Shown here piece after piece: positions 1-64,000 of a DNA stretch of 64,000 nt. Position numbers and translations under genes: made by a program. The DNA is taken from assembly GCA_028819845.1 (NCBI GenBank), contig JAPPKS010000032.1:62001-126000 (forward strand), written 5' to 3'. The notes under the pieces are model-generated. The model saw nothing but the letters and a program-made list of their open reading frames with translations, searched no databases and had not been told where the DNA came from. Origin of the DNA: Candidatus Poribacteria bacterium (GTDB lineage: Bacteria > Poribacteria > WGA-4E > PCPOR2b). Numbering within the stretch: the first letter of the stretch is position 1; every line of letters begins with the position of its first letter.

Positions 1-465
1 ATCTATCACTGTCCCCAAACGCCGTTCGTGGCAGAGTTTCTTGGTAAGACGAACCTGATTTCCGGCGAAGCCAAGGGGGATTGCGCCGATACTCCGCTCG
101 GCAGACTTCCACTCGATTGCCATGCGGAAGGGAAGGTGCTGCTTTCGATTCGTCCAGAACATCTTACTATTGAGCGTTGCAATGAGGCCCACCCGAATGG
201 TTTGCGAGGTAAAATTGCGATGCGCGAGTTTAAGGGGCATGATTTGACCTACCGTGTCAAAATCGGAGAACAGGGTTACATTGTTCAGACCGACCACCGC
301 TGTCCGTTTAAGGTCGACGATCAAGTTCAGCTAAGAGCGGTTGAGCCTGCAGTGGTGATACGCGGCAGCGGCGATTCCGTCACGCTTGAATCACCACTGA
401 AAATGGATAGCCAAGATACGCATGCAGCGGAAGATTTTCAGAATAAAGAAACTGACAGCAGTTAG
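1..465 (+). CDS. ABC transporter ATP-binding protein, C-terminal part (partial)
   Basis: The frame is open from the first base, so the gene begins upstream. The first residues read IYHCPQTPFVAEFLGKTNLI, which is the hallmark stretch after the nucleotide-binding domain of the MalK/PotA/FbpC/UgpC group (the 'iY..P...FVA.FlG..N' segment). It is followed by a TOBE-type domain with a SIRPEHL motif. The Walker and signature motifs lie outside the window. Such subunits energise import of sugars, polyamines or iron together with two permeases and a binding protein. The substrate cannot be read from this fragment, although the sugar-enzyme neighbours downstream make a sugar plausible. The C-terminal tail of about 25 residues (after SPLKMDSQD) is polar and looks disordered. 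It ends at TAG. Confidence 0.9.
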   Translation: MYHCPQTPFVAEFLGKTNLISGEAKGDCADTPLGRLPLDCHAEGKVLLSIRPEHLTIERCNEAHPNGLRGKIAMREFKGHDLTYRVKIGEQGYIVQTDHRCPFKVDDQVQLRAVEPAVVIRGSGDSVTLESPLKMDSQDTHAAEDFQNKETDSS

Positions 466-811
466 TTGATGGAATGCGAATAATCAATTACATGTAAGCC
501 CACCTAAGACACCACATGCGTTTCAGGAGGCAAGTGGAGCGTAAGAATCTTTTTGCTCGCGCATGTTCTTTATCTTCCCTAGCCACTCTTTTGAGAGGTT
601 CAACCGGAAATAATATCGATTTTATGGGAAGTTTCCTATCAGAAATGGTATAATTTACCATCGCGAACCTATCATCTTTTAGCCCCAACCATTTCGGAAC
701 AGGGTCTATCTTGACCGAAATCTATTCAGCCGTGGGTTTTATGAGGACGGGCAATATCCCTCCGCGTCCCTTTTTCTACATCTCGTACATTCTATTTTGG
801 AAGGAGTGATC
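466..811. other. Intergenic region, no feature recognised
   Basis: 346 bases between the ABC ATPase and the transaldolase-like gene. I see no convincing ORF, tRNA or strong hairpin. The only clear signal is the ribosome-binding site AAGGAG at 801-806, which serves the next gene. Confidence 0.5.
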
Positions 812-2083
812 ATGTCTAGCGAAAACACACTAACGCAGCCGGTGGAACCTGCTGTGAATATCGTTGACCCAATCCACGATTTTGTAAAGGATGGTGCTGA
901 TATACATGGCGAACGTCTTGACACCGAATCAGATCCATTTTGGAGCGCGTTGTGTGACATTGGCACTGAACTTTGGCTTGACACAGGTGACATTGACGGA
1001 GCAACGCCGCTATGGACCGACGAATTCACGGCGCTAACGACGAACAACACGTTGCTTAACGCCGAGGTGCAAAAGGGTATATACGATGATTTGATTCAGA
1101 AAACTGCCGGTACGCTTTATGGGTTGGATACAAGTACACAAATTATCGAGATTGCGTTTGTCTTAAATGCCCATCACGGACTTCGTCTAGCACAACGATT
1201 CGGCGGAAAAGTGAGCGTCGAGCTACATACGGATTTGGCTCACGACATTGAGAGAAGCGTATCGTATGGTCACCGGTATTATAATATTTGCCCCGACGCC
1301 TTTATCATCAAAATACCGCTGACGCCAGCGGGTTTAATTGCTACGCGCCGCTTACGAGAATCAGGCGTACCGGTTAATTTCACTTTGGGGTTCAGTGCGC
1401 GACATAACTACATAGCAACAGCATTTGGCGCGCCTTCGTACGTAAACGTGTTTCTTGGTCGGCTAAATGCTTACATGGTTGACAATCAATTGGGGGACGG
1501 CCGGTTGGTTGGTGAAAAATCTGCACTTGCGAGCCAACGAGCCGTTAATGACCTGGCTCAGGGTACTCAAGTACCGACGCAACAAATCGCCGCGAGCTTG
1601 AGAGGAGCTGGGCAGCTTGCGGATTTGGCAGGAATTGATGTTATCACGATGCCCGTAAAGGTTGCTGCTGCTGCCAAAAAGGAACTTTCAGGGGAGTGGG
1701 GCTACAAAGTTGACAGCGATTATCCGATACGTCTCAACGACGAGGTCAGTGCATCGGATTTGCGTCTACATACGTTGTGGGAAGTTGCAGAATCTGAGCG
1801 TAGGCTAGTTGAAAGTATTACGACCGATACGCCTCAGACAGCGGAAGAGTTGGTGATACAGGCGCATGACATGGGTGCCGGCGATTTGTTTCCTAGACTT
1901 TCCACAGCAGATCTTGACAAAATCGCTTCCGATGGCAAGATACCGAAGCATGAAATCTGGGTAGAGCGCGTCAAGTCAGGTGAACTTGCGATTGACACGC
2001 TCTTGAACCTCGCCGGACTCGCCTCGTTTGCTGCTGATCAAAAAGCGCTTGACGAACGCATCCGCCGGTTGATTGCAGGTTAG
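812..2083 (+). CDS. Transaldolase-family protein
   Basis: A 423-residue protein read from ATG 812, five bases after AAGGAG (801-806). An in-frame TTG at 797 overlaps that ribosome-binding site and is unlikely to be the start. It shows the transaldolase barrel pattern: LWLDTGDID near the start, the strand ALTTNNTLLN, then FIIKIPLTPAGL, whose Lys corresponds to the Schiff-base lysine of the family, then GVPVNFTLGFSARH and NVFLGRLNAYM, equivalent to the 'N.T.iFS...A' and 'FVGR' segments. It is longer than classical transaldolases (about 220-330 residues), with roughly 120 extra C-terminal residues of helical character. A role in sugar-phosphate aldol chemistry is inferred, and it could be a divergent aldolase. 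It lies upstream of a Gfo/Idh/MocA oxidoreductase on the same strand, 116 bases apart. Confidence 0.75.
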   Translation: MSSENTLTQPVEPAVNIVDPIHDFVKDGADIHGERLDTESDPFWSALCDIGTELWLDTGDIDGATPLWTDEFTALTTNNTLLNAEVQKGIYDDLIQKTAGTLYGLDTSTQIIEIAFVLNAHHGLRLAQRFGGKVSVELHTDLAHDIERSVSYGHRYYNICPDAFIIKIPLTPAGLIATRRLRESGVPVNFTLGFSARHNYIATAFGAPSYVNVFLGRLNAYMVDNQLGDGRLVGEKSALASQRAVNDLAQGTQVPTQQIAASLRGAGQLADLAGIDVITMPVKVAAAAKKELSGEWGYKVDSDYPIRLNDEVSASDLRLHTLWEVAESERRLVESITTDTPQTAEELVIQAHDMGAGDLFPRLSTADLDKIASDGKIPKHEIWVERVKSGELAIDTLLNLAGLASFAADQKALDERIRRLIAG

Positions 2084-2199
2084 TAGGACGTACCGGCGCT
2101 GTTCTGCTGGAGGCGAGCATGAGCGTAAGTTCGTAGCGCCGAGCTGCATTTTTCGCTTCAACCGGATTCGCCAAAATTTGAAAACGAAGGAGAGCAACC

Positions 2200-3375
2200 G
2201 TGACGCGAACAATTGGGATTGGCGTGATTGGTGTGGGCTGGATGGGGATGACACACAGCCGCTCCTACCGGGAGATTCCGCATCGATTTCATGACAGCGG
2301 CATCCAACCCCGTCTGGTAATTTGTGCGGATGAGGCGGAAGACCGTGCGCGCCAAGCGAAAACGCGGTACGGTTTTGAACGGCACACCGTAGATTGGAGA
2401 CAAGTAATCGCGGATCCGGCTGTTGAAGTAGTGAATATTGCCGCATCGAACAACGTCCATCTTGAAATTGCCCGGTTAGCAGCCGAAGCTGGTAAGCACA
2501 TCTTCTGTGAAAAGCCTGTTGGCCGCAACCCGAAGGAAACGGAAGAAATAGCACGTACGGCGCGCCGGGCGGGTATTCTGACATTCGTGGGGTTCAATTA
2601 CAGGTGGGCGCCGCTGGTGCAGTACGCACACCAATTGATTCAGAATGGACGTTTGGGTAAGCTAACCCACTACCGGGGCACATTCTTTACAGGTTGGGCC
2701 AGTAATCCTCAAACGGTACTGTCGTGGCGGTTTCAGCGAGAATTTTCCGGGTTAGGAACTTTGGGAGATTTGCTGTCGCATGTGATTGATATGGCGCATA
2801 TGATTGCGGGACCAATAAAGTGCGTGATTGGGAATCGCGAGACGTTCATCCCGCAACGTCCACTCCCCAAGCCCGGCGAAGTTACACATACGACGGCTCG
2901 CACGGCGGGACCGATGGGAGATGTAACTAACGAAGACTATGCGGGCGCACTGGTGCAATTTACCAATGGGGCACATGGTACGCTAGAGGCATGCCGGATT
3001 ATAAGCGGTTTGAAATCTCCCATGGCGTTCGAGGTGAACGGTACGCACGGGGCGTTGAGTTGGGACTTTGAGCGGATGAATGAACTCCAACTTTATCTTC
3101 CAGATGACAACAATACCCATGAAGGTTTTGTTCGCATAGTGGGCGGGCCGGAGCATGCTTTCCATTCCCGATTTAATCCCGGTCCGGGCATTGGCTTAGG
3201 GTATGAAGAACTCAAGGTTATAGAAGCCCACCAATTCTTAGAGTCTATCCGAGACGGCCGGCAAACTGTACCCGGCTTCGCAGAAGCGTTAGCAGTAGCA
3301 CAAGTGCAGGCTGCGATTCAACATTCGTGGGAAACCGGGCAATGGCGAGACGTAAAGGACGCATGCGCAAGCTAG
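2200..3375 (+). CDS. Gfo/Idh/MocA family oxidoreductase
   Basis: A 391-residue protein starting at GTG 2200, behind GAAGGAGA (2186-2193). The N-terminus carries the Rossmann motif [11 protein letters not shown] for NAD(P) binding. The family's EKP catalytic-lysine motif is in [12 protein letters not shown] near residue 103, followed by the GFNYRW segment typical of the alpha/beta C-terminal domain. [13 protein letters not shown] strand and a [19 protein letters not shown] segment complete the GFO_IDH_MocA_C-like region. These enzymes oxidise or epimerise sugars, inositols or sugar acids; the substrate is not identifiable here. It is followed by a converging GH127-like gene. No signal peptide is present, so it is cytoplasmic. 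Confidence 0.9.
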
Positions 3376-3461
3376 CCATTCGCTTCATAAGTCTGAATTA
3401 GCCCCATGCAGCGTTGTAACACCCAAGCAGAGTTAATGTTCATTGTAGCAGTGCGCGCAGT

Positions 3462-5024
3462 TTAATCGATTGGATCGAAGAACGTAAGATCCGCGCCGAA
3501 GTTCTGCATGGCGACCACTGCATCGCCCCGAAGCCGAGTGCGTATTTCCCTCGTGCGGTGTTTAAGTTGAATTTCCTGCTCCGGGATGGCGAACTTAAAG
3601 GATAACTCGCGATTCACTGGAGGTTCCCCGATAAAAAGATAACCGTTAGTGTGCCTTGGCGATTCAGATGTTCCCTCTACCGTTATACTCGCCGGATCAA
3701 CCCAAGAAGGAATGCGGACAAATAAGGGGGCCGGGTATTTTGTCCTAATTCGTAACGCCGATCCGGTATAAGGGGATTGAACGTTGATTGCATCTGTTTC
3801 GTGATCGAAAAGAAGGTTGACCCAATGTCCGGCGGAATCGAACCGTGTTGCCTCCCGATATACCTCACACAATGAACCGACCGCACCGCCGACGATGTCC
3901 ATGTTGAAACTCACGTGGGAGGTTTCAACTGCTTGGTGACCGTAAGGTGCCGGGAAGCCGAATGCGCCTTGATGCCTGTTGGCAACATCGCGCTTGCCGT
4001 CTTCGCCCTCCGGGTTGGGCGGCTCTTCGATAAAGGAGATGTCGCGTAATTGGGAAGGGAGCAGGTGTCCGCGCAAAATGCGTTCAGCGTCCCCGTAATA
4101 ATCCGTGTAACCCCAACTGCCTAGAATTAACGCTGTTTCAACGATGTCCCCGGTGTTATTTACTTCGCCGTTATCCGGAGATGCATCCTCGCGGCTAGAC
4201 TCGATTACCCATCCAAGCGCATCGCGAATGTCCCAAAGCCCGTTGTCGTAAAAAGCCTTCACTCGATTCATTAGTGTTGAATCGCTTGTTAGGTCCGCGA
4301 GTTGAGCAAGAGATGACATGATGCAGGTTGTCGAATGGGTATGGGTCGCAAAAATATCCGGGTCGTATCCGCCCTCTTCAGTGAAGATTCCGTTGATGGT
4401 TTTCTCCTTGAGGACGATTGCTAAATCCAAGGCGGGACCGTATCCCGTTGCTTCGTAATACTTTACCAGCGGGCCGATGGCACGCGCCAAACCGGTAACG
4501 AATGCATCGCCAGGGGCTCTCAACCCCATTCCTTCTATGCGTTCCCGATCCCAGGCGTGAGATGGTGCCCAGTATTCGAAAATGGCGGCGATTGAATCCT
4601 CGGCTAAGCGGCAGGCTTGCTCGGACTGCCGGTATTTGGCAAGTGCGTAGAGCGCATGAAAGCCTTCTCGAATATTGTGTGCGATACAATTCTTTAGTTC
4701 GCCGTCGATAGTCTCTCGATTCAAGGGCAGCGGTATCGGGCCGCTATAAGAATAGAATGCGGCATTCGCATGCTTTTCGATCGCATCCTCGTCCAGTTCG
4801 ATACCGGTAGCATCTTCAGCATTTAACAATGCGTTTAAGTGACGTCCTGGAACATGGGATTCCGAAGCATACGAAGCGAAGGTCAACTTCGCATCAGGGC
4901 GCACAAGCGACCCGAAAAAGGGGATGTCATTGTCGTCCGCGTTGAAAACGCTGCACATGGTGCGACAACCTAGAGAAATGGCGTCGTGGATGTCAGTCGT
5001 GTTCACGTCGTTGAGTTTTGTCAT
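3462..5024 (-). CDS. GH127-like (six-hairpin) glycosidase-type protein
   Basis: A 520-residue protein without a signal peptide. The central region is a run of helical hairpins (for example FHALYALAKYRQSEQACRLA and SLAQLADLTSDSTLMNRVK), consistent with an alpha/alpha toroid. A later block NTGDIVETALILGSWGYTD and the beta-rich C-terminal part with LFVRIPSWVDPASITVEG resemble the beta-L-arabinofuranosidase (DUF1680/GH127) architecture, in which a toroid is followed by beta-sandwich domains. I cannot point to the zinc-binding Cys/Glu residues of characterised GH127 enzymes, so the activity is unproven. It lies downstream of the LamG and phosphoesterase genes on the same strand. A homologue search of the toroid would settle the family. 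Confidence 0.55.
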   Translation of the reverse strand: MTKLNDVNTTDIHDAISLGCRTMCSVFNADDNDIPFFGSLVRPDAKLTFASYASESHVPGRHLNALLNAEDATGIELDEDAIEKHANAAFYSYSGPIPLPLNRETIDGELKNCIAHNIREGFHALYALAKYRQSEQACRLAEDSIAAIFEYWAPSHAWDRERIEGMGLRAPGDAFVTGLARAIGPLVKYYEATGYGPALDLAIVLKEKTINGIFTEEGGYDPDIFATHTHSTTCIMSSLAQLADLTSDSTLMNRVKAFYDNGLWDIRDALGWVIESSREDASPDNGEVNNTGDIVETALILGSWGYTDYYGDAERILRGHLLPSQLRDISFIEEPPNPEGEDGKRDVANRHQGAFGFPAPYGHQAVETSHVSFNMDIVGGAVGSLCEVYREATRFDSAGHWVNLLFDHETDAINVQSPYTGSALRIRTKYPAPLFVRIPSWVDPASITVEGTSESPRHTNGYLFIGEPPVNRELSFKFAIPEQEIQLKHRTREIRTRLRGDAVVAMQNFGADLTFFDPID

Positions 5025-5189
5025 AAAGCAATAGCTCCTTATTGATAGTTTAATGCGCGATCGTGAAATACACTCGTCAGAAACCTTTAACGGAATTAAA
5101 ACGGGGAGTCAATATCGGTGCTTTGTTATTAGATTGAATGGCGGACGTAAATTTTGCTGACCTCCAAATTAAAATCTATGGCTTCCTCC

Positions 5190-5999
5190 TCAATAGCTGT
5201 CCACGATTCTATGTGTTTTTAGGGCGGACCAAGTGGTTGACAATTTACCTTTAGGATCGACGCCAAAAGCACTGACGGCAGGAATTACGCCGCCTTTCAT
5301 GATGTTTTGAATTTCCCTCTGTGTTAAAGCGCGGCTGAAAATGAAAACTTCGTCGATAACGCCGCCTTCCAGCGTATGCATTCCGTCAGCTTCGCCCCTC
5401 CCGACGTATAGCGTAGATGGGCTAGCAATGGGCGGTGTTATCCCTTCATCAACGCCCGTTATTAGTTTCCCATTGACAAAGACATGTCCCCTTTGACCAT
5501 CATAAGTTAAGACATAATTGTACCATGTATTTAGTTTAAATTGGAAACCGGCAAAGGTTCTGTCATTTGGCGGGCCGTTTGATGCGTTCCAATAGGGATT
5601 AAAACCCGGGCTTACCAGAATGCGATATTTGCAACAACCGGCGCCCTGCATCTCAACGCTAATAATTGCGTCAAAACCACGATGCTGTGTGAGTTTAAAG
5701 TAAGCGCCGATGGTAAATTGCCCTGATTCTAAGATTGGGTCGAGAATTTTTCCTTCGGCTGCAACATGGGAATTGTTCCCGTTCCCAAATTCTACGGCGC
5801 TACCACCCTTGCCGTTTTCCGTCCACTTAGCTCCATTTTTGAGTTTTCCGTCAAAACCGTTGCCCGAAGCGTCTTCGGTGCGCACTCCACCTCCTTCATT
5901 GAATGGGAGGTAAATCAACAAGTCTTCTTGCGCGCCGGCTGAAGGCACAAGAAATTGCAAAGCGGAGAAGAGTATGGAAATAGCGTACACGAATCGCAT
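5190..5999 (-). CDS. Secreted LamG/concanavalin A-like domain protein
   Basis: Read from ATG 5999 (269 residues). A TTG nine bases upstream is possible, but GGAG sits about 11 bases before the ATG. The N-terminal MRFVYAISILFSALQFLVPSAGA is a clear signal peptide with an A-x-A-type cleavage site. The mature protein starts LLIYLPFNEGGG and has the LamG/LamG-like jelly-roll features: SGNGFDGKLKNGAKW, GQFTIGAYFKL, WYNYVLTYDGQRGHVFVNGK, LYVGRGEADGMHTLEGGVID, EVFIFSRALTQREI. It probably binds carbohydrate or matrix at or outside the envelope. The last residues hold DPKGKLSTTWSALK, which matches the C-terminus of the TolB-like protein at 37136-38146. It is preceded by the phosphoesterase gene 53 bases upstream, so the two may be cotranscribed. 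Confidence 0.8.
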   Translation of the reverse strand: MRFVYAISILFSALQFLVPSAGAQEDLLIYLPFNEGGGVRTEDASGNGFDGKLKNGAKWTENGKGGSAVEFGNGNNSHVAAEGKILDPILESGQFTIGAYFKLTQHRGFDAIISVEMQGAGCCKYRILVSPGFNPYWNASNGPPNDRTFAGFQFKLNTWYNYVLTYDGQRGHVFVNGKLITGVDEGITPPIASPSTLYVGRGEADGMHTLEGGVIDEVFIFSRALTQREIQNIMKGGVIPAVSAFGVDPKGKLSTTWSALKTHRIVDSY

Positions 6000-6052
6000 C
6001 GGAATCAATTCTCCATGAAGCTATGCAAGTACCTAACGGAAGATTGTCTCAG

Positions 6053-7534
6053 TTAATGACCGCTTTGCGATGGTGTTGGGAGATGGCGTTTTGTCCAGGC
6101 TGCGCGCAGATTGCCACCTAAAAACGGGCGGTCGGATATACCGCTTTGGCTGTGACCAATGTACCATTTGCGCGGCCATATGAGGTTTTCCGCCCCCATG
6201 GACGTAGATGATTGCAATGACGACCAAGGAGATGCGTCATCTAACCGATACAGAACACCGCCGGGACCCATCCCGCTGTGCAGCGCCAGCTCAAAATCAA
6301 AAGGTTCTCCCGGTGTCAATACCGTGCCAGTCCAGGTCTGTGTTCCCATTCCAGATTCGGTCACGAGTTTAATCGTGAGCACCGGCGGACAGCCTTCAAA
6401 TCCAATCCAGATTGTCGCGGCGCCCTCAAGGTCGTCCCATCCACAGAGGAGGGATTGTGTGTTTTTGCCAGATGCAATGTGGTGCAGCACTCCTGAGATG
6501 CGCCACGCACAAAGCCAATCATCGCCAAGATTGTGACTAGAATCGTCCCAAGCGCCTCCGAACGTTGCCGATGCCTCCTCAGGATTTACATGTTTCCATT
6601 CATCCGCCAGCGGGAGCGATATCGGCCATTCCAGCCGCTCACGTACTGTACCATTAGTGTCAATCACTTGGTAGCGTGTACCTGCGGGGTCGACAGCAAA
6701 CTGCACGGCGTGGTGATATTCTGTTCGACCGGGCATGAAACCGCCGGGCCCATAGTTGGTTCCCGCCCCGCCGGTGCAGACTTGAAGCACTCCCTGTTGT
6801 GCCTGAACATCAAAAGCAATAATGTGGCTGCAGAGGTAAGCTTGGACATGATGTTTAACCAAAATGTCCCAAAACGCTTGTCCTTCATTGGGTACAATCC
6901 GCCAGAATGGATACCGTTCGTAGCCATTTACTGGCAGAACCGGATGGTGCCCGGCGACAAATTTGTGCGCGGCATCGTCATTGGCACATAGCACTTGGTC
7001 TAGCCATTCATGCTCAACGTGGCCGTTGCCTCCTAGTCCAGAGAACGCCGTATTGACACACACAAGCAAAAAGTCATCACGGCGTACGAAATAAGACAAG
7101 CCCTCCTGACCTGCGGGGCCATTACAGGGGATTTCAGGAAAGACGTCACGCCACACTTGTTCGCTCTCGACATCGTATGTGTTGTGGTTGCTGGTTGTGT
7201 GGAATATTTCAATAGACCGTTTCTTGAGCCGTTTCATTTCAGTCTGAAGCCAATAGTTCCACTGCTGACGTAACGCGGCATAGTCTTGGGTTATTCCCAG
7301 AATGTGGTCACCAGGAAAGATGATGAAATCGGGTTGGGGATGAATCCTCGCTACCACGGCATTCACAGCGGCGAAGTTTGGTTCAAATTTTGCGCCGGGC
7401 ACGCCAGAGCAACAATCAGCATAGACGACAAACTGATGCCCAGGGACGTCACGAGGCAGCAGAGCCGGAATCTCCCGCTCACCGTCGGCGTGATTTTGCA
7501 CGTTGAGTTGACTAGATTCCGCAGTAAACGACAT
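6053..7534 (-). CDS. Calcineurin-like metallophosphoesterase-fold protein, divergent
   Basis: Read from ATG 7534 (493 residues), preceded by GGAG with a six-base gap; an ATG four codons upstream overlaps that site. The first 260 residues follow the metallophosphoesterase order: FVVYADCCSG (family D-x-H position, D40), FIIFPGDHILG (GD block, 75-76), TTSNHNTYD (family GNH[D/E] block, here SNHN), FVAGHHPVLPV (GHHP block) and YLCSHIIAFD (family GHxH, here CSHI). The first and last metal-ligand blocks deviate from consensus, so catalysis is uncertain. The C-terminal 200 residues are beta-rich and carry a LamG/DUF-like segment (GWDDLEGAATIWIGFEG). No signal peptide is evident, so the protein is probably cytoplasmic. 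It lies upstream of the LamG gene in the same orientation. Confidence 0.65.
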   Translation of the reverse strand: MSFTAESSQLNVQNHADGEREIPALLPRDVPGHQFVVYADCCSGVPGAKFEPNFAAVNAVVARIHPQPDFIIFPGDHILGITQDYAALRQQWNYWLQTEMKRLKKRSIEIFHTTSNHNTYDVESEQVWRDVFPEIPCNGPAGQEGLSYFVRRDDFLLVCVNTAFSGLGGNGHVEHEWLDQVLCANDDAAHKFVAGHHPVLPVNGYERYPFWRIVPNEGQAFWDILVKHHVQAYLCSHIIAFDVQAQQGVLQVCTGGAGTNYGPGGFMPGRTEYHHAVQFAVDPAGTRYQVIDTNGTVRERLEWPISLPLADEWKHVNPEEASATFGGAWDDSSHNLGDDWLCAWRISGVLHHIASGKNTQSLLCGWDDLEGAATIWIGFEGCPPVLTIKLVTESGMGTQTWTGTVLTPGEPFDFELALHSGMGPGGVLYRLDDASPWSSLQSSTSMGAENLIWPRKWYIGHSQSGISDRPFLGGNLRAAWTKRHLPTPSQSGH

Positions 7535-7949
7535 AAAGCGCTCCATTTACAATGGGTACCGATGGGTGTAGTATTTCAATGTGTAGAAACTTGCCACGAG
7601 TCGGCGGGTAGCCAATACGAAACCACTTCTCATCACCCGCGGGCTGTTTTTCATGAGATCCCAAGTAGGTGTTATTTTTACAGAGGGCTAACATTTTATA
7701 AAGCAGAAAAAGGCAATTGAGGAATCATCTCTATCTGACAACCTGTTGCTATACGAGATGTTAACCGTGTTCTACCCAAGTTCCAGAGTCCAAAGCATTA
7801 TAAAAACCTTCACATCAAAAATCAAGAGAAAAATCTGAATTTTCCCATTCAATATCGGGCATGTTGCGGTTCCGGTTAAGAACGCAGCCATCGTGACACT
7901 TCTTCTTTTTTGGCGGCCAACGGGCGTTGTTCCTATGATTTCTTTCTAC
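7535..7949. other. Divergent intergenic region
   Basis: About 500 bases separate the minus-strand phosphoesterase from the plus-strand SDR operon. The right end holds the operon promoter (listed separately). The rest is AT-rich and no gene, RNA or repeat from the families elsewhere in the window could be recognised. Confidence 0.4.
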
Positions 7950-7977
7950 TTGACTTTAGGATGTATCCACGTATAAT
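7950..7977 (+). promoter_or_regulatory. Sigma70-type promoter of the SDR/cupin/lyase operon
   Basis: TTGACT at 7950-7955 and a perfect TATAAT at 7972-7977 are separated by 16 bases. Predicted transcription start is near 7984, leaving a leader of about 50 bases before ATG 8033. This is one of the best -10/-35 pairs in the window. Confidence 0.7.
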
Positions 7978-8032
7978 ATGCAAAAAGTAGGGTTATCGTT
8001 GATTCCGGCACTGGGAAAACAGGAGCGCATTA

Positions 8033-8824
8033 ATGGCGGACCAATCATCAAGCGGCGGTCAATTGCAAGGTAAGGTCGCCATAGTCACAGGCGGCGCTTC
8101 GGGTATCGGCGAAGGGATTTGCATGGAGTTCACTCGACAAGGGGCCGCATTGGTTGTTATGGACATTGATGGTCCCGGCGGTACCAGGGTAGCCAAGGCG
8201 ATTGAACAACTTGATGGCGAAGCTATTGCCTCAGAAACAGATATTACAGATGATGAAGGGGTGAAAGCGGAAGTCGAAAAGGCTTTGCGGCAGCTTGGTA
8301 CAGTTGATATCTTGGTCAATTGTGCCGGTTGGAACCACTTTGTACCGCCTGATGCCTATTCGATGGAGCTTTGGCGGAAGATACGATCTATCAATCTTGA
8401 CGGCATGTGGAACACGTGTCACGCGGTTATGCCCGAGATGATGAGAAAGCGAAGCGGAAAAATTATCAATATCGGGTCAGCGGCTGCCGTACGCGCAATT
8501 CCTCAGGCTGCTTCTTATAGTATTGCGAAACACGGGGTTGTGGGGCTTACGAGAGCGCTCGCTGTAGACTTGGGCGCATACAACATAAATGTCAACTGCA
8601 TTTGTCCGGCAACGATTGAGACGCCGTTGTTGATGGAGGCAACGAATCCAGCATTTAAAGAAGGTATGCTGCGTTCAATCCCGATGGGCAGATTAGGCAA
8701 GTTATCGGATGTCGCGAAGGCCGCACTGTTCCTTGCCTCCCCAGATTCGTCATGGATAACCGGTGTTGTTCTGCCGGTCGATGGCGGATTAACTGCATGT
8801 ATTCGCGCGCACCACTTTGAGTGA
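8033..8824 (+). CDS. SDR family NAD(P)-dependent oxidoreductase
   Basis: A 263-residue classical short-chain dehydrogenase. The cofactor motif TGGASGIGEGI lies near residue 20, LVNCAGWNHF is the NNAG-equivalent block, and the catalytic part reads INIGSAAAVRAIPQAASYSIAKHG with the Y-x-x-x-K pair. ICPATIETPLL and GVVLPVDGGLTA close the fold. It starts at ATG 8033 with GGAG at 8022-8025. It is first gene of a co-directional set with a second SDR, a cupin and a PEP-mutase-type lyase, which points to oxidation and cleavage of a hydroxy acid or sugar acid. The substrate is inferred only from context. Confidence 0.9.
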   Translation: MADQSSSGGQLQGKVAIVTGGASGIGEGICMEFTRQGAALVVMDIDGPGGTRVAKAIEQLDGEAIASETDITDDEGVKAEVEKALRQLGTVDILVNCAGWNHFVPPDAYSMELWRKIRSINLDGMWNTCHAVMPEMMRKRSGKIINIGSAAAVRAIPQAASYSIAKHGVVGLTRALAVDLGAYNINVNCICPATIETPLLMEATNPAFKEGMLRSIPMGRLGKLSDVAKAALFLASPDSSWITGVVLPVDGGLTACIRAHHFE

Positions 8825-8893
8825 ATCGCGGCATATTTTTCCGCCAAAGTAACCGAAATCCCTCAATATCAGTCCAATGTCAAAAGGTTTTCG

Positions 8894-9679
8894 ATGAAGC
8901 TACAAAACAAGGTTGCGATTATATCGGGCGGAGCATCGGGAATGGGTGCATCTATCGCTCAACTTTTTGGCCAAGAGGGAGCGAGGGTCGTCATCGGCGA
9001 TATAGATGATGAGAAAGCGAATGATGTGGCATTAAAAGTCAGAATGGCAGGAGGTCATGCACAAGCACAAGCACTAGATGTCGTAGATGAGAATCAGGTG
9101 TTAAGGCTGGCCGATACCGTATTACAGGAGTTTCATAGGATTGACATCCTCGTCAACTGTGTCGGCATTGCCGAGTTTGGACCTACTGCGGAGGTCTCCT
9201 TGCAGGAATGGCGAAGAGTGCTTGATGTGAATCTGACTGGGGTTTTCTTGTGCTGCAGGGAAGTTGGAAAGGCCATGATTAATCAGCGGTCCGGGAAGAT
9301 TGTGAATTTTGCATCTACAGCAGGGATTAGCGGCGTGCCCCAGATGGCGCATTATACGGCCTCAAAGCACGGCGTGGCGGGATTAACTAGGGCGTTAGCT
9401 GTGGAATGGGGGAAATACAATATCCACGTTAACTGTATCTGTCCCGGGGCAACTGCGACACCGATGCTACTGGAATCGACGACTGAAGCATATCGTGCTG
9501 ATAGGTCAAAGCGGGTACCACTTCAACGGCTGGGGCAACCCGAAGAACAGGCTCGCGCCGCGTTGTTCTTGGCGTCTCCGGATTCTGACTATGTGAACGG
9601 TTCTCTCTTGTGTGTCGATGGCGGCGTGGGCGCCCTGTCGCCCGCTACAAGCACCGACGCGTTAGCAGGCGAAACATGA
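8894..9679 (+). CDS. SDR family oxidoreductase (second in operon)
   Basis: A 261-residue classical SDR: SGGASGMGASIAQ for cofactor binding, ILVNCVGIAEFG (NNAG block, with V replacing A), and VNFASTAGISGVPQMAHYTASKHG with the catalytic Ser, Tyr and Lys. It shares extensive segments with the preceding SDR (NVNCICP/HVNCICP, RAALFLASPDS/KAALFLASPDS), so the two look like a tandem duplication with divergence. The gap to the first SDR is 69 bases. It may act on the next intermediate of the same pathway or as the reverse-stereochemistry partner. Confidence 0.9.
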   Translation: MKLQNKVAIISGGASGMGASIAQLFGQEGARVVIGDIDDEKANDVALKVRMAGGHAQAQALDVVDENQVLRLADTVLQEFHRIDILVNCVGIAEFGPTAEVSLQEWRRVLDVNLTGVFLCCREVGKAMINQRSGKIVNFASTAGISGVPQMAHYTASKHGVAGLTRALAVEWGKYNIHVNCICPGATATPMLLESTTEAYRADRSKRVPLQRLGQPEEQARAALFLASPDSDYVNGSLLCVDGGVGALSPATSTDALAGET

Positions 9680-9758
9680 GCGAATCATAAAGTAGAACGT
9701 TGGCAAGAGACATTTTGTCACCAACGGAGCACTTATTGAAACAAAAGAGAGGAAAACG

Positions 9759-10157
9759 ATGAAGGATGTCGTGAAAGCGAATGAGTGTATGTTATGGAAA
9801 TCACCACGCCCGCACCGACGTTGTATGGGCTTGATATTTGAAAGAGACATCACCCCCACCGCCAATATCGCGGCCGGAATCGTAATATTACCGGCTGGCG
9901 AGGAACAGACGAAGCTGAGTGTTCACGAAGGAGAAGAGATTTATTACGTTGTGCGGGGGACGGGTCAATTTGTATTGGACGATCGCGTAGTTGATGTGGA
10001 GCAAGGAACTGCGGTATACATTGCCCCTGGTGTAGGTCACCGCGCCATCAACACTGGTGATGAGGAGATGGAACTCTACTGGGTGAACACACCCCCCGTA
10101 TTTGGACCAGTTGGAGCCTATCGGGACTTGATGAAGGATTGGGAACGAATACGCTAA
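9759..10157 (+). CDS. Cupin domain protein
   Basis: A 132-residue single-domain cupin starting at ATG 9759 after AGAGAGGAAAACG. Cupin motif 1 is visible as HEGEEIYYVVRGTGQF and motif 2 as GTAVYIAPGVGHRAINTG. The metal-ligand residues are therefore largely present (His and Glu in motif 1, His in motif 2). Such proteins are isomerases, dioxygenases, epimerases or sensors. Its place between two SDRs and a lyase suggests a sugar-acid or keto-acid isomerase-like or binding role. Confidence 0.85.
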   Translation: MKDVVKANECMLWKSPRPHRRCMGLIFERDITPTANIAAGIVILPAGEEQTKLSVHEGEEIYYVVRGTGQFVLDDRVVDVEQGTAVYIAPGVGHRAINTGDEEMELYWVNTPPVFGPVGAYRDLMKDWERIR

Positions 10158-10213
10158 AGATTAAAAAACTTTTTGCCCATGACTCGCGGTAAGCTTGACT
10201 GTTATGCACACCT

Positions 10214-11116
10214 ATGATAAACGAAAAAAGAACGACGCAACTTCGGGAGTTACTGGAACGACCCGGCGTAATTGTTGCCCCATGTGCTTATGACTGCCTT
10301 TCTCTTCGTATCATAGAGCGCGCCGGGTTTAAGGCGGCATTGCACGGTGGTTACAACACGGCGGCAAGTTTTCTGGGAATGCCGGATATAGGGATGCTCA
10401 CCGCAACCGAAATGGTAAGCTATGCTAGAAACATGGCGGCTGCAGTAAACCTCCCTGTGATTTGCGACATGGATGACGGATTCGGGGATTTTTTCAATGT
10501 GCTGCGGACAACGCGAGAAGTCATTCAGGCAGGGTTGGCGGGCATGTATATTGAGGATCAGGTGTCGCCCAAGCGATCGCCATCTTTAGGCGGAGGGGAT
10601 GTCATTCCGGTGGAAGCGATGACTCGCAAACTGAAAGCTGTAGCCAAGGTGCGATCGGAGATGGACCCAGATTTTGTGGTGATTGCCCGAACACACGCAA
10701 GCCGGGCGATAGGGTTGGAAGCGGGTGTAAAGCGCGGCATTGCGTACGCTCAGGCGGGGGCAGACATAATCTTTGTTGATCCGGGTTACACTGAGGAGAC
10801 TGTCGACGAATTAAAGATAGTTGCCCAGAACATTGGCCCTTATGCTCATGTACTGGCGAATATGACAGAAACCGCTGGAAGACCGTTGCTCACCAGTGAC
10901 GAACTGTACCATATGGGATTTAAGGTTGTCATATACCCTATGACCGCGCTCATGGCGGCGGCAAAAGCAGTTACTAGGGTAATGAAGGAACTACAGGATA
11001 AAGGCACAACTAAATCGTTAGTGGATGAGCTAATGCCGCTTCAAGAAGTCGCACAGCTCACAGGGATGGAAAACGTGAGAACATTGGAACGAGAGTTTAA
11101 CGAACAGACGTTTTGA
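10214..11116 (+). CDS. Isocitrate lyase/PEP mutase superfamily lyase
   Basis: A 300-residue protein resembling methylisocitrate lyase (PrpB) and oxaloacetate decarboxylase. ICDMDDGFGDFFNV is the D-x-D-x-G(Y/F)G metal-binding block, MYIEDQVSPKRSPSLGGG corresponds to the 'iEDQ..PKr.Gh' active-site loop, and FVVIARTHASRAIGLEAG is the conserved 'iiARTDA' strand with D replaced by H. The usual catalytic-Cys loop KRCGH reads KRSPS here, so the Cys of isocitrate lyases is absent. It is therefore more likely an oxaloacetate- or dimethylmalate-type carbon-carbon lyase, or a decarboxylase. It is the last gene of the operon starting at 8033. Confidence 0.85.
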   Translation: MINEKRTTQLRELLERPGVIVAPCAYDCLSLRIIERAGFKAALHGGYNTAASFLGMPDIGMLTATEMVSYARNMAAAVNLPVICDMDDGFGDFFNVLRTTREVIQAGLAGMYIEDQVSPKRSPSLGGGDVIPVEAMTRKLKAVAKVRSEMDPDFVVIARTHASRAIGLEAGVKRGIAYAQAGADIIFVDPGYTEETVDELKIVAQNIGPYAHVLANMTETAGRPLLTSDELYHMGFKVVIYPMTALMAAAKAVTRVMKELQDKGTTKSLVDELMPLQEVAQLTGMENVRTLEREFNEQTF

Positions 11117-11214
11117 TATTTCTTCAGGTTAAGGTCGATTGTTGCGTTTGCAGCAAGACAACAGTTTGTCAACGAAAACCGGTTTTGGAATTTCCTGAGA
11201 CAAATGGAATGTAG

Positions 11215-11243
11215 TTGCAGGCATAAGGCGGTTGTGCTAAAAT
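11215..11243 (+). promoter_or_regulatory. Promoter of the GspG-like gene
   Basis: TTGCAG (11215-11220) and TAAAAT (11238-11243) are spaced by 17 bases. The predicted transcription start near 11250 lies after the upstream in-frame ATG at 11204. This supports TTG 11276 as the real start of the pseudopilin. Confidence 0.5.
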
Positions 11244-11275
11244 GGGATTGTCTAAAGAAAGTGGAGGAAATTCGT

Positions 11276-11731
11276 TTGAGAAGGACTAACAATCAACAGT
11301 CTGGTCTGACATCTACCCAACTCTTGGTAGTGATTGTGATCATAGGTGTTGTGGCGGCGGTCATTTTTGGCGGAGGCCGCATACTTGGACAAGCGGGAAA
11401 AGCCCTGCAAGCGCAGGCTGCTGAAGAGATTGAAGCGCTCGGCATCGCGCTTGATAGCTATGCGAAAGACAATGGGGATTATCCATCGACCGCGCAAGGA
11501 CTTACTGCGCTCTGGGAAAAGCCTGAGAAACCGCCTATTCCAGTCAATTGGAGTGGACCGTACTTAAAGATACCTTTTACAAAGGATCCGTGGCAGAATG
11601 AGTACATTTATATTCGCCCCGGCGTCCACGATCGCTACGGTTACGATTTGATTTCATTTGGCAGTGATGGGCGCGAAGGTGGATCGGGAGAAGCTGAAGA
11701 CGTAGTAAGTTGGATTCGTCCAGATGAGTAG
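11276..11731 (+). CDS. GspG-like type II secretion pseudopilin
   Basis: A 151-residue protein from TTG 11276, eight bases after GGAGG (11263-11267). The short basic leader MRRTNNQQSG precedes LTSTQLLVVIVIIGVVAAVIFGG, a type IV prepilin-like leader with a cleavage-type Gly followed by the hydrophobic stem. Position +5 is Gln, not the usual Glu, and +1 is Leu, not Phe. The C-terminal half has the GspG calcium-site and loop pattern: DNGDYPSTAQGLTALWEKP, KDPWQNEYIYIRPG and DLISFGSDGREGGSGEAED. It should be the major pseudopilin of a type II-like system, but no other gsp gene is in the window. Confidence 0.85.
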   Translation: MRRTNNQQSGLTSTQLLVVIVIIGVVAAVIFGGGRILGQAGKALQAQAAEEIEALGIALDSYAKDNGDYPSTAQGLTALWEKPEKPPIPVNWSGPYLKIPFTKDPWQNEYIYIRPGVHDRYGYDLISFGSDGREGGSGEAEDVVSWIRPDE

Positions 11732-11746
11732 AAGAGAGAGGGGTAC

Positions 11747-12460
11747 TTAGTGGGCGGCAGTAATGGCAGCTTTCAAATTTAACATTTTCGTGTAAAGTGC
11801 GCGGCCTATAATAGCCCCCGTTGCTCCGCACGTTTTCAGGTCTACGACATCTTGAATTGACGTGATACCACCGGAAGCGATGACATTGATATTTACCGTC
11901 TGAATCAAAGTTTGAGTTGACGCTAGGTTAGGCCCCTTCAGCATTCCATCGCTTTTGATGTCCGTATAGATGATGGTTTGAATCCCCTTGGCTTCTATTT
12001 CTTTGGCGAATGTAAACGCCGAAACTTGAGACAAATTTAACCAACCCTCTGTTGCGACCATTCCATCTTTTGCATCAATGCCGACGGCAATTCGTTCCCC
12101 ATATATATTCAATGCCTCCTCAACCAACTGCGGATTTTTGAGCGCGGCTGTACCCAGAATTGCTCGCGATACGCCGAGGTCCATAATCTGATGCAACCTC
12201 TCGATTGTGCGTATACCGCCACCCAATTGCGTAGGAATACTAACAGCACCGATGATTTGCTTGACTATGGGAAGGTTGCTGGCTGTACCTCGAAAAGCGC
12301 CATCAAGATCGACAAGATGTAGATATTCGGCGCCTTCCTGTTGCCACTGCTGTGCCATGGTTACGGGCTGATTCGAAAAAATTGTTTCCTCCTCGGGGCG
12401 TCCTTGTAACAAATTGACACATTTTCCGTTTCGGAGATCGATTGCGGGTATGATTAACAC
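11747..12460 (-). CDS. hisA: HisA, ProFAR isomerase
   Basis: 1-(5-phosphoribosyl)-5-[(5-phosphoribosylamino)methylideneamino]imidazole-4-carboxamide isomerase, fourth step of histidine synthesis. The start is GTG 12460 (237 residues), 11 bases after AAGGAGG. A longer frame to 12523 exists but runs through the ribosome-binding site. Diagnostic blocks are LIIPAIDLRNGKCVNLLQG with the catalytic Asp, HLVDLDGAF, QLGGGIRTIERL, AVGIDAKDG, ITDIKSDGMLKGPN-like IYTDIKSDGM with the second Asp, and VIASGGITSIQDV. The length is normal. It is divergent from the amidotransferase-type gene; hisB and hisG lie 14-15 kb away, so the pathway is dispersed. Confidence 0.95.
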   Translation of the reverse strand: MLIIPAIDLRNGKCVNLLQGRPEEETIFSNQPVTMAQQWQQEGAEYLHLVDLDGAFRGTASNLPIVKQIIGAVSIPTQLGGGIRTIERLHQIMDLGVSRAILGTAALKNPQLVEEALNIYGERIAVGIDAKDGMVATEGWLNLSQVSAFTFAKEIEAKGIQTIIYTDIKSDGMLKGPNLASTQTLIQTVNINVIASGGITSIQDVVDLKTCGATGAIIGRALYTKMLNLKAAITAAH

Positions 12461-12538
12461 GGTTTCAACATCCTCCTTACCGATGTCCTCGGTATTGCGT
12501 TTAACTTGATTCCCGGTGTCCAAACAGAGGGATTAAAA

Positions 12539-13267
12539 ATGCGTTCCGTTATCGGCATAACTTGCAGTTTGACAGTAACCAATATTGAAGGCACCGTACA
12601 TTTTTTGGAACGCAATCAAATAGCGTGTGACTATGCTCGCGTGATTGAACATATAGGCGGGACACCGCTCCTTTTGCCGCACGTTGAAGATTCGGGTTGC
12701 ATTGACCATTACCTCGGGTTGCTTGACGGGCTCATATTGTCCGGCGGGGGAGATATAGATCCGCTTCTGTTTGGGCAGGAGCCGCACCAGAAGATTGGTA
12801 ATGTGGACCGAGTGCGCGATGAAATGGAACTGCAACTGACACGAAAAGCGTTGGATCAGAACTTGCCGATTCTGGCAACGTGCCGGGGTATGCAGGTTTT
12901 GAGCGTTGCGGCAGGCGGTACAATATACCAAGATATTGCGTCGGAATTGCCCCCGCCAACTTTGTGCCATATGCAGAAGGGACCGGGTTGGTATGCATCG
13001 CATACGATCGATATTCTTCAGGGCAGCCGCCTAAAACAGATAGTCGGCGGCACATCGACCCGAGTCAACTCATTCCATCATCAGGCAGTAGACGAGGTTG
13101 GGGATGGATTTGTCGCCACAGCACACTCAAAAGATGGTGTTATCGAAGCCATCGAAAATCCAACGCACAAATTTGCTTTGGGAGTAGCGTGCCATCCGGA
13201 GCTGATGTGGGAACGCCATCCTGATGCGCTAAACTTGTTTAAGGCATTTGTAAAGACGTGCGGGTAA
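12539..13267 (+). CDS. Gamma-glutamyl-gamma-aminobutyrate hydrolase-type peptidase C26
   Basis: A 242-residue class I glutamine amidotransferase-like hydrolase read from ATG 12539 behind GAGGGA. GLILSGGGDIDPLLFGQEP, the nucleophile elbow PILATCRGMQVLSVAAGG with the catalytic Cys, TRVNSFHHQAVDEVG and VACHPELMWE with the His-x-Glu pair match the PuuD/Peptidase_C26 family. The family cleaves gamma-glutamyl amides, as in putrescine degradation, but some members serve other ligase/hydrolase pathways. No other puu gene is nearby, so the substrate is uncertain. It runs divergently from hisA with a 78-base gap. Confidence 0.88.
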   Translation: MRSVIGITCSLTVTNIEGTVHFLERNQIACDYARVIEHIGGTPLLLPHVEDSGCIDHYLGLLDGLILSGGGDIDPLLFGQEPHQKIGNVDRVRDEMELQLTRKALDQNLPILATCRGMQVLSVAAGGTIYQDIASELPPPTLCHMQKGPGWYASHTIDILQGSRLKQIVGGTSTRVNSFHHQAVDEVGDGFVATAHSKDGVIEAIENPTHKFALGVACHPELMWERHPDALNLFKAFVKTCG

Positions 13268-13394
13268 CCAACTGGTGAATCGCCGAATCATTGAAATAAT
13301 AGTATATTTGGATTACATGTATTCCTTCCTCAACAGAAGTTTGAATTCGGGGCATTGCGAACGGCAAGGTTTGTGCTGAATTGTTGCCGGAATT

Positions 13395-14435
13395 TTAATA
13401 CTCACGTTCGATGACGAAATGAATTAGGCGCGAAAAGAGATTTTTTGCCCGACTATCCGGTAGGCGGGCAAATTCGCGAGTGAACTGTGTAAATGCGTTT
13501 TGCGCGAGTCTTTTGGACTGCTGCTGTGCGTATTGAATGGACTTGTATTTCCCCATCAAGCGCAACACGTCTTCAATTTCTTCTTGGGTCTTATCCTCTC
13601 GAGATTTATCCATAATCTCGATTACGCGCAGCGCCTCGGTCTTTGTACATGAGCTCAACAAGTGAATGAGTACAAGCGTGCGTTTGCCCTCACTGATGTC
13701 GCCAGCAATCTCTTTACCGTACCGCCCCACTTCACCGACTAGATTGAGTACGTCGTCTTGTATTTGGAAGGCGACTCCGAGATTCATGCCGATATCGTTA
13801 AATTGATCGGCATCGGCTGTAGTTGCTCCAGCGATAAGAGCGCCGATTCGACATGGGGTGATACATGTATACCAAGCTGTTTTCTGCACACACATAGTCC
13901 AGTAATCTGCTTCAGTTAGGTTCCAACGGTTGTTGCTAACCCAACTTAACTCGATATGTTGCCCTTCGACGACCTGGTTGCAGAGTTGTGAGAACTCGGA
14001 TAGAATCTGAAACGCAATCTCATAGCCAAGTGAATCTGCGTTCGAATGGAGCATTTCCCACATTTTGCAGTGGAGAGCATCGCCGACGTTAATAGCCATC
14101 GGAATACCATACTTTAGATGTAAACACGGTTGGCCGCGACGCAAATCCGACTGATCTTCAATATCGTCATGGATTAAAAGCCAATCTTGCAAAAGTTCTA
14201 GTGCCGCAGCAGTATTGAGAGCCTCTCTTAGATTTCCGCCGAAAGCTTCGCAGATTAGCAAACAGATTGCGGGGCGTAATCGTTTGCCCGAACGCAGCGG
14301 ATAATCCCTCATCATTTCATAGAGCCGACGCACTTCATGGCGTTCGTGTTCTTGAGGCAGAAAATTCAAGATGTGCGTATCAATTCTCTCTTTTGTTTCC
14401 TTTAAGAATTTGTCAAGCGGGTCAATTTCTGGCAT
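13395..14435 (-). CDS. Polyprenyl diphosphate synthase
   Basis: A 346-residue trans-isoprenyl diphosphate synthase. The first aspartate-rich motif is LIHDDIEDQSDLRRGQP (DDxxD with the following RRG), the second is VAFQIQDDVLNLVGE (DDxxN, one replaced Asp), and GKRTLVLIHLL follows the second motif. SGKRLRPAICLL is the N-terminal substrate lysine/arginine block. It makes geranylgeranyl or longer diphosphates from IPP and an allylic primer. Residues upstream of the first motif (AALELLQDWLLIHDD) set the product length and contain no bulky aromatic pair, so the chain length is not predictable by eye. The gene stands alone, facing the amidotransferase-type gene. Confidence 0.92.
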   Translation of the reverse strand: MPEIDPLDKFLKETKERIDTHILNFLPQEHERHEVRRLYEMMRDYPLRSGKRLRPAICLLICEAFGGNLREALNTAAALELLQDWLLIHDDIEDQSDLRRGQPCLHLKYGIPMAINVGDALHCKMWEMLHSNADSLGYEIAFQILSEFSQLCNQVVEGQHIELSWVSNNRWNLTEADYWTMCVQKTAWYTCITPCRIGALIAGATTADADQFNDIGMNLGVAFQIQDDVLNLVGEVGRYGKEIAGDISEGKRTLVLIHLLSSCTKTEALRVIEIMDKSREDKTQEEIEDVLRLMGKYKSIQYAQQQSKRLAQNAFTQFTREFARLPDSRAKNLFSRLIHFVIEREY

Positions 14436-15290
14436 GCGGCAATATACCTTTGAGTGGAGAGCCCATGAACCGATTTCTTGAAGGACTAGATACTTTACCC
14501 TTTCATAATACCATATTTCGATTGGCTTTTCTACAGTAGATAAATGCTACTACGTACGAGTGTGCTACGTATTAGCAAATTTTGTATTGGCCACGGAGAT
14601 GGTTTGAAAATTGTGCTAGTATCAATTCGGGCTTGGAAATCTAAGCGGACGGGCATGGCGGAATGGCTTCCATTTACTGCACGGTTCAATAAATCGAGTT
14701 TTCAAGAAAAAAATACGGTTGCAAACCTATCGACTTTTTTGCAAATATTGGTGAACTCAAAAAAACTCAGCAATGCATTGAGAGATTAATCTCGTCCAAT
14801 GAGTGCACAAAACAGGGCAAGGTTTGGTTCAAAATGCACCGTTTGGTGCAAGACCGAGCTACGGTGAGGGTTTCTTGGCATTGAAAGGGATAGTGTGGCA
14901 AAAATGATACAGTCATGACGATTTATTTTTTGGGCTGAAGTTGGTGTCACAATGGCGAACGGGAAAGCGTGCCTTTTTCAGAAATAGACATACCCAATTT
15001 CTCGCACGGACAACGTCTCACACGACGAAGTGACAAGTTGGTGCATTTTCCATTTATGCCGCCGAACTCTCATTGCACGATTTTCGGACAATCCCGTCCA
15101 TGTATTGAACAGTTTATCGGGCAACAATCCCTATCCGACTTCATTTTAAAGCATTCCGAACTGGCATCATACTTGCTATAAATAGAAGTAAACACTAATT
15201 GGAGAATCGGTTTTATGCTGATTGCAGTGCCGTTTTCTCTTCCCGGTACGGCAAGACTAGCCGAACTATTCGCAAAAGGAGGTTACCCCA
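14436..15290. other. Long intergenic region with one interspersed repeat and a candidate promoter
   Basis: 855 bases without a supported gene. It contains a family A repeat at 14628-14730. Near the right end TGCTATAAA (15175-15182) looks like an extended -10 element for the TonB-like gene, but no good -35 precedes it. The strong AAAGGAGGT at 15277-15285 is that gene's ribosome-binding site. Two short plus-strand ORFs (14544-14789, 14969-15181) have no recognisable features and I do not call them. Confidence 0.4.
14628..14730. repeat. Interspersed repeat family A, copy 1
   Basis: Begins CGGGCTTGGAAAT and ends CGAGTTTTCAAGAAAAAAAT. It aligns along its length with 31296-31395 and more loosely with 29600-29698. 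The right end contains the imperfect palindrome of the family, AACCGAG-TTTT ... AAAA-C(T)CGGTT, here degraded. Confidence 0.6.
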
Positions 15291-16082
15291 ATGAAATCTC
15301 GTTACAAATACCGCTTCTGGTTAATGTCTCTAGCGGTACATCTATGTCTCGCGATTGTGTTTAGATTAATCGCCATCAACCAAATTAATTCTAGAGAAGT
15401 TGATGCCTTAAATGTGAGCATTCTGAAAGTTAAACCGATAAAGCCCGTAGAGAAATTACCGTATGTCAAGACACCTATCTCCGTGCCGATAATACCTATG
15501 CCTGACATTCAAATCGAACGACAGATAGCGTCGGCGCAGTCGCGGGCTCTGACGACTCATCCTGGACGATCTGCCTCCGTATTTGCGGCGAAGGCTACAG
15601 CGGTGAATTCCCTAGTTTCTCAATCTACTACGCAAGCCGCGCGCGCCGAAATATCTGTCCAAGGACTCGTTCAGTCTTCTCGTGCCAATCGCCAACCGGC
15701 CCAACCTCTTGCTACTGCTGTCGATCTTCCGCTTCACTCGAATGCCCCGTTAACGTCGGGGGTGAGCGGAGGCGGTTCGCTCTCGGAAGGCGTTGGCGGC
15801 GGTTTCAGCGGCGGACATAGGGTTGTCAGTTCAGGAAGCAATGTGGATGGGACCAGGGAAAGCGGCCGTATCGGATTGACTTCGTTGATTGGTGCCGAAG
15901 GTGCTGCCAACATTGACGACGCGCTTTCCGATGTCGCTGACAAGGTAGCATTGGGAGGCGGCATGCCTGAGCTCCCCCATGGTATTCCCGGTGCTATCGT
16001 GGTGGGGCGCGGTCGAAATATAATGGGGCGATTAAACTTGGCGCGTTTTGAAGATCCGCTACACCCTAGTGCAGACATATGA
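15291..16082 (+). CDS. TonB-like N-terminal half of a DUF4159-type protein
   Basis: A 263-residue reading frame after a strong AAAGGAGGT (seven-base gap). Residues 8-29 form one membrane segment, followed by a Pro/Lys-rich periplasmic stretch (KPIKPVEKLPYVKTPISVP) as in TonB-type anchors. A Ser/Ala/Gly-rich linker follows with SGVSGGGSLSEGVGGGFSGG. The end reads AIVVGRGRNIMGRLNLARFEDP, resembling the start of a DUF4159-associated domain, and then stops at TGA 16080-16082. The same frame stays open after that stop directly into the DUF4159 region. This CDS is therefore best seen as the upstream half of an interrupted gene. Confidence 0.7.
   Translation: MKSRYKYRFWLMSLAVHLCLAIVFRLIAINQINSREVDALNVSILKVKPIKPVEKLPYVKTPISVPIIPMPDIQIERQIASAQSRALTTHPGRSASVFAAKATAVNSLVSQSTTQAARAEISVQGLVQSSRANRQPAQPLATAVDLPLHSNAPLTSGVSGGGSLSEGVGGGFSGGHRVVSSGSNVDGTRESGRIGLTSLIGAEGAANIDDALSDVADKVALGGGMPELPHGIPGAIVVGRGRNIMGRLNLARFEDPLHPSADI
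16080..16082 (+). other. In-frame TGA inside the TonB-like/DUF4159 gene
   Basis: The two halves are in the same reading frame and only this TGA separates them. The 16 codons between the stop and GTG 16131 are open and read GNGVGNFRFGAGLSYL, flowing into the DUF4159 region. A single-base change (for example TGA from CGA) would restore one protein of about 538 residues. Confidence 0.75.
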
Positions 16083-16130
16083 GGCAACGGTGTCGGCAAT
16101 TTCCGATTTGGGGCAGGTCTGTCCTATCTA

Positions 16131-16907
16131 GTGCAATCGCTAAATGAAAAAACTAAGATAAAAACACAGTTTGTCGATTCGGTCGGAATGAACGATTCCG
16201 GGTTCTTTCAGGCACCAATCATATTCATGGAGCCGATACCCGGTGGATCCAATTTAAGCCCAGAACATCTAAAGCGAGTATTCAACTCTCACAGTAATCC
16301 AATTTGGAATACTAGGCGTCCGGGTGGATTAAGTAAGTATACAGACTCTGAAGTTCAAAGTCTGCGGGAGTATGTGCTGCATCGTGGGGGATTCATCTAT
16401 ATGGCGACGCATGGAAATGCGGAAAATGCCATGAGAGGTACAAGGAAAGTACTTCGGAGCCTCCTGCCTGAGCATCAACTCGGCATTGTTCGCAATGATC
16501 ACCCGATTTACAACACATACTATTCGCTAAATGGCCCCTTACGTTTTCCCTTGCGCAAGATTACCTCAATGGGGGGCCATAGCATTCCCCTTCACTTTGG
16601 GCCATATTCGGAACTGCAGGGTATCACTATAGACGGGCGGCTTGCCGTTTTGGTTGATACTGAACAGATGATGCATGTAGTCGATGGAGCAGTTCAGAAG
16701 CCCTTCTACGGCAAGTTCAAAAATAAGAACCAGATTCTAGTGGAACTTGCGCCGCATGCAGCGCGCCAACTAATCAACATTGTCGTCTATGCGATTACGC
16801 ACGGGAATATTTCGGATTACAGCAACTACATTCCCGAAACGGTTTTAAATGATTCAGCCGACGACGGTTTTTGGAAGAATGCACCAAATGCCGCGCAGAA
16901 ATTGTAG
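16131..16907 (+). CDS. DUF4159-domain half of the interrupted gene
   Basis: A 258-residue frame if begun at GTG 16131, for which no good ribosome-binding site is visible. The DUF4159 (PF13709) signature is present: FFQAPIIFMEPIPG, SEVQSLREYVLHRGGFIYM, a central RSLLPEHQLGIVRNDHPIYNTYY, and ITIDGRLAVLVDT. LVELAPHAARQLINIVVYAITHG closes the domain. The fold is a Rossmann-like GATase1-like domain of unknown function, usually exported or membrane-anchored. The domain appears to begin upstream of this GTG, inside sequence that lies before the TGA. The protein would therefore lack its anchor if translated alone. Confidence 0.7.
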   Translation: MQSLNEKTKIKTQFVDSVGMNDSGFFQAPIIFMEPIPGGSNLSPEHLKRVFNSHSNPIWNTRRPGGLSKYTDSEVQSLREYVLHRGGFIYMATHGNAENAMRGTRKVLRSLLPEHQLGIVRNDHPIYNTYYSLNGPLRFPLRKITSMGGHSIPLHFGPYSELQGITIDGRLAVLVDTEQMMHVVDGAVQKPFYGKFKNKNQILVELAPHAARQLINIVVYAITHGNISDYSNYIPETVLNDSADDGFWKNAPNAAQKL

Positions 16908-17056
16908 ATTTCTGTTTAAACAGTTAAACAAGGACTAGTGAATTGGTTCACTGGGTTGAATTGATGTATAGAAGGCTTTTGCCAGCAGGTGAATTAGGAA
17001 AGGAGGAGGAGGGATGTTTGTCTGAATCTGACGGATAAACGTACCCACGAATTATT

Positions 17057-18700
17057 ATGGAGAACTTAATCCGTTACTCTTACCTTGGTCTGTTTATTTT
17101 TGTTCTGTTTGTGTTTTTCGTTGGTTGCGGCGGTGACGATTCCGAAGATGTCGGTCCGAGGATAGTGTCATCGCCGGAGGGAGTCATCTCAGGTTCCGTT
17201 ACAGATTTGGTCACCCATGCTGGAATTGCAAATGCGACAGTCAAGTTGTCTACGAAAAAGAGCGTTACAGACGAAAAATCCATCTTTGAGGAGGTCGCAA
17301 CTACAACTACCGATGCTAATGGCATCTTTAGGTTTGAATCGCTCAAAAGCGGCGACTATAACCTGCGCATTTTAGCGCTTGGTTATCTGGAACAACGAGC
17401 GGCAGTGAGCGTCACTCGCAAAGATTCGGCAACCGTTGATTTCCGCCTTGAACCCGGCGTTAAGTTTGAGGGCAAGGTTATATCTAACGACGGCAATCCA
17501 GTGCGAAACGTCCTGGTTACATTGGGCGACCGCGCGTCAGTTACGAACACTACGGGACAATTCATAATTGCCCCAGTTTCCGATGGACAATACGATTTGA
17601 CGGCAGAAAAACCGGGTTATGACACAGTAGACATGCCGGGTATCACTATCGGTGACAGAAATGTCGTACAAAATATTTCTATTCGACGCAAAATGACTGG
17701 GCAAATTGTCTTCGCTCGCGGAAATGTTGCCGGCGAGGACTTTTTTGGAATTTCAGTCATTGACGCAAACCGTGCAAACGAGACGGCGCTTACTCACTTT
17801 TTCGACGACCAACCTAGCTGGTCACCGAATGGCGGGCAAATAATCTTCAGTCGCTCAGAAGGCGGTGCCCCACCACAAATCTATGTAATGAATAGCCGCG
17901 GCGGCAATACGAGGTCAATCAGCGGCGACATTTTCAATGATCGGCATCCGGCTTGGTCACCTGATGGGGACCGCATTGCTTACGTTCATTCGAAAGCCCT
18001 TCGAAAGCCGTCGATTTACATCATGGATGTGAACGGAGAAAATCGCGTTAAACTTTCCTTCTGCGAGGCAGACTCGAAACCGACTTGGTCGCCTGACAGC
18101 ACCCAGATTGCGTATTCTTATGATAGAAATCTCTTTGTGGTGGACATTGAAGCGTTTCTTGCCGCTGACGCGGCACTCCCACCAGAAGTAGAACCGGAAC
18201 CAGAACCGGAGCCAGAACCGGAAATGGAGCCCGAGCCGGAGCCAACGCCCGTCCCGATACCAGTGCCGGAACCGGAGACTAAACTGCATGAATTAATACG
18301 TGCAGCGCAAGAGGAGTATCAACCGCCCCAAGCACCGGTCGTCATTGCGTCAGTAATAGAAGGCGGCGTTGAACGGTTAACGGAGGGCTTAGACACCGAA
18401 CTCCACCCGGATTGGAGTCCGGACGGTTCTAAGTTGGTGTTTACCAAAGAAGTATCTCTGAGCCAAGCTGCGATATGTGTATTAGATTTGTTTTCACGGG
18501 ATCGAACCACCTTGACCAGCGAGGACAGTTACAATGGCTATCCGTGTTGGTCTCCGGACGGGACGAAGATTGCTTTTAGCAGCGACCGCAACGGCAGTTT
18601 CGGTATCTGGGTTATGGATGCAGACGGCAGCAATGTCACGTCACTTTTCGATGAGTTGGGCCAGGATGATATCCTCAGTCAGCACTCATGGCGCCAGTGA
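17057..18700 (+). CDS. Lipoprotein with carboxypeptidase-regulatory-like and PD40/TolB-like repeats
   Basis: A 547-residue protein. MENLIRYSYLGLFIFVLFVFFVGCGG is a lipoprotein signal with a V-G-C lipobox. Residues of about 45-120 and 130-195 are two CarboxypepD_reg-like beta-sandwiches (ISGSVTDLVTHAGIANATV; FEGKVISNDGNPVRNVLV). Then come PD40 propeller blades with the repeated PSWSPNGGQIIFSR, PAWSPDGDRIAYVH, PTWSPDSTQIAYSY, PDWSPDGSKLVFTK and PCWSPDGTKIAFSS. A Glu-Pro linker of about 40 residues (EPEPEPEPEP, 18190-18275) splits the propeller. It is likely a surface scaffold for binding peptides or glycans; no catalytic residues are seen. Confidence 0.85.
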   Translation: MENLIRYSYLGLFIFVLFVFFVGCGGDDSEDVGPRIVSSPEGVISGSVTDLVTHAGIANATVKLSTKKSVTDEKSIFEEVATTTTDANGIFRFESLKSGDYNLRILALGYLEQRAAVSVTRKDSATVDFRLEPGVKFEGKVISNDGNPVRNVLVTLGDRASVTNTTGQFIIAPVSDGQYDLTAEKPGYDTVDMPGITIGDRNVVQNISIRRKMTGQIVFARGNVAGEDFFGISVIDANRANETALTHFFDDQPSWSPNGGQIIFSRSEGGAPPQIYVMNSRGGNTRSISGDIFNDRHPAWSPDGDRIAYVHSKALRKPSIYIMDVNGENRVKLSFCEADSKPTWSPDSTQIAYSYDRNLFVVDIEAFLAADAALPPEVEPEPEPEPEPEMEPEPEPTPVPIPVPEPETKLHELIRAAQEEYQPPQAPVVIASVIEGGVERLTEGLDTELHPDWSPDGSKLVFTKEVSLSQAAICVLDLFSRDRTTLTSEDSYNGYPCWSPDGTKIAFSSDRNGSFGIWVMDADGSNVTSLFDELGQDDILSQHSWRQ

Positions 18701-19741
18701 AGCGGGGGCTATAATTTCAATTTCCGGCAGTTCGAAATTTAAAGGCTTAAACCCGGCTGATTTTTGCTTTAACTCGTAAATCAGATTCATTGCCAGCTTG
18801 CGATTGTGTTCGACCGCTAAGCCTTTCGCACTGGACCGATCCCGCCAATAATGCCACAAACCTAATAGCGAAATACCTACCACATCTACATACCGCTCGT
18901 CACGAGATGCGTCAGCCGCGAGATATATAAACGTGGCACTGACTGCGGCGGAGATGAGTCCGTTACGGTGTTGGCCTGCGTAGATTTGCCCTATTCCAGG
19001 AAAAAGAGTGGACAGCCATAGGGCGCTGTCGGGCGACTTGAGCGGCAAAGGAATTTTGGCTAACGTCGTGTCTGCAAGATGGTTGGATACCGTACTGAGG
19101 GATGTATCAGGCTGGAACCTGCTGACCTTTCTAAATTCCGCAATCCCCTTCAACCAATTCCACTCATGAATATAACACCAACTCTTTAGGTATTGTGCCT
19201 GTGCCGATAGCTGAACATCTGCATCAGCATGAATAATCTTGGATAAATTGGAGCGGGCACTCGTATACTCTCCAGCGTCAAGGTAGGATTTTCCCAACAT
19301 CAGTTGAACATAAGGATTGAGCGGGGAATCCGGATTCGTCTTCATGAGTTCTTCGAACATCTGCTGGACCTTTACGCTATTTTCTTGATAAAAGTAACCC
19401 TGTGCGATACGGTAACGTACAAAGTCATCCACATCTGTATCCGTATGGTCGAAAAGAAAGCGCTTGTGTTCAAGGATTGATGATTCATAGTTTCCGAGAT
19501 TGAAGAGGTGTTCGGCAAATCGGAGATACGAATCGTCTTGCTCTGCCTGAGCTTGTTGACAGATAATGGCCATGAGAATGAAAAGCAGGAAAAACATAGA
19601 AAAACGGACACTCCGATTGAAAAAGCGGGTTTTAAATGCGCTAAATGGCAGTTTCGGCGTCCGGCGACCCTCAAAATGAGACCAAAGCGGACAGGTGAAT
19701 CTTTTGTTATTCAAGGTAACCAGGAGTGTTGCAGACCGCAT
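18686..19741 (-). CDS. TPR membrane protein with PGxGQxY motif (paralogue 1)
   Basis: A 351-residue frame. An internal ATG at 19597 (MFFLLFILMAIICQQAQAEQ) would start directly with a signal peptide and may be the true start; the 48 residues before it look non-native. TPR-like helices follow (FAEHLFNLGNYESSILEHKRFL, FEELMKTNPDSPLNPYVQLMLGKSYLDAGEYTSA). The C-terminal part has LSTLFPGIGQIYAGQHRNG and two membrane-type helices, resembling TM2/DUF5683-like modules. It is a clear paralogue of the next gene upstream (19930-20829). Its last five codons overlap the end of the convergent lipoprotein gene. Function is unknown. Confidence 0.7.
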   Translation of the reverse strand: MRSATLLVTLNNKRFTCPLWSHFEGRRTPKLPFSAFKTRFFNRSVRFSMFFLLFILMAIICQQAQAEQDDSYLRFAEHLFNLGNYESSILEHKRFLFDHTDTDVDDFVRYRIAQGYFYQENSVKVQQMFEELMKTNPDSPLNPYVQLMLGKSYLDAGEYTSARSNLSKIIHADADVQLSAQAQYLKSWCYIHEWNWLKGIAEFRKVSRFQPDTSLSTVSNHLADTTLAKIPLPLKSPDSALWLSTLFPGIGQIYAGQHRNGLISAAVSATFIYLAADASRDERYVDVVGISLLGLWHYWRDRSSAKGLAVEHNRKLAMNLIYELKQKSAGFKPLNFELPEIEIIAPASLAP

Positions 19742-19929
19742 AGTTGCTGATTTCTCGGCGTGTGGATTTAATTCATTTTATCACAGACAGCGGACATGTC
19801 GGGGGTGTTTTCCTGAGGATTATGAGAAGACTATTTTCTTCGCTATTCGCTCAATAGATTCTATTCGATTGATTGATCTACGACAATCAGGAGAAGGATT
19901 TTTCACGCACAGTGTTTCTCCGGAATCCA

Positions 19930-20829
19930 TTAATCTGAAGCGCCGAATAGATTGGATTCGTGAATCTGCGCTCTGAGTCGGTTGAGGAATGTACTTTCGT
20001 GTTTTCGATTAAAGGTTTTTGCGGATTGTACGGCGCCGTAAATGTTGCGCAGATGAAGAGAAAACCCAATCGCCGCCAATGGAATCGCAATTCTATAGCG
20101 TTCCTCGTTAACGTAGTATATGGTCCCGCCGACAACGGTACCAACGGCTAACAGCGTGCGCAATCCATCGGTAGAACGATTGCTATATGCCTGTCCAAGC
20201 CCAGGAGTGAACGTTGAGAGCAGTCCGGCTGTTAGCGGAGAACGGCGCGGCAGAGATTCACGATGTTGAACGATTCGTGAAAGGCGGTCACTCATTGGGC
20301 CGAAGGGTGTCTGAGCATATCTGATACTGACCTGTTTCCACTCCTGTGCGGCGCTTGACCAATCTCTATTTTCCATGTGAATCATGCCAATAATGAATTG
20401 TGCGCGGGGAGCTAACCCACTATTTGGCGAATCTGCCAAGAACTGACGCAACGACGTAATGGCAGCGGACTTCTTGCCCTGCAGCAGTTGGCATTGTGCG
20501 ACATTCGATTTTGCCCGCTCGGCCAAAGGGCTCATCGGGTAGATGGCAATCAACTCTTTGTAAGATTCTATTGCTACTTGCAGTTGGCCGGTGTTTTGAT
20601 AAGCCGCGGCGATTCGAAATTGAACGAGGTCGTTTTTTTCGCCTTTGGGATATAAGAAGAGGTAGCGCTGATATTCATGAATGGAGTTGCGATAATCTTC
20701 TTCTTGAAAAAGCGAATCTGCGAATGCGAGCAGATTTTCGGCATCAAAGTGGGCATATGCTAAAGGAGAAAATAATGGCAGGAGACAACAAGAACAGACC
20801 CGAAAAAACTCAAGGAAGGACAATTTCAT
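19930..20829 (-). CDS. TPR membrane protein with PGxGQxY motif (paralogue 2)
   Basis: A 299-residue protein with a signal peptide (SCCLLPLFSPLAYAHFDAEN; a Cys pair precedes the hydrophobic core). Four TPR-like units follow (FADSLFQEEDYRNSIHEYQR, FRIAAAYQNTGQLQVAIESY, AKSNVAQCQLLQGKKSAAI, FIIGMIHMENRDWSSAAQEW). The membrane module starts LLSTFTPGLGQAYSNRSTDG and has two hydrophobic stretches. Both paralogues end with FNRKH/HNRKL-type basic tails. It lies downstream of cvpA with a gap of 155 bases and may form a complex with its paralogue in the periplasm. I do not assign a function. Confidence 0.75.
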   Translation of the reverse strand: MKLSFLEFFRVCSCCLLPLFSPLAYAHFDAENLLAFADSLFQEEDYRNSIHEYQRYLFLYPKGEKNDLVQFRIAAAYQNTGQLQVAIESYKELIAIYPMSPLAERAKSNVAQCQLLQGKKSAAITSLRQFLADSPNSGLAPRAQFIIGMIHMENRDWSSAAQEWKQVSIRYAQTPFGPMSDRLSRIVQHRESLPRRSPLTAGLLSTFTPGLGQAYSNRSTDGLRTLLAVGTVVGGTIYYVNEERYRIAIPLAAIGFSLHLRNIYGAVQSAKTFNRKHESTFLNRLRAQIHESNLFGASD

Positions 20830-20984
20830 TTCAGTGTGAAATGTGATTAGCGAGAAGGGATTACCCGAACTGATGGATTCAGCGACCGGGAATTGGGATC
20901 GATAGTGTTGAAGCCGCTACTATTATGGTGGTTTCCCCGCATTTTTGATTGGATTAATTTGAATCAATTTTAGTTGCGGCGGCT

Positions 20985-21473
20985 TTAACCAGTTTGTTTT
21001 TCAATCATCTCTTTTCCAAAATCAAAAACCTGATGGGCAACGTTTAGAAGCGTTGGTGCGAAACGGGAAGCTGCAATAGCTTCTTGAAACCCTTCACCGC
21101 CGTGTTGATTCAGCAATATGAGCGCCAATCCAATTATAACGCCGCTGGCAGCAATTCCAAATACACCGCCGACAATGTTGTCTAGCCATCCTAAAACGCC
21201 TCGGCGGATGATTTTCTGAATCTGCTCAAATACCTTGTCCGCCGTTAGGCTCACGACGGCTGCAATAGCGATGACACTCACCCATTTCGAGATGCCCTCA
21301 TGCTTTATTACGGTTTGCAGGATTGACGCAAGCTCCCGCCACAGTTGACTAGCAACAAACACACCCATGGAGATAGCAGCAATTCCCCACACGCTGCGTG
21401 TAAAGCCAACTCGAAGACAATTCAAGCCTCCTAGACCAACAAGGACTACAATTACGATATCAAGCGTTTCCAT
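20985..21473 (-). CDS. CvpA family membrane protein
   Basis: A 162-residue protein with four hydrophobic segments: LDIVIVVLVGLGGLNCLRVGF, IAAISMGVFVASQLW, WVSVIAIAAVVSLTADKV and IVGGVFGIAASGVIIGLALIL. The order and the GWLDNIVGGVFG loop are typical of CvpA/colicin V production proteins. In other bacteria CvpA supports envelope integrity. It starts with ATG 21473, immediately after the stop of the TPR-metallopeptidase gene (which ends at 21474), so translational coupling is likely. Confidence 0.85.
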   Translation of the reverse strand: METLDIVIVVLVGLGGLNCLRVGFTRSVWGIAAISMGVFVASQLWRELASILQTVIKHEGISKWVSVIAIAAVVSLTADKVFEQIQKIIRRGVLGWLDNIVGGVFGIAASGVIIGLALILLNQHGGEGFQEAIAASRFAPTLLNVAHQVFDFGKEMIEKQTG

Positions 21474-22553
21474 TTATACAAATGGATTCTCTGTTCGAGG
21501 GTTACTCTGAGTTTCATGATTTGCCCCGTTATTGTCCAATTGCCACGAGGCTAAAATTTCATCCGGTGTTTTTCCCAAAGTGTCTTGGATTGCGATTTCA
21601 GAGGCACTTCCATTTCCGATTCGATTGAGAATCTCACGGATGCGGGCGAATCCAAATTGATTTACCAGATATCCCACTATCGCACTTGACTGAAGATATG
21701 CTAATCGGCGTTGCCGAGAATCGAATTGGTGGAATGGTTTTTTCAACACATCCATTGTCAAAAGTTGCTGATTTTGTCTTGCATCTTCTAGGTATTCGTG
21801 CTCAAAATTCATAAGGGGACGGGCAATCGTCTGAGCAAGCCCTTCATCAAGCCATCTTGGGCACTGTCCTTGTGCTAATAAGTCAACAGTCAAATGAACC
21901 CATTCGTGTCTAATCAACGTCGATAGAATCCCGGTTCCAGTGTTTCCGGGGCGGTGGATGAGTTGAATGCCGTTGTTATATCGAGCGGCAGCCCAGGGCG
22001 GGAGTGTGCGATTGAGAGTGGAATATGATGGTAAACTTGCATCTTCCATGGATATGGGAATTGGATGGCGGGGATAGCACTGAAACATCCCGCCAACCTC
22101 ATTGTAGATTCGTTCAGCTAGTTGGCATACGGCTGAAATCGTACTTTGCGGAGTTGTATCGGGACAGGTCAGTGTGAAGCGGGAGTGTTCGATTTCAATG
22201 GTATTGTCGGTAGAGTTTTCACTCCGACGATGTTGGACCGGGAGTTCCGGATTAACGTCTAGCCGGTTTTGCGCGGCTTCATAAAACGCTTGTTCTTCCA
22301 GAATCCGCTGTTTCCGCCGTAGGGCTGTTGTGAATCCGGGCCGTAACCGCAACGCAGTTTCCAGCGAATTAAGCGCATGATCCCAGCAGCCCAGCATTTC
22401 ATAAGCTTTTGCGAGGTCTGCGTAAATCTCAGCCCGTGTGGCATCAATTTTCAAGCCCGCAAGGTAATGGTGAATTGCCTGGACATAAATAGCTTTTTGG
22501 TAATACTTTGCGGCACGGTTAAAATGGGCTAACGCAAGTTGTCTCTGATTCAT
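21474..22553 (-). CDS. TPR protein with MA-type metallopeptidase domain
   Basis: A 359-residue protein. N-terminal TPRs (LALAHFNRAAKYYQKAIYVQAIHHYLAG and the AKAYEMLGCWDHALNSLETAL unit) occupy residues 1-90. A peptidase MA-like (gluzincin) domain follows with the zinc motif HEWVH at 216-220 and the third-ligand helix WLDEGLAQ at 234-241, plus the supporting YLQSSAIVGYLVNQFG segment. No signal peptide is visible. The zinc motif is intact, so catalysis is plausible. It sits between the FHA protein (12 bases upstream) and CvpA (no gap). Confidence 0.85.
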   Translation of the reverse strand: MNQRQLALAHFNRAAKYYQKAIYVQAIHHYLAGLKIDATRAEIYADLAKAYEMLGCWDHALNSLETALRLRPGFTTALRRKQRILEEQAFYEAAQNRLDVNPELPVQHRRSENSTDNTIEIEHSRFTLTCPDTTPQSTISAVCQLAERIYNEVGGMFQCYPRHPIPISMEDASLPSYSTLNRTLPPWAAARYNNGIQLIHRPGNTGTGILSTLIRHEWVHLTVDLLAQGQCPRWLDEGLAQTIARPLMNFEHEYLEDARQNQQLLTMDVLKKPFHQFDSRQRRLAYLQSSAIVGYLVNQFGFARIREILNRIGNGSASEIAIQDTLGKTPDEILASWQLDNNGANHETQSNPRTENPFV

Positions 22554-22565
22554 ACACTCAAGAAT

Positions 22566-23684
22566 TCAAACAGAAACTAACGGCGCATGTTCGATATCGA
22601 CTACATAACAGATAACGCTGCCTAGTTGAATGGTTGCACCCGTTTGAAGCACAGTCGGACCTTCTATGGGAACGCCATCCACATAGGTGCCGTTTGTACT
22701 GTGGAGATCTGTAATATATATATCTCCATTTTTCAACTCGAATCTTGCATGCAGGCGTGAAAGCGTCCCGGCTGGATCGGAGAATCGGAGGCGTGCGGCT
22801 CTACCCCGCCCAACAGTAATCTCTTTGATATGGACGGTGTAAACCTGTCCTACATGTTCGCCTTCGGATTCCGTCAAAGAGAGACGGAGGGCGCCTTCCT
22901 CCCGCTGAATTTCGGAGACTTCAAGCGATTGCTTGACGATGGTAATTGTAGATGCAACCTGAAGCCGAGTCGGTTCAGATATGCGCACGCCATTAACGTA
23001 AGTGCCGTTACTGCTGCCAAGGTCGGTAATGTAAACGTTATCGCCGTAAGCAGTGAGCAACGCATGCCGGCGCGAAACTGCTGCATTGGTATTCAACTGA
23101 ATCGTTGCCTCAACGCTACGTCCAATGATTACCTCTTTGAAGGCGATGTTATACTCCTGTTGCATTCCATCAATCTGGGTTGTCCTTAATTTCAGATTGC
23201 AACTGCCCTCCACTGGTGCAAGCGTTATTCCTTCGGGTTCACCTTCTCTTTCGATAATTACCGTCTCAGCAGAGGGATCGACCTGGTGTTGGGGATGCGT
23301 CGGAAGGTTTCCGGCATCAGGCGGGTGAGCGAGTTCACTATCACTTCCAACCGGATCTATACTGTAAGCCGGTTGCAATTGCATGGCGTCGGGAAGGCTT
23401 TCAGTTGCAGTGGGTTTAATTCGCCGCGTTAGCGCGTCAGCGATTCGTTGTTTTGCACCAGGACGAGGTAAGACACTTTCTGTTTCGCGAAAGCTGTAGT
23501 GGGCAAAGTGGATTAGCGGCTTCAAATTCCCTACCAGTGTGTCGTCTTGGCTGGATTTAAGCAGTCGTTTCTGCTTGCGCGAGAGTTTCTCTCCTTTAAT
23601 CCAACATGTGTATACTTCTAACAACTCCGCATTCTTCGATTCATCACTGCTGTAAATCGGTCTTGATTTCTTCCAAAGGTTCAT
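22566..23684 (-). CDS. Double-FHA domain protein with a possible sigma-interaction N-terminus
   Basis: A 372-residue protein. Two forkhead-associated domains are clear: residues of about 185-255 (VIIGRSVEAT, SRRHALLTAY, DLGSSNGTYVNGVRI) and about 285-360 (ITVGRGRAARL, SRLHARFELK, DLHSTNGTYVDGVPI). Both have the phospho-Thr pocket GR, S-R-x-H and NGTxVNG/DG blocks. The first 90 residues contain LPRPGAKQRIADALTRRI, a segment resembling the region after the helical domain of some anti-sigma proteins; that link is inference. It begins 28 bases after the ECF sigma gene. It probably recruits a phosphothreonine partner. Confidence 0.85.
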   Translation of the reverse strand: MNLWKKSRPIYSSDESKNAELLEVYTCWIKGEKLSRKQKRLLKSSQDDTLVGNLKPLIHFAHYSFRETESVLPRPGAKQRIADALTRRIKPTATESLPDAMQLQPAYSIDPVGSDSELAHPPDAGNLPTHPQHQVDPSAETVIIEREGEPEGITLAPVEGSCNLKLRTTQIDGMQQEYNIAFKEVIIGRSVEATIQLNTNAAVSRRHALLTAYGDNVYITDLGSSNGTYVNGVRISEPTRLQVASTITIVKQSLEVSEIQREEGALRLSLTESEGEHVGQVYTVHIKEITVGRGRAARLRFSDPAGTLSRLHARFELKNGDIYITDLHSTNGTYVDGVPIEGPTVLQTGATIQLGSVICYVVDIEHAPLVSV

Positions 23685-23712
23685 GGCTAACTCCCCTCCA
23701 AGTTTAGAATAT

Positions 23713-24312
23713 CTATTGCAAGCCTTTTCTGATTAGGATTTGTTTCAACTCTTGTGCGCAACGAAAGATCCAAATCTTGACGGTACCTTCTTTTCGGTCA
23801 AGCGTTTGCGAAATCTCTGCGATACTACATCCCTCTATATGACGTAATATCCAAGCTGTTCGATGATTCGGCTTAGTCACCTGGGCGAGCGCTTGTTCCA
23901 GAATCTCCTGAGCTTCTTGAGATTCAATCAGTCTGTCAGGTGTTGGCCGATTGTCCTCGTACTCACTTGGCATGTCAGCATCGGCGTCGACATTTAACAG
24001 CGATTCACGAATTCTTTCTTTCTTGCGAATTGCATCAATGATTGTATTCTTGGCTACGACATTTAACCATGCTTGAAAACTTCCTTGGTCGGTATCCCAC
24101 TTATCTATTTTCTCCCACATTTTGACAAAGATATCCGAGCACACCTCTTCAGTATCTTGATGGTTTTGAAGCATACGATACGTCTTGCTAAAAACCCAAC
24201 TGAAATGCTTGTTGTACAACAAGCGAAAGGCGGACTCATCCCGTTCTTTCGTGAGAGTTGCCAAATGGGTATCTTCCTGATCCGAAGGATCATCCGTAAT
24301 TTGGCGCGCCAA
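23713..24312 (-). CDS. ECF RNA polymerase sigma factor
   Basis: The start is TTG 24312 (199 residues), nine bases after AGGGAGGA; a longer frame to 24354 runs through that site. Region 2 reads FRLLYNKHFSWVFSKTYRML and EEVCSDIFVKMWEKIDKW, followed by SFQAWLNVVAKNTIIDAIRKK. Region 4 is RTAWILRHIEGCSIAEISQTL and KEGTVKIWIFRCAQELKQIL. It heads the sigma-FHA-TPR/metallopeptidase-cvpA block and has no adjacent canonical anti-sigma, so the FHA protein is a candidate partner. Confidence 0.9.
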   Translation of the reverse strand: MARQITDDPSDQEDTHLATLTKERDESAFRLLYNKHFSWVFSKTYRMLQNHQDTEEVCSDIFVKMWEKIDKWDTDQGSFQAWLNVVAKNTIIDAIRKKERIRESLLNVDADADMPSEYEDNRPTPDRLIESQEAQEILEQALAQVTKPNHRTAWILRHIEGCSIAEISQTLDRKEGTVKIWIFRCAQELKQILIRKGLQ

Positions 24313-24486
24313 AATGGGTGTCCTCCCTATCGTTATCAAGCACGTGCAAATCAAATTGTTGCTATTTATCCCAACGCTTTACGGCAAAATCCGTTTCAGA
24401 AAATTGAACTTAACTTGGAAGGCGATGAGAGAATGACAAGAAACTGACAAGCTAAGCCTTCGGAAATTTTTTCTGCGATTCCACAT

Positions 24487-25743
24487 TCATCCTAAAGCCG
24501 CATCAACCTTATTGACGGCGGATGCTAATAATCTAGCATGAGTGTCGTGCATGTTGACATTGAATCCAAACCGTAATGTTCTACTAAGAATTGAAAGGGT
24601 TTGCGGGCACATGTCTGGTGAATACTCGACATTTCCACGGTATTGCGGGTCTTTCCAAGGATAGTTTGACCGGTGCGGGCTGTTTTTGAACAGAATCGAA
24701 TTCCAGTAACGGTAAATGTGACGATCCGGAAATCCTTCATTGTAGACTGTACCGGCGCTTACGCCTTCAGCTTTGAGCGCTTCGGCATATGTTGGCACGA
24801 GATTAGGGTCTTCAATAATAATTGCTGCGCTGATGCCGCATTCGCCATTGGGGTCGTCCACAAATTGCGGGGTATACCCTCTGGGAGCATCTAGTTCCGC
24901 AAGGAAGGCTTTTTTCAGCCGACGGGTATTACTCAATATGTTTTCGAGTTTAGCAAGCTGCACTCGTGCAATTGCGCCCATAACTTCGCTTGGGCGGTAA
25001 CATTGACGTGAGAACGGCGGATTTTGCCATTCTTTTTCACTCATCCACATCGGCATTGCCGGATCACTAGCGAAAGCTGCGCGCTCGTAAACATCGTAGT
25101 CATTTGTAAAAACTAATCCGCCTTCACCGCAGCTTATTACCTTATAGTAGTTAAGACTCCAAGCTCCGGCATCACCGAATGTTCCAGTATAGGCGCCTTT
25201 ATATTGCCCCCCGATACACTGGCAGCAATCTTCAACTACTTTAAGGTTATGTTTCCGGGCGAGGGAAATGAGTTTGTCGAGACTGCAGGGCACACCTTGC
25301 ATGTGAACGGGCAGGATTGCCTTCGTGTGCGGAGAGATTTTGCGGGCGGCATCGGCAGGATCCATGCCAAGCGAATTGTCAATTTCGGCTATCACGGGAA
25401 CAGCACCTACGGCGACAATTGCCGCTGCTGTTGCGATGAAGGTGTAAGCGGGGAGGATGACCTCATCGCCGGGCCCGATGCCGAGTCCCGTCAAAGCGCA
25501 AATTAACGCACTTGTGCCGGAGTTAACCATCAATGTATATTTCACACCCAATAACTCAGCCGCACTTTTCTCAAACGCGGCTACATTAGAATTTTCGACA
25601 AATCGGAAGAGGTTTCCGCTCCGCAGCACATCGTTGACCGCTTTAATCTCTCGTTCATCAATAACGCTTGGTCCGTGGACTCCGCTGGGAATAGGTTCTG
25701 TAGTGACCGGTTTGCCACCATGAATTGCCAATCGTTCTGGCAT
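24487..25743 (-). CDS. DegT/DnrJ/EryC1/StrS family aminotransferase
   Basis: A 418-residue PLP enzyme read from ATG 25743, six bases after GGAG; an ATG five codons upstream overlaps it. Features include MVNSGTSALICAL (phosphate-binding), DEVILPAYTFIATAAAI, VVEDCCQCIGGQYKG and the PLP-lysine block WSLNYYKVISCGEGG. Members transfer an amino group to keto-sugars, or act as dehydratases in sugar biosynthesis. Substrate is not assignable; no nucleotide-sugar genes adjoin. It is transcribed away from hisB, and its promoter/operator is described separately. Confidence 0.92.
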   Translation of the reverse strand: MPERLAIHGGKPVTTEPIPSGVHGPSVIDEREIKAVNDVLRSGNLFRFVENSNVAAFEKSAAELLGVKYTLMVNSGTSALICALTGLGIGPGDEVILPAYTFIATAAAIVAVGAVPVIAEIDNSLGMDPADAARKISPHTKAILPVHMQGVPCSLDKLISLARKHNLKVVEDCCQCIGGQYKGAYTGTFGDAGAWSLNYYKVISCGEGGLVFTNDYDVYERAAFASDPAMPMWMSEKEWQNPPFSRQCYRPSEVMGAIARVQLAKLENILSNTRRLKKAFLAELDAPRGYTPQFVDDPNGECGISAAIIIEDPNLVPTYAEALKAEGVSAGTVYNEGFPDRHIYRYWNSILFKNSPHRSNYPWKDPQYRGNVEYSPDMCPQTLSILSRTLRFGFNVNMHDTHARLLASAVNKVDAALG

Positions 25744-25796
25744 ATTTCGCTCCGGCATTCGTTCCGCTTTTGTTGTTCTTTGTTGTTATACGTTTA

Positions 25797-25824
25797 TTCA
25801 CTAAACAATGTACCATATAGTGAA
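25797..25824 (-). promoter_or_regulatory. Palindromic operator over the aminotransferase promoter
   Basis: TTCACTA (25797-25803) and TAGTGAA (25818-25824) are perfect 7-bp inverted arms, 14 bases apart. The palindrome covers the predicted -10 and the start of transcription, the expected place for a repressor site. No regulator gene is adjacent. Confidence 0.5.
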
Positions 25825-25835
25825 GTTTCTGTCAA
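25807..25835 (-). promoter_or_regulatory. Sigma70-type promoter of the aminotransferase gene
   Basis: On the minus strand TTGACA (25830-25835) is a perfect -35 and TACATT (25807-25812) a fair -10, spaced by 17 bases. It leads to a start near 25800 and a leader of about 55 bases. Confidence 0.65.
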
Positions 25836-26097
25836 CGTTTGTTTGAGTAAAGCACCGAGACGTGTCGAAGGAGAAGCCAATCAAGGCCGTCACTTTCATC
25901 GACCACCCTCTCCCAAAGCACCTCGATTCAGGGGTGTTTGATGGAAGGCACGGACATATTTTGGCGCTAGGTTTTTATTTCTGCTGTAAGATTTGGACTT
26001 GATTCAGCACAGGCCTTATGCTAAACTATCCGCTCGGAACAGGGCGATTGCCGAAGCTATTCCGTGAAACAACCTACGCCGATGAGGAACGGATACC

Positions 26098-26685
26098 GTG
26101 AAAAGAGAAGTCGAGATTGTACGCGAAACGCGGGAAACGCAGATTACGCTCACACTGAACATTGATGGATCAGGTGAGTCGGAAATCAACACGCGCATTG
26201 GATTTCTAGACCACATGCTTGAACTTTTTGCCAAGCACGGACTCTTTAATCTTAATGTCAATGCGACAGGCGATCTCCATGTTGACGATCATCACGTAGT
26301 GGAAGATGTCGGTATTTGTTTGGGAGAAGCCTTCAAAAAGGCAGCGGGAGACAAAGCTGGCATCCGCCGGTTTGGCAGCTTCGTTGTCCCAATGTATGAA
26401 GCCTTGGCGCAAGTGGACCTAGACTTGTGCGGCCGACCATACCTGCTCTACCGCACGCCGCTGCGCCGGGGCAAGGTGGGAAGTTTTGACGTTGAGCTCG
26501 CTGAGGAATTTTTTCATGGATTTGTCAACCATAGCGGAACGACATTGCATGTGAACGTATCGTATGGAACAAACCGCCATCATATCATCGAAGCAATCTT
26601 TAAGGCAGTTGCAAGGGCGTTGGATATTGCGACGAGTTTCGACGACCGCATCAGCGGTATACCTTCGACAAAAGGGATGCTCTGA
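26098..26685 (+). CDS. hisB: HisB, imidazoleglycerol-phosphate dehydratase
   Basis: A 195-residue monofunctional enzyme of histidine synthesis, starting at GTG 26098 with GATGAGG upstream. Metal-binding blocks are [41 protein letters not shown] and [14 protein letters not shown]; the end IPSTKGML is the usual C-terminus. The length is normal and no HisN fusion is present. Its nearest his neighbour is hisG, encoded convergently 260 bases downstream, with two family E repeats between. Confidence 0.96.
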
Positions 26686-26770
26686 TCAAGCTTTTTCCCC
26701 AACTGTGAATTGTGTGGTTAAATCATGGGCAGGGTTAGGGGTAGCAGGTGATTGAAAGGGGCGCGTTTGG

Positions 26771-26930
26771 GGTGATTGTCTGAAGCAGGATCTACAGGAT
26801 TAAAGGATTTTCAGGATAATGGTGGTTTGGAAATTTGGGTTGGAGAAATGGCGGGGGATTTGTCTGAATCAGGATTCTCAGGATTGAAGGATGCCCAGAA
26901 TAAAAGGCGTGTGTTGATTGGATTTACTTC
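26771..26930. repeat. Interspersed repeat family E, two adjacent copies
   Basis: Two imperfect units, 26771-26830 and 26851-26930, share the core TTGTCTGAATCAGGATT-TTCAGGATT-GAAGGAT-TTTCAGGATAA. The unit has internal short direct repeats of CAGGATTTTCAGGATT type and no clear terminal palindrome. Further copies lie at 33970-34003 and 34578-34650. It lies between convergent hisB and hisG. Confidence 0.7.
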
Positions 26931-26946
26931 GAGATTGTGTGCGGTT

Positions 26947-27819
26947 TTAGGGAATCACTTTGTTTAGCGGATATTCGATAATGCCTTCTGCGCCGATTCG
27001 CCTTAGTTCGGGTATCAAGTCTCGCACTACGTGTTCATCAATTATGGTCTCGACAGCGTACCAACCGTCGTCACTGAGTGAAGATATTGTCGGATTTTTC
27101 ATGGCAGGCAAGATTGCCAGCAACGAATTCAGATTTTCTTGACTAATATTCATCTTCAAGCCAACCTTCTGCTCCGCCGTCAACGCACCTGAAAGCAGCA
27201 TATACAGGTTTTTCGTCTTCGTCTGCTTCCATTCGTTTTGCCAACTCTCTCTATTCGAAATTAGCGTGGTCACAGATTCCATCACGACGTCAACGATTTT
27301 CAATTGATTCGCGCGTAGCGAACTTCCTGTTTCCGTGATTTCCACGATTGCGTCGCATAAATGCGGAATCTTGACTTCCGTTGCGCCGTGTGAAAATTTG
27401 ACTGTTGCGTTGACACCGCTTTGCGCGAGATAGTTTCTGGTCGCCTCAACCAATTCGGTGAAAATGACCTTGCCTTCAAGGTCTGCGACAGATTCGATGG
27501 GTGACTCCTCTCCTACAGCCAGCACCCATCGCGCTGGTTGGTTTGTCTGTTTGCTGTAGGTGAGCGACGCAATCTCAAGTACGTCCGCTTTGCATTCACG
27601 CACCCAGTCGCGTCCAGCCAACCCCACATCAATTACGCCGCGTTCGACGTAGAGCGCCATCTCTTGCGGACGAAGAAGCATGACCTCAATTTGGTCGTCG
27701 TCTATCTGTGGATAGTAGGATCTACTGCTGACTGTGATATTGTATCCGGCTCTTTTGAACAGGTTGATGGTGGATTCTTGGAGCGACCCCTTGGGAATCC
27801 CCAGCTTAAGTAATTCCAT
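26947..27819 (-). CDS. hisG: HisG, ATP phosphoribosyltransferase (long form)
   Basis: A 290-residue HisG_L enzyme, first step of histidine synthesis. LKLGIPKGSLQESTINLF and VIDVGLAGRDWVREC are the ATP/PRPP-domain blocks; KFSHGATEVKIPHLCDAIVEITETGSSLRAN contains the PRPP-binding motif. The C-terminal roughly 75 residues (LPAMKNPTISSLSDDGWYAVETI onward) form the ACT-like regulatory domain for histidine feedback, so no separate HisZ is needed. The start is ATG 27819. Confidence 0.96.
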   Translation of the reverse strand: MELLKLGIPKGSLQESTINLFKRAGYNITVSSRSYYPQIDDDQIEVMLLRPQEMALYVERGVIDVGLAGRDWVRECKADVLEIASLTYSKQTNQPARWVLAVGEESPIESVADLEGKVIFTELVEATRNYLAQSGVNATVKFSHGATEVKIPHLCDAIVEITETGSSLRANQLKIVDVVMESVTTLISNRESWQNEWKQTKTKNLYMLLSGALTAEQKVGLKMNISQENLNSLLAILPAMKNPTISSLSDDGWYAVETIIDEHVVRDLIPELRRIGAEGIIEYPLNKVIP

Positions 27820-28010
27820 CGGTTTCTGCTTTTACCCTCTCTTTGAATGTGCGTTCATATACCATGGTGTTCAGTTGTGCGGCATTGGTTGTTGGAATAA
27901 GATTCCCAACACCCCGATCCGGCGGCACAACAAAACGCGGCGCCATGTTGAAGCGGCTGAATTATAACACATCCAAAGCGTTTGATTCTACAAAAGCTGA
28001 TCGAATGGAT

Positions 28011-29489
28011 TCACTTTACGGTAACATACCACATCTGTGTACCGCGTTTCACTCGCAATAAGACGGTCTCTGTGTCCGTCTGAACAGCGGCTTTAAAGGC
28101 GTCAACATTTTTGACATGTTGGTGGTCAACTTCAAGGATAAGGTCGCCCTTTCGAAGTTTCTCTTCGCCGTTAGCAGCTTCGGCGGCCGGACTATCTGGC
28201 TCCACACCTGCGATCAAAACTCCTTCAAGAGACTCATAACCGAACGCTTCCGCAAGCGACTCAGTGAGAGTTTGCAGACTCAATCCTTTCCAACCGCTTT
28301 GTCTCGTTTCATGTCGCTCAAATGAGCCGTGGACGGCTTCAGGTGTGCGTTTGCCAAGCGTCACAGGAATTTCGATTGTTGAGAGATCGCGCATAACCGT
28401 GACTGATACTTCGGAATTCGGTTTAGCCATTGCGATAACCCACCGCAGATGTTTCGCATTGGTAATTTCATCATCATCTATCGCGATAATTACGTCGTTT
28501 GTTTTCAAGCCTGCTCTTGCGGCAGGTGTTCCCTGAAGAACGCGCAGGATAATCGCTCCGCTTGGTGCCTCAAGCCCAAGTTTCAGCGTTGTTTCCGGAT
28601 TGACGTTTTGAATCTGAACACCCAACCAGCCGCGTTGAACTTCGCCGTGTTCAATGAGTTCTGCGGCAATGCGCTTAACGGTGCGGATTGGGATAGCGAA
28701 CACGCCGTCCGATGTGTTGTCGATACCCATTCCGATGACCTCGCCGCTCGCGTTGACGACCGCGCCGCCCGCGGAATGGGAGCGAAGATTCGTGTTAATT
28801 TCGATTAAGTCGGTATATTGGCCGACAGCCAGTTGGGGACCGGAACCGCTGATGACGCCAAGTGCTACGGATAGGCCGCCTGCGCCGTTACGCCCGAGAT
28901 CGAGCGCTAACTCACCGATTTTAACCTGATCTGATTCACCAATAATCACTTTCGGAACGGCATCGTGTTCGACCTTGATTACCGCAATGCCGGTTCCCTT
29001 GTCCACTCCAATCAATTTAGCTTCGCGGTGTGTGCTGTTCGCTAGTGCGACGGTGATATTATTGGAGTTGCCGATTAACTCTGCGGCCGTGGCAATGTGA
29101 CCTTCATCATCAAGTAGGATGCCAGAACCAAAGCCTTCGACATAGGGAAAATTCTGCCCGAGATGAGGTGGTTCGGGTGGGAGACGAAACTCTCGGTTTA
29201 GAATCCCCGAATCAGGTACGTGGTAAAAACGTTGATGTGTGCCCTCCCCTTTAGGAATCACTCGGGGAAGCCAGTAATGCTCTCCCTTACTGCTGTGCTT
29301 TACAGATTGCTCGGCTTTAACCGCCACCACCATTTTGCTAGCCTCACTCGCAACCTCTGCGAATGCGTCGCTGAGTTCTTGGAGTGTTTGTTTTTTATCT
29401 GCGGCTGGCGCCGCGGTGGGATGGACCATGTTAACGGCGAATGCCAAGGCTACTGCGATACATAGCGTTACTCGAACGTGAGATTTCAT
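28011..29489 (-). CDS. HtrA/DegP-like protein with a fully degenerate catalytic triad and two PDZ domains
   Basis: A 492-residue secreted protein (signal peptide: IAVALAFAVNMVHPTAAPAA). The trypsin-like domain keeps the HtrA scaffold, with GSGILLDDEGHIATA, VKIGELALDLG and VVNASGEVIGMG, but the catalytic positions are Glu137 (GHIATAAEL, family T-N-x-H), Gly167 (DKGTGIAV, family t-D-l-A) and Ala240 (RSHSAGGAV, family G-N-S-G-G). PDZ1 starts RGWLGVQIQNV near 295 and PDZ2 starts with SGWKGLSLQTL near 395. It cannot be a serine protease by this mechanism. A chaperone, scaffold or peptide-sensor role is inferred. Confidence 0.85.
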   Translation of the reverse strand: MKSHVRVTLCIAVALAFAVNMVHPTAAPAADKKQTLQELSDAFAEVASEASKMVVAVKAEQSVKHSSKGEHYWLPRVIPKGEGTHQRFYHVPDSGILNREFRLPPEPPHLGQNFPYVEGFGSGILLDDEGHIATAAELIGNSNNITVALANSTHREAKLIGVDKGTGIAVIKVEHDAVPKVIIGESDQVKIGELALDLGRNGAGGLSVALGVISGSGPQLAVGQYTDLIEINTNLRSHSAGGAVVNASGEVIGMGIDNTSDGVFAIPIRTVKRIAAELIEHGEVQRGWLGVQIQNVNPETTLKLGLEAPSGAIILRVLQGTPAARAGLKTNDVIIAIDDDEITNAKHLRWVIAMAKPNSEVSVTVMRDLSTIEIPVTLGKRTPEAVHGSFERHETRQSGWKGLSLQTLTESLAEAFGYESLEGVLIAGVEPDSPAAEAANGEEKLRKGDLILEVDHQHVKNVDAFKAAVQTDTETVLLRVKRGTQMWYVTVK

Positions 29490-29599
29490 TCTGTGTTTCC
29501 TCCTTTAATTGTTTGGGAGGTAGCACACGATAAATTGAAATTTGTTCCACTAAATTGAATTTGTGACGAAAGTGGTTTACACATTGTACCGGAAAAATT

Positions 29600-29698
29600 A
29601 AGGGCATGGAAACCGTAGCCGGCAGGGATGGTGGAGTAGTTTCCTAATATTGCTATGTAAAAGAAGCCGATTTTTAAAGAATAAAACTCGGTTTAAAT
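29600..29698. repeat. Interspersed repeat family A, copy 2
   Basis: Carries GGGCATGGAAACCGTAGCC at its left and AAACTCGGTTT at its right, matching copy 3 at 31296-31395. A second AAACTGAG ... CTCGGTTTC palindromic arm occurs at 29862-29902. It lies in the gap between the HtrA-like gene and the enolase-superfamily gene. Confidence 0.5.
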
Positions 29699-29705
29699 TA
29701 AAGGC

Positions 29706-29860
29706 CGCGATTCGGAGATCGCTCCTTCGGGGAGATTAGGTCTGGTAGGAGGGAATTCCGAATCCCGACGATGAGTTTGTGCCCTCAACCCAAGCTGCGA
29801 AGATGCTGTTTATTATACACCTGCCGCCCCGCTGGGGCTATAGGGCGGTTTTTGCTGCGA
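29706..29860. repeat. Interspersed palindromic repeat family B, copy 1
   Basis: GCGATTCGGAGATCGCTCC on the left and GGTAGGAGGGAATTCCGAATC on the right are imperfect inverted arms that can form a long hairpin. An extension (CCCGACGA to GCCCCGCTGGGGCTA) also matches the region after copy 3 at 40597-40740. No gene is present. Confidence 0.65.
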
Positions 29861-29944
29861 TTAAGAAACTGAGTGTTGAAGAAAAAACCTCGGTTTCAAG
29901 TTACATTCTGTACGAACAAAAATTCCCAATGACTTGGAGCGGAT

Positions 29945-31141
29945 TTAGTAGCGGTGCATTGTTCCATCCGACCGCCTTACAATCGGCATGTACGTAGATT
30001 GGTAGGGGAATTTTTTCGCCAACTCTTCGTTGAAGTCAATGCCGAGTCCTGGTGCGCCGCCTGGGTGAGCATAACCGTCTACAAGTTTGCAGGGCGTTGG
30101 AAAGAGCTCGCACAGCGTCTCGCTACTGCTGAAGTCGGTCCACTCTTGTACGCCGAAGTTGGGGATAACCATTTGTAGATGGAGCGCGGCTGCCTGTGAA
30201 ATTGGCCCCAAATCCGCCGCGCCGTGGAACGCGGATTTCACGCTGAAGGGTTCGGCAAGTACCATGATTTTACGCGCCTCCGTGATACCGCCGACGTGCA
30301 ACGGAGCGATACGGATGTAATCAATCAACCGCTCTTGAAACAGCATCATGCACTCGTCGCGATCGGTGAACAATTCGCCGATGGCGATATTTGTGGTGCA
30401 GGATTGCCGAATCTGGCGCAATCCTTCGCGCTCTTCCGGCATCACGGGATCTTCGAGGAAAAAGAGCCGGTACGGCTCCAGTTGTTTTGCCAACCAGGCG
30501 GCTTCCGTCGGTGTTAGCTGCTCGTGTACATCGTGGCACAACTCAACTTCCATACCGAGCGCGTTACGCAGATGCTCAAAATTTCGAGGTGTTTCAAGTA
30601 GATAGCCCGCGGGTTCAAAGATTGCTGTGCCGGGTACACCATCGCGTATGGGTGGTTCGTAATCGAGGCGGCCGCTGCCGCCGTAGTCACCGCTTTGGCA
30701 GCGGACAATTTTAAAGCCGCGTTCCAAGAATGAACGAACGCTATCTTCTATCTCTTTGGCATCACGCCCGCCGGCATGCCCATAAACCTTTACGGCTTTC
30801 CGTGAAGCGCCGCCCAACAGTTGGTAAACGGGCAAGTTCGCGACTTTTCCCTTAATATCCCAGAGAGCGAAGTCGATTGCGGACAAGGCTGCTTTGAACA
30901 CCGGTCCTGACCGCCAATAGCCGCTGCGGTAAATCAAATGCCACAAATCTTCGATGTTGTGCGGGTCATGTCCGATAAGTAACTCCTTGATGTGTTCGAG
31001 ATACCGAGCGACAACGATTTCGTTTCCGTTGAGCGACCCCTCTCCCACTCCATAAACGCCTTCATCGGTTAATATTTTGATGACAACATAGTTCAGTCCC
31101 GTTGGACGAGTAACGAATACGCGGACGCCGGTAATTTTCAT
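29945..31141 (-). CDS. Mandelate racemase/enolase superfamily dehydratase (ManD/RspA-like)
   Basis: Read from ATG 31141 (398 residues). The N-terminal capping domain starts MKITGVRVFVTRP. The barrel has FKIVRCQSGDYG, the metal ligands in MEVELCHDVHEQLTP and FFLEDPVMPEE, then NIAIGELFTDRDE. The end YMPIVRRSDGTMHRY is the family's C-terminal 'lP..r..DG....' pattern of D-mannonate dehydratase/RspA. It probably dehydrates a hexonic acid. A cupin is divergent from it 311 bases away. Confidence 0.88.
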   Translation of the reverse strand: MKITGVRVFVTRPTGLNYVVIKILTDEGVYGVGEGSLNGNEIVVARYLEHIKELLIGHDPHNIEDLWHLIYRSGYWRSGPVFKAALSAIDFALWDIKGKVANLPVYQLLGGASRKAVKVYGHAGGRDAKEIEDSVRSFLERGFKIVRCQSGDYGGSGRLDYEPPIRDGVPGTAIFEPAGYLLETPRNFEHLRNALGMEVELCHDVHEQLTPTEAAWLAKQLEPYRLFFLEDPVMPEEREGLRQIRQSCTTNIAIGELFTDRDECMMLFQERLIDYIRIAPLHVGGITEARKIMVLAEPFSVKSAFHGAADLGPISQAAALHLQMVIPNFGVQEWTDFSSSETLCELFPTPCKLVDGYAHPGGAPGLGIDFNEELAKKFPYQSTYMPIVRRSDGTMHRY

Positions 31142-31295
31142 TTTGACCTCACCTTCCTGCAATTGTGGAACGATTCAGGAATCTAATCTGTTTGAATAAT
31201 CACTTTGATGTTGTATATGAGGTAGTTATCTGCTATAGTTTTGACGTTACCGAGAGAATTTCATAGCGCTTACGTTTTTACAACTGGTTTGAATT

Positions 31296-31395
31296 AGGGC
31301 TTGGAATTACAAGCCGATGGGAATGGGGGAGTAGCTTGAATATGCTACTCCGTTAAAGAAACCGAGTTTTCAAGAAAAAAGCGTCGGTTTCAGAT
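31296..31395. repeat. Interspersed repeat family A, copy 3
   Basis: GGGCTTGGAATTACAAGCCGA at the left, a GTAGCTTGAATATGCTAC stem in the middle, and GAAACCGAGTTTTCAAGAAA with TCGGTTTC at the right as a palindrome. It aligns with 14628-14730. Confidence 0.6.
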
Positions 31396-31452
31396 CGAAA
31401 TTCAAGTTGACAATTGCACTATTTAGGAAATCTGTACATTAAGGAGGAATTC

Positions 31453-31878
31453 ATGTCAAAGTTTATCGTGTACAAAGGATACGAAGAAGACGCGCCGCCG
31501 CCCAAGATTCCCAAGCCCGATGTGGCGCCGGATCCTAAGATTGTAACCGTCCAAGAGGGAATCCCAATCCTATTTCCGCCGTGCGAGGGGCCTGCTGTCC
31601 GAGTGCTGCATCCGACCAATCCCAACGCGCCATCTCAGAATTTCAGTATCACGCAACTTTACATGCCGCCGCACACAGTACTCCCCACGGGTTCGCACGA
31701 ACCCGAAGAATGCTACGTCATTCTCCAAGGCGAGGGGGAGATGACTTTTGCCCATTACACTCGTGAGGTGAAAGCGGGCGATTTTATCTACTTACCGCCT
31801 TGGTGTGTGCACGGTCTTGAGAACACCGGAACTGAGATGTTAATCGTCCTAGTTTGTACGTCGCCGACGAATCCGTAA
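31453..31878 (+). CDS. Cupin domain protein
   Basis: A 141-residue protein from ATG 31453 behind AAGGAGG (31441-31447); an upstream in-frame ATG at 31414 lacks a site. Cupin motif 1 is MPPHTVLPTGSHEPEECYVILQG with His and two Glu, and motif 2 is AGDFIYLPPWCVHGLEN. The N-terminal segment EEDAPPPKIPKPDVAPDPK is Pro-rich. It lies divergent from the ManD-like dehydratase and could be a matching sugar-acid enzyme or a binding protein. Confidence 0.85.
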   Translation: MSKFIVYKGYEEDAPPPKIPKPDVAPDPKIVTVQEGIPILFPPCEGPAVRVLHPTNPNAPSQNFSITQLYMPPHTVLPTGSHEPEECYVILQGEGEMTFAHYTREVKAGDFIYLPPWCVHGLENTGTEMLIVLVCTSPTNP

Positions 31879-31939
31879 CTGCAACTGACTAGTGAATGCG
31901 ATAGTGTTTGAGATGAGGTTTGGACTATCGTGCTCTCGA

Positions 31940-32602
31940 TTAAGTCGGTTGATTCCTGACATAATTGGGTGTCAATGAGAAATAGTCGTCCGTGCGCCCG
32001 TTTAATATTCGTTCGTAACCGAGTCGGGCGATGTTCGAGCCGCGCGGCACGTTGAAGGCAGCGGATGCAAGAATCGCATTTTCCCCGAATCGCTTGAGTA
32101 TGGCGCCGGAGTATCGCTTCAACCCATCGCCGACAAACACGGCGGTGTCACTGACGCGATCCAAAAATGCTTCAATCGGAACACATAGGTCGTCAGATTT
32201 CCGTTCCAACCTTTCGCCGCCGTGAAAGACGGCACCGTATATTTCATTTCGGCGGGCGTCAAGAACGGGGCAAATCAGCGTGTTTGTGTAACGAAGATTG
32301 TCGGCAACCGCCGCTAGCGTGGAAACCCCGACGATTGGTTTTCTGATTGCATAGCAGAGCGCTTTAGCGGCGCCAACGCCAATTCGAACGCCCGTAAATG
32401 AACCGGGGCCTATTCCGACGGCGCACGCATCAAGCTCATGAACGGTCAAGTTTGCCCATTTTAGGATTTGATCGATTGTGGGAATCAAGCGCGATGAGTG
32501 AGTCTGTACGATATTTAAACTGTGCTCCCCAACGAAGTTTTCGCCGTCAATTAATCCAACGCTTCCGATGGGAGTTGATGTATCAACACCAAGGATTTTC
32601 AT
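31940..32602 (-). CDS. tsaB: TsaB, tRNA threonylcarbamoyladenosine synthesis
   Basis: A 220-residue protein with MKILGVDTSTPIGSVGLIDG, QTHSSRLIPTIDQIL and the hallmark GIGPGSFTGVRIGVGAAKAL. The fold is the ASKHA-type TsaB that scaffolds TsaD and TsaE for t6A37 modification of ANN-decoding tRNAs. It starts at ATG 32602 and follows a glycosyltransferase gene 44 bases upstream on the same strand. Confidence 0.94.
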   Translation of the reverse strand: MKILGVDTSTPIGSVGLIDGENFVGEHSLNIVQTHSSRLIPTIDQILKWANLTVHELDACAVGIGPGSFTGVRIGVGAAKALCYAIRKPIVGVSTLAAVADNLRYTNTLICPVLDARRNEIYGAVFHGGERLERKSDDLCVPIEAFLDRVSDTAVFVGDGLKRYSGAILKRFGENAILASAAFNVPRGSNIARLGYERILNGRTDDYFSLTPNYVRNQPT

Positions 32603-32646
32603 ATTCGGTCCGATTCGGTCCTACCTTTCATCGTTGACTTGTCCCG

Positions 32647-33771
32647 TTATGAGGCGTACAGATTCTCAATTGATTTACGATTCTTTTCTTGGAATAATGT
32701 CTCAATTGCCCGCCGCATGCCTTCCTTAAAATTCCGACGGTTAAATTGCTCTGCATGTTGCGCGATACGAGCCGATGAAAACTTCGTTTCCATAAGTTCA
32801 AAACGTTCAACGGCTTCAACAAGCGAATCGGGCGTCTGCTCATCAAAGAAGAGTCCCGTCACCCCATCCACAACCGTTTCCAGTGCGCCGCCCGCCTTAA
32901 AGGCAATGACGGGTCGCCCCGATGCCATAGCTTCTACAGGAACAATGCCGAAATCTTCTTCGCCGGGAAAGATAAGCGCACGGCAACGGGCATAGTGATC
33001 CCGCAGGACTGAGAAAGGCTGCCGCCCCAAAAAGTTAATGTTAGGAGCGGCTGCTTTTCTCAACCGTTTCAATTGGTCCCCGCCACCGATGATTGTCAGC
33101 CGCTTTCCCGACCTGTTAAAGGCTTCCACTGCGACATCCACGCGTTTATAGGGGATGAGTTGACCGGCCATTAAGTAGAAGTCCCCCCGTATGTCAGACG
33201 GCGTAAAGGCATGCGTATCGACGGGCGGGTGAATGACTTCAGATTCGCGGCGGTAATACCTCATAACACGCCTTCCCACGTAGGCGGAATTCGAGACAAA
33301 TTGATCGACCCGCGAAGCTGAAGTCACATCCCACAACCGCAAGTAGTGAGCGACTATCGGCATAAAAATGCGCTTTAACCAGCTCGCAGTTTGCTGATAG
33401 TCGTGGTACATGGGCCACACGTATCGCATTGGGGTATGGCAGTAACACACGTGCAACGCCTCGGGCGGAATCACTAACCCTTTCGCTGGACCCGATTCGC
33501 TGCTTATCACTAAGTCGTAGTTCTTCAGATTAAGTTGTTCAAGCGCGATTGGCATTAACGGCAAATAGCTCTGGTATTGGCGGACTGCACCGGGCAATTT
33601 CTGGATAAATGTCGTTTGGATTCGATGCTTCTTAATGGTCTCTGAAATAGCGGATGGTTTATACACATGGGTGAAGACATCCGCATTGGGGAAGAGTTCA
33701 CAGAGCGCCTCCACAACTTTCTCACCGCCGCGCATACTAACTAGCCAGTAATGAACAATTGCAACCTTCAA
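32647..33771 (-). CDS. GT4 family glycosyltransferase
   Basis: Read from TTG 33771 (374 residues, after AGGGG), because the typical beginning LKVAIVHYWLVSMRGGEKVVE starts there. A frame to 33849 adds 26 residues without homology features. The C-terminal Rossmann domain shows the E-x7-E donor motif in FPGEEDFGIVPVEAMASGRPVIA and GLFFDEQTPDSLVEAVE. RIQTTFIQKLPGAVRQYQSYLPLMPIAL and CYCHTPMRYVWPMYHDY resemble WbaZ-type mannosyltransferases. Polysaccharide or O-antigen assembly is inferred. It stands next to tsaB without other glycan genes. Confidence 0.88.
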   Translation of the reverse strand: MKVAIVHYWLVSMRGGEKVVEALCELFPNADVFTHVYKPSAISETIKKHRIQTTFIQKLPGAVRQYQSYLPLMPIALEQLNLKNYDLVISSESGPAKGLVIPPEALHVCYCHTPMRYVWPMYHDYQQTASWLKRIFMPIVAHYLRLWDVTSASRVDQFVSNSAYVGRRVMRYYRRESEVIHPPVDTHAFTPSDIRGDFYLMAGQLIPYKRVDVAVEAFNRSGKRLTIIGGGDQLKRLRKAAAPNINFLGRQPFSVLRDHYARCRALIFPGEEDFGIVPVEAMASGRPVIAFKAGGALETVVDGVTGLFFDEQTPDSLVEAVERFELMETKFSSARIAQHAEQFNRRNFKEGMRRAIETLFQEKNRKSIENLYAS

Positions 33772-33969
33772 TACGCAATACCCCTGCTTGAAAAGCGTCC
33801 GTGAGAGAAGCGCAAATCTATCATCGCCCGCATAGGGATTGCCGTCCATTCGGAGGGCGGAGGACAGGAAGGGAGAAAAGGAATTGTCGAAAGGGTTTTA
33901 TTGGCAATCTTGACAGATTATTTCACGCAGTGCCGGAGATGTCAAGGTAAATGCGGGTTTGGGAGTTGG

Positions 33970-34003
33970 GCGGGGATTGTCTGAATCAGGATTTTCAGGA
34001 ATG
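33970..34003. repeat. Interspersed repeat family E, partial copy
   Basis: GGGGATTGTCTGAATCAGG followed by ATTTTCAGGA, matching 34578-34650 and 26771-26930. It lies just beyond the end of the coiled-coil gene. Confidence 0.65.
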
Positions 34004-34005
34004 GT

Positions 34006-34419
34006 TTATGTGCGGCTCGGATGCAGCGTGCTATCCTCAATGTGTTTTATGAGAATTGCATTCATGTCATCCACTTTCCGTGCAAGCGTTTCGTTCTCTT
34101 TTGACATCTGATTACTTACGTCATTTATTTGAGTACGCACGTCATCTATCTGAGTACGTACGTCATCTATCTGAAGACGCACATCATTTATCTGAGTACG
34201 CAACTCAAAAATGTCTTCTTTATTTGGATAGTCGTCCAGTCTGGCTGTTAACAGCTTTTCAAGGAGGTCGAATCGTTCATTTAATGTGTGGTGAATTGCC
34301 TCAAATCTTTTGTCAATGCGGCCAAATATGAAGTTCAGGAACGCAACCCATAAACCAGCTACCGCAATAACTGCTATTGCAGCGCTAACTATGATTTTAA
34401 CCAGTTCCGGGGTGTCCAT
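34006..34419 (-). CDS. Small membrane-anchored coiled-coil protein
   Basis: A 137-residue protein. One N-terminal membrane segment (KIIVSAAIAVIAVAGLWVAFL) is followed by a long amphipathic helix with a heptad pattern (RIDKRFEAIHHTLNERFDLLEKLL). The middle consists of four near-identical heptads (TQINDVR, LQIDDVR, TQIDDVR, TQINDVS) encoded by 21-bp tandem repeats at 34118-34201. The number of heptads may vary between relatives. It resembles small membrane coiled-coil proteins of unknown function. The gene is flanked by family E repeats on both sides. Confidence 0.75.
   Translation of the reverse strand: MDTPELVKIIVSAAIAVIAVAGLWVAFLNFIFGRIDKRFEAIHHTLNERFDLLEKLLTARLDDYPNKEDIFELRTQINDVRLQIDDVRTQIDDVRTQINDVSNQMSKENETLARKVDDMNAILIKHIEDSTLHPSRT
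34118..34201. repeat. Four 21-bp tandem repeats inside the coiled-coil gene
   Basis: Units ACGTCATTTATTTGAGTACG(C), ACGTCATCTATCTGAGTACG(T), ACGTCATCTATCTGAAGACG(C) and ACATCATTTATCTGAGTACG(C), head to tail with a period of exactly 21 bases. The period keeps the frame and adds one heptad per copy, so copy-number change would lengthen the coiled coil. Confidence 0.85.
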
Positions 34420-34577
34420 GCAAGACTTTCCTTTTAATTGGATTTACCCTCAAACAATAGAATACTGCCAACAGTTCGACAATTATATACCATCTAAAAG
34501 GATAATGTCAATAAGAGGTGGGTTTTTTGTAGCATGCAAATACTTAGGCGGCTACGGTCCGCCGCGGCATTATGAGG

Positions 34578-34650
34578 TCATTGTCTGAATCAGGATTTTC
34601 AGGATTGAAGGATTTTCAGGATAAAAGACAATAGTTGATTTGGAAATGTA
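34578..34650. repeat. Interspersed repeat family E, copy near the AAA gene
   Basis: TCATTGTCTGAATCAGG, ATTTTCAGGATTGAAGGATT and TTCAGGATAAAAGACA, followed by AGTTGATTTGGAAATGTAG, which also matches the sequence after copy 1 (TGGTTTGGAAATTTG). Confidence 0.7.
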
Positions 34651-34754
34651 GGGGGTGTTTCGTCTACCACACTGACAACGGGATTTAAGCGGTTTTTTGC
34701 GCGCCGGATTCTTAAACTGCAAAATGCGCTCAATAGCGTGTAGATAGAATGCCC

Positions 34755-34783
34755 TTGCACGACTCAACGCTAAATGCTATGAT
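34755..34783 (+). promoter_or_regulatory. Promoter of the AAA gene
   Basis: TTGCAC (34755-34760) and TATGAT (34778-34783) are spaced by 17 bases. The predicted start is near 34790, 36 bases before ATG 34826, which is preceded by AGGGGA. Confidence 0.6.
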
Positions 34784-34825
34784 TATACGCAAAATCAGCC
34801 GCAGGAAAGACTTAGGGGAACAGCA

Positions 34826-36673
34826 ATGTCTCAGCTATGGGATCGGATCGCTTCAGAATACAACGCCGGCGTTTCTCACCAATTTCTGCTCCATTTTAAT
34901 GTTGAAGATTTGGTACGTGATGAAGTGTACGGTTATTTGCCGATGTTTCCATATGTTATGGAGCAACTGAATGTCCTTGGCTGCGATTTCGTCATCGGCT
35001 ATGCGCCTTCGCAAGGGGTCGTATGGCCGGATATCAATCGGTGGAAAGCTATCCAAAAGTGGTTGGGGTTGCTTCCGCATGAAGAAAAAAAAGGAGATGA
35101 ATCCCGGTCGCCGATTAACTCAAAGATCCATCACTGGAACCTGCACGAAGACGGATTTTTGACTGGCAAACATCCACCGAGTGACGTTGTAAGGAAAAAC
35201 CTTGACGCTCTCGCACATGAGGGACGTGCTAAAGTTGGGCTGGTCATCAACTATGTTGAAAAGATTGTTCCGAATGCTGAGTTGACGGCGCTGGATAAGG
35301 AGTCCGCCCTCTTTCTGGATATGTTTCATGGGTGGGCAGGTGATTTTGACGTACGCATGAAAAAGAATATCGTGCTGTTCATGACGCAGAATCTTGCGGA
35401 AGTCCATCCGGCGCTCCTGAAGCAATCTGAAATTCCGACAATCGAAATCCCGTTCCCCCACTACAATGAGCGGTTGGAATTCATCAAGTATCTCATCAAT
35501 ATCCCAATCCCCTCGCCGCCGCCGACCGACAGCCAAATCACGAAGCCGATAACGCTAGCCCCTGAATTTAGCGTGGAGCAGTTCGCCCGCGATACGTCGG
35601 GTTTGAACCTGTTTGGTATACATGACGTTGCGCTGCGTGCTGAAGAAGCGCAGACGGCAATTACGCCTGAATTGACAGAGAGCTACCGCCGAAATCGCGT
35701 TGAGATTTTCAGCCACGGCATTGTCGAGGTTCTCGACACTTCCGCTGATTTGGGAGGGATACGCGGGATGGATCACGTGATTGCTGTCATTCGAGACGTT
35801 TCCGCAGCCATGAACGAAGGCGACCTTCGGCGCGTACCCCGCGGTCTGCTTTTTCTCGGAACCCCCGGTACCGGCAGAGCCATGGCTGCCGGAATGCTGG
35901 CAGGTCATGCAAATATGGCGTGCGTGAGGCTCAGAAACATTCGCGAAATCGGCGCGGAATTTGCCTATCCGAGCGGCGAGGAACACGCTTATGAGCGGAA
36001 TTTAAAACTTGCCATCAACTTTATCCAGGCGGTTGCGCCAGTTGTTGTATTGATAGACATGGATAGGGCTTGGGCGCTTCGGGCGAGTTTGCAGCCGTCT
36101 CACCTCGTCAGCACGTTGCCGGTTGAGTTGTTGAACGCCATTGATGACCCTTCGCTACACGGGAAAGTGATTTGGGTTGGTTCGTCAAACCGCCCCGATC
36201 TGATGGACGCAATATTCCGTAGAGACGGGGTTTTCGATCACAAATTGGTCTTTCTTCCGCCCGCGCCGGCGGAACGCGCCGATATTTTGGAGCATTTTTT
36301 CAACGATGCCGAGATTGCTGTCCAACATGTCGATTTTGGAAAGATTGGCGGGGACGGATTTACGGACGGACTTTGCAGCAGCCACCTTAATGTTATCGTG
36401 CAGCGAAGCTACAACATTGCAAAACGCAATAATCGACAAGCTGTAACTGAAGCTGATCTCATTGAAGCAGCGATCGACTATGTGCCGGAGTATTCACCCG
36501 AGATGAATGAGTTTACTGCACTGCTCGCCCTGCGGGAAGCCAATTCCCGTTCGATGATTCCCGCGGAATTACCCGAAGAATTTCGGGGATTTGTCGCGGG
36601 CAATCGAATCAATAAGACAGCGATTAATCAGCGTGTGATAGAGCTTGCACAGCAGCTTGGGTTGGAGCCATAG
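34826..36673 (+). CDS. AAA-type ATPase-fold protein with degenerate Walker motifs (Ycf46-like)
   Basis: A 615-residue protein. The AAA core begins at about residue 308 with LGGIRGMDHVIAVIRDV. The P-loop is GTPGTGRA (345-352), with Arg in place of the Walker A Lys and Ala in place of Ser/Thr. Walker B reads VVVLIDMDRA, so the catalytic Glu is Met412. Sensor-1-like GSSNRPDLMDAIFRRDGVFD keeps the Asn and both arginine-finger-type residues. The N-terminal 300 residues (SEYNAGVSHQFLLHFNVEDL and LGCDFVIGYAPSQG) recall the CDF/Ycf46 type of AAA protein. Helical C-terminal AAA lid and an extra domain (SYNIAKRNNRQAVTEADL) follow. ATP hydrolysis is unlikely without repair; ATP binding is doubtful. Confidence 0.8.
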   Translation: MSQLWDRIASEYNAGVSHQFLLHFNVEDLVRDEVYGYLPMFPYVMEQLNVLGCDFVIGYAPSQGVVWPDINRWKAIQKWLGLLPHEEKKGDESRSPINSKIHHWNLHEDGFLTGKHPPSDVVRKNLDALAHEGRAKVGLVINYVEKIVPNAELTALDKESALFLDMFHGWAGDFDVRMKKNIVLFMTQNLAEVHPALLKQSEIPTIEIPFPHYNERLEFIKYLINIPIPSPPPTDSQITKPITLAPEFSVEQFARDTSGLNLFGIHDVALRAEEAQTAITPELTESYRRNRVEIFSHGIVEVLDTSADLGGIRGMDHVIAVIRDVSAAMNEGDLRRVPRGLLFLGTPGTGRAMAAGMLAGHANMACVRLRNIREIGAEFAYPSGEEHAYERNLKLAINFIQAVAPVVVLIDMDRAWALRASLQPSHLVSTLPVELLNAIDDPSLHGKVIWVGSSNRPDLMDAIFRRDGVFDHKLVFLPPAPAERADILEHFFNDAEIAVQHVDFGKIGGDGFTDGLCSSHLNVIVQRSYNIAKRNNRQAVTEADLIEAAIDYVPEYSPEMNEFTALLALREANSRSMIPAELPEEFRGFVAGNRINKTAINQRVIELAQQLGLEP

Positions 36674-36833
36674 TTTTCTCATGCGAACGACGTGTTGTTC
36701 GCGATGGTTTACCGTACACGCCCGCCATAGGTTGTAATCCGATGTATGTTACGCCTTCCCGAATTCCCCCCAACAAATGCGATGGGATTTTTGAGATTGA
36801 GAATCAGCTGCGTTATTGGCGAGGTTAAAGGTT

Positions 36834-36855
36834 CGCGATTCGGAGATGGCTCCTA
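36834..36855. repeat. Interspersed palindromic repeat family B, short copy 2
   Basis: CGCGATTCGGAGATGGCTCCT, identical to the left arm at 29706-29728 except for one base. No right arm is seen, so this is a truncated copy. Confidence 0.55.
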
Positions 36856-36889
36856 TAATCTTTTTACGGTGTTCAACAATGACGTTAAA

Positions 36890-36959
36890 AAGCTAGGATT
36901 GAGACGGTATGAATGAAAGCGAACCGCTCACCGGTGAAATTCTTGTCGTTGACTTTTAA
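36890..36959 (+). pseudogene. Remnant of the 5' end of the response regulator-GGDEF gene
   Basis: The stretch from about 36890 (AAAAAGCTAGGATTGAGACG) matches the leader and first codons of the intact gene at 38182-38246. ATG 36909 opens a frame reading MNESEPLTGEILVVDF and then stops at TAA 36957-36959, against MNESEPLTGKILVVDGETS in the intact copy. Beyond VVD the two sequences no longer match. It is a truncated duplicate, not a gene. The TolB-like gene lies between the two copies. Confidence 0.85.
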
Positions 36960-37043
36960 AGAATTAAACCCTCTGTCCTCGCGTCCCACCAGAAGACAAG
37001 CAGTCATCCTGATGGGTAGGCGAAAACCAACAAGTGCTAACCA

Positions 37044-37083
37044 TATACCCCCTAGCTTCAGTTCTCTTGAGCTAGGGGGTATA
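37044..37083. repeat. 14-bp perfect inverted repeat (hairpin) upstream of the TolB-like gene
   Basis: Arms TATACCCCCTAGCT (37044-37057) and AGCTAGGGGGTATA (37070-37083) are perfectly complementary with a 12-base loop. No T-run follows, so it is not an ordinary intrinsic terminator. It may be an insertion-sequence-like end or an RNA stem; no transposase is nearby. Confidence 0.6.
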
Positions 37084-37135
37084 CGGAGACCGATTATCTT
37101 ATGACAACATACAATGATGTCGTTTGAAAATAGTG

Positions 37136-38146
37136 ATGAAACCGCCGAAAGTTATATCTCCTCGTGTTTTTATGGCTATTTTTGCGTTTGGAGTTGTTTT
37201 AGTTGGGCAGCAGGATTCCGCGGCAGCTCCCAACGGCACAATCTCGTTCCTATCAGATCGGGATAGCGAACCTCCACACCAAGGCGGCGCGACGGTAGTT
37301 TATCTAATTGAGGCCGATGGAAGCAACGAACGGAAGTGGCTTGAGGAACCGGAGGCAAGTTTTAGTAGAGTTGCCTGGTCCCCTGATGGAAGCGAGGTCG
37401 CCTTCCACCTCGAGACGGATTTTGATATCCATATTTATACGATGGATGTCCGCACGGAAAAACGGATAAATGTGACCGCGCATTTGAGGAATCATGAGTT
37501 TTTAGGTCCCACGTGGTCTTGGGATGGGAGGTGGTTGGCTTTTTCAAGTCCTCAACAGCGCGGCAAACGTGCCGACATCTACGTAATGGCTTTGGCAGGA
37601 AAGGCGGCGGAAAACTTGACAAATCGACCGGAGGAATATGATGGCCTCACGGATTGGTCACCTAATTCTTCAATAATTGCCTATACGTCGATTCGATCCG
37701 GGTGGGGCGAAATTTACACAATCGACCAAAATCGTGGCGAACCTGTTAATTTGACTAATCTTCCCGCAGATGATTTATGTCCGAGTTGGTCCCCGGACGG
37801 CAAGAAAATTGCATTTTATTCCAATCGGCAAGGGCGCCAAGATGATATCTACGTGATGAACGCAGATGGGAGCAACGTTGTCAACCTGACCAACCACCCT
37901 TCGGAAGATAGAATGCCCGCGTGGGCGCCCGACGGACGATGGATTGCCTTCCAATCAACTCGTGCTCAGATATGGAATATCTATATAATGGATACCAATG
38001 GCGACAGTCAGACGCAACTCACCAAACATCCGTCGGTAAACAGCAGGCCATCCTGGGTAGATCCAGATTCGCCTTTATCTAGTTTTATAGATTCGCAAGG
38101 CAAACTCCCAGCGGTCTGGGGACACCTCAAATCACGGAAAAGGTAA
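37136..38146 (+). CDS. Secreted TolB-like/PD40 beta-propeller protein
   Basis: A 336-residue protein from ATG 37136; a TTG at 37124 is an alternative and neither has a good ribosome-binding site. The signal peptide is VFMAIFAFGVVLVGQQDSAAA. PD40 units repeat: FSRVAWSPDGSEVAFH, GPTWSWDGRWLAFSS, LTDWSPNSSIIAYTS, CPSWSPDGKKIAFYS, MPAWAPDGRWIAFQS. The last residues DSQGKLPAVWGHLKSRKR resemble the LamG protein's C-terminus. A propeller of this kind usually binds partner proteins at the outer membrane/periplasm. It sits between two copies of the response-regulator 5' sequence. Confidence 0.85.
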   Translation: MKPPKVISPRVFMAIFAFGVVLVGQQDSAAAPNGTISFLSDRDSEPPHQGGATVVYLIEADGSNERKWLEEPEASFSRVAWSPDGSEVAFHLETDFDIHIYTMDVRTEKRINVTAHLRNHEFLGPTWSWDGRWLAFSSPQQRGKRADIYVMALAGKAAENLTNRPEEYDGLTDWSPNSSIIAYTSIRSGWGEIYTIDQNRGEPVNLTNLPADDLCPSWSPDGKKIAFYSNRQGRQDDIYVMNADGSNVVNLTNHPSEDRMPAWAPDGRWIAFQSTRAQIWNIYIMDTNGDSQTQLTKHPSVNSRPSWVDPDSPLSSFIDSQGKLPAVWGHLKSRKR

Positions 38147-38201
38147 CGGATTGGAGACACGAACTGCAACAACGAAGTTCGAAAGCTAGGATTGAGACGG
38201 T

Positions 38202-39236
38202 ATGAATGAGAGCGAACCGCTCACAGGTAAAATTCTTGTGGTTGATGGAGAGACTTCAGTCTCCGAAGTGTTGTCGATGTTTTTGGATGAAGCGGGCCAT
38301 GATGTTACAAGTTCGCTCACCGGTACGGAGGCGATGCAACTCATCAAAGAAGATGTGTATGACGTTGTGTTGACGGATCTGGTGCTGCCGGATATCAGTG
38401 GAGGCGAGAGGTTAAGCGGCGGACTGAAACTTCTAGAGTTTGCGAAGCAGGTTGATTCCTCGGTTGAGGTCATTATCATTACGAGTCACGGCACGCTCAA
38501 TACAATTAAGCGTGCAATGCGGTTGGGCGCCTACGATTTTATTGTGAAACCTCCAATTTGGGAGGAGGTTATTCAAGACGTTGCAAGTGCGCTCGTTAAA
38601 CGCCGATTGGCAGTTGAACGGGAAAGATTGGCTCGTGAGGTGAAACAATCCCGTGAAAGCGATCTGGCTAGACTACTGCAACTGTACGATAATCTTGCCA
38701 GCGAAATGAAGCAGGCGCGTGCGGATAATCAAGAATTGTTCGACTTAGCGACACGCGACGGTGTAACGAATCTATACAACCATCGCTATTTTCAGTCGCA
38801 ACTTCAAAATCTGATGCATGAAAGGCCGCTGAAGCAGTCAATTTCACTGGTTATGATCGATGCGGATAATTTTAAACTTTATAATGACCGGTACGGGCAT
38901 TTGAAAGGGGACAAGATTCTTCGGGAAATTGCTAATGTACTCAATCGCAACATTCGCGACACTGACATCGCCGCACGATACGGCGGGGACGAGTTTGTTG
39001 TCCTGCTGCTTGAAACAGACAAGCACCGGGCAATCCGGTTTGCGGAACGATGTGTACGCTTGGTTAGCGAACATTCGTTTGATGAAGTAAATCCGGAGTA
39101 TAAATTGACGATTAGCGCCGGGGTTGCCACTAGTCCGGAAGATGCAACCAATCCGGACAAACTCATTCAAAAAGCCGATAAACGATGCTATGCGGCGAAG
39201 CAAGCCGGAGGTAATAGGGTGCGTGCTGTCGAATAG
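38202..39236 (+). CDS. Response regulator-diguanylate cyclase (REC-GGDEF)
   Basis: A 344-residue protein. The receiver domain (1-125) has the phospho-acceptor Asp59 (VVLTDLVLPD), Ser/Thr94-95 and Lys116 in FIVKPP, but the acidic pair reads VVDGE, so one of the two acids is Gly16. A helical linker (about 130-180) leads to the GGDEF domain, with YGGDEF at 260-265. The inhibitory I-site RDTD (252-255) lies five residues upstream. It should make cyclic-di-GMP with product inhibition. The linker contains KQSRESDLARLLQLYDNLASE, a coiled-coil. The start ATG 38202 lacks a strong Shine-Dalgarno site. Confidence 0.9.
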   Translation: MNESEPLTGKILVVDGETSVSEVLSMFLDEAGHDVTSSLTGTEAMQLIKEDVYDVVLTDLVLPDISGGERLSGGLKLLEFAKQVDSSVEVIIITSHGTLNTIKRAMRLGAYDFIVKPPIWEEVIQDVASALVKRRLAVERERLAREVKQSRESDLARLLQLYDNLASEMKQARADNQELFDLATRDGVTNLYNHRYFQSQLQNLMHERPLKQSISLVMIDADNFKLYNDRYGHLKGDKILREIANVLNRNIRDTDIAARYGGDEFVVLLLETDKHRAIRFAERCVRLVSEHSFDEVNPEYKLTISAGVATSPEDATNPDKLIQKADKRCYAAKQAGGNRVRAVE

Positions 39237-39297
39237 TTGAATTGGCTTGACAAGCCGAATGTCCGTAATGTAAACTCTATATGCTTCTCTCCCTTAT

Positions 39298-39384
39298 GCC
39301 GGGATGTTGGAATTTGGTAGACAAGCTAGATTCAGGATCTAGTGGGCGTTTTTGCCCGTAGGGGTTCGAGTCCCCTTCCCGGCA
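39298..39384 (+). tRNA. tRNA-Leu (anticodon CAG)
   Basis: The acceptor stem GCCGGGA pairs with TCCCGGC. The anticodon arm CTAGA-TTCAGGA-TCTAG has a seven-base loop with CAG at the anticodon position. A long variable arm (GTGGGCG-TTTT-TGCCCGT) marks a class II tRNA, and GGGGTTCGAGTCCCC is the T arm. No CCA is encoded. The D arm contains TGGTAGACAAG. Length is 87 bases. Confidence 0.95.
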
Positions 39385-39536
39385 TTCATTTTCGGTTTTC
39401 CCCTCCCGCGATTTTCTCATTTGACATCTTTCCTTATTAGAGCTTGTTTGAATAATAGATGACGAAGCCATTCTTGGGCGTTTGAATTGCTATAACCGTT
39501 GGAACTTCTATCGCACGGGATTCACTTTGGCCTTCG

Positions 39537-39875
39537 CTATTCGCTCAGTTGATCTAATTCAGTCGCTTGATCTCGACAAAAACCTTTCTCCAGCATGGAG
39601 CGGGGCAAGATGCCCCGCTGGGGCTAAACGGCAGGTTTTTGCTGTGTGTGGGTGGTTGGTTGTCGGGTGGAATGAATTATGCGATTGGAATGAAATAACA
39701 TGAGGGTTGTTGGGAATTAGCCGCGGCGTTCTTGTTTGGTGATCAATTGGGATGGGTGAGGTTTTAAAAGAGTTGGGTTTCGCTATTTTCATCGGATTTT
39801 GCACGCAGTTAAGCTGGTGGTGCGGTTCGTTATGATGGGCGGTTTTTGAATGAATCCGCTCTACCCAACCTACAA
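39537..39875. repeat. Large interspersed repeat family D, copy 1
   Basis: Starts CTATTCGCTCAGTTGATC and ends AATCCGCTCTACCCAACC. Nearly identical to 40197-40573 over about 330 bases; copy 2 has a roughly 44-base insertion after GATGCCC. The unit contains GTTGGGTT ... AACCCAAC as widely spaced inverted arms. Confidence 0.85.
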
Positions 39876-40067
39876 GAACTGTCTGAATATTGGGGGTGAG
39901 TTCAACAGGAACTGTCTGAACTGTGATTTTTGTGATTAAATGATGGGCTATGATTATTTTAGTCATTTGGGTAAATATACACAAGGAGTGATTGAAAATC
40001 GAGGCTGGGAAGCCTCTCCCACACACCGATGAGTCAATGCATAATTTTTGATAATCGAGATTGATTC

Positions 40068-40198
40068 GGTTGCGGGAGGTTACAAAAGCGTTGGGTTACG
40101 CTCCGTGCATCGAATCTTGTACGCCGTTAGTCTTCCGTAGAGCAATGCAAAATTGCACGTTATTTGGTGAAATCCGCTCAACCCAACCTACAAGAACT
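40068..40198. repeat. Degenerate half-copy of repeat family D
   Basis: GGTTACAAAAGCGTTGGGTTA through AATCCGCTCAACCCAACC parallels the right half of the D units (GGTTTTAAAAGAGTTGGGTTT through AATCCGCTCTACCCAACC) but is diverged. It joins directly to the start of copy 2, so the region is a tandem array of D units. Confidence 0.55.
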
Positions 40199-40573
40199 AT
40201 TCGCTCAGTTGATCCTATTCAGTCGCTTGATCCCACCAAATACCTTACTCCAGCATGGAGCGGTGCAAGATGCCCGGCCTACGGGGCGTGGTGGTGTACT
40301 ATATACGTTTCGCCCCGCTGGGGCTAAACGGCAGGTTTTTGCTGTGTGCCGGTGGTTGGTTGTCGGGTGGAATGAATTATGCGATTGGAATGAAATAACA
40401 TGAGGGTTGTTGGGAATTAGCCGCGGCGTTCTTGTTTGGTGATCAATTGGGATGGGTGAGGTTTTAAAAGAGTTGGGTTTCGCTACTTTCATCGGATTTT
40501 GCACGCAGTTAGGCTGGTGGTGCGGTTCGTTATAATGGGCGGTTTTTGAATGAATCCGCTCTACCCAACCTAC
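40197..40573. repeat. Large interspersed repeat family D, copy 2
   Basis: Matches copy 1 at 39537-39875; CTATTCGCTCAGTTGATC at the left, CTACCCAACCTACAGG at the right. The insertion TACGGGGCGTGGTGGTGTAC (40281-40300) and following bases are absent from copy 1. Confidence 0.85.
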
Positions 40574-40596
40574 AGGAGTTTGTTTTTGAATAATGG

Positions 40597-40740
40597 TCGC
40601 GATTCGGAGATCGCTCCTACGGCGGGCGGGTTCTGATAGGAGTGAATTCCGATTCCCGACGATATGTTCGTCTAGTTGAGCCAACCTACGAAAATGCTGT
40701 ATTCTTTATGCCTGCCGTGCGGATGGGGCTTTAGGTTGAG
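40597..40740. repeat. Interspersed palindromic repeat family B, copy 3
   Basis: TCGCGATTCGGAGATCGCTC on the left and ATAGGAGTGAATTCCGATTC on the right form imperfect inverted arms. The following CCCGACGATATGTTCG to GCCTGCCGTGCGGATGGGGC stretch matches the extension of copy 1. Confidence 0.7.
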
Positions 40741-40762
40741 TTGGCGCGCATTGATAAACGGG

Positions 40763-40925
40763 TCTTATCGCGTGCGGGAGGACGCTCGCACAGAGCTAGG
40801 GAAGATATCAAATCTGAATGGTTAAGCGTTCGCTGCGTGCGGTTGGTCAATGGGCGGGGGGGACCCCGCCCCTACGAATACGCACGCCATCAAATAAATG
40901 TCAACTTGCCCTATTGAGATTAAAG
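40763..40925. repeat. Interspersed repeat family C, copy 1
   Basis: CTTATCGCGTGCGGGAGGAC, an AGGGAAGATATCAAATCTGA middle and GGGCGGGGGGGACCCCGCCC hairpin with CCTACGAATACGCACGCCAT. Matches 45959-46120 and 51871-52020. Two hairpins are visible: GGGAG-GACG-CTC and GGCGGGG ... CCCCGCC. Confidence 0.8.
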
Positions 40926-40970
40926 TTTTCCTCTGGGGCTTTGAGTTTCGGAATTATTGCGGCGAGATGT

Positions 40971-42173
40971 CTATTTGTCTCGGCGCAAGGTCTCCGGGAC
41001 GAGCCGAAGGAAGATTGCAACTCCTGTCAATCCGATTCCTGCCAAAACGAAAGCTGAGATTGGCAGCCCCCACACCTGCGCTATATTTCCCACGACCAAA
41101 GGACCTGTAACACCGCCAATGTCCCCAATCAACCGCCATACTCCGAGGAATTCGCCTGTGCCTTCCTGCGGCGCCAAGTCAGCGCCAAGCGTCATCATGG
41201 TGCCGGAACCAAGCCCATTCCCAAACCCCATAACAATGGTTGCAACGAGGAGTGAGGCGAAACTCCCAGTAAACGGCACCATCGCCATCCCCAGTCCAAA
41301 AATGAAGAAACAGGGGACAACGGCGTAACGCCTGCCGAATCGATCCATGATGAACCCAGCCAGCGGAAACATCGACAGGTCAACAAATGATGAAATGCTC
41401 AGAATAAGCCCTACTGCTTGAACATCCAGCCCGACGATTTCACTACCGTAGAGCGGGATAATAATCCCCCTGCCGGTTCGAAGCGCTTGTGCGCAGACAT
41501 GTGCAGTGCCCGCTGACGCCAACGCGCGGTAATTTGACTTTAACACAGTGACGAACCGTTTCCAGTATAACGAATAATGAACTGTTGGGGGTTGAAGTTT
41601 TCTTCTGGCAATGAAGAAGATAGATAGAAGGAAATTCATTGCCATAATTGCGGAAAACATAAAAAAGGGAGACCGCAGCCCATAATGTGTGCCGAAATAA
41701 CCCCCGGCAGCGGGACCCAAAAACGTTCCAATTCGGTTTATACCGCCAAACAGTGCCAGCGATCTACCGCGCACCGCACGCGGGATAGCATCTGTCATGT
41801 ATGTGTACCGGGCAACCGCCCATAGCGCACCGCCCATGCCTCCGATTAGTTGATAGACCACCAACTCGTAGAAGGAGTGAGCAAGTCCAATACCGAGCAT
41901 GGATAGCCCCAACACGACAGAACCAATTAACATTGACAATTTGCGTCCAACCCGATCTAGCAAGATACCGGCGGGCACGTCGGCGATTAATATACCGACT
42001 TCATGCATGGCGACAGCGAGACCGATTAGGCTGAAGGAGACGTTGAAGGATTTCGCATAGAGCGGCAGTGTTGGAATGAGGGCGCCTTGCCCAAAGGAGA
42101 GCAGGAAGGTTGGCAGATAAATCGGCAGGCATAAAGATAACCACGTAAACGTAATCTTTGGCAGGTTTTGCAT
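40971..42173 (-). CDS. MFS transporter
   Basis: A 400-residue protein with 12 predicted hydrophobic segments. TM1 is FTWLSLCLPIYLPTFLLSFG; the A-motif-like loop PAGILLDRVGRKLSMLIG follows TM2, and a second copy GFIMDRFGRRYAVVP lies after TM8. MFS members move sugars, organic acids or drugs by proton coupling. It is the last gene of the acylating dehydrogenase/enolase-like/deacetylase operon, 17 bases after the CE4 gene. The catabolic context suggests uptake of the substrate rather than drug export. Confidence 0.9.
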   Translation of the reverse strand: MQNLPKITFTWLSLCLPIYLPTFLLSFGQGALIPTLPLYAKSFNVSFSLIGLAVAMHEVGILIADVPAGILLDRVGRKLSMLIGSVVLGLSMLGIGLAHSFYELVVYQLIGGMGGALWAVARYTYMTDAIPRAVRGRSLALFGGINRIGTFLGPAAGGYFGTHYGLRSPFFMFSAIMAMNFLLSIFFIARRKLQPPTVHYSLYWKRFVTVLKSNYRALASAGTAHVCAQALRTGRGIIIPLYGSEIVGLDVQAVGLILSISSFVDLSMFPLAGFIMDRFGRRYAVVPCFFIFGLGMAMVPFTGSFASLLVATIVMGFGNGLGSGTMMTLGADLAPQEGTGEFLGVWRLIGDIGGVTGPLVVGNIAQVWGLPISAFVLAGIGLTGVAIFLRLVPETLRRDK

Positions 42174-42190
42174 TATTTGGGTTTATGATG

Positions 42191-42973
42191 TTAATCGCAT
42201 GACTCGCCCCTAGTATTCGCGGGCATTGCTTTATTGTCGTGGAGATATTCCGCGATACGTATTAAGGGCGCAGTCCAGATGCGATTACGAGCACCATCAA
42301 GATGGGCTAACACCTCCTCAAAATCTGACCGTGCGACGAGCAGATGACCGTCGCCAATTCCATGAAAGGTGAGGATGCTCCATCCTCCCTGATTTGCTGT
42401 TTGTTCAACTAGTCCAATGAGTTCAGCAGCGCCGCGCTGCTCACATTTAAAGGAATTCAAGCAGTGCAAGTCTGTATGATAGGGTGAATTGATAGAATTA
42501 CCTATTTCGCCGCCCGCCCGTGCTGCGAAGAAGTTGCTCGCCACGATTGGGACATAGCTTCTCCGATTAAGTCCCTTCCCAACGAATGTATTGTAGCAAG
42601 GGTAGCAAAAGGTCCATCGCCTCACTTCCGGAAAAACGGCTTTGAATCTTCTGTCCGCTTCGAGCAACTCCTCTTCCATCTCGCCGAGTGTCCGATACTC
42701 AAGTCCGCGGTGGTCCGGCGCCATGACGCCTGCAGAGGAACACCAGTGGTGTATCGAATGATTGCCGATTTCGTGCCCGGCTTCATAAGTGGGACGAAAA
42801 CGCATTAACGCCTGGCGTCCATAGTCTTCGCCGCTACCCGTGATGTAAAATGTCCCCCGCAGTCCATATTTTTCCAACAACGGTACGGCTGTGTCGATAT
42901 GCGACTGCATTCCGTCATCAAACGTGAGGCTGATTGCAGCCGCTTTGTCACCGTCCCACAGGAATTTCTGCAT
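42191..42973 (-). CDS. Polysaccharide deacetylase (CE4/NodB) family protein
   Basis: A 260-residue protein without signal peptide. The NodB motifs are present: motif 1 ISLTFDDGMQSH with the catalytic Asp pair, motif 2 GHEIGNHSIHHW with the H-x(3)-H zinc ligands, plus a GLRGTFYITGSG strand and GWSILTFHGIGDG as the C-terminal motif. It is probably cytoplasmic, which fits a small-molecule hydrolase (allantoinase-like or de-N-acylase) better than chitin deacetylation. It lies between the enolase-type enzyme and the MFS transporter. Confidence 0.88.
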   Translation of the reverse strand: MQKFLWDGDKAAAISLTFDDGMQSHIDTAVPLLEKYGLRGTFYITGSGEDYGRQALMRFRPTYEAGHEIGNHSIHHWCSSAGVMAPDHRGLEYRTLGEMEEELLEADRRFKAVFPEVRRWTFCYPCYNTFVGKGLNRRSYVPIVASNFFAARAGGEIGNSINSPYHTDLHCLNSFKCEQRGAAELIGLVEQTANQGGWSILTFHGIGDGHLLVARSDFEEVLAHLDGARNRIWTAPLIRIAEYLHDNKAMPANTRGESCD

Positions 42974-43039
42974 GTCTCTACCTCAACACGTCTACGCACG
43001 CTGAATCAACTAACACCATCGTCCCCGGTAATTGTGCAT

Positions 43040-44227
43040 CTACCATTTTGCACTCTTGTTGCGCCATAGGTGCTTGTTGAGTTCTTCTTCGTTGAGTTCT
43101 GTTCCCCAGCCCGGTCCAGTGGGAATTTGCATGTTGCCTGCGTTGATTTCGGGTTTATGCGTTACCAAATCGTCCTTCCAAGGGACATCGTCGATGTCAA
43201 TTTCCATTATCCGCACATTGGGAAGAACGGCACACAAGCTGGCGCTAATGAAGGTCGCAAGGTGGCTATAATAGTTGTGAGGCGCGATATTGAGTTGGAA
43301 GACTTCGGCGAGGCCGCCTATACTCTTGGACTGGGAAAAACCGTTCCAAGGGACATCCACCATAAATATGTCGGCAGCATGCCGTTCAAAATAGGGCATA
43401 TAGCCGCGCATGTAATACAGGTTTTCGCCGGTGCAAATCTTGGTGGAAGTGGATTCCGTTATCTGGAGAATCGCATCGGGATCGTACATGTCGATTTCTA
43501 ACCACAGCAGATCGAACTGTTCCAGCATCTTGGCGATGCGCATACACGCTTCGGGCTTAAAATTGAAGTTGAGATCGAGGTTAATGTCCACGTCGGAGCC
43601 GACTGCATTCCTGAACGTCCCAATCAGAGTCTCGATGTGCCGCAAAAGCTGATTGGTAATGACTTGGTCGGTCGTACCGGGGCCGCTTCCAAAACCAGGG
43701 AAATATACTTCCGCGGGAGTGCCGGGCATGATAATGTTCGTTTTGAGTGCGGTGAATCCTCTGCTGACCACTTCATGAGCTAGCTCCGCAATGTCGTCCA
43801 TACTTCTGAGCGGGGGCGTGCCTAAAAGTTCAGCATGAACTGCTCTAGTCGTGCCGCAATGTGACCAGTAGAGGCGCACGGCTTCACGGGTAGGGCCGCC
43901 GAACAGTTCGACGACCGAGATGCCGAGCGCCTTCGCTTTAATGTCAATCAACGCACATTCAATTCCGGCAATCGCCTTGGCAGCAATTCCGCCCGGACTC
44001 TGGCGTGTGCTTCGGATCATGTCCCAGAACCGCATTTCGTAGGCTCTAGGGTCTTCACCGATGAGGATGGGCTTTAAGTCTTCAATCGTTCCTACAATAC
44101 CGTAAGGGTTCTTGCTGTCGCTGCACTCGCCGTATCCGGTTATGCCATCGTCTGACTGTACTTTGACGAAAATCCAAGGTCTCCAGCCGCCGTCCACAAC
44201 ATAGGTGTGGATTTCGGAAATTTTCAT
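43040..44227 (-). CDS. Mandelate racemase/enolase superfamily protein
   Basis: Read from ATG 44227 (395 residues) after GGAGAG. MKISEIHTYVVDGGWRPWI opens the capping domain. The barrel has FTALKTNIIMPG (K-x-x end of strand 2), the metal ligands in DVDINLDLNFNF and LLWLEIDMYD, TKICTGENLYY and NIAPHNYYSHL with the His near the end. It resembles galactonate/gluconate dehydratase-type enzymes with HHED-like acid-base residues; the substrate is not assignable. It shares an operon with the acylating dehydrogenase 107 bases upstream. Confidence 0.88.
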   Translation of the reverse strand: MKISEIHTYVVDGGWRPWIFVKVQSDDGITGYGECSDSKNPYGIVGTIEDLKPILIGEDPRAYEMRFWDMIRSTRQSPGGIAAKAIAGIECALIDIKAKALGISVVELFGGPTREAVRLYWSHCGTTRAVHAELLGTPPLRSMDDIAELAHEVVSRGFTALKTNIIMPGTPAEVYFPGFGSGPGTTDQVITNQLLRHIETLIGTFRNAVGSDVDINLDLNFNFKPEACMRIAKMLEQFDLLWLEIDMYDPDAILQITESTSTKICTGENLYYMRGYMPYFERHAADIFMVDVPWNGFSQSKSIGGLAEVFQLNIAPHNYYSHLATFISASLCAVLPNVRIMEIDIDDVPWKDDLVTHKPEINAGNMQIPTGPGWGTELNEEELNKHLWRNKSAKW

Positions 44228-44334
44228 GTCACTCTCCAGTTGCGGCAACCATGGATCGATAGCGCAGGGTGTTAAACTTGGCGATTGATTATCGGATTTA
44301 CGAGCCGATGGCAAGACCAAATTTAAATGGTTTA

Positions 44335-45777
44335 CTATTCGGTTGTGTTTCGTAGCGTATGAATTGATAAGCCGCCTGCGATGGTCAATTGCCGCCGAGT
44401 CGTAAAAGTTCGCGGACGCGTGTAACCTTCGCCGGTTGTCCCTGCAATGGTCATTGCCAGGAATCCCTCACCGTCAATTGCGGCGCATGCGTATGAGGGT
44501 GCGTTGACTACCACGACGTTCGCGTTAATTGCTTTTGTGAACTGCGTGACTCGTGCCATGTTGTTGGTGTGGAGCACGATTGTGTGCTTGCGTCCGCCGT
44601 CGGCGGCAGTTGCACCTTTAACCGCCTCGTTGAAATCGCTGACGCGCACGACCGGCAGAATCGGCATGAGGTATTCGTTAATTACGAAGGGGTGATTGGC
44701 CGAGACTTCTACCACGATGACAACAGTATTCGCTGGGGCGTTGATGCCTGCGGCGCCGAGAATCACGGTTGCGTTTTTGCCGATAAACTCGCGGTTTACG
44801 TCCCCGCTTTTGTCAACGACGTTTTGCAGTTTGTTTAGTTCGCCGGTCCCGATGAGGTGGCCGCCATTCTGAGTAAGTTCGCCGATGGCTTCATCGGCAA
44901 CGGATTCAACAACAAAGAGCGCTTTTTCACCGACGCAGAGCAGGTTGTTGTCGAAACTTGCGCCGAGGATAACATCGTTCGCGGCTTTTTTGACATCGGC
45001 AGTTTCGTCAATAATCGCCGGCGGATTACCCGGGCCTGCCGCGATGGCTTTCTTTCCGCTGGACAACGCAGCCCGAACCACGCTGCCGCCGCCTGTTGCG
45101 ACGAGCATGGATACATCCGGGTGACTCATAATCTCTTTCGCTGTACGCAAACTCGCCTGCGCAACGGACGTAAGCAGATTAGAGGGGCCGCCGGCATTGA
45201 CGATTGCTTCATCAATTACGCGCATGGTTTCTTCCGTGCATGCCCGCGCATTCGGGTGCGGGCTGAAAACGACCGAGTTTCCCGCCGCTAGCATAATGAT
45301 TGCGTGATTTATCACGGTTGATGTTGGGTTGGTTGTGGGTGTAATGGAATTGATGACACCGAATGGCGCATATTCGACGAGCAACAACCCGGAATCGCCC
45401 GTTGTGGTTTCTGATTGCAAATCTTCCACGCCAGGAGAAAGCCTTGCAGCGGCTTCATTCTTCATGGTCTTATGCTGGGCGGTTCCCATATCCGTGTCTT
45501 TGACCGCCAGCTCTGCTAACCGCGTTGCATGTTCGAGTGAAGCCTTCCTGATGGCTGCGATGATTTCTACGCGCTTGGCAAATCCGAGTGCCACGAGTTC
45601 AGTCTGCGCGGATTTTGCCGCTGCAACCGCTTGATCGGCAGTGGGGTGCACAACCGAGCCAGGCGTACCTGAAAGCGGGGGTGCGGGAGTTGGTGATAAA
45701 ACCTTATCGTCATCTCGAAGATTCCTGACGACTTGTGCGACGATTTCTTCGACCTGTTTCTGATCGATTTCTGCCAT
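44335..45777 (-). CDS. EutE/PduP-like CoA-acylating aldehyde dehydrogenase
   Basis: Read from ATG 45777 (480 residues) after GGAGAG; a frame to 45807 is ruled out by that site. The catalytic Cys281 lies in FDNNLLCVGEKALFV, as in EutE/PduP. NAD-binding segments MLVATGGGSVVRAAL and AGPGNPPAIIDETAD are present. Aldehyde plus CoA and NAD+ gives acyl-CoA. The N-terminus AEIDQKQVEEIVAQVVRNL followed by a Pro/Ser linker looks like the encapsulation peptide of microcompartment dehydrogenases. No shell protein gene is within the window. Confidence 0.9.
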   Translation of the reverse strand: MAEIDQKQVEEIVAQVVRNLRDDDKVLSPTPAPPLSGTPGSVVHPTADQAVAAAKSAQTELVALGFAKRVEIIAAIRKASLEHATRLAELAVKDTDMGTAQHKTMKNEAAARLSPGVEDLQSETTTGDSGLLLVEYAPFGVINSITPTTNPTSTVINHAIIMLAAGNSVVFSPHPNARACTEETMRVIDEAIVNAGGPSNLLTSVAQASLRTAKEIMSHPDVSMLVATGGGSVVRAALSSGKKAIAAGPGNPPAIIDETADVKKAANDVILGASFDNNLLCVGEKALFVVESVADEAIGELTQNGGHLIGTGELNKLQNVVDKSGDVNREFIGKNATVILGAAGINAPANTVVIVVEVSANHPFVINEYLMPILPVVRVSDFNEAVKGATAADGGRKHTIVLHTNNMARVTQFTKAINANVVVVNAPSYACAAIDGEGFLAMTIAGTTGEGYTRPRTFTTRRQLTIAGGLSIHTLRNTTE

Positions 45778-45958
45778 ATATCTCTCCAATTTGGGTGTTG
45801 GGGGCATTTCGCATATGCTTCATTAAGGCGTATCGTGTTCTAAATGCCTGAGAATCTCAATTGCACTCGCTAATCACTCGCTTGATCCCACACTGGTGCT
45901 AAACGTTGGGGTGTTGCTAGGTTTACTGTTGAATTTGCTTACATTGAAATACGGTGCA

Positions 45959-46120
45959 TATCGCGTCCGGGAGGACGCTCCCACAGAGATGAGGAAGATA
46001 TCAAATCTGAACGGTTAGGCGTTCGCCGTTCGCGGTTGGTGAATGGGCGGGGGGGGACCCCGCCCCTACGATTACGGACGACGTCACAAAAATGTCAAGG
46101 CGCCTTATTAAGGTTGAAGA
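45959..46120. repeat. Interspersed repeat family C, copy 2
   Basis: TATCGCGTCCGGGAGGACGC with a GATGAGGAAGATATCAAATC middle, GGGCGGGGGGGGACCCCGCC hairpin and CTACGATTACGGACGACGTC end. Best preserved of the three C copies. It is the only recognisable element in the gap between comB and the dehydrogenase gene. Confidence 0.8.
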
Positions 46121-46172
46121 TTTACTTTGTGGCTATTGATGTCTAATGGGAAATAAATGCTAACCGATGCTG

Positions 46173-46886
46173 TTAAGCGTGCGGCGAAACGATTTGTCCG
46201 TCGATCTGATAAGGTATTACATCAACAAGATTTAGCTGGGCGCAAAATTCGAGATCGTCCGCTAATCCAATCTCAGCGAGTTTTCGACCGTGATAGCAGT
46301 CTTTCAACATGCTGGGCAGATTATGGCGATGCGCACGATAGAGGATGTTCGCGGCTTCAGCGGCATCGGTTAAATGCGCCGCGCTCAGCGAGGCTACACA
46401 AGCGCCTGCGAAGACGGTATCTTCCATGCAGTAACTACCCTCCCGCCCAGCGCACACAATGACAACTTCACCTTCGACTTGCATGAGCGAATTTATGATG
46501 GCTTGAAGATTGAGAAAACAGCCAACAAACACTTGCTTAGCGGAACGGCACGCCCATAAGGTACGCGTTCCGTTCGTTGTTGTCAAAACGATTTGTTTGC
46601 CCGAAACGGCGGTTTTGGTATACTCGCACGGCGAATTTCCAAGATGGAAGCCGTTTACCTTTTTCCCGCGGCGTTCCCCGCAAATTATGGTATTCCGTCG
46701 ATTCGCGGCACACTCAAAGGCGTCATCCGGCGTTAACACTGGGGTGATACCGAGCGCACCATTTGCTATGGCAAACGTGATGGTGGTTGTGGCGCGCAAA
46801 ATATCCGCTACGACGACAGTTTTGCCGGTGGGCGGTGAAAGCGGTAGAAGATCGGGTGTGAAGATTACATCAATGGAAGCGGGCAT
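46173..46886 (-). CDS. comB: ComB-like 2-phosphosulfolactate phosphatase
   Basis: A 237-residue protein of the ComB family: VVVADILRATTTITFAIANGA, CGERRGKKVNGFHLGNSP, VLTTTNGTRTLWAC and IVCAGREGSYCMEDTVFAG. In archaea ComB makes sulfolactate for coenzyme M; in bacteria without that pathway its role is unclear. The conserved DILRATTT and GERxG blocks are intact. It starts at ATG 46886, 63 bases after the end of accC, and may share its transcript. Confidence 0.88.
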   Translation of the reverse strand: MPASIDVIFTPDLLPLSPPTGKTVVVADILRATTTITFAIANGALGITPVLTPDDAFECAANRRNTIICGERRGKKVNGFHLGNSPCEYTKTAVSGKQIVLTTTNGTRTLWACRSAKQVFVGCFLNLQAIINSLMQVEGEVVIVCAGREGSYCMEDTVFAGACVASLSAAHLTDAAEAANILYRAHRHNLPSMLKDCYHGRKLAEIGLADDLEFCAQLNLVDVIPYQIDGQIVSPHA

Positions 46887-46949
46887 TCTCGGATTGGGGA
46901 ATGGACAGTGAAACGTATTTGTCCGTCTACACGCAATATGTCACAGACA

Positions 46950-48323
46950 TTACGAATTCGATTCTAAGAAGTTCGTATAGACATTTCCATTTAGAAAACG
47001 TTCATCATAAAGGATTTTGGCGTGCAGCGGCAACGTGGTCTTGATACCTTCAATATTAAACTCTCCCAAAGCTCGCTTCGTTCGTGCAATTGCTTCGTCT
47101 CTGTCACCCCCATGCACAATGAGTTTAGCAACCAACGAATCGTAGTAAGGCGATTTGACATAGCCGGGATAAATATAGCCATCGACGCGTACGCCGATTC
47201 CTCCCGGTGGCAAATATGTTTCAACTAAACCCGGTGAGGGACGGAAATCGTTCTCAGGGTCTTCAGCGTTAATTCGGCACTCAATTGCGTGTCCGTTCAT
47301 TTTAATATCCGCTTGGTTGTACCCGAGTTCTTCTCCCATAGCCAAACGAATCTGATCCTTTACCAAATCGATTCCGGTAATCATTTCCGTTACCGGGTGT
47401 TCAACCTGTATCCGCGTATTCATCTCAAGGAAATAGAAGTTGTCTTCTGCATCAACGACAAACTCAATTGTTCCTGCGTTTGAAAAGCCGATCGACCTTG
47501 CTGCTTTAACAGCTGCCCTTCCAATCTCGCCGCGAATCTTTGGGTTAAGTGAAGGTGCAGGTGCTTCTTCGAGCAGTTTCTGGCGTTTGCGCTGAATGGA
47601 GCATGCCCGTTCACCGAGATGGATGACGTTCCCGTGATTGTCCGCCAAGATTTGAACTTCAATGTGCCGAGCATTCTGAATCCACTTTTCAATATAGACT
47701 TCTGCATTGCCGAACGACGCCTTTGCCTCTGTTTTTGCGGTGTGGAAGAGGTTCAGGAGACTCATACTGTTGTGGGCAATTCTGATACCGCGTCCGCCAC
47801 CACCCGCGACGGCCTTTACACCGACTGGGTAGCCGATCTTATCTGCAAGTCGGACGGCTTCCTCCGCGCTTTCAACAACTCCCTTTTTCAAGCTTCTCCG
47901 CAGTCCGTGACGGCTACTCCGACTGCCCGGCACCAATCTTAACCCGGCTTTCGCCATGGTTTCTCGCGCTTCTGCTTTGTCGCCCATTGTCCTCAAATTT
48001 TCGACTGAAGGGCCAATGAAGGTAATCTTGTGGGCGGCGCAGATTTCGGCGAACTCCGCATCCTCCGCCAAAAATCCTGCGCCGGGGTGTATGGCATCTG
48101 CATTGGTTAATTCCGCCACCGTAATGATGTTTGCGTGCTTGAGATAGCTCTCCGCGGGTGCGGGCGGACCGATGCAAGCGGCCTCGTCGGCGAGCTTTAC
48201 ATTTAGACCATCCCGGTCGGCTACTGAATGCACGGCAACGGTTTTGATGCCCATGTCTCGACAAGCGCGAATGATGCGGACGGCAATTTCACCGCGGTTT
48301 GCGATTAAGATTTTTTTAAACAT
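46950..48323 (-). CDS. accC: AccC, biotin carboxylase of acetyl-CoA carboxylase
   Basis: A 457-residue ATP-grasp biotin carboxylase. The beginning [20 protein letters not shown], the ATP loop [14 protein letters not shown], the catalytic [20 protein letters not shown] and [16 protein letters not shown] are all family blocks. A basic insertion [13 protein letters not shown] stands between 'VPGS' and the 'aeeAv.lA..iGYPV' helix, longer than in most homologues. It lies 11 bases downstream of accB. It carboxylates biotin on AccB to start fatty-acid synthesis. Confidence 0.95.
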
Positions 48324-48334
48324 GATTTTGAATT

Positions 48335-48814
48335 TTATCTTTTTTCAACACGAAACAACGGTTGATCGAATTCAACAGGTGCACCGTTTTCGACAAGGAT
48401 TTCAACAATCTCACACGGGAATTCCGCTTTGACTTCATTGAAAATTTTCATGGCTTCAATCAGACACAAAGTGTCTTCTTCAGATACGACTGCGCCAGTT
48501 TCAACAAACGAGGGTTCTTCGGGAGAAGAGGCACGATAAAACATGCCGGGCATTGGTGCTTTAATGGTTTCACCTGCATCATCAGGTGTTTCCGCTGACG
48601 TGGTGTCGGGGGATTGAATTTGCGCGGTTGACAACGGCAACGCAGCATCACGAGTTGTCGCGGGCAAGGCAGGCGAGACCGGTTCACCTCCCCGACGGAT
48701 TTTAAGGGTAATATCCCCTTCGTGCAGGTACACTTCTGCCAAATCCCGACTTTCCATTAAATCGCAGACCTGCTCAAGCAATTCTATGGCCGATGACGAT
48801 TTATCTTCAGGCAT
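48335..48814 (-). CDS. accB: AccB, biotin carboxyl carrier protein
   Basis: A 159-residue protein. The biotinyl domain (about 85-158) has the Lys123 target in [17 protein letters not shown]; the usual EAMKM is EAMKI here. [21 protein letters not shown] carries the 'thumb'-type loop. An N-terminal helical segment and a Pro/Thr-rich linker are typical. It starts at ATG 48814, three bases after the efp stop, and precedes accC. Confidence 0.95.
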
Positions 48815-48817
48815 GAA

Positions 48818-49375
48818 TTAAACCCTTTCTACATATGTTCCCGTGCGAGTATCAACTTTGATTTTTGTCCCTTCTTTAACAAACAGAGGTACTTGGACAA
48901 CCCCGTCGGTTTCCAGCTTAGCGGGTTTTGATCCGCCGCTAGCCGTGTCACCGCGCAGACCCGGGTCGGTTTCAACAATGGCTAATTCAACAAACGTTGG
49001 CAATTCGACGGTCATCGGTGTATTCCCGTCAATTTTGATTTTGACTGTTTCACCTTCTTTGAGAAATTTTATCCCATCTCCAACAAAATCTTCCGATAAT
49101 GAGTATTGATCGAAAGTTTCGTTATCCATAAAATACAATAGAATTCCATCTCTGTACATATATTGCATTTCGCGCTCTTCGAGGCGGACGGTTTCGACCG
49201 TATCGCTTGCGCGAAAGGTCCGATCGATGACCGCACCATCGGCAACCCGTTTGAGCTTGGTCCGAGCGAATGCGTTGCCCTTTCCCGGCTTTACGTGTTG
49301 GCAATCCACGATGGTGTAGATGATATTATCCAGCTTAATAGCTAGGCCGTTCCGTAAGTCATTGAGTGCTGCCAT
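48818..49375 (-). CDS. efp: Elongation factor P
   Basis: A 185-residue three-domain protein that relieves ribosome stalling at polyproline. The KOW-like domain has the CQHVKPGKGNAFARTKLK loop with the modifiable Lys at its tip, and YMYRDGILLYFMDNETFDQY and GLRGDTASGGSKPAKLETD mark domains II and III. The end VDTRTGTYVERV is the standard C-terminus. It sits between aroQ and accB, an arrangement common in bacteria. No epmA/epmB or other modification gene is seen. Confidence 0.96.
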   Translation of the reverse strand: MAALNDLRNGLAIKLDNIIYTIVDCQHVKPGKGNAFARTKLKRVADGAVIDRTFRASDTVETVRLEEREMQYMYRDGILLYFMDNETFDQYSLSEDFVGDGIKFLKEGETVKIKIDGNTPMTVELPTFVELAIVETDPGLRGDTASGGSKPAKLETDGVVQVPLFVKEGTKIKVDTRTGTYVERV

Positions 49376-49462
49376 AATTACCCCTTCGTTCGAATGAAGA
49401 ATCTGAGCGTTTCTACTCTAAACTCGCTTTGGGCTAACTCGATATTCCCAAATCATTCCAAA

Positions 49463-49912
49463 TCAGTGTACGTGTTGCGATTCCTGCAAGATGTGGATAA
49501 TTGCATCCAGCGCAAGAACGTAACTATAGGCGCCAAAACCGCCAATCACACCGACAGCGACGGGGTTTATGTAAGAACGGTGGCGGAACGGTTCGCGAGC
49601 GTAGATATTGGAAAGATGAATTTCAATAACAGGAAGGTTAACAGCCGACAATGCGTCCCGGATGGCGACGCTTGTGTGCGTGTAGCTTGCAGGATTAATT
49701 AGGACCCCGTCCGCCCAATCAATATTGTCCCCGATGACGGAGACAATCTCGCCTTCGTGGTTTGATTGAAAGATTTTGAGTTCAACACCCCGCTGAGCGG
49801 CAATTTCAAGCAGGGGCGCGTTAATGTCCGTCAAAGTTTGAGTGCCGTAAACCTCGGGCTGGCGCCTACCAAGGAGATGAAGATTTGGTCCGTGAATTAG
49901 TAGAACCTTCAT
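49463..49912 (-). CDS. aroQ: AroQ, type II 3-dehydroquinate dehydratase
   Basis: A 149-residue dodecameric-type enzyme of the shikimate pathway: VLLIHGPNLHLLGRRQPEVYG with the catalytic Arg/Tyr loop, FQSNHEGEIV, INPASYTHTSVAIRDAL with the Asn and His, and EIHLSNIYAREPFRHRSY. Length and motifs are complete. It lies 161 bases downstream of aroB and 87 bases upstream of efp on the same strand. Confidence 0.96.
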   Translation of the reverse strand: MKVLLIHGPNLHLLGRRQPEVYGTQTLTDINAPLLEIAAQRGVELKIFQSNHEGEIVSVIGDNIDWADGVLINPASYTHTSVAIRDALSAVNLPVIEIHLSNIYAREPFRHRSYINPVAVGVIGGFGAYSYVLALDAIIHILQESQHVH

Positions 49913-50073
49913 GCTGTTACTCCGTTTGACCCAATTCTAGCGGAGTCTATTCAATTTACTCGCCTTTTCCGCCGGCTTCTTTTGCCTGATGCCAGCGTGT
50001 TTCTCGAAATAACGCCGTATGTTATCTTGTACTTGGGTTCTTCCCTTGTTCGGCGCTTCAGGAATGATGATCC

Positions 50074-51159
50074 TCAGGTACATTGCGAAATTGCGGTGCT
50101 GATTGCGGCGTCATCAATATCGCCGCGTACGATCACTTCGCCAATGCGTGTCGGCAGGATGAGCCGCAGATTCCCGCCTTTCGCTTTCTTATCAAGGTAC
50201 ATCTTTTCAATAAATTTGCCAGGGGCGATTCCCGATTCAAATTTCACCGGCAGCCCTGCACGCTGCAAGAGGTTTCTCTGGCGCTCCCAATCCGTTGAGT
50301 CCAACATACCTAAATTCACTGCGAGCCGGGCGGCGCAGTTCATGCCAATTGCTATGGCTTCACCGTGGCGGTAGGTATCGTAATCCGTCAGTGCTTCAAG
50401 GGCGTGGCCAAAAGTGTGCCCGTAGTTCAGTATTTCTCTCAGTCCGCTCTCTTTCTCATCCTTTCCTACAACGTAAGCCTTATCCTTACAAGAGCGAGCG
50501 ATTATGTCAATAAGGATTGATTCATCTAAATCGAGTATAGCCTTGAGGTTTTCCTCAATCTGATCGAAAAGCGGCGTGTCCATAATCATTCCGTACTTAA
50601 TGATCTCAACAAGTCCGGATCGGATTTCACGCGCCGGCAATGTCTCAAGCGTCTTTACATCAATGAGGACGAATTTGGGTTGATGAAACGCGCCAATAAG
50701 ATTTTTGCCCTTCGGATGATTAACTGCCGTTTTACCACCCACACTCGCATCCACTTGGGCTAGCAAAGTCGTCGGCACCTGTACCCATGCGATACCGCGC
50801 ATATACGTTGCGGCGACGAAACCCGCGAGATCGCCGATTGCACCTCCTCCGAGCGCGAGCAACGTAGAAGCGCGATTGATGCGGTGATTAATCAGCTGAT
50901 TGTGCAGCCTGGTAAATTCCGTTAAGGATTTGTATTCTTCACCGGATGGGACTTCAACAATCCGAAAGTCAAAACCAGCGTTTGACAGACTCTCGGAAAC
51001 CGTTTCGCTGTAGTGTTTGCTTACAACAGCATCCGCAACAACAATCGCCTTTGGTGAATTCGCCTTGGGTTTAAGCAGTTCTCCTATTTGACCGAGATGT
51101 CCGTGTTCAATAAAGATTGGATAGCAATTCTCATCAAGGTCAACGTGGATGGTCGGCAT
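50074..51159 (-). CDS. aroB: AroB, 3-dehydroquinate synthase
   Basis: A 361-residue NAD-dependent enzyme that cyclises DAHP. GGGAIGDLAGFVAATYMRG and QVPTTLLAQVDASVGGKTAV are the NAD and zinc regions; LNYGHTFGHALEAL contains the zinc His. The start ATG 51159 overlaps the end of aroK by 20 bases, so the two are translationally coupled. The 160 bases between its stop and aroQ show no second gene. Confidence 0.96.
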   Translation of the reverse strand: MPTIHVDLDENCYPIFIEHGHLGQIGELLKPKANSPKAIVVADAVVSKHYSETVSESLSNAGFDFRIVEVPSGEEYKSLTEFTRLHNQLINHRINRASTLLALGGGAIGDLAGFVAATYMRGIAWVQVPTTLLAQVDASVGGKTAVNHPKGKNLIGAFHQPKFVLIDVKTLETLPAREIRSGLVEIIKYGMIMDTPLFDQIEENLKAILDLDESILIDIIARSCKDKAYVVGKDEKESGLREILNYGHTFGHALEALTDYDTYRHGEAIAIGMNCAARLAVNLGMLDSTDWERQRNLLQRAGLPVKFESGIAPGKFIEKMYLDKKAKGGNLRLILPTRIGEVIVRGDIDDAAISTAISQCT

Positions 51160-51658
51160 GTTGAAATATCTCTATGATTCTATTTGCAACTTGGTACACT
51201 GATAAACCGGACGTTTGGATATCGTAGTCAGCGCGAGCGTAGTACGGGGCGCGATTAGCAAGCATTCGCCGGATTTCATCCAACGACTGGGAGGTCTGGA
51301 TCAACGGACGGTGGGTTGAGCGCCGCACTCGCCTCCAGATTGTCTCCGGAGACGCCGTTAGGCAAAAGACAATCCCATTCTGCTTTAGCGTATTAAGATT
51401 AGATTTCCGAAGAACAATCCCTCCGCCGGTTGCGATTACATGGTTGTCCAACCCGGAAACCTTGCAAACAGCGGCGGTCTCCAAATCGCGGAAGTAGGAT
51501 TCGTCATGCCTCGCGAAGATGTCTGAGATGACCATGCCGCTGTCTTGTTCGATAACACTGTCTGTATCGATTAACGGCATCTTTAACTGCTTGGAAATCC
51601 TCCGCCCTACCGATGTTTTCCCCGTTCCCATAAAGCCGACCAAGACAATGTTTGGCAC
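51140..51658 (-). CDS. aroK: AroK, shikimate kinase
   Basis: A 172-residue kinase. Walker A is IVLVGFMGTGKTSVGRRISK; the substrate block LIDTDSVIEQDSG carries the Asp ligands, and VIATGGGIVLRKSN is the shikimate-binding glycine-rich block. RRVRRSTHRPLI is the lid/adenine loop. It converts shikimate to shikimate-3-phosphate. It heads the aroK-aroB-aroQ-efp-accB-accC set. A 515-base gap with a C repeat separates it from htrA. Confidence 0.95.
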   Translation of the reverse strand: MPNIVLVGFMGTGKTSVGRRISKQLKMPLIDTDSVIEQDSGMVISDIFARHDESYFRDLETAAVCKVSGLDNHVIATGGGIVLRKSNLNTLKQNGIVFCLTASPETIWRRVRRSTHRPLIQTSQSLDEIRRMLANRAPYYARADYDIQTSGLSVYQVANRIIEIFQHADHPR

Positions 51659-51870
51659 TCATGCCCCCTCCTCCGCGAAGGTATAAGTATACACTTGATG
51701 CGGGTAATTGTAAAGTTTTTTTCTGCGTCCGGAAGTGTCTACCCTTACTAGACGGGCTTAATCACAGGTTTGAAGGCGAGTGTGGGAATAACTATACCAT
51801 GTGTTGGAATTTGGGAGTGACGAGGTGTTGATGTGTTTTTTGTGGAACGGACTTGGATTGATATTCGCGG

Positions 51871-52020
51871 CTTATCGCGTCCGGGAGGACGCTCCCACAG
51901 ATATGAGGAAGATATCAGATCTTAAGGGTTATGAGTTCCTTTCCCGCGGTTGTTGAATGGGCGGGGTGACCCCGTCCCTACGATTACGCACGACATCACA
52001 TAAATGTCAACGCGCCGTTG
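51871..52020. repeat. Interspersed repeat family C, copy 3
   Basis: CTTATCGCGTCCGGGAGGAC, AGATATGAGGAAGATATCAG, GGGCGGGGTGACCCCGTCCC hairpin and CTACGATTACGCACGACATC. Diverged from copies 1 and 2 in the middle. The rest of the 51659-52173 gap shows no gene or RNA. Confidence 0.75.
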
Positions 52021-52173
52021 GGAAACTAGTGCCATTTGCCCTTAACTTAATGTGGTGTACGGAATGCGGGTAGAACTAAGAAGCGTAGAAAACAAGGGTG
52101 CGGGGATTAATCGGTAAATTACTGAAATAACGGAAGGGAAAAATCGTTGAATGGAATTGGAAAAAAGGGGAGG

Positions 52174-53298
52174 TTATTCTCTTTCACCGAGTATAACATG
52201 GCGTTTAAGTGTCTTTTTACCCCTTTGAATTTTAATTGTAACCGGTGTATTTGGGTTGGAGTTTGCAACGAGTTTTTGTAATTCCCAACGTGTATGAATG
52301 GGCACGCCTTTAAATTCAGTAATGATGTCCTGAGCGACGAGACCGGCGTTTTGCGCTGGCGTATCTTCTAATACTTTATTGATTCGGACTCCTAATTCGT
52401 CCTGAAGAATTTCGACTCCCAGCCACCCGCGGCGTACTTTTCCATCTCGGATAAGCTGATCTGCAACGGTTTTAACGGTCTTAATCGGAATGGCGAAACC
52501 GATTTCGCTGTCCATCCAGACGTTTCCTTCGGAGGGTCGGACGCGCGACACGGCATACTGATCTCCGGGCAACTTGGGACTTGACGGGGTATTAGACAGT
52601 GGTGTGAAATAAGGTTCAGCCAGCGCTGCAGTAATTATACCAATAATCTCTCCAGAAGTATTAACGACTGCCCCGCCGCTATTTCCGGGATTCACTGCGA
52701 CATTCACTTTGATGGCGTCATAGGGCAGATTCGGCAATGTTTCTGAACCGCTAACAATACCAAAAGAAAGTGTTGGCGCGTGTCCAAAGGAACTGCCAAC
52801 GGTAATCACCCAAGCCCCTGTGTGAACCTGATCTGAATCCCCAATTTTTGTTTGTAATGAATAATCTTCCTTCAATGCCAGCACGGCAATATCCGTCAAG
52901 CGATCGATGCCTGCGAGTTCAGCAGAACTGCGCTGTCCGTTGCCGAATACGACCTCGATGTCATCGGCGCCGTCAACAACAGCGCGGGTCGTCACAATAT
53001 AGCCCTCTGAATCAATAAGTGTACCCGATCCGATATTTTGAAAATGAACCGTCTTCTGACTATCCTCGGCGAACGGACGCGATACACCGGAATCCAAAGG
53101 GAAAATTCCAGCGTCCGCTTGCCGTTCAGGTACTGAGAATGATGCAACTACCTCAACCACAGCCGGCTTCACAGACTGAACAATTGCTTGAAACTCGCGT
53201 TCCATCGTTTTCAGAACATTCTTTTCCGCGATAGCGAAGGAAGACGCCATCGCAAATAGAACAATACTGGAAAGAATTGAAAATGACTTGTGCTTCAT
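52174..53298 (-). CDS. HtrA-like protein lacking the catalytic His
   Basis: Read from ATG 53298 (374 residues), with a signal peptide (ILSSIVLFAMASSFAIA). The trypsin-like domain has GSGTLIDSEGYIVTTRAVVDG, in which the catalytic His position is Ala106. Asp136 (RLTDIAVLAL) and Ser207 (VNPGNSGGAV) are intact. One C-terminal PDZ domain follows (RRGWLGVEILQDELGVRI, DIITEFKGVPIHTRWEL). It is the third gene of the sigma/anti-sigma module, 29 bases after the anti-sigma gene, so it is a likely target and feedback component. Without His the standard triad is broken. Confidence 0.85.
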   Translation of the reverse strand: MKHKSFSILSSIVLFAMASSFAIAEKNVLKTMEREFQAIVQSVKPAVVEVVASFSVPERQADAGIFPLDSGVSRPFAEDSQKTVHFQNIGSGTLIDSEGYIVTTRAVVDGADDIEVVFGNGQRSSAELAGIDRLTDIAVLALKEDYSLQTKIGDSDQVHTGAWVITVGSSFGHAPTLSFGIVSGSETLPNLPYDAIKVNVAVNPGNSGGAVVNTSGEIIGIITAALAEPYFTPLSNTPSSPKLPGDQYAVSRVRPSEGNVWMDSEIGFAIPIKTVKTVADQLIRDGKVRRGWLGVEILQDELGVRINKVLEDTPAQNAGLVAQDIITEFKGVPIHTRWELQKLVANSNPNTPVTIKIQRGKKTLKRHVILGERE

Positions 53299-53327
53299 TT
53301 TACGCCATCCTGTGCCTTTTCCACCAC

Positions 53328-53954
53328 CTACCAACCTCCCCTTGTAGGGGTGTCTGTGTAGGTGACCGTCTGCAAGATGTAATTTCGCTCGACCCGCTGC
53401 GGTTGAACTGTTTTTGGAAAAACTGGCCCCTCAAAAGCAGGAAACTCAACGAGACGTTGCCGTTCCAAATCAGGGACTAAAGGTGACGTTCTGCTTATCC
53501 ATGAATCATCAACACGAATTCTGGGCGGCGGCAATACGTCGTAACGTCTGACATTGGGTGTATCCTCGGTGCTTGCGACTGAAATAGTTTCGTTTCCGAC
53601 GTATGCGTTTTGGTAAAGATAAATGCCTGCTATGGCGCATACTCCAATCCCCAAAGCGACACCGCTAAACGCCCACACTGATTTCGAACGTATAGCCGCA
53701 AGTGTACGACGCCACCAAGGAATCGAATCCATTTGCGCATTAGCGAGGCGAGATTGCAAATCCGAATCGAAGTTTGGCGATGGTTCGATTGACGGCATCT
53801 GATGCAATAAATTAACCGATTCGCGGAATAACGTAAATCCGTTTTGACACGAACCGCAGTTTGCAAGGTGCGACTCAAATACCTTCGTAGTTTGATAATC
53901 AAGTTCGTCTTCAAGGTAGGCGGAGAATTGTTCTTCCACGCTTACGCAGTCCAT
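53328..53954 (-). CDS. Anti-sigma factor with zinc-finger (zf-HC2-like) domain
   Basis: A 208-residue protein. The N-terminal zinc-binding motif H-x3-C-x2-C is in SHLANCGSCQ. One membrane segment (SGVALGIGVCAIAGIYLYQ, near residues 92-112) separates a short cytoplasmic part from a periplasmic tail with a Pro-rich region (VRRYDVLPPPRIRVDD). Its start ATG 53954 overlaps the end of the sigma gene by 13 bases. It should hold the sigma factor inactive at the membrane until an envelope signal. Confidence 0.88.
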   Translation of the reverse strand: MDCVSVEEQFSAYLEDELDYQTTKVFESHLANCGSCQNGFTLFRESVNLLHQMPSIEPSPNFDSDLQSRLANAQMDSIPWWRRTLAAIRSKSVWAFSGVALGIGVCAIAGIYLYQNAYVGNETISVASTEDTPNVRRYDVLPPPRIRVDDSWISRTSPLVPDLERQRLVEFPAFEGPVFPKTVQPQRVERNYILQTVTYTDTPTRGGW

Positions 53955-54559
53955 GGTTCCTCCACAAAGTCTTTCAATTTGTCTCTTAGCATTAATCGTG
54001 CTCGATTGATACGAGATTTCGTGGTTCCAAGCGGCAAGTTCAAAATTTTGCTAATCTCTTCATAACATCGGTCTTGCAGATCGCGAAGTATCAATGGTAA
54101 CCTATAGCGTTCCGGGAGTTTGGAGATTGCATTTTGTACCGCTTGTTGCCGTTCTTTCTGTACCAGTTGGTTTTCGGGTTGCAAGGAGGCATGAGCCGGG
54201 GCGGTAGCAATTAAATCTTCGCCAACGCTGTTATCTTTGCCGAGATGTTCCTCAACGCTAACGTTATCAATGAAGAAATTGCCGCGCCGTCCGCGGTTGC
54301 GGAGCTCATTTTTGCAAAGATTTGCCGCAATATGATACATCCACGTACTGAACTTTGCCGCCCCGGTTCTGTAGCGGTTAGCGGCTTTGAACATACGTAT
54401 AAACGTCTCTTGCGCCAAATCTTCAGCCGAGTTTTGGTCGCCCAAGAATCGTCCGATGAAATTGACGAGAGGCGCTCGGTTTCGGCGCACAATGAGATCG
54501 AAAGCTTCTGTATCCCCTTGTTGGCACCGTTGCATCAATTCATCGTCCAAATCTGACAT
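53942..54559 (-). CDS. RpoE-like ECF sigma factor
   Basis: Read from ATG 54559 (205 residues) eight bases after GGAGG; GTG 54574 is the edge of the frame. Region 2: FDLIVRRNRAPLVNFIGRFLG and NSAEDLAQETFIRMFKAANRY; Region 4: LPERYRLPLILRDLQDRCYEEISK and LPLGTTKSRINRARLMLRDKL. It is the ECF group whose genes sit with a zinc-binding anti-sigma and often an HtrA protein, as here. A periplasm stress role is inferred. Confidence 0.92.
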   Translation of the reverse strand: MSDLDDELMQRCQQGDTEAFDLIVRRNRAPLVNFIGRFLGDQNSAEDLAQETFIRMFKAANRYRTGAAKFSTWMYHIAANLCKNELRNRGRRGNFFIDNVSVEEHLGKDNSVGEDLIATAPAHASLQPENQLVQKERQQAVQNAISKLPERYRLPLILRDLQDRCYEEISKILNLPLGTTKSRINRARLMLRDKLKDFVEEPWTA

Positions 54560-54590
54560 TATCATTGCCTCCACCGGTGATTATTGTATG

Positions 54591-54619
54591 TATACACCAG
54601 TTCATAGCCCAAGTTTCAA
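54591..54619 (-). promoter_or_regulatory. Candidate promoter of the sigma-anti-sigma-HtrA module
   Basis: On the minus strand TTGAAACTT (-35 region, TTGAAA 54614-54619) is followed 17 bases later by TGTATA (54591-54596). The TGAAACTT sequence resembles an ECF -35, so autoregulation is possible. The -10 match is poor. Confidence 0.3.
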
Positions 54620-54738
54620 TATTTCACCAGAAAAGTTAAATTCAGCCGGAAGCTATGCCGAGATGTTCCAAGTACCGCAAGATAGACTCGCGGAAGGTAC
54701 TTGCACAAAATTATACAGATAAACATGCCATTTGTTCA

Positions 54739-55251
54739 ATGAAAAATTTAGAGCTTAAAGCCAAATGCAGTTCGCTGGAATCGGTGCGGCGGCAGCTAGT
54801 TAATATAAAAGCGGAATACCGCGAGACCGTGGAACAGATTGACACCTATTTCAACGCTCCGAAAGGCAGGGTAAAACTCCGGGAGATAGATGGCGGTAAG
54901 GCATACCTCGTCTACTACGAACGCCCATACGGCGCGGAATCGCGCTTTAGCACGTACCAAATGTGGGATATTCCCAGCCCGGGGGCGTTCAAGGAGATAA
55001 TGTCAACCGTTCTCGGTATGAAGGTTATTGTCGAAAAGCTGCGCGAATTGTGGCTGTACGGCGACACGCGGATTCACCTAGATCGGGTCGCCAATCTCGG
55101 TGAGTTCGTCGAATTGGAGACGGTTATCCGCAGTCAGACGGAACGGGAGGCATGGCGTGAGCATCAACGTGTGAGAGATGCGATTGGAATCTTGGAAGGG
55201 GATTTGATAGCTGGATCGTACAGTGACCTGTTCTCAGAATTATACAAGTGA
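54739..55251 (+). CDS. CYTH domain protein (class IV adenylate cyclase / thiamine triphosphatase type)
   Basis: Read from ATG 54739 (170 residues), because the E-x-E-x-K-type signature LELKAK begins right after; the longer frame from 54655 adds residues without features. Basic and acidic strands alternate: GRVKLREIDGGKAYLVYYERP, RIHLDRVANLGEFVELETVI. It may hydrolyse a triphosphate or make cyclic AMP; the CYTH family also includes inorganic triphosphatases. It is divergent from the sigma module. No partner gene is adjacent. Confidence 0.75.
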   Translation: MKNLELKAKCSSLESVRRQLVNIKAEYRETVEQIDTYFNAPKGRVKLREIDGGKAYLVYYERPYGAESRFSTYQMWDIPSPGAFKEIMSTVLGMKVIVEKLRELWLYGDTRIHLDRVANLGEFVELETVIRSQTEREAWREHQRVRDAIGILEGDLIAGSYSDLFSELYK

Positions 55252-55291
55252 AATGGAAAGGAAAAAACGTGACGCGCTCGACGTTTGTGTG

Positions 55292-56485
55292 TTATCCGTC
55301 ATGCTCTGACAATGGCAACGGTTCAAGCGACGCGCCAACCGGTTGGCTGCCTGTTGGCCTCCACGGAATTGTATTGTGCGCGCGATATGCAATGTCTAGA
55401 TGAGGTGTTTCAAGACGCGCATAACCGCGATAGCGCGAGTCCAAGGCTGTTTCGAGCACACCTGTCGTCAGCAGGGTTCGCTCGACGGGATAAGACGGCT
55501 CACCGGTGACAAACATCTCTTCGATGTTCAAGCTAAGGTAACTAAAATGGGGGTGCGGAGGACTGTTCAATAAATGGAATTCTGTACTATGGATTTCGTT
55601 GTTAACGCGGCAGGCATATGCGAAATCAGAAACATAGCCATTCAACATCAGAATCGCGCCTCGTGTTCCATCGCGGTATTCGATGAGAAATAGTGCCGGA
55701 TGTGGGCAATGTTCCTCCATTGACCCCGCGGGTTTGTTCTCAATAGCGTCACAGGCGGCCGATGCCAGCTTGTACGACCACAATCCAATTGTAGCGGTAT
55801 TCCACACGGCATCGCCTTCTAAGCACGTCACGGCTGCAACCCCCGTTTCGCCGCCGAGGCGGCGCTCAAGCATACATTGCAGCGTTTCCAGCGTGTGAAA
55901 ACCGTAGACATCCAGCCCGGCGTAACCAATTGCGATTGCCTCCTGAATCGGGGCGTCCAGCTCGTGTTCCAGCCACGGGTTGCGATAGGTTAGCGGCAGG
56001 GAAGAACCCGCCATGAAGGGCGAACCCAGTTGCGCTGCGCGGCCGGCCATCCACTTGGCGTCGTGCCAGTTGTAAGAGAGGTGTTTATCGCAAAAAACGG
56101 GGACAGCGCTACCGCTTTTCGCAAAGACGCCGCAGATTTGCTCCATAAAATATTTTCGCGGGTAGAGGTTTTGGTCTTTTTCATTCCATGCATAGTCTCC
56201 GTGTTCCGCGATTAAGAGCACACCATCGACAGCCAACTGCTCGCTGCCAAGTGTCAAGGCTTTTACAATGCTTGGATAGATTTCTACACCGTGTTCGGCG
56301 GCGAGTTTTCGGCTCAAATCGTTTTCGGCAAATTGGTCGACATACATTGACACGATGTCGACGCGAGGTTGAATTAACCCGCCATCGGTCGGGAAACCTT
56401 TCATGAATTTTGTAACTATCACGTCGGCGTGGGACAACGGCCGATATTCAGTGATAATTGCTGCGATTTTTTTTCGTTTTGGCAT
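55292..56485 (-). CDS. Conserved hypothetical protein
   Basis: Read from ATG 56485 (397 residues), eight bases after AGGA; a frame to 56515 is likely too long. KIAAIITEYRPLSHADVIVTKF looks like an N-terminal Rossmann-type strand/helix. GVLLIAEHGDYAWNEKDQNLYPRKYFMEQI and VPVFCDKHLSYNWHDAKWM are the most conserved-looking blocks, with His/Asp pairs that might bind metal. No signal peptide. I do not recognise the family or function. Confidence 0.7.
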   Translation of the reverse strand: MPKRKKIAAIITEYRPLSHADVIVTKFMKGFPTDGGLIQPRVDIVSMYVDQFAENDLSRKLAAEHGVEIYPSIVKALTLGSEQLAVDGVLLIAEHGDYAWNEKDQNLYPRKYFMEQICGVFAKSGSAVPVFCDKHLSYNWHDAKWMAGRAAQLGSPFMAGSSLPLTYRNPWLEHELDAPIQEAIAIGYAGLDVYGFHTLETLQCMLERRLGGETGVAAVTCLEGDAVWNTATIGLWSYKLASAACDAIENKPAGSMEEHCPHPALFLIEYRDGTRGAILMLNGYVSDFAYACRVNNEIHSTEFHLLNSPPHPHFSYLSLNIEEMFVTGEPSYPVERTLLTTGVLETALDSRYRGYARLETPHLDIAYRAHNTIPWRPTGSQPVGASLEPLPLSEHDG

Positions 56486-56530
56486 GAGGCGAATCCTTAT
56501 CTTGATTGAATACAAGGTAGAATTGTGATT

Positions 56531-56728
56531 GGGTTGATATGAAGTGTGAATGTAGCATTGGGAAGCGGGTTAATGAATTCGGCGAATGTCTGCTGCGGCT
56601 GCGGCACACGGAGTGTGCCTGCTACTATATGGGTTGAATTGAAGTGCGATTGGAGCATTGGGAAGCGGGTTATGGTATTTCTCGAAAGTCTGCTATGGTT
56701 ACGGCACACGGAGTGTGCTTGCTACTTT
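56531..56728. repeat. Two tandem copies of repeat family F (period about 100 bases)
   Basis: Copy 1 (56531-56627) and copy 2 (56631-56728) both read GGGTTGA-AT-GAAGTG, CATTGGGAAGCGGGTTA, then CGGCACACGGAGTGTGC with a stem GCACAC-GGA-GTGTGC and a TGCTACT end. The palindrome is a common repeat module in genomes of this kind. No gene is present. Confidence 0.75.
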
Positions 56729-56828
56729 AAGGCGCGAAAACGGGAATTGGTGTTACCGCTTGACAGGAGTTATCGGATTTCTTATTATAATCCTTGTCCA
56801 AATTTAAATATGTGAAAGGAGAAGAGCA

Positions 56829-57209
56829 TTGTACACCACTGTCATCGTTCCATTTGAATTCTATGCGAGCCACAGTTTGTCGGTGCGTGAGACGCCGCAC
56901 ACGCATCACTGGACGCTGAAGCTATTTGTGAAAGGGATACCGAAAAATGGAATGGTTATCGACATCCTGAAGTTACGCGAGATTGCCGATCCGCTTGTCC
57001 AAAACGTTGCTAACACCTATCTGAATGAAAATCCAGCTTTGACCGAAGAACAGATGGCGTGTCCAACCTGTGAAATGTTGTCCGCGTATTTTTTTACGCA
57101 CGTTTCTGAAGAATTGAAAAGATTCGATGTGCAACTTAAAGCTGTTGAAGTTGAATTAGGTGAACCCGAAGGGAAAGAGTGGGGATCTGCGCGTATTGAG
57201 GCTGACTGA
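56829..57209 (+). CDS. 6-pyruvoyltetrahydropterin synthase family protein, PTPS-III-like
   Basis: A 126-residue protein starting at TTG 56829 after AAAGGAG (56816-56822). FYASHSLSVRETPHTHHW contains a Zn His at 15 and a H-x-H pair (24 and 26). The QueD catalytic Cys is missing; Glu21 stands three residues before His24, giving E-x-x-H-x-H, similar to the ExxHGH of PTPS-III. GMVIDILKLREI and CPTCEMLSAYFF are further family blocks. PTPS-III makes 6-hydroxymethyl-dihydropterin for folate in organisms without FolB. The central Gly of HGH is Thr here, so this remains a hypothesis. Confidence 0.7.
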   Translation: MYTTVIVPFEFYASHSLSVRETPHTHHWTLKLFVKGIPKNGMVIDILKLREIADPLVQNVANTYLNENPALTEEQMACPTCEMLSAYFFTHVSEELKRFDVQLKAVEVELGEPEGKEWGSARIEAD

Positions 57210-57535
57210 GAGAACTTGCGCATTAAGCATTCAGCGATTAAAACGACAAACTTCACCCGCCAATCCTGTGGTGAATTTCAGCAAGAGTTCTACCGGTTTC
57301 CGCTCCGTAGCGGTATTTGACTAGTTGGTGGGTGCGTGTGGAAACCGCACTTACCGAATGATGTGCAAAAATAGACTGAACTGTTGGACGCGTTCTTCCA
57401 AATGCGCTTTACATGTTTCATTGTATGATGGATACCCAATAAATTCAAGTTGATTTACCGTTGTTTTCGGATTTTGTGCTGCGGTAGAATCCGGCGATCC
57501 ACGCCGCGGCAAACCCTAGCGCCGTCTGTATTTGC
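57210..57535. other. Intergenic region, no feature recognised
   Basis: About 330 bases between the PTPS-like gene and the hydrolase promoter. GTTTCCGCTCCGTAGCGG at 57296-57314 can form a small stem. No ORF or repeat of families A-F was recognised. Confidence 0.4.
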
Positions 57536-57564
57536 TTGACGTCTAGTAGGGGTTATGTTATCGT
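57536..57564 (+). promoter_or_regulatory. Candidate promoter of the hydrolase/SDR/oxidase genes
   Basis: TTGACG (57536-57541) and TATCGT (57559-57564), spaced by 17 bases. Good -35 with a weak -10; predicted start near 57571. Confidence 0.4.
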
Positions 57565-57627
57565 TTCGGGTTACGCACATCCTGAAAAACAGCTCGGTTG
57601 ATAGACTCAATAGCTACACAAAGCGAT

Positions 57628-58467
57628 ATGGAAAGATTCTTCATTGACCTCAAAAACTACCACGAAGTTTCGACTAATGGGAAAATCCCAATCCTTGTAA
57701 GAAGGTGGGGACATGGTCCTAGGGTGCTGCTGGTACACGGTTGGTTAGATTCAAGCCTAAGGTGGACGGATTTGGGTGAGAGGCTTGGCCGGCATTATGA
57801 GGTGTGGGCACTCGATTTGCCGTCGTTTGGACAAACTCCGGCGATTTCGCTGGATTACACGACACTTGAGATTTATGCCGCAATCCTCGCCGAATTTATT
57901 TTGGAAATTACAAATGAGCAGGAGTTACACGGTTTGTTGGGCCATTCGATGGGTGCGCAGCTATCGCTGCTATTGCTTAAGCGTATGCTTCCCGCGAAGC
58001 GCGTGATTGTGTGCGGCGCGCCCGTAGCTGATGTGAAATGGCTGCATCCGGTTGCGAATCGGCCGAAACTTGTGACAAACTGTTTAAGTGCATTCAAGAC
58101 CCTACCAATTGGACTCCAGATTCCCTTAGTCAAACTCGGCAAACTCATTGCGCTCAGATCGTGGACCGCGGCAAAAAATGAGCAGCAGACTTTGGCGGAT
58201 GTCGATGTGCGAGCTGCGGCGACACTTTTAAAACAGGTATGTGCCTGTGACCTCTTGGATGACCTTGAGCCTTGTTCAGCGGATGTGTTGGTAATTCATG
58301 GACAGTATGATCCGTATGTTTCCCGCGCTGCCTCCGAGTGTTTAGCCGAAAGGCTAAACGGGTTATTTTACAAATTTCAAGGTTCGCATCACGCACCGAT
58401 GGTTGAGAAGCCTGAGCGCTTTTATCACGTGGTTAAAGATTTCTTGGATGGGTACCGGGAGTTTTGA
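57628..58467 (+). CDS. Alpha/beta hydrolase
   Basis: 279 residues from ATG 57628; TTG 57598 would add ten. The fold motifs are VLLVHGWLDSSLRW (oxyanion loop), LLGHSMGAQLSLLL with nucleophile Ser in G-H-S-M-G, VIHGQYDPYVSRAA with the Asp, and QGSHHAPMVEKPE with the His. It is a cytoplasmic esterase, lipase or related enzyme of unknown substrate. It may form an operon with the SDR 22 bases downstream. A hairpin at 58340-58359 lies inside the coding sequence. Confidence 0.85.
   Translation: MERFFIDLKNYHEVSTNGKIPILVRRWGHGPRVLLVHGWLDSSLRWTDLGERLGRHYEVWALDLPSFGQTPAISLDYTTLEIYAAILAEFILEITNEQELHGLLGHSMGAQLSLLLLKRMLPAKRVIVCGAPVADVKWLHPVANRPKLVTNCLSAFKTLPIGLQIPLVKLGKLIALRSWTAAKNEQQTLADVDVRAAATLLKQVCACDLLDDLEPCSADVLVIHGQYDPYVSRAASECLAERLNGLFYKFQGSHHAPMVEKPERFYHVVKDFLDGYREF
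58340..58359. repeat. Perfect hairpin in the hydrolase coding sequence
   Basis: GTTTAGCC-GAAA-GGCTAAAC, an eight-base perfect stem closed by a GAAA tetraloop, followed by GGGTTATTTT. It encodes residues CLAERLN, so it is both coding and strongly structured. It may be an inserted palindromic element. Confidence 0.6.
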
Positions 58468-58489
58468 ATCGATAAGGAGGGGTCGTATT

Positions 58490-59269
58490 ATGAAGTTGGC
58501 GGGGCGAACCGCTATTGTTACAGGCGCTGGAAGGGGGGTCGGCCGTGGAATTGCGCTTGAGTTGGCGCGAAACGGCGCCAATGTGTTAGTCGCTGACCGA
58601 AATTTAAACACAGCGCGCGCGGTAGCCGATGAGATCAAAACCGTGGGCGCGGATGCGCTGCCGCTTCTGGTCGATGTGACGGATCAATCCCGGATGGAGG
58701 CGATGGCTGATAAAGCAGCCGAGGACTTCGGGCGGCTTGATATTATGGTCAACAACGCCGGCGTTGGACATGTCAAACCCTTTTTGGAAATCACCGAGGA
58801 TGAATGGGACGGTGTATTCGCGGTAAACCTGAAGGGCATGCTATTCGGCATGCAGGCGGCAGCCAAAGCGATGATAAATCAAGGGCGGTGCGGCCGAATC
58901 GTAAACATCTCCTCGGTAGCCGGCAAGTCTGGGCGGCCTGTCTTGGCAGCCTACGCCGCCAGCAAATCCGCCATAATTAACCTAACGCAATCGGCTGCGA
59001 TGGCGCTTGCACCCCACGAGATTACAGTAAACGCAATATGTCCCGGCGTTGTGGATACGCACATGGGAAAATCAGTCCTCGCTAAAATGCGGGCGTATGT
59101 GGACGACGGCAAGATACCCGAAGAACTCATACAGATACCTGCGGCGCCACTGGGACCGAGAGCCGAGCCGGAAGACATTGCCAGGATGGCAGCTTTTCTG
59201 GTGAGCGATGATGCAGCTTATATCACGGGACAATCTATCAACGTTGACGGCGGCAGGTGTACACATTAA
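58490..59269 (+). CDS. SDR family NAD(P)-dependent oxidoreductase
   Basis: Read from ATG 58490 (259 residues) after AAGGAGGGG; the longer frame from 58403 overlaps the hydrolase. TGAGRGVGRGIALEL is the cofactor motif, MVNNAGVGHVK the NNAG block, and ISSVAGKSGRPVLAAYAASKSA the Ser/Tyr/Lys triad region. AYITGQSINVDGG is the C-terminal block. It resembles diol- or sugar-alcohol dehydrogenases (FabG-like). It precedes the GlcD-type oxidase by 68 bases. Confidence 0.92.
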   Translation: MKLAGRTAIVTGAGRGVGRGIALELARNGANVLVADRNLNTARAVADEIKTVGADALPLLVDVTDQSRMEAMADKAAEDFGRLDIMVNNAGVGHVKPFLEITEDEWDGVFAVNLKGMLFGMQAAAKAMINQGRCGRIVNISSVAGKSGRPVLAAYAASKSAIINLTQSAAMALAPHEITVNAICPGVVDTHMGKSVLAKMRAYVDDGKIPEELIQIPAAPLGPRAEPEDIARMAAFLVSDDAAYITGQSINVDGGRCTH

Positions 59270-59337
59270 CTCAACTGAGAAAGATGCTTAGAGATTTCAG
59301 ATGACTTTCCCAGAATCCCTCATCTGAAATTTTTGAA

Positions 59338-60747
59338 ATGGAGAATCTGAAACTTCCCACCATGCGCGTTACTTCTGCTGTACTCAACGCTGTGATTCAT
59401 GAGTTGCGGGTGCTTCTCGGAGAGCGAGTTTCCACATCCGCCTCGGCACTTGCGAATCGCAGCAGAGACGCATCCTACCATAAACCGCGTCCTCCTGATG
59501 CTGTCTGCTTACCCCATTCGACGGCAGAGGTTGCGGAAATTGTCAAGATTTGCGCCGCCCACAGCACACCAATCATCCCGTTTGGCACCGGCACCGGGGT
59601 TGAAGGCAATGCGATTGCGCTGCACGGCGGAATCTGCATTGACCTTTCCGAGATGAAGGATGTCCTAGCGGTGAATCTCTCCGATCTGGATTGTACTGTC
59701 CAAGCCGGCGTCACTCGCAAGCAATTGAATGTACACCTGCGAGACACGGGCTTGTTCTTCCCAATTGATCCGGGCGCCGATGCTTCCATTGGCGGAATGG
59801 CATCTACGCGCGCGAGCGGCACCAACGCCGTCCGTTACGGGACGATGTTGGAGAACGTACTCGGGCTTAGCGTCGTGCTCCCAGATGGGGGGATTATTAA
59901 AACTTCGCGCCGGGCACGGAAATCGTCGGCAGGCTACGATTTGACGCGGTTGTTCGTAGGGTCAGAGGGCACGCTCGGCGTCATTACCGAAGTCACACTT
60001 AAACTCTACGGGGTTCCGGCGGCGATTTCTGCGGCGGTGGTGTCTTTCACGGATATTGAAGGGGCGGTAAACGCCGTTATCCGAACAATTCAGTTAGGCG
60101 TTCCGGTAGCACGGATGGAACTGCTGGATGAGGTTCAGATGGAAGCGGTAAACAGATATTCCGACCTCGATTATCCGGTGCAGCCGACCTTGTTCATGGA
60201 GTTTCACGGCACTGAAGCGGGTGTCAAAGAGCAGGCGGAATTGGTGGGAGATATTGTATCGGAATTCGGCGGAGGCGGTTTTCAGTGGGCGACCGAGGCG
60301 GAAGCACGCAGCAAGTTATGGCAGGCTCGACACGATGCCTATTATGCCGCACAAGCGATGTCCCCCGGCCGTAAAGGTTGGCCTACTGATGTGTGCGTAC
60401 CCATCTCTCGGCTCGCCGAATGTATCATCGAAACCAAGAAGGATCTTCGCGAATCATTCCTTACCGCGCCAATCCTTGGCCACGTGGGAGACGGTAATTT
60501 CCACGTTGTTTTTCTTATCAATCCGGAGGACACCGAGGAAGTTGCCGAAGCGGAGCGTCTAAATGAACGGCTTGTAATGCGTGCGCTCGCATTGGATGGC
60601 ACTTGCACGGGCGAACATGGTGTTGGGTTGGGCAAAATGAAGTATTTGCTAGCGGAGCACGGTGACGCGGTCACCCTGATGCGAGCTATCAAGCGGACTA
60701 TCGACCCGCAGAACATCATGAATCCGGGCAAGGTTGTCAACTCCTAA
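59338..60747 (+). CDS. FAD-binding oxidase, GlcD/D-lactate dehydrogenase type
   Basis: A 469-residue flavoenzyme. The PCMH FAD domain includes AHSTPIIPFGTGTGVEG, FPIDPGADASIGGMASTRASG, RYGTMLENVLGLSVVLPDGG and FVGSEGTLGVITEVTLKLYG. The cap domain ends GHVGDGNFHVVFLINP and GEHGVGLGKMKYLL with the metal His residues, and the C-terminus IDPQNIMNPGKVV. It oxidises D-lactate, glycolate or a similar 2-hydroxy acid. It follows an SDR, which suggests a 2-hydroxy-acid pathway. Confidence 0.92.
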   Translation: MENLKLPTMRVTSAVLNAVIHELRVLLGERVSTSASALANRSRDASYHKPRPPDAVCLPHSTAEVAEIVKICAAHSTPIIPFGTGTGVEGNAIALHGGICIDLSEMKDVLAVNLSDLDCTVQAGVTRKQLNVHLRDTGLFFPIDPGADASIGGMASTRASGTNAVRYGTMLENVLGLSVVLPDGGIIKTSRRARKSSAGYDLTRLFVGSEGTLGVITEVTLKLYGVPAAISAAVVSFTDIEGAVNAVIRTIQLGVPVARMELLDEVQMEAVNRYSDLDYPVQPTLFMEFHGTEAGVKEQAELVGDIVSEFGGGGFQWATEAEARSKLWQARHDAYYAAQAMSPGRKGWPTDVCVPISRLAECIIETKKDLRESFLTAPILGHVGDGNFHVVFLINPEDTEEVAEAERLNERLVMRALALDGTCTGEHGVGLGKMKYLLAEHGDAVTLMRAIKRTIDPQNIMNPGKVVNS

Positions 60748-60799
60748 ACGAAGACCGAGACTTGGAATCTTTGGGTTTGGTATGAACTAGACCCTGAGT

Positions 60800-61963
60800 T
60801 CATATCCTATACCCTGGTCTGTAGAGCGCTTTGCCCGAGGTCCCGTGCGTGGATGCCTGCGGCGCGTCTTCATAAGAGATTCTGTAACACCGGTAAACGC
60901 CTCTGTTGACACTCGATCCCGCTGCGTACGGTTCAAAACTGAAGCTCAGGTAGGGATTAACGTATTCCCATACAATCTCGCCCTCCGCCGTAATTTCGAA
61001 TAGGCGCCCGCCGGTGGCATCCAGCGAAAACGTATTGCCGTTGGGAAGCCGCTGAATTGACCCCCACGCAGTGCTAAAAAACTGACTTCTATGGCGGCCT
61101 TGCAGACTGGAGAAATGCGTCCGCTCCCAATTCTGCGGCAGGTAGCTGTACTCCCAGACAATCTCGTTGGTCTGCGGGTTTATCTCTAGCAGACGCGTGT
61201 AGTTGCGCCATCGCAATGGATACCCGCTTTGTCCGCCGTTATCATAGACAATGATGTTGCCGTTCTCGAGCATGTTGGGGTGATGCGGGCCGACGAGGTT
61301 ATCATATTTCCACAGGAACCTTCCGGTGTTTTTGTCAACGATGGCAATCATACCAACTTCTCTGAAACATGTTGAGATGTTCCCGTTGGGCAAAACCTCT
61401 AGTGTGTTGGTGTGCAGCCAGTCTACGCCTCCATTTCTAAGCCCGCGTTCTCGAATCAGGCGCTTCGCCTCCGGAGTGAACTCAAAGTCATCGTAGTGGT
61501 CGATAGACCGCCATTCCCAAACAATTTCACCTGATGGCGTGACTTCGATGAATCGGTCGTCATAAACTGGCTTATCCGAAATCCGGGGTTCACTGATACC
61601 CAACTCGCGCGTGAGTATCATGGTGTTGCCGTTGTCCAATCGAACGAAGTCGTGATGCGCATTCTTGTCACGGTATTCCCAGACAACGCGGCTATCCCAG
61701 TCGAGTTCCTTGACCCCAAATCGGTTAACGAAAACGAGGAGATTCCCCTTCGGCAAGAATTTGTGGTACCATGTCGTTCCGATGGTTGTCCCTTGATTAT
61801 CATCGTCCTTTTGCATATTCACCGCCCACATGTGAACTACCTCGCCGTTCATGTCGATCATGTACACGTATGGGCTGAGATGCGGCGAATAGACGGTGTA
61901 TCCGTTGCAGCACTTTTCAGGCTTATACACGGTCAGACCCGTGGGCCATTCCAAAACGGACAT
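60800..61963 (-). CDS. Arylsulfotransferase-like (ASST) beta-propeller protein
   Basis: A 387-residue protein without signal peptide. It contains repeated propeller turns of D-x-NGN type: HDFVRLDNGNTMILTREL, LEVLPNGNISTCFREV, HHPNMLENGNIIVYDN and IQRLPNGNTFSLDATGG, each followed by a W-x-Y strand such as GEIVWEWRSIDHYDDFEF and NEIVWEYSYLP. This pattern is typical of the ASST/DUF-like family, often with unknown substrates in uncultured bacteria. The catalytic His of characterised ASSTs cannot be fixed by eye. It is convergent with the FAD oxidase gene and 26 bases downstream of the LarE-C gene. Confidence 0.75.
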   Translation of the reverse strand: MSVLEWPTGLTVYKPEKCCNGYTVYSPHLSPYVYMIDMNGEVVHMWAVNMQKDDDNQGTTIGTTWYHKFLPKGNLLVFVNRFGVKELDWDSRVVWEYRDKNAHHDFVRLDNGNTMILTRELGISEPRISDKPVYDDRFIEVTPSGEIVWEWRSIDHYDDFEFTPEAKRLIRERGLRNGGVDWLHTNTLEVLPNGNISTCFREVGMIAIVDKNTGRFLWKYDNLVGPHHPNMLENGNIIVYDNGGQSGYPLRWRNYTRLLEINPQTNEIVWEYSYLPQNWERTHFSSLQGRHRSQFFSTAWGSIQRLPNGNTFSLDATGGRLFEITAEGEIVWEYVNPYLSFSFEPYAAGSSVNRGVYRCYRISYEDAPQASTHGTSGKALYRPGYRI

Positions 61964-61989
61964 TCTTTACACCTCCGAGTCGTGTGTCG

Positions 61990-62223
61990 TTAATTTTCGT
62001 TTAAATCGAGGGCGACATACCGATAGCCGATTGCTTTAAGCCGATTTACAATTGATTCGCGCAGCTGAATAGTTCGATTAAAATCCGATTCTGGCACTTG
62101 GATGCGCACAATCGCGCCGTGATGGGAGACGGAAGCCCCTTTGATGCCCAGTTCAATCAAATTCCTCTCTGCAAGTTCGATCAATTCATCTACGTTTGGT
62201 GTCTGGCCGGTGTTTGATACCAT
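61990..62223 (-). CDS. Free-standing LarE C-terminal domain-like protein
   Basis: Read from ATG 62223 (77 residues), five bases after GGGGAGGA. LIELGIKGASVSHHGAIVRI, VPESDFNRTIQLRESIV and AIGYRYVALDLNEN match the C-terminal beta-rich domain of LarE (ATP-dependent sacrificial sulfur transferase for the nickel-pincer cofactor of lactate racemase). The N-terminal PP-loop ATPase domain is absent, so this is a domain without its enzyme part. The free domain may be an accessory or a decayed remnant. It stands between the A2M gene and the ASST-like gene. Confidence 0.7.
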   Translation of the reverse strand: MVSNTGQTPNVDELIELAERNLIELGIKGASVSHHGAIVRIQVPESDFNRTIQLRESIVNRLKAIGYRYVALDLNEN

Positions 62224-62394
62224 CCCTATCCTCCCCTTTAGACACTGCGTGAGTGTAGCATACAATACGCCGTATCACAATGCAAATAATCTCCCCAAGA
62301 GGCACGTGTTTGTGCGATGGGTTTAAGCCGGTTGGAACGGTAATCCCGAAACGAGCATGCCGCGCGCACAATCGAAGAAGCCGAGATGTGACGC

Positions 62395-62420
62395 CGCGAT
62401 TCGGAGATCGCTCCTACAGT
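62395..62420. repeat. Interspersed palindromic repeat family B, copy 4 (left arm)
   Basis: CGCGATTCGGAGATCGCTCC followed by TACAG, identical to the left arm at 40598-40620. The right arm is not recognisable. It lies in the divergent gap between the LarE-C gene and the A2M gene. Confidence 0.6.
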
Positions 62421-62489
62421 GATTTGGATGCTTTGCACGTAAACCAACAATAAACAGTATCGTCTAGTTTAGTATAGGAGGAAACAAAC

Positions 62490-64000
62490 ATGAAACTCAC
62501 CAACAGACAACTGCTCGCCATCATCGGTGTCCTCTCCTTCATTATCATTGCCGGGGCAATCTATATTGGAATCCATAACGCAAGAGAAATGGATCAAGTC
62601 TACGTTGAGACGTTTTCGCCGGAGGGTCAAGTAAAACCGCACGGGAATTTTACCATTGCATTCTCTCGCCCGGTTGTTGAGAGCACCGACATTAACCAAG
62701 ATTTGGACGAAATACCAGTCAAGTTCACTCCTCAAATTCCGGGCAAATTCCGCTGGATTGCACTGAACACGCTTCGTTTCTTCCCTATAGTTTCCCTTTC
62801 CCCGTCCACCGAATACACTGCAGAAGTATCCCCGAAAATACCTTCATCGCCAAAATTTACGATTACCGGGAAACGCAAGTTTGCTTTTTTCACCGAGCGA
62901 TTTCAGGTTCGGAGTTCTCGACTTGCGTTTGAATACAGCACCATAAAAAAGAGCCATGCGAAGATTATCGGCACGGTCGAATTCAACTATCGTGTCAGCG
63001 CCATATCGTTGAGGGAACGGCTTTCGATTTCACACGAAGGCGGTGCGAAAATCCCCTATCATATACGCACGCGTGCACCGGAGACGTACATTGTAGAATT
63101 AGAGACAGAGGAAGTTGTACGGGGTGACGGAGATCAGCGCATTCAGATGAAAATCGATAAGGGTTTCACGCCGATTGACGGCCATCTCGGTCTTAAGAAG
63201 GCTCATATCACGCCAATTGTTTTGAAGCGGCACGATGATTTGCTCATCACCCGTATATCTCCCCGTAGCAGCGGCGATGGACGTTATATTGAGGTTGAGG
63301 TGAGTTCAAGTATTGATATCAAGGATGCCAAACCTTATATAGTGGTGGAACCCGAGATTGATTTTCGACTCGCCAGCCGATACCGCTATCTGAGAATTTT
63401 AGGTGATTTCAAGCCTGCTGAACGCTATACCGTAACAGTTAAGCAAGGATTGCGTTCGGAAGACAACGCGGTACTCCGTAAAGAGTTTTCCACAACAGTG
63501 GCAATTCCAAATCTGAGACCGAACCTCCGTTTTATCGGTGAGGGGCGTTATCTACCCAGAGACGGTGAATTAAACCTCGGTTTGGCGACAATTAACGTCA
63601 ACAAGGTGCAGGTTGAAATCGAGAAAGTATTTGCAAATAACCTTGTTTTTCTCGCTAGTGCGCAGGGCTGGTCGGATTATGCGCGAAACCTAGGTGAGTC
63701 CCTGCACACTGAAGAGGTTGAAATTCAGTCTGTACTTAATGACGAGGTGACAACGCCTATCCCTTTGAAGGATTACCTGTCAGCCGATCACATCGGCATT
63801 TTTAAGGTGACAGCGCGTGATATCGACCGCCGTTGGCGGAGCGCTACGCAGTGGGTTATGCTCACCGACCTCGGCATCATGGCGAAAAAGTCAGCGGATG
63901 TGTTGTGGGTATGGGTCAATTCGCTCTCATCGCTGCGTCCTGTGCCTAATGCAAAGATTGAACTAATGAGCGATAACAACCAGACCTTGTTGAGCGGTAC
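62490..64000 (+). CDS. Alpha-2-macroglobulin family protein, N-terminal part (partial)
   Basis: Begins at ATG 62490, eight bases after AGGAGG, and is open to the end of the window (503 residues). The N-terminus LLAIIGVLSFIIIAGAIYIG is one membrane anchor or uncleaved signal; no lipobox Cys follows. FSPEGQVKPHGNFTIAFSRPV and TEYTAEVSP belong to the MG1-like bacterial A2M N-terminal domains. HIGIFKVTARDIDRRW, then QWVMLTDLGIMAKKSADVL and WVNSLSSLRPVPNAKIELM are the characteristic BMG segment. Bacterial A2Ms trap proteases with a bait region and thioester, which lie beyond the window. Confidence 0.9.
   Translation, partial: MKLTNRQLLAIIGVLSFIIIAGAIYIGIHNAREMDQVYVETFSPEGQVKPHGNFTIAFSRPVVESTDINQDLDEIPVKFTPQIPGKFRWIALNTLRFFPIVSLSPSTEYTAEVSPKIPSSPKFTITGKRKFAFFTERFQVRSSRLAFEYSTIKKSHAKIIGTVEFNYRVSAISLRERLSISHEGGAKIPYHIRTRAPETYIVELETEEVVRGDGDQRIQMKIDKGFTPIDGHLGLKKAHITPIVLKRHDDLLITRISPRSSGDGRYIEVEVSSSIDIKDAKPYIVVEPEIDFRLASRYRYLRILGDFKPAERYTVTVKQGLRSEDNAVLRKEFSTTVAIPNLRPNLRFIGEGRYLPRDGELNLGLATINVNKVQVEIEKVFANNLVFLASAQGWSDYARNLGESLHTEEVEIQSVLNDEVTTPIPLKDYLSADHIGIFKVTARDIDRRWRSATQWVMLTDLGIMAKKSADVLWVWVNSLSSLRPVPNAKIELMSDNNQTLLSG

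Follow-up and report, generated by a model that had tools for sequence, protein, structure and literature searches.

The stretch of Poribacteria DNA analysed here (64,000 nucleotides; the window) carries on its forward strand two open reading frames, 15291-16082 (263 amino acids, ending in TGA) and 16131-16907 (258 amino acids), that share one frame with no further stop between them. Together they form a continuous frame of 538 codons that contains the TGA at 16080-16082 and runs to a final stop at 16905-16907 (Table 1); an earlier note on this DNA had likewise seen two ORFs in one frame, with no frameshift. TGA is otherwise an ordinary stop in the window, as the note had also held, terminating 13 of the 42 non-overlapping ORFs of at least 200 amino acids, and the genetic code is thus not globally changed.

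Table 1. Features of the DUF4159 gene and its putative recoding signals (positions within the window)
Feature	Position	Strand	Basis
Shine-Dalgarno AGGAGG, strong, 8 nt 5' of ATG 15291	15277-15282	+	Sequence
Whole putative selenoprotein gene, 538 sense/Sec codons plus stop	15291-16907	+	Single internal TGA; full-length homologues align across residues 1-538
N-terminal hydrophobic segment, about residues 8-31, probable membrane anchor	15312-15383	+	Translation
His258, invariant in the Sec/Cys family, missing from ordinary DUF4159 paralogues	16062-16064	+	Comparison with paralogues
In-frame TGA, codon 264, putatively read as selenocysteine	16080-16082	+	TGA retained at 41 loci; Cys codon in 3 relatives
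Small conserved hairpin of the long form only, lying between the TGA and the SECIS core	16092-16107	+	RNA folds
Candidate bSECIS hairpin UGGGGCAGGUCUGUCCUA with the AGGUCU loop of E. coli fdhF, the loop beginning 33 nt past TGA	16109-16126	+	Folds; published model (PMC13188914)
DUF4159 (PF13709), best-matching stretch	16335-16793	+	Pfam
His374, replacing an invariant Cys of ordinary DUF4159 paralogues	16410-16412	+	Comparison with paralogues
His462, replacing a second invariant Cys of ordinary DUF4159 paralogues	16674-16676	+	Comparison with paralogues

In the read-through protein, Pfam places DUF4159 best at residues 349-501, with 60.6 bits against a curated cut-off of 25.9. Homology to ordinary DUF4159 paralogues nevertheless extends across the TGA, so that the break does fall inside a conserved region, as the earlier note had maintained. 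Its description of the N-terminus as TonB-like, by contrast, found no backing, since Pfam gave no family for residues 1-263 at E values up to 1.

The next gene downstream, at 17057-18700 on the same strand, encodes a PD40/carboxypeptidase-regulatory-like protein that combines a PD40 beta-propeller and carboxypeptidase-regulatory-like domains and also contains a stretch of Pro-Glu repeats. Several genomes of the family to which the window belongs have relatives of it adjoining their selenoprotein gene. In another Poribacteria family (L072-L080), the genes downstream encode a rhodanese and then 6-pyruvoyl tetrahydropterin synthase and GTP cyclohydrolase I, a linkage that is possibly mere synteny. 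No neighbour is conserved universally across the phylum, and a search of a plasmid collection gave no match.

Conservation of the TGA and cysteine-encoding relatives

The same genome holds a second copy of the gene (G000:C25:98946-100547; L002, L009) that is 90% identical over 1623 bases, with zero gaps and the same TGA. This paralogue sits in a different neighbourhood, among WD40-type genes. Relatives were present in all nine genomes searched within the family, and the 85 genomes searched across the phylum yielded 41 loci in 39 Poribacteria genomes that match over the full length and have exactly one internal stop, which is always TGA and is retained down to about 45-50% protein identity. Among 84,980 species genomes scanned, 18 loci were confirmed, every one from Poribacteria (45-71% identity). 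Two loci that looked like TGA-less exceptions, in G004 and G060, were rejected, as a contig end interrupts the first and a run of N the second.

Aligning the homologues across the TGA, as the earlier note had proposed, revealed a cysteine codon at exactly the TGA column in three relatives (TGC in G008, TGT in G005 and G007), each of which is a single uninterrupted ORF. In the tree, these Cys forms are nested among the Sec forms, and well-supported branches force two separate Sec-to-Cys changes. The Cys copy of G008 (L026, G008:C1:3453100-3454716) lies about 4 kb from a Sec copy (L035, 3457436-3459052).

A short version of the protein, to which Pfam assigns DUF4159 just as it does to the long form, occurs in G002 (L054/L139, G002:C886:3876-4718) and G001 (L140, G001:C68:5282-6052). 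It begins with a lipoprotein-like N-terminus, continues with PLHW-U-NT-FGAGLPY, where U stands for the predicted selenocysteine, and then enters the same domain. Each short form has its own TGA, together with a hairpin, GGGGCAGG(T/G)CTGCCT, whose spacing of 18 nt is like that of fdhF. As a predicted selenoprotein with a recoding signal of its own, the short form is independent support for the selenoprotein reading, and it is apparently a second new subfamily.

A candidate SECIS element and the decoding machinery

A scan for a SECIS-like hairpin, likewise proposed in the earlier note, located one 33 nt downstream of the TGA. Counting the T of TGA as 1, nucleotides 30-47 fold as UGGGGC-AGGUCU-GUCCUA, or more generally GGGGC-AGGUCU-GYCCU, with a stem of 6-7 bp and a GGUC loop (AGGUCU when the closing pair is included). 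The latter is identical to the loop of the E. coli fdhF SECIS, the identity of the fdhF sequence having been confirmed. The published model of bacterial SECIS elements requires a spacing of 16-37 nt, into which the 33 nt fall, a G within the first two loop positions and an energy limit of -7.5 kcal/mol (PMC13188914). At -6.9 kcal/mol, the hairpin core of the window is slightly weaker than this limit; most relatives reach -8.6, and the two-hairpin element of core and adjoining hairpin attains -11.3 kcal/mol in the window.

The clearest trace of a signal at the RNA level comes from synonymous sites. In a codon alignment of 32 Sec sequences, restricted to columns with an invariant residue other than Met and Trp, only 5 of 103 columns use one and the same codon throughout. 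Counted from the TGA, these are Arg (+8) and Gly-Ala-Gly-Leu (+10 to +13), and all five fall inside the hairpin or border it on the 5' side. Codons for invariant residues show a mean divergence of 0.09 from +1 to +15, versus 0.49 elsewhere (Mann-Whitney p = 1e-4, to be taken as a guide only, the sequences being related). Among 18 distinct sequences, pairing stands at 99%, against 34-56% when slid; the small hairpin at 16092-16107 is maintained as well, its pairing being 98%. These 18 contain no two-sided, compensatory base changes, and because the element is nearly invariant, covariation speaks neither for nor against the hairpins. The 60-nt fold is no more stable than shuffled sequences, and Rfam, applied to the window and to the TGA region, found just one tRNA besides chance-level matches. 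A genome-wide search for the loop, GCAGGTCTG, gave 27 matches, about as many as a control pattern, and no further selenoproteins; only the two gene copies combined a TGA at most 40 nt upstream with open frames to either side.

Among the Cys forms, the loop AGGTTT of the G005/G007 pair would be expected if an RNA signal decays once it is no longer needed, and the AGGTCT kept in the Cys copy of G008 is likely a relic of a recent Sec-to-Cys change.

Is the genome equipped to decode such a signal? Looking up selA, selB and selC, also suggested earlier, gave selA (594 bits), selB (373.8 bits) and a tRNA-Sec with anticodon UCA (77.5 bits) next to one another on one strand of contig C21. The selD gene (377 bits; L136, G000:C10:184709-185632) has one in-frame TGA of its own, in the context KCAG-U-ASK, and is thus itself a selenoprotein gene, as is known for selD in other bacteria. 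Since selB is near-universal in the phylum (76 of 85 genomes, and 55 of the 56 of good quality), its mere co-occurrence with the selenoprotein gene adds little.

The locus resembles bacterial selenoprotein genes with a bSECIS, of which E. coli fdhF is the type case, in its in-frame UGA, AGGUCU loop, spacing within the 16-37 nt range, Cys homologues and full SelA/SelB/SelC/SelD machinery. It differs from fdhF in the spacing (33 nt here versus 18 nt), in the extra conserved hairpin that intervenes and in its product, the DUF4159 protein being unrelated to formate dehydrogenase.

How, then, should the TGA be understood? The conserved UGA, the Cys of relatives, the SECIS signature at synonymous sites and the complete Sec machinery all support its reading as selenocysteine, and on these comparative grounds we regard the gene as very probably an intact selenoprotein gene. 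Among the alternatives, a true split gene, whose first product would end at the TGA and whose DUF4159 domain would arise as a separate protein by reinitiation, has a slim chance. The window copy does offer a GTG at 16131, 16 codons past the TGA, but the earlier note's remark that no convincing ribosome-binding site precedes it proved apt, there being no Shine-Dalgarno close by, and the column holds GTG in just 4 of 32 homologues. Not until an ATG 49 codons past the TGA, already within the domain, do all 32 share a column of start-type codons, and the residues up to that ATG are conserved both as protein and as RNA hairpin. Moreover, where the note had asked about homologues that naturally end at the TGA and are followed by a separate gene, the three Cys homologues run on through the cysteine, and a start codon just past the TGA is not conserved.

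A programmed read-through by a near-cognate tRNA, for Trp or another amino acid and independent of selenium, is slightly less probable still; it could appeal to the Trp that 14 of 14 ordinary DUF4159 paralogues have at the aligned column, but sense-codon relatives in the same subfamily have Cys, never Trp, and the SECIS loop and Sec machinery are in place. A nonsense mutation, pseudogene or sequencing or assembly error at 16080 is the least credible. A lone stop in an otherwise open frame is indeed how such an error would look in one genome, but the same TGA stands in the 90% identical paralogue and recurs at 41 loci across 39 genomes that were assembled independently, with the downstream half still open and conserved. 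Of the options left open by the earlier note, the nonsense mutation and the sequencing error thereby lapse, and selenocysteine is the one borne out by the Cys homologues, the hairpin and the genes of the Sec pathway.

In the selenocysteine reading, the hairpin 33 nt downstream would direct decoding of the UGA at 16080 by SelB with Sec-tRNA-Sec(UCA), and selenocysteine would presumably be incorporated to give one protein of 538 residues, consisting of an N-terminal membrane anchor, a low-complexity linker and the DUF4159 domain. The product is thus conceived as most likely a membrane-anchored DUF4159 selenoprotein, with its domain presumably outside the cytoplasm.

The DUF4159 domain and a possible Sec/His site

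A first structure model, built from 11 sequences, was poor (pLDDT 52.5); a second, from 23 sequences, reached pLDDT 67.5 and pTM 0.76 and was used for the fold only. Compared by Foldseek, the second model matched the DUF4159 protein Hoch_4089 (PDB 4i66) with E = 1.7e-9 and probability 1.00; this is also the sole solved chain found by sequence. Pfam and fold comparison agree on the domain. The model puts residue 264 in the loop that joins the first strand to the first long helix and His374 directly after a later strand, the confidence of both loops being low to moderate.

Relative to the 14 ordinary Poribacteria DUF4159 paralogues, the Sec family has Sec (or Cys) in place of Trp at 264 and His in place of Cys at both 374 and 462, and each of these exchanges is invariant on both sides. 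Taken together, the replacement of Trp by predicted Sec and of two Cys by His suggests a Sec/His site. That the three positions form one site, in which the family would use Sec with His, is the weakest step of the argument. Its chemistry could be metal or metalloid handling, or redox reactions with external thiols. As a tentative proposal, Sec264 together with His374, His462 and perhaps His258 might make up an anchored oxidoreductase or a metal- or metalloid-binding site. A somewhat bolder version, to be held more lightly, would see here a new type of Sec site outside the thioredoxin fold, in which Trp/Cys/Cys has given way to Sec/His/His to create a membrane-anchored, metal- or metalloid-handling or redox centre specific to Poribacteria.

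It is also conceivable, with nearly the same plausibility as the anchored Sec/His proposal, that Sec264 works by itself, as a residue of peroxidase or reductase type that external thiols resolve, and that the replacement of Cys by His at 374 and 462 has nothing to do with it. The domain has no other conserved Cys, most studied selenoproteins are redox proteins (PMC13188914) and a rhodanese gene comes next in 9 loci of one clade, all of which would suit a lone Sec; however, the rhodanese linkage is confined to that clade, and the three positions differ invariantly and in step from the ordinary paralogues, which hints at one shared site.

Place among known selenoproteins

Among the 119 prokaryotic selenoprotein families inventoried in 2026, DUF4159 does not appear (PMC13188914), and NCBIfam has no model for a DUF4159 selenoprotein. 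Its CTP synthase C-terminal region-related selenoprotein (NF004836, GxUxG), already listed as a selenoprotein, is similar in that its amidotransferase-type domain distantly resembles the DUF4159 fold; it is a different family with a different motif, and the Poribacteria protein has no NCBIfam match at all. The literature searched, supplementary files and subscription journals apart, contained no paper with the term 'DUF4159' and none with both 'Poribacteria' and 'selenoprotein'; the part of a sponge metagenome paper that reports SelA and SelB in symbiont bins names no selenoprotein there (PMC5649159). Absence from these sources being no proof, this is apparently an undescribed selenoprotein family, decoded by the standard bacterial mechanism.

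If so, standard ORF calling cuts in two a gene that is whole, and the Sec/Cys pairs, one of them with its SECIS loop intact, provide a compact example of Sec-to-Cys turnover. The locus would add a family to the selenoproteins that do not have the thioredoxin fold, here from a phylum without cultured members whose bacteria are largely sponge-associated. DUF4159, which has no assigned function, would gain a candidate active residue and two co-exchanged positions that are directly testable.
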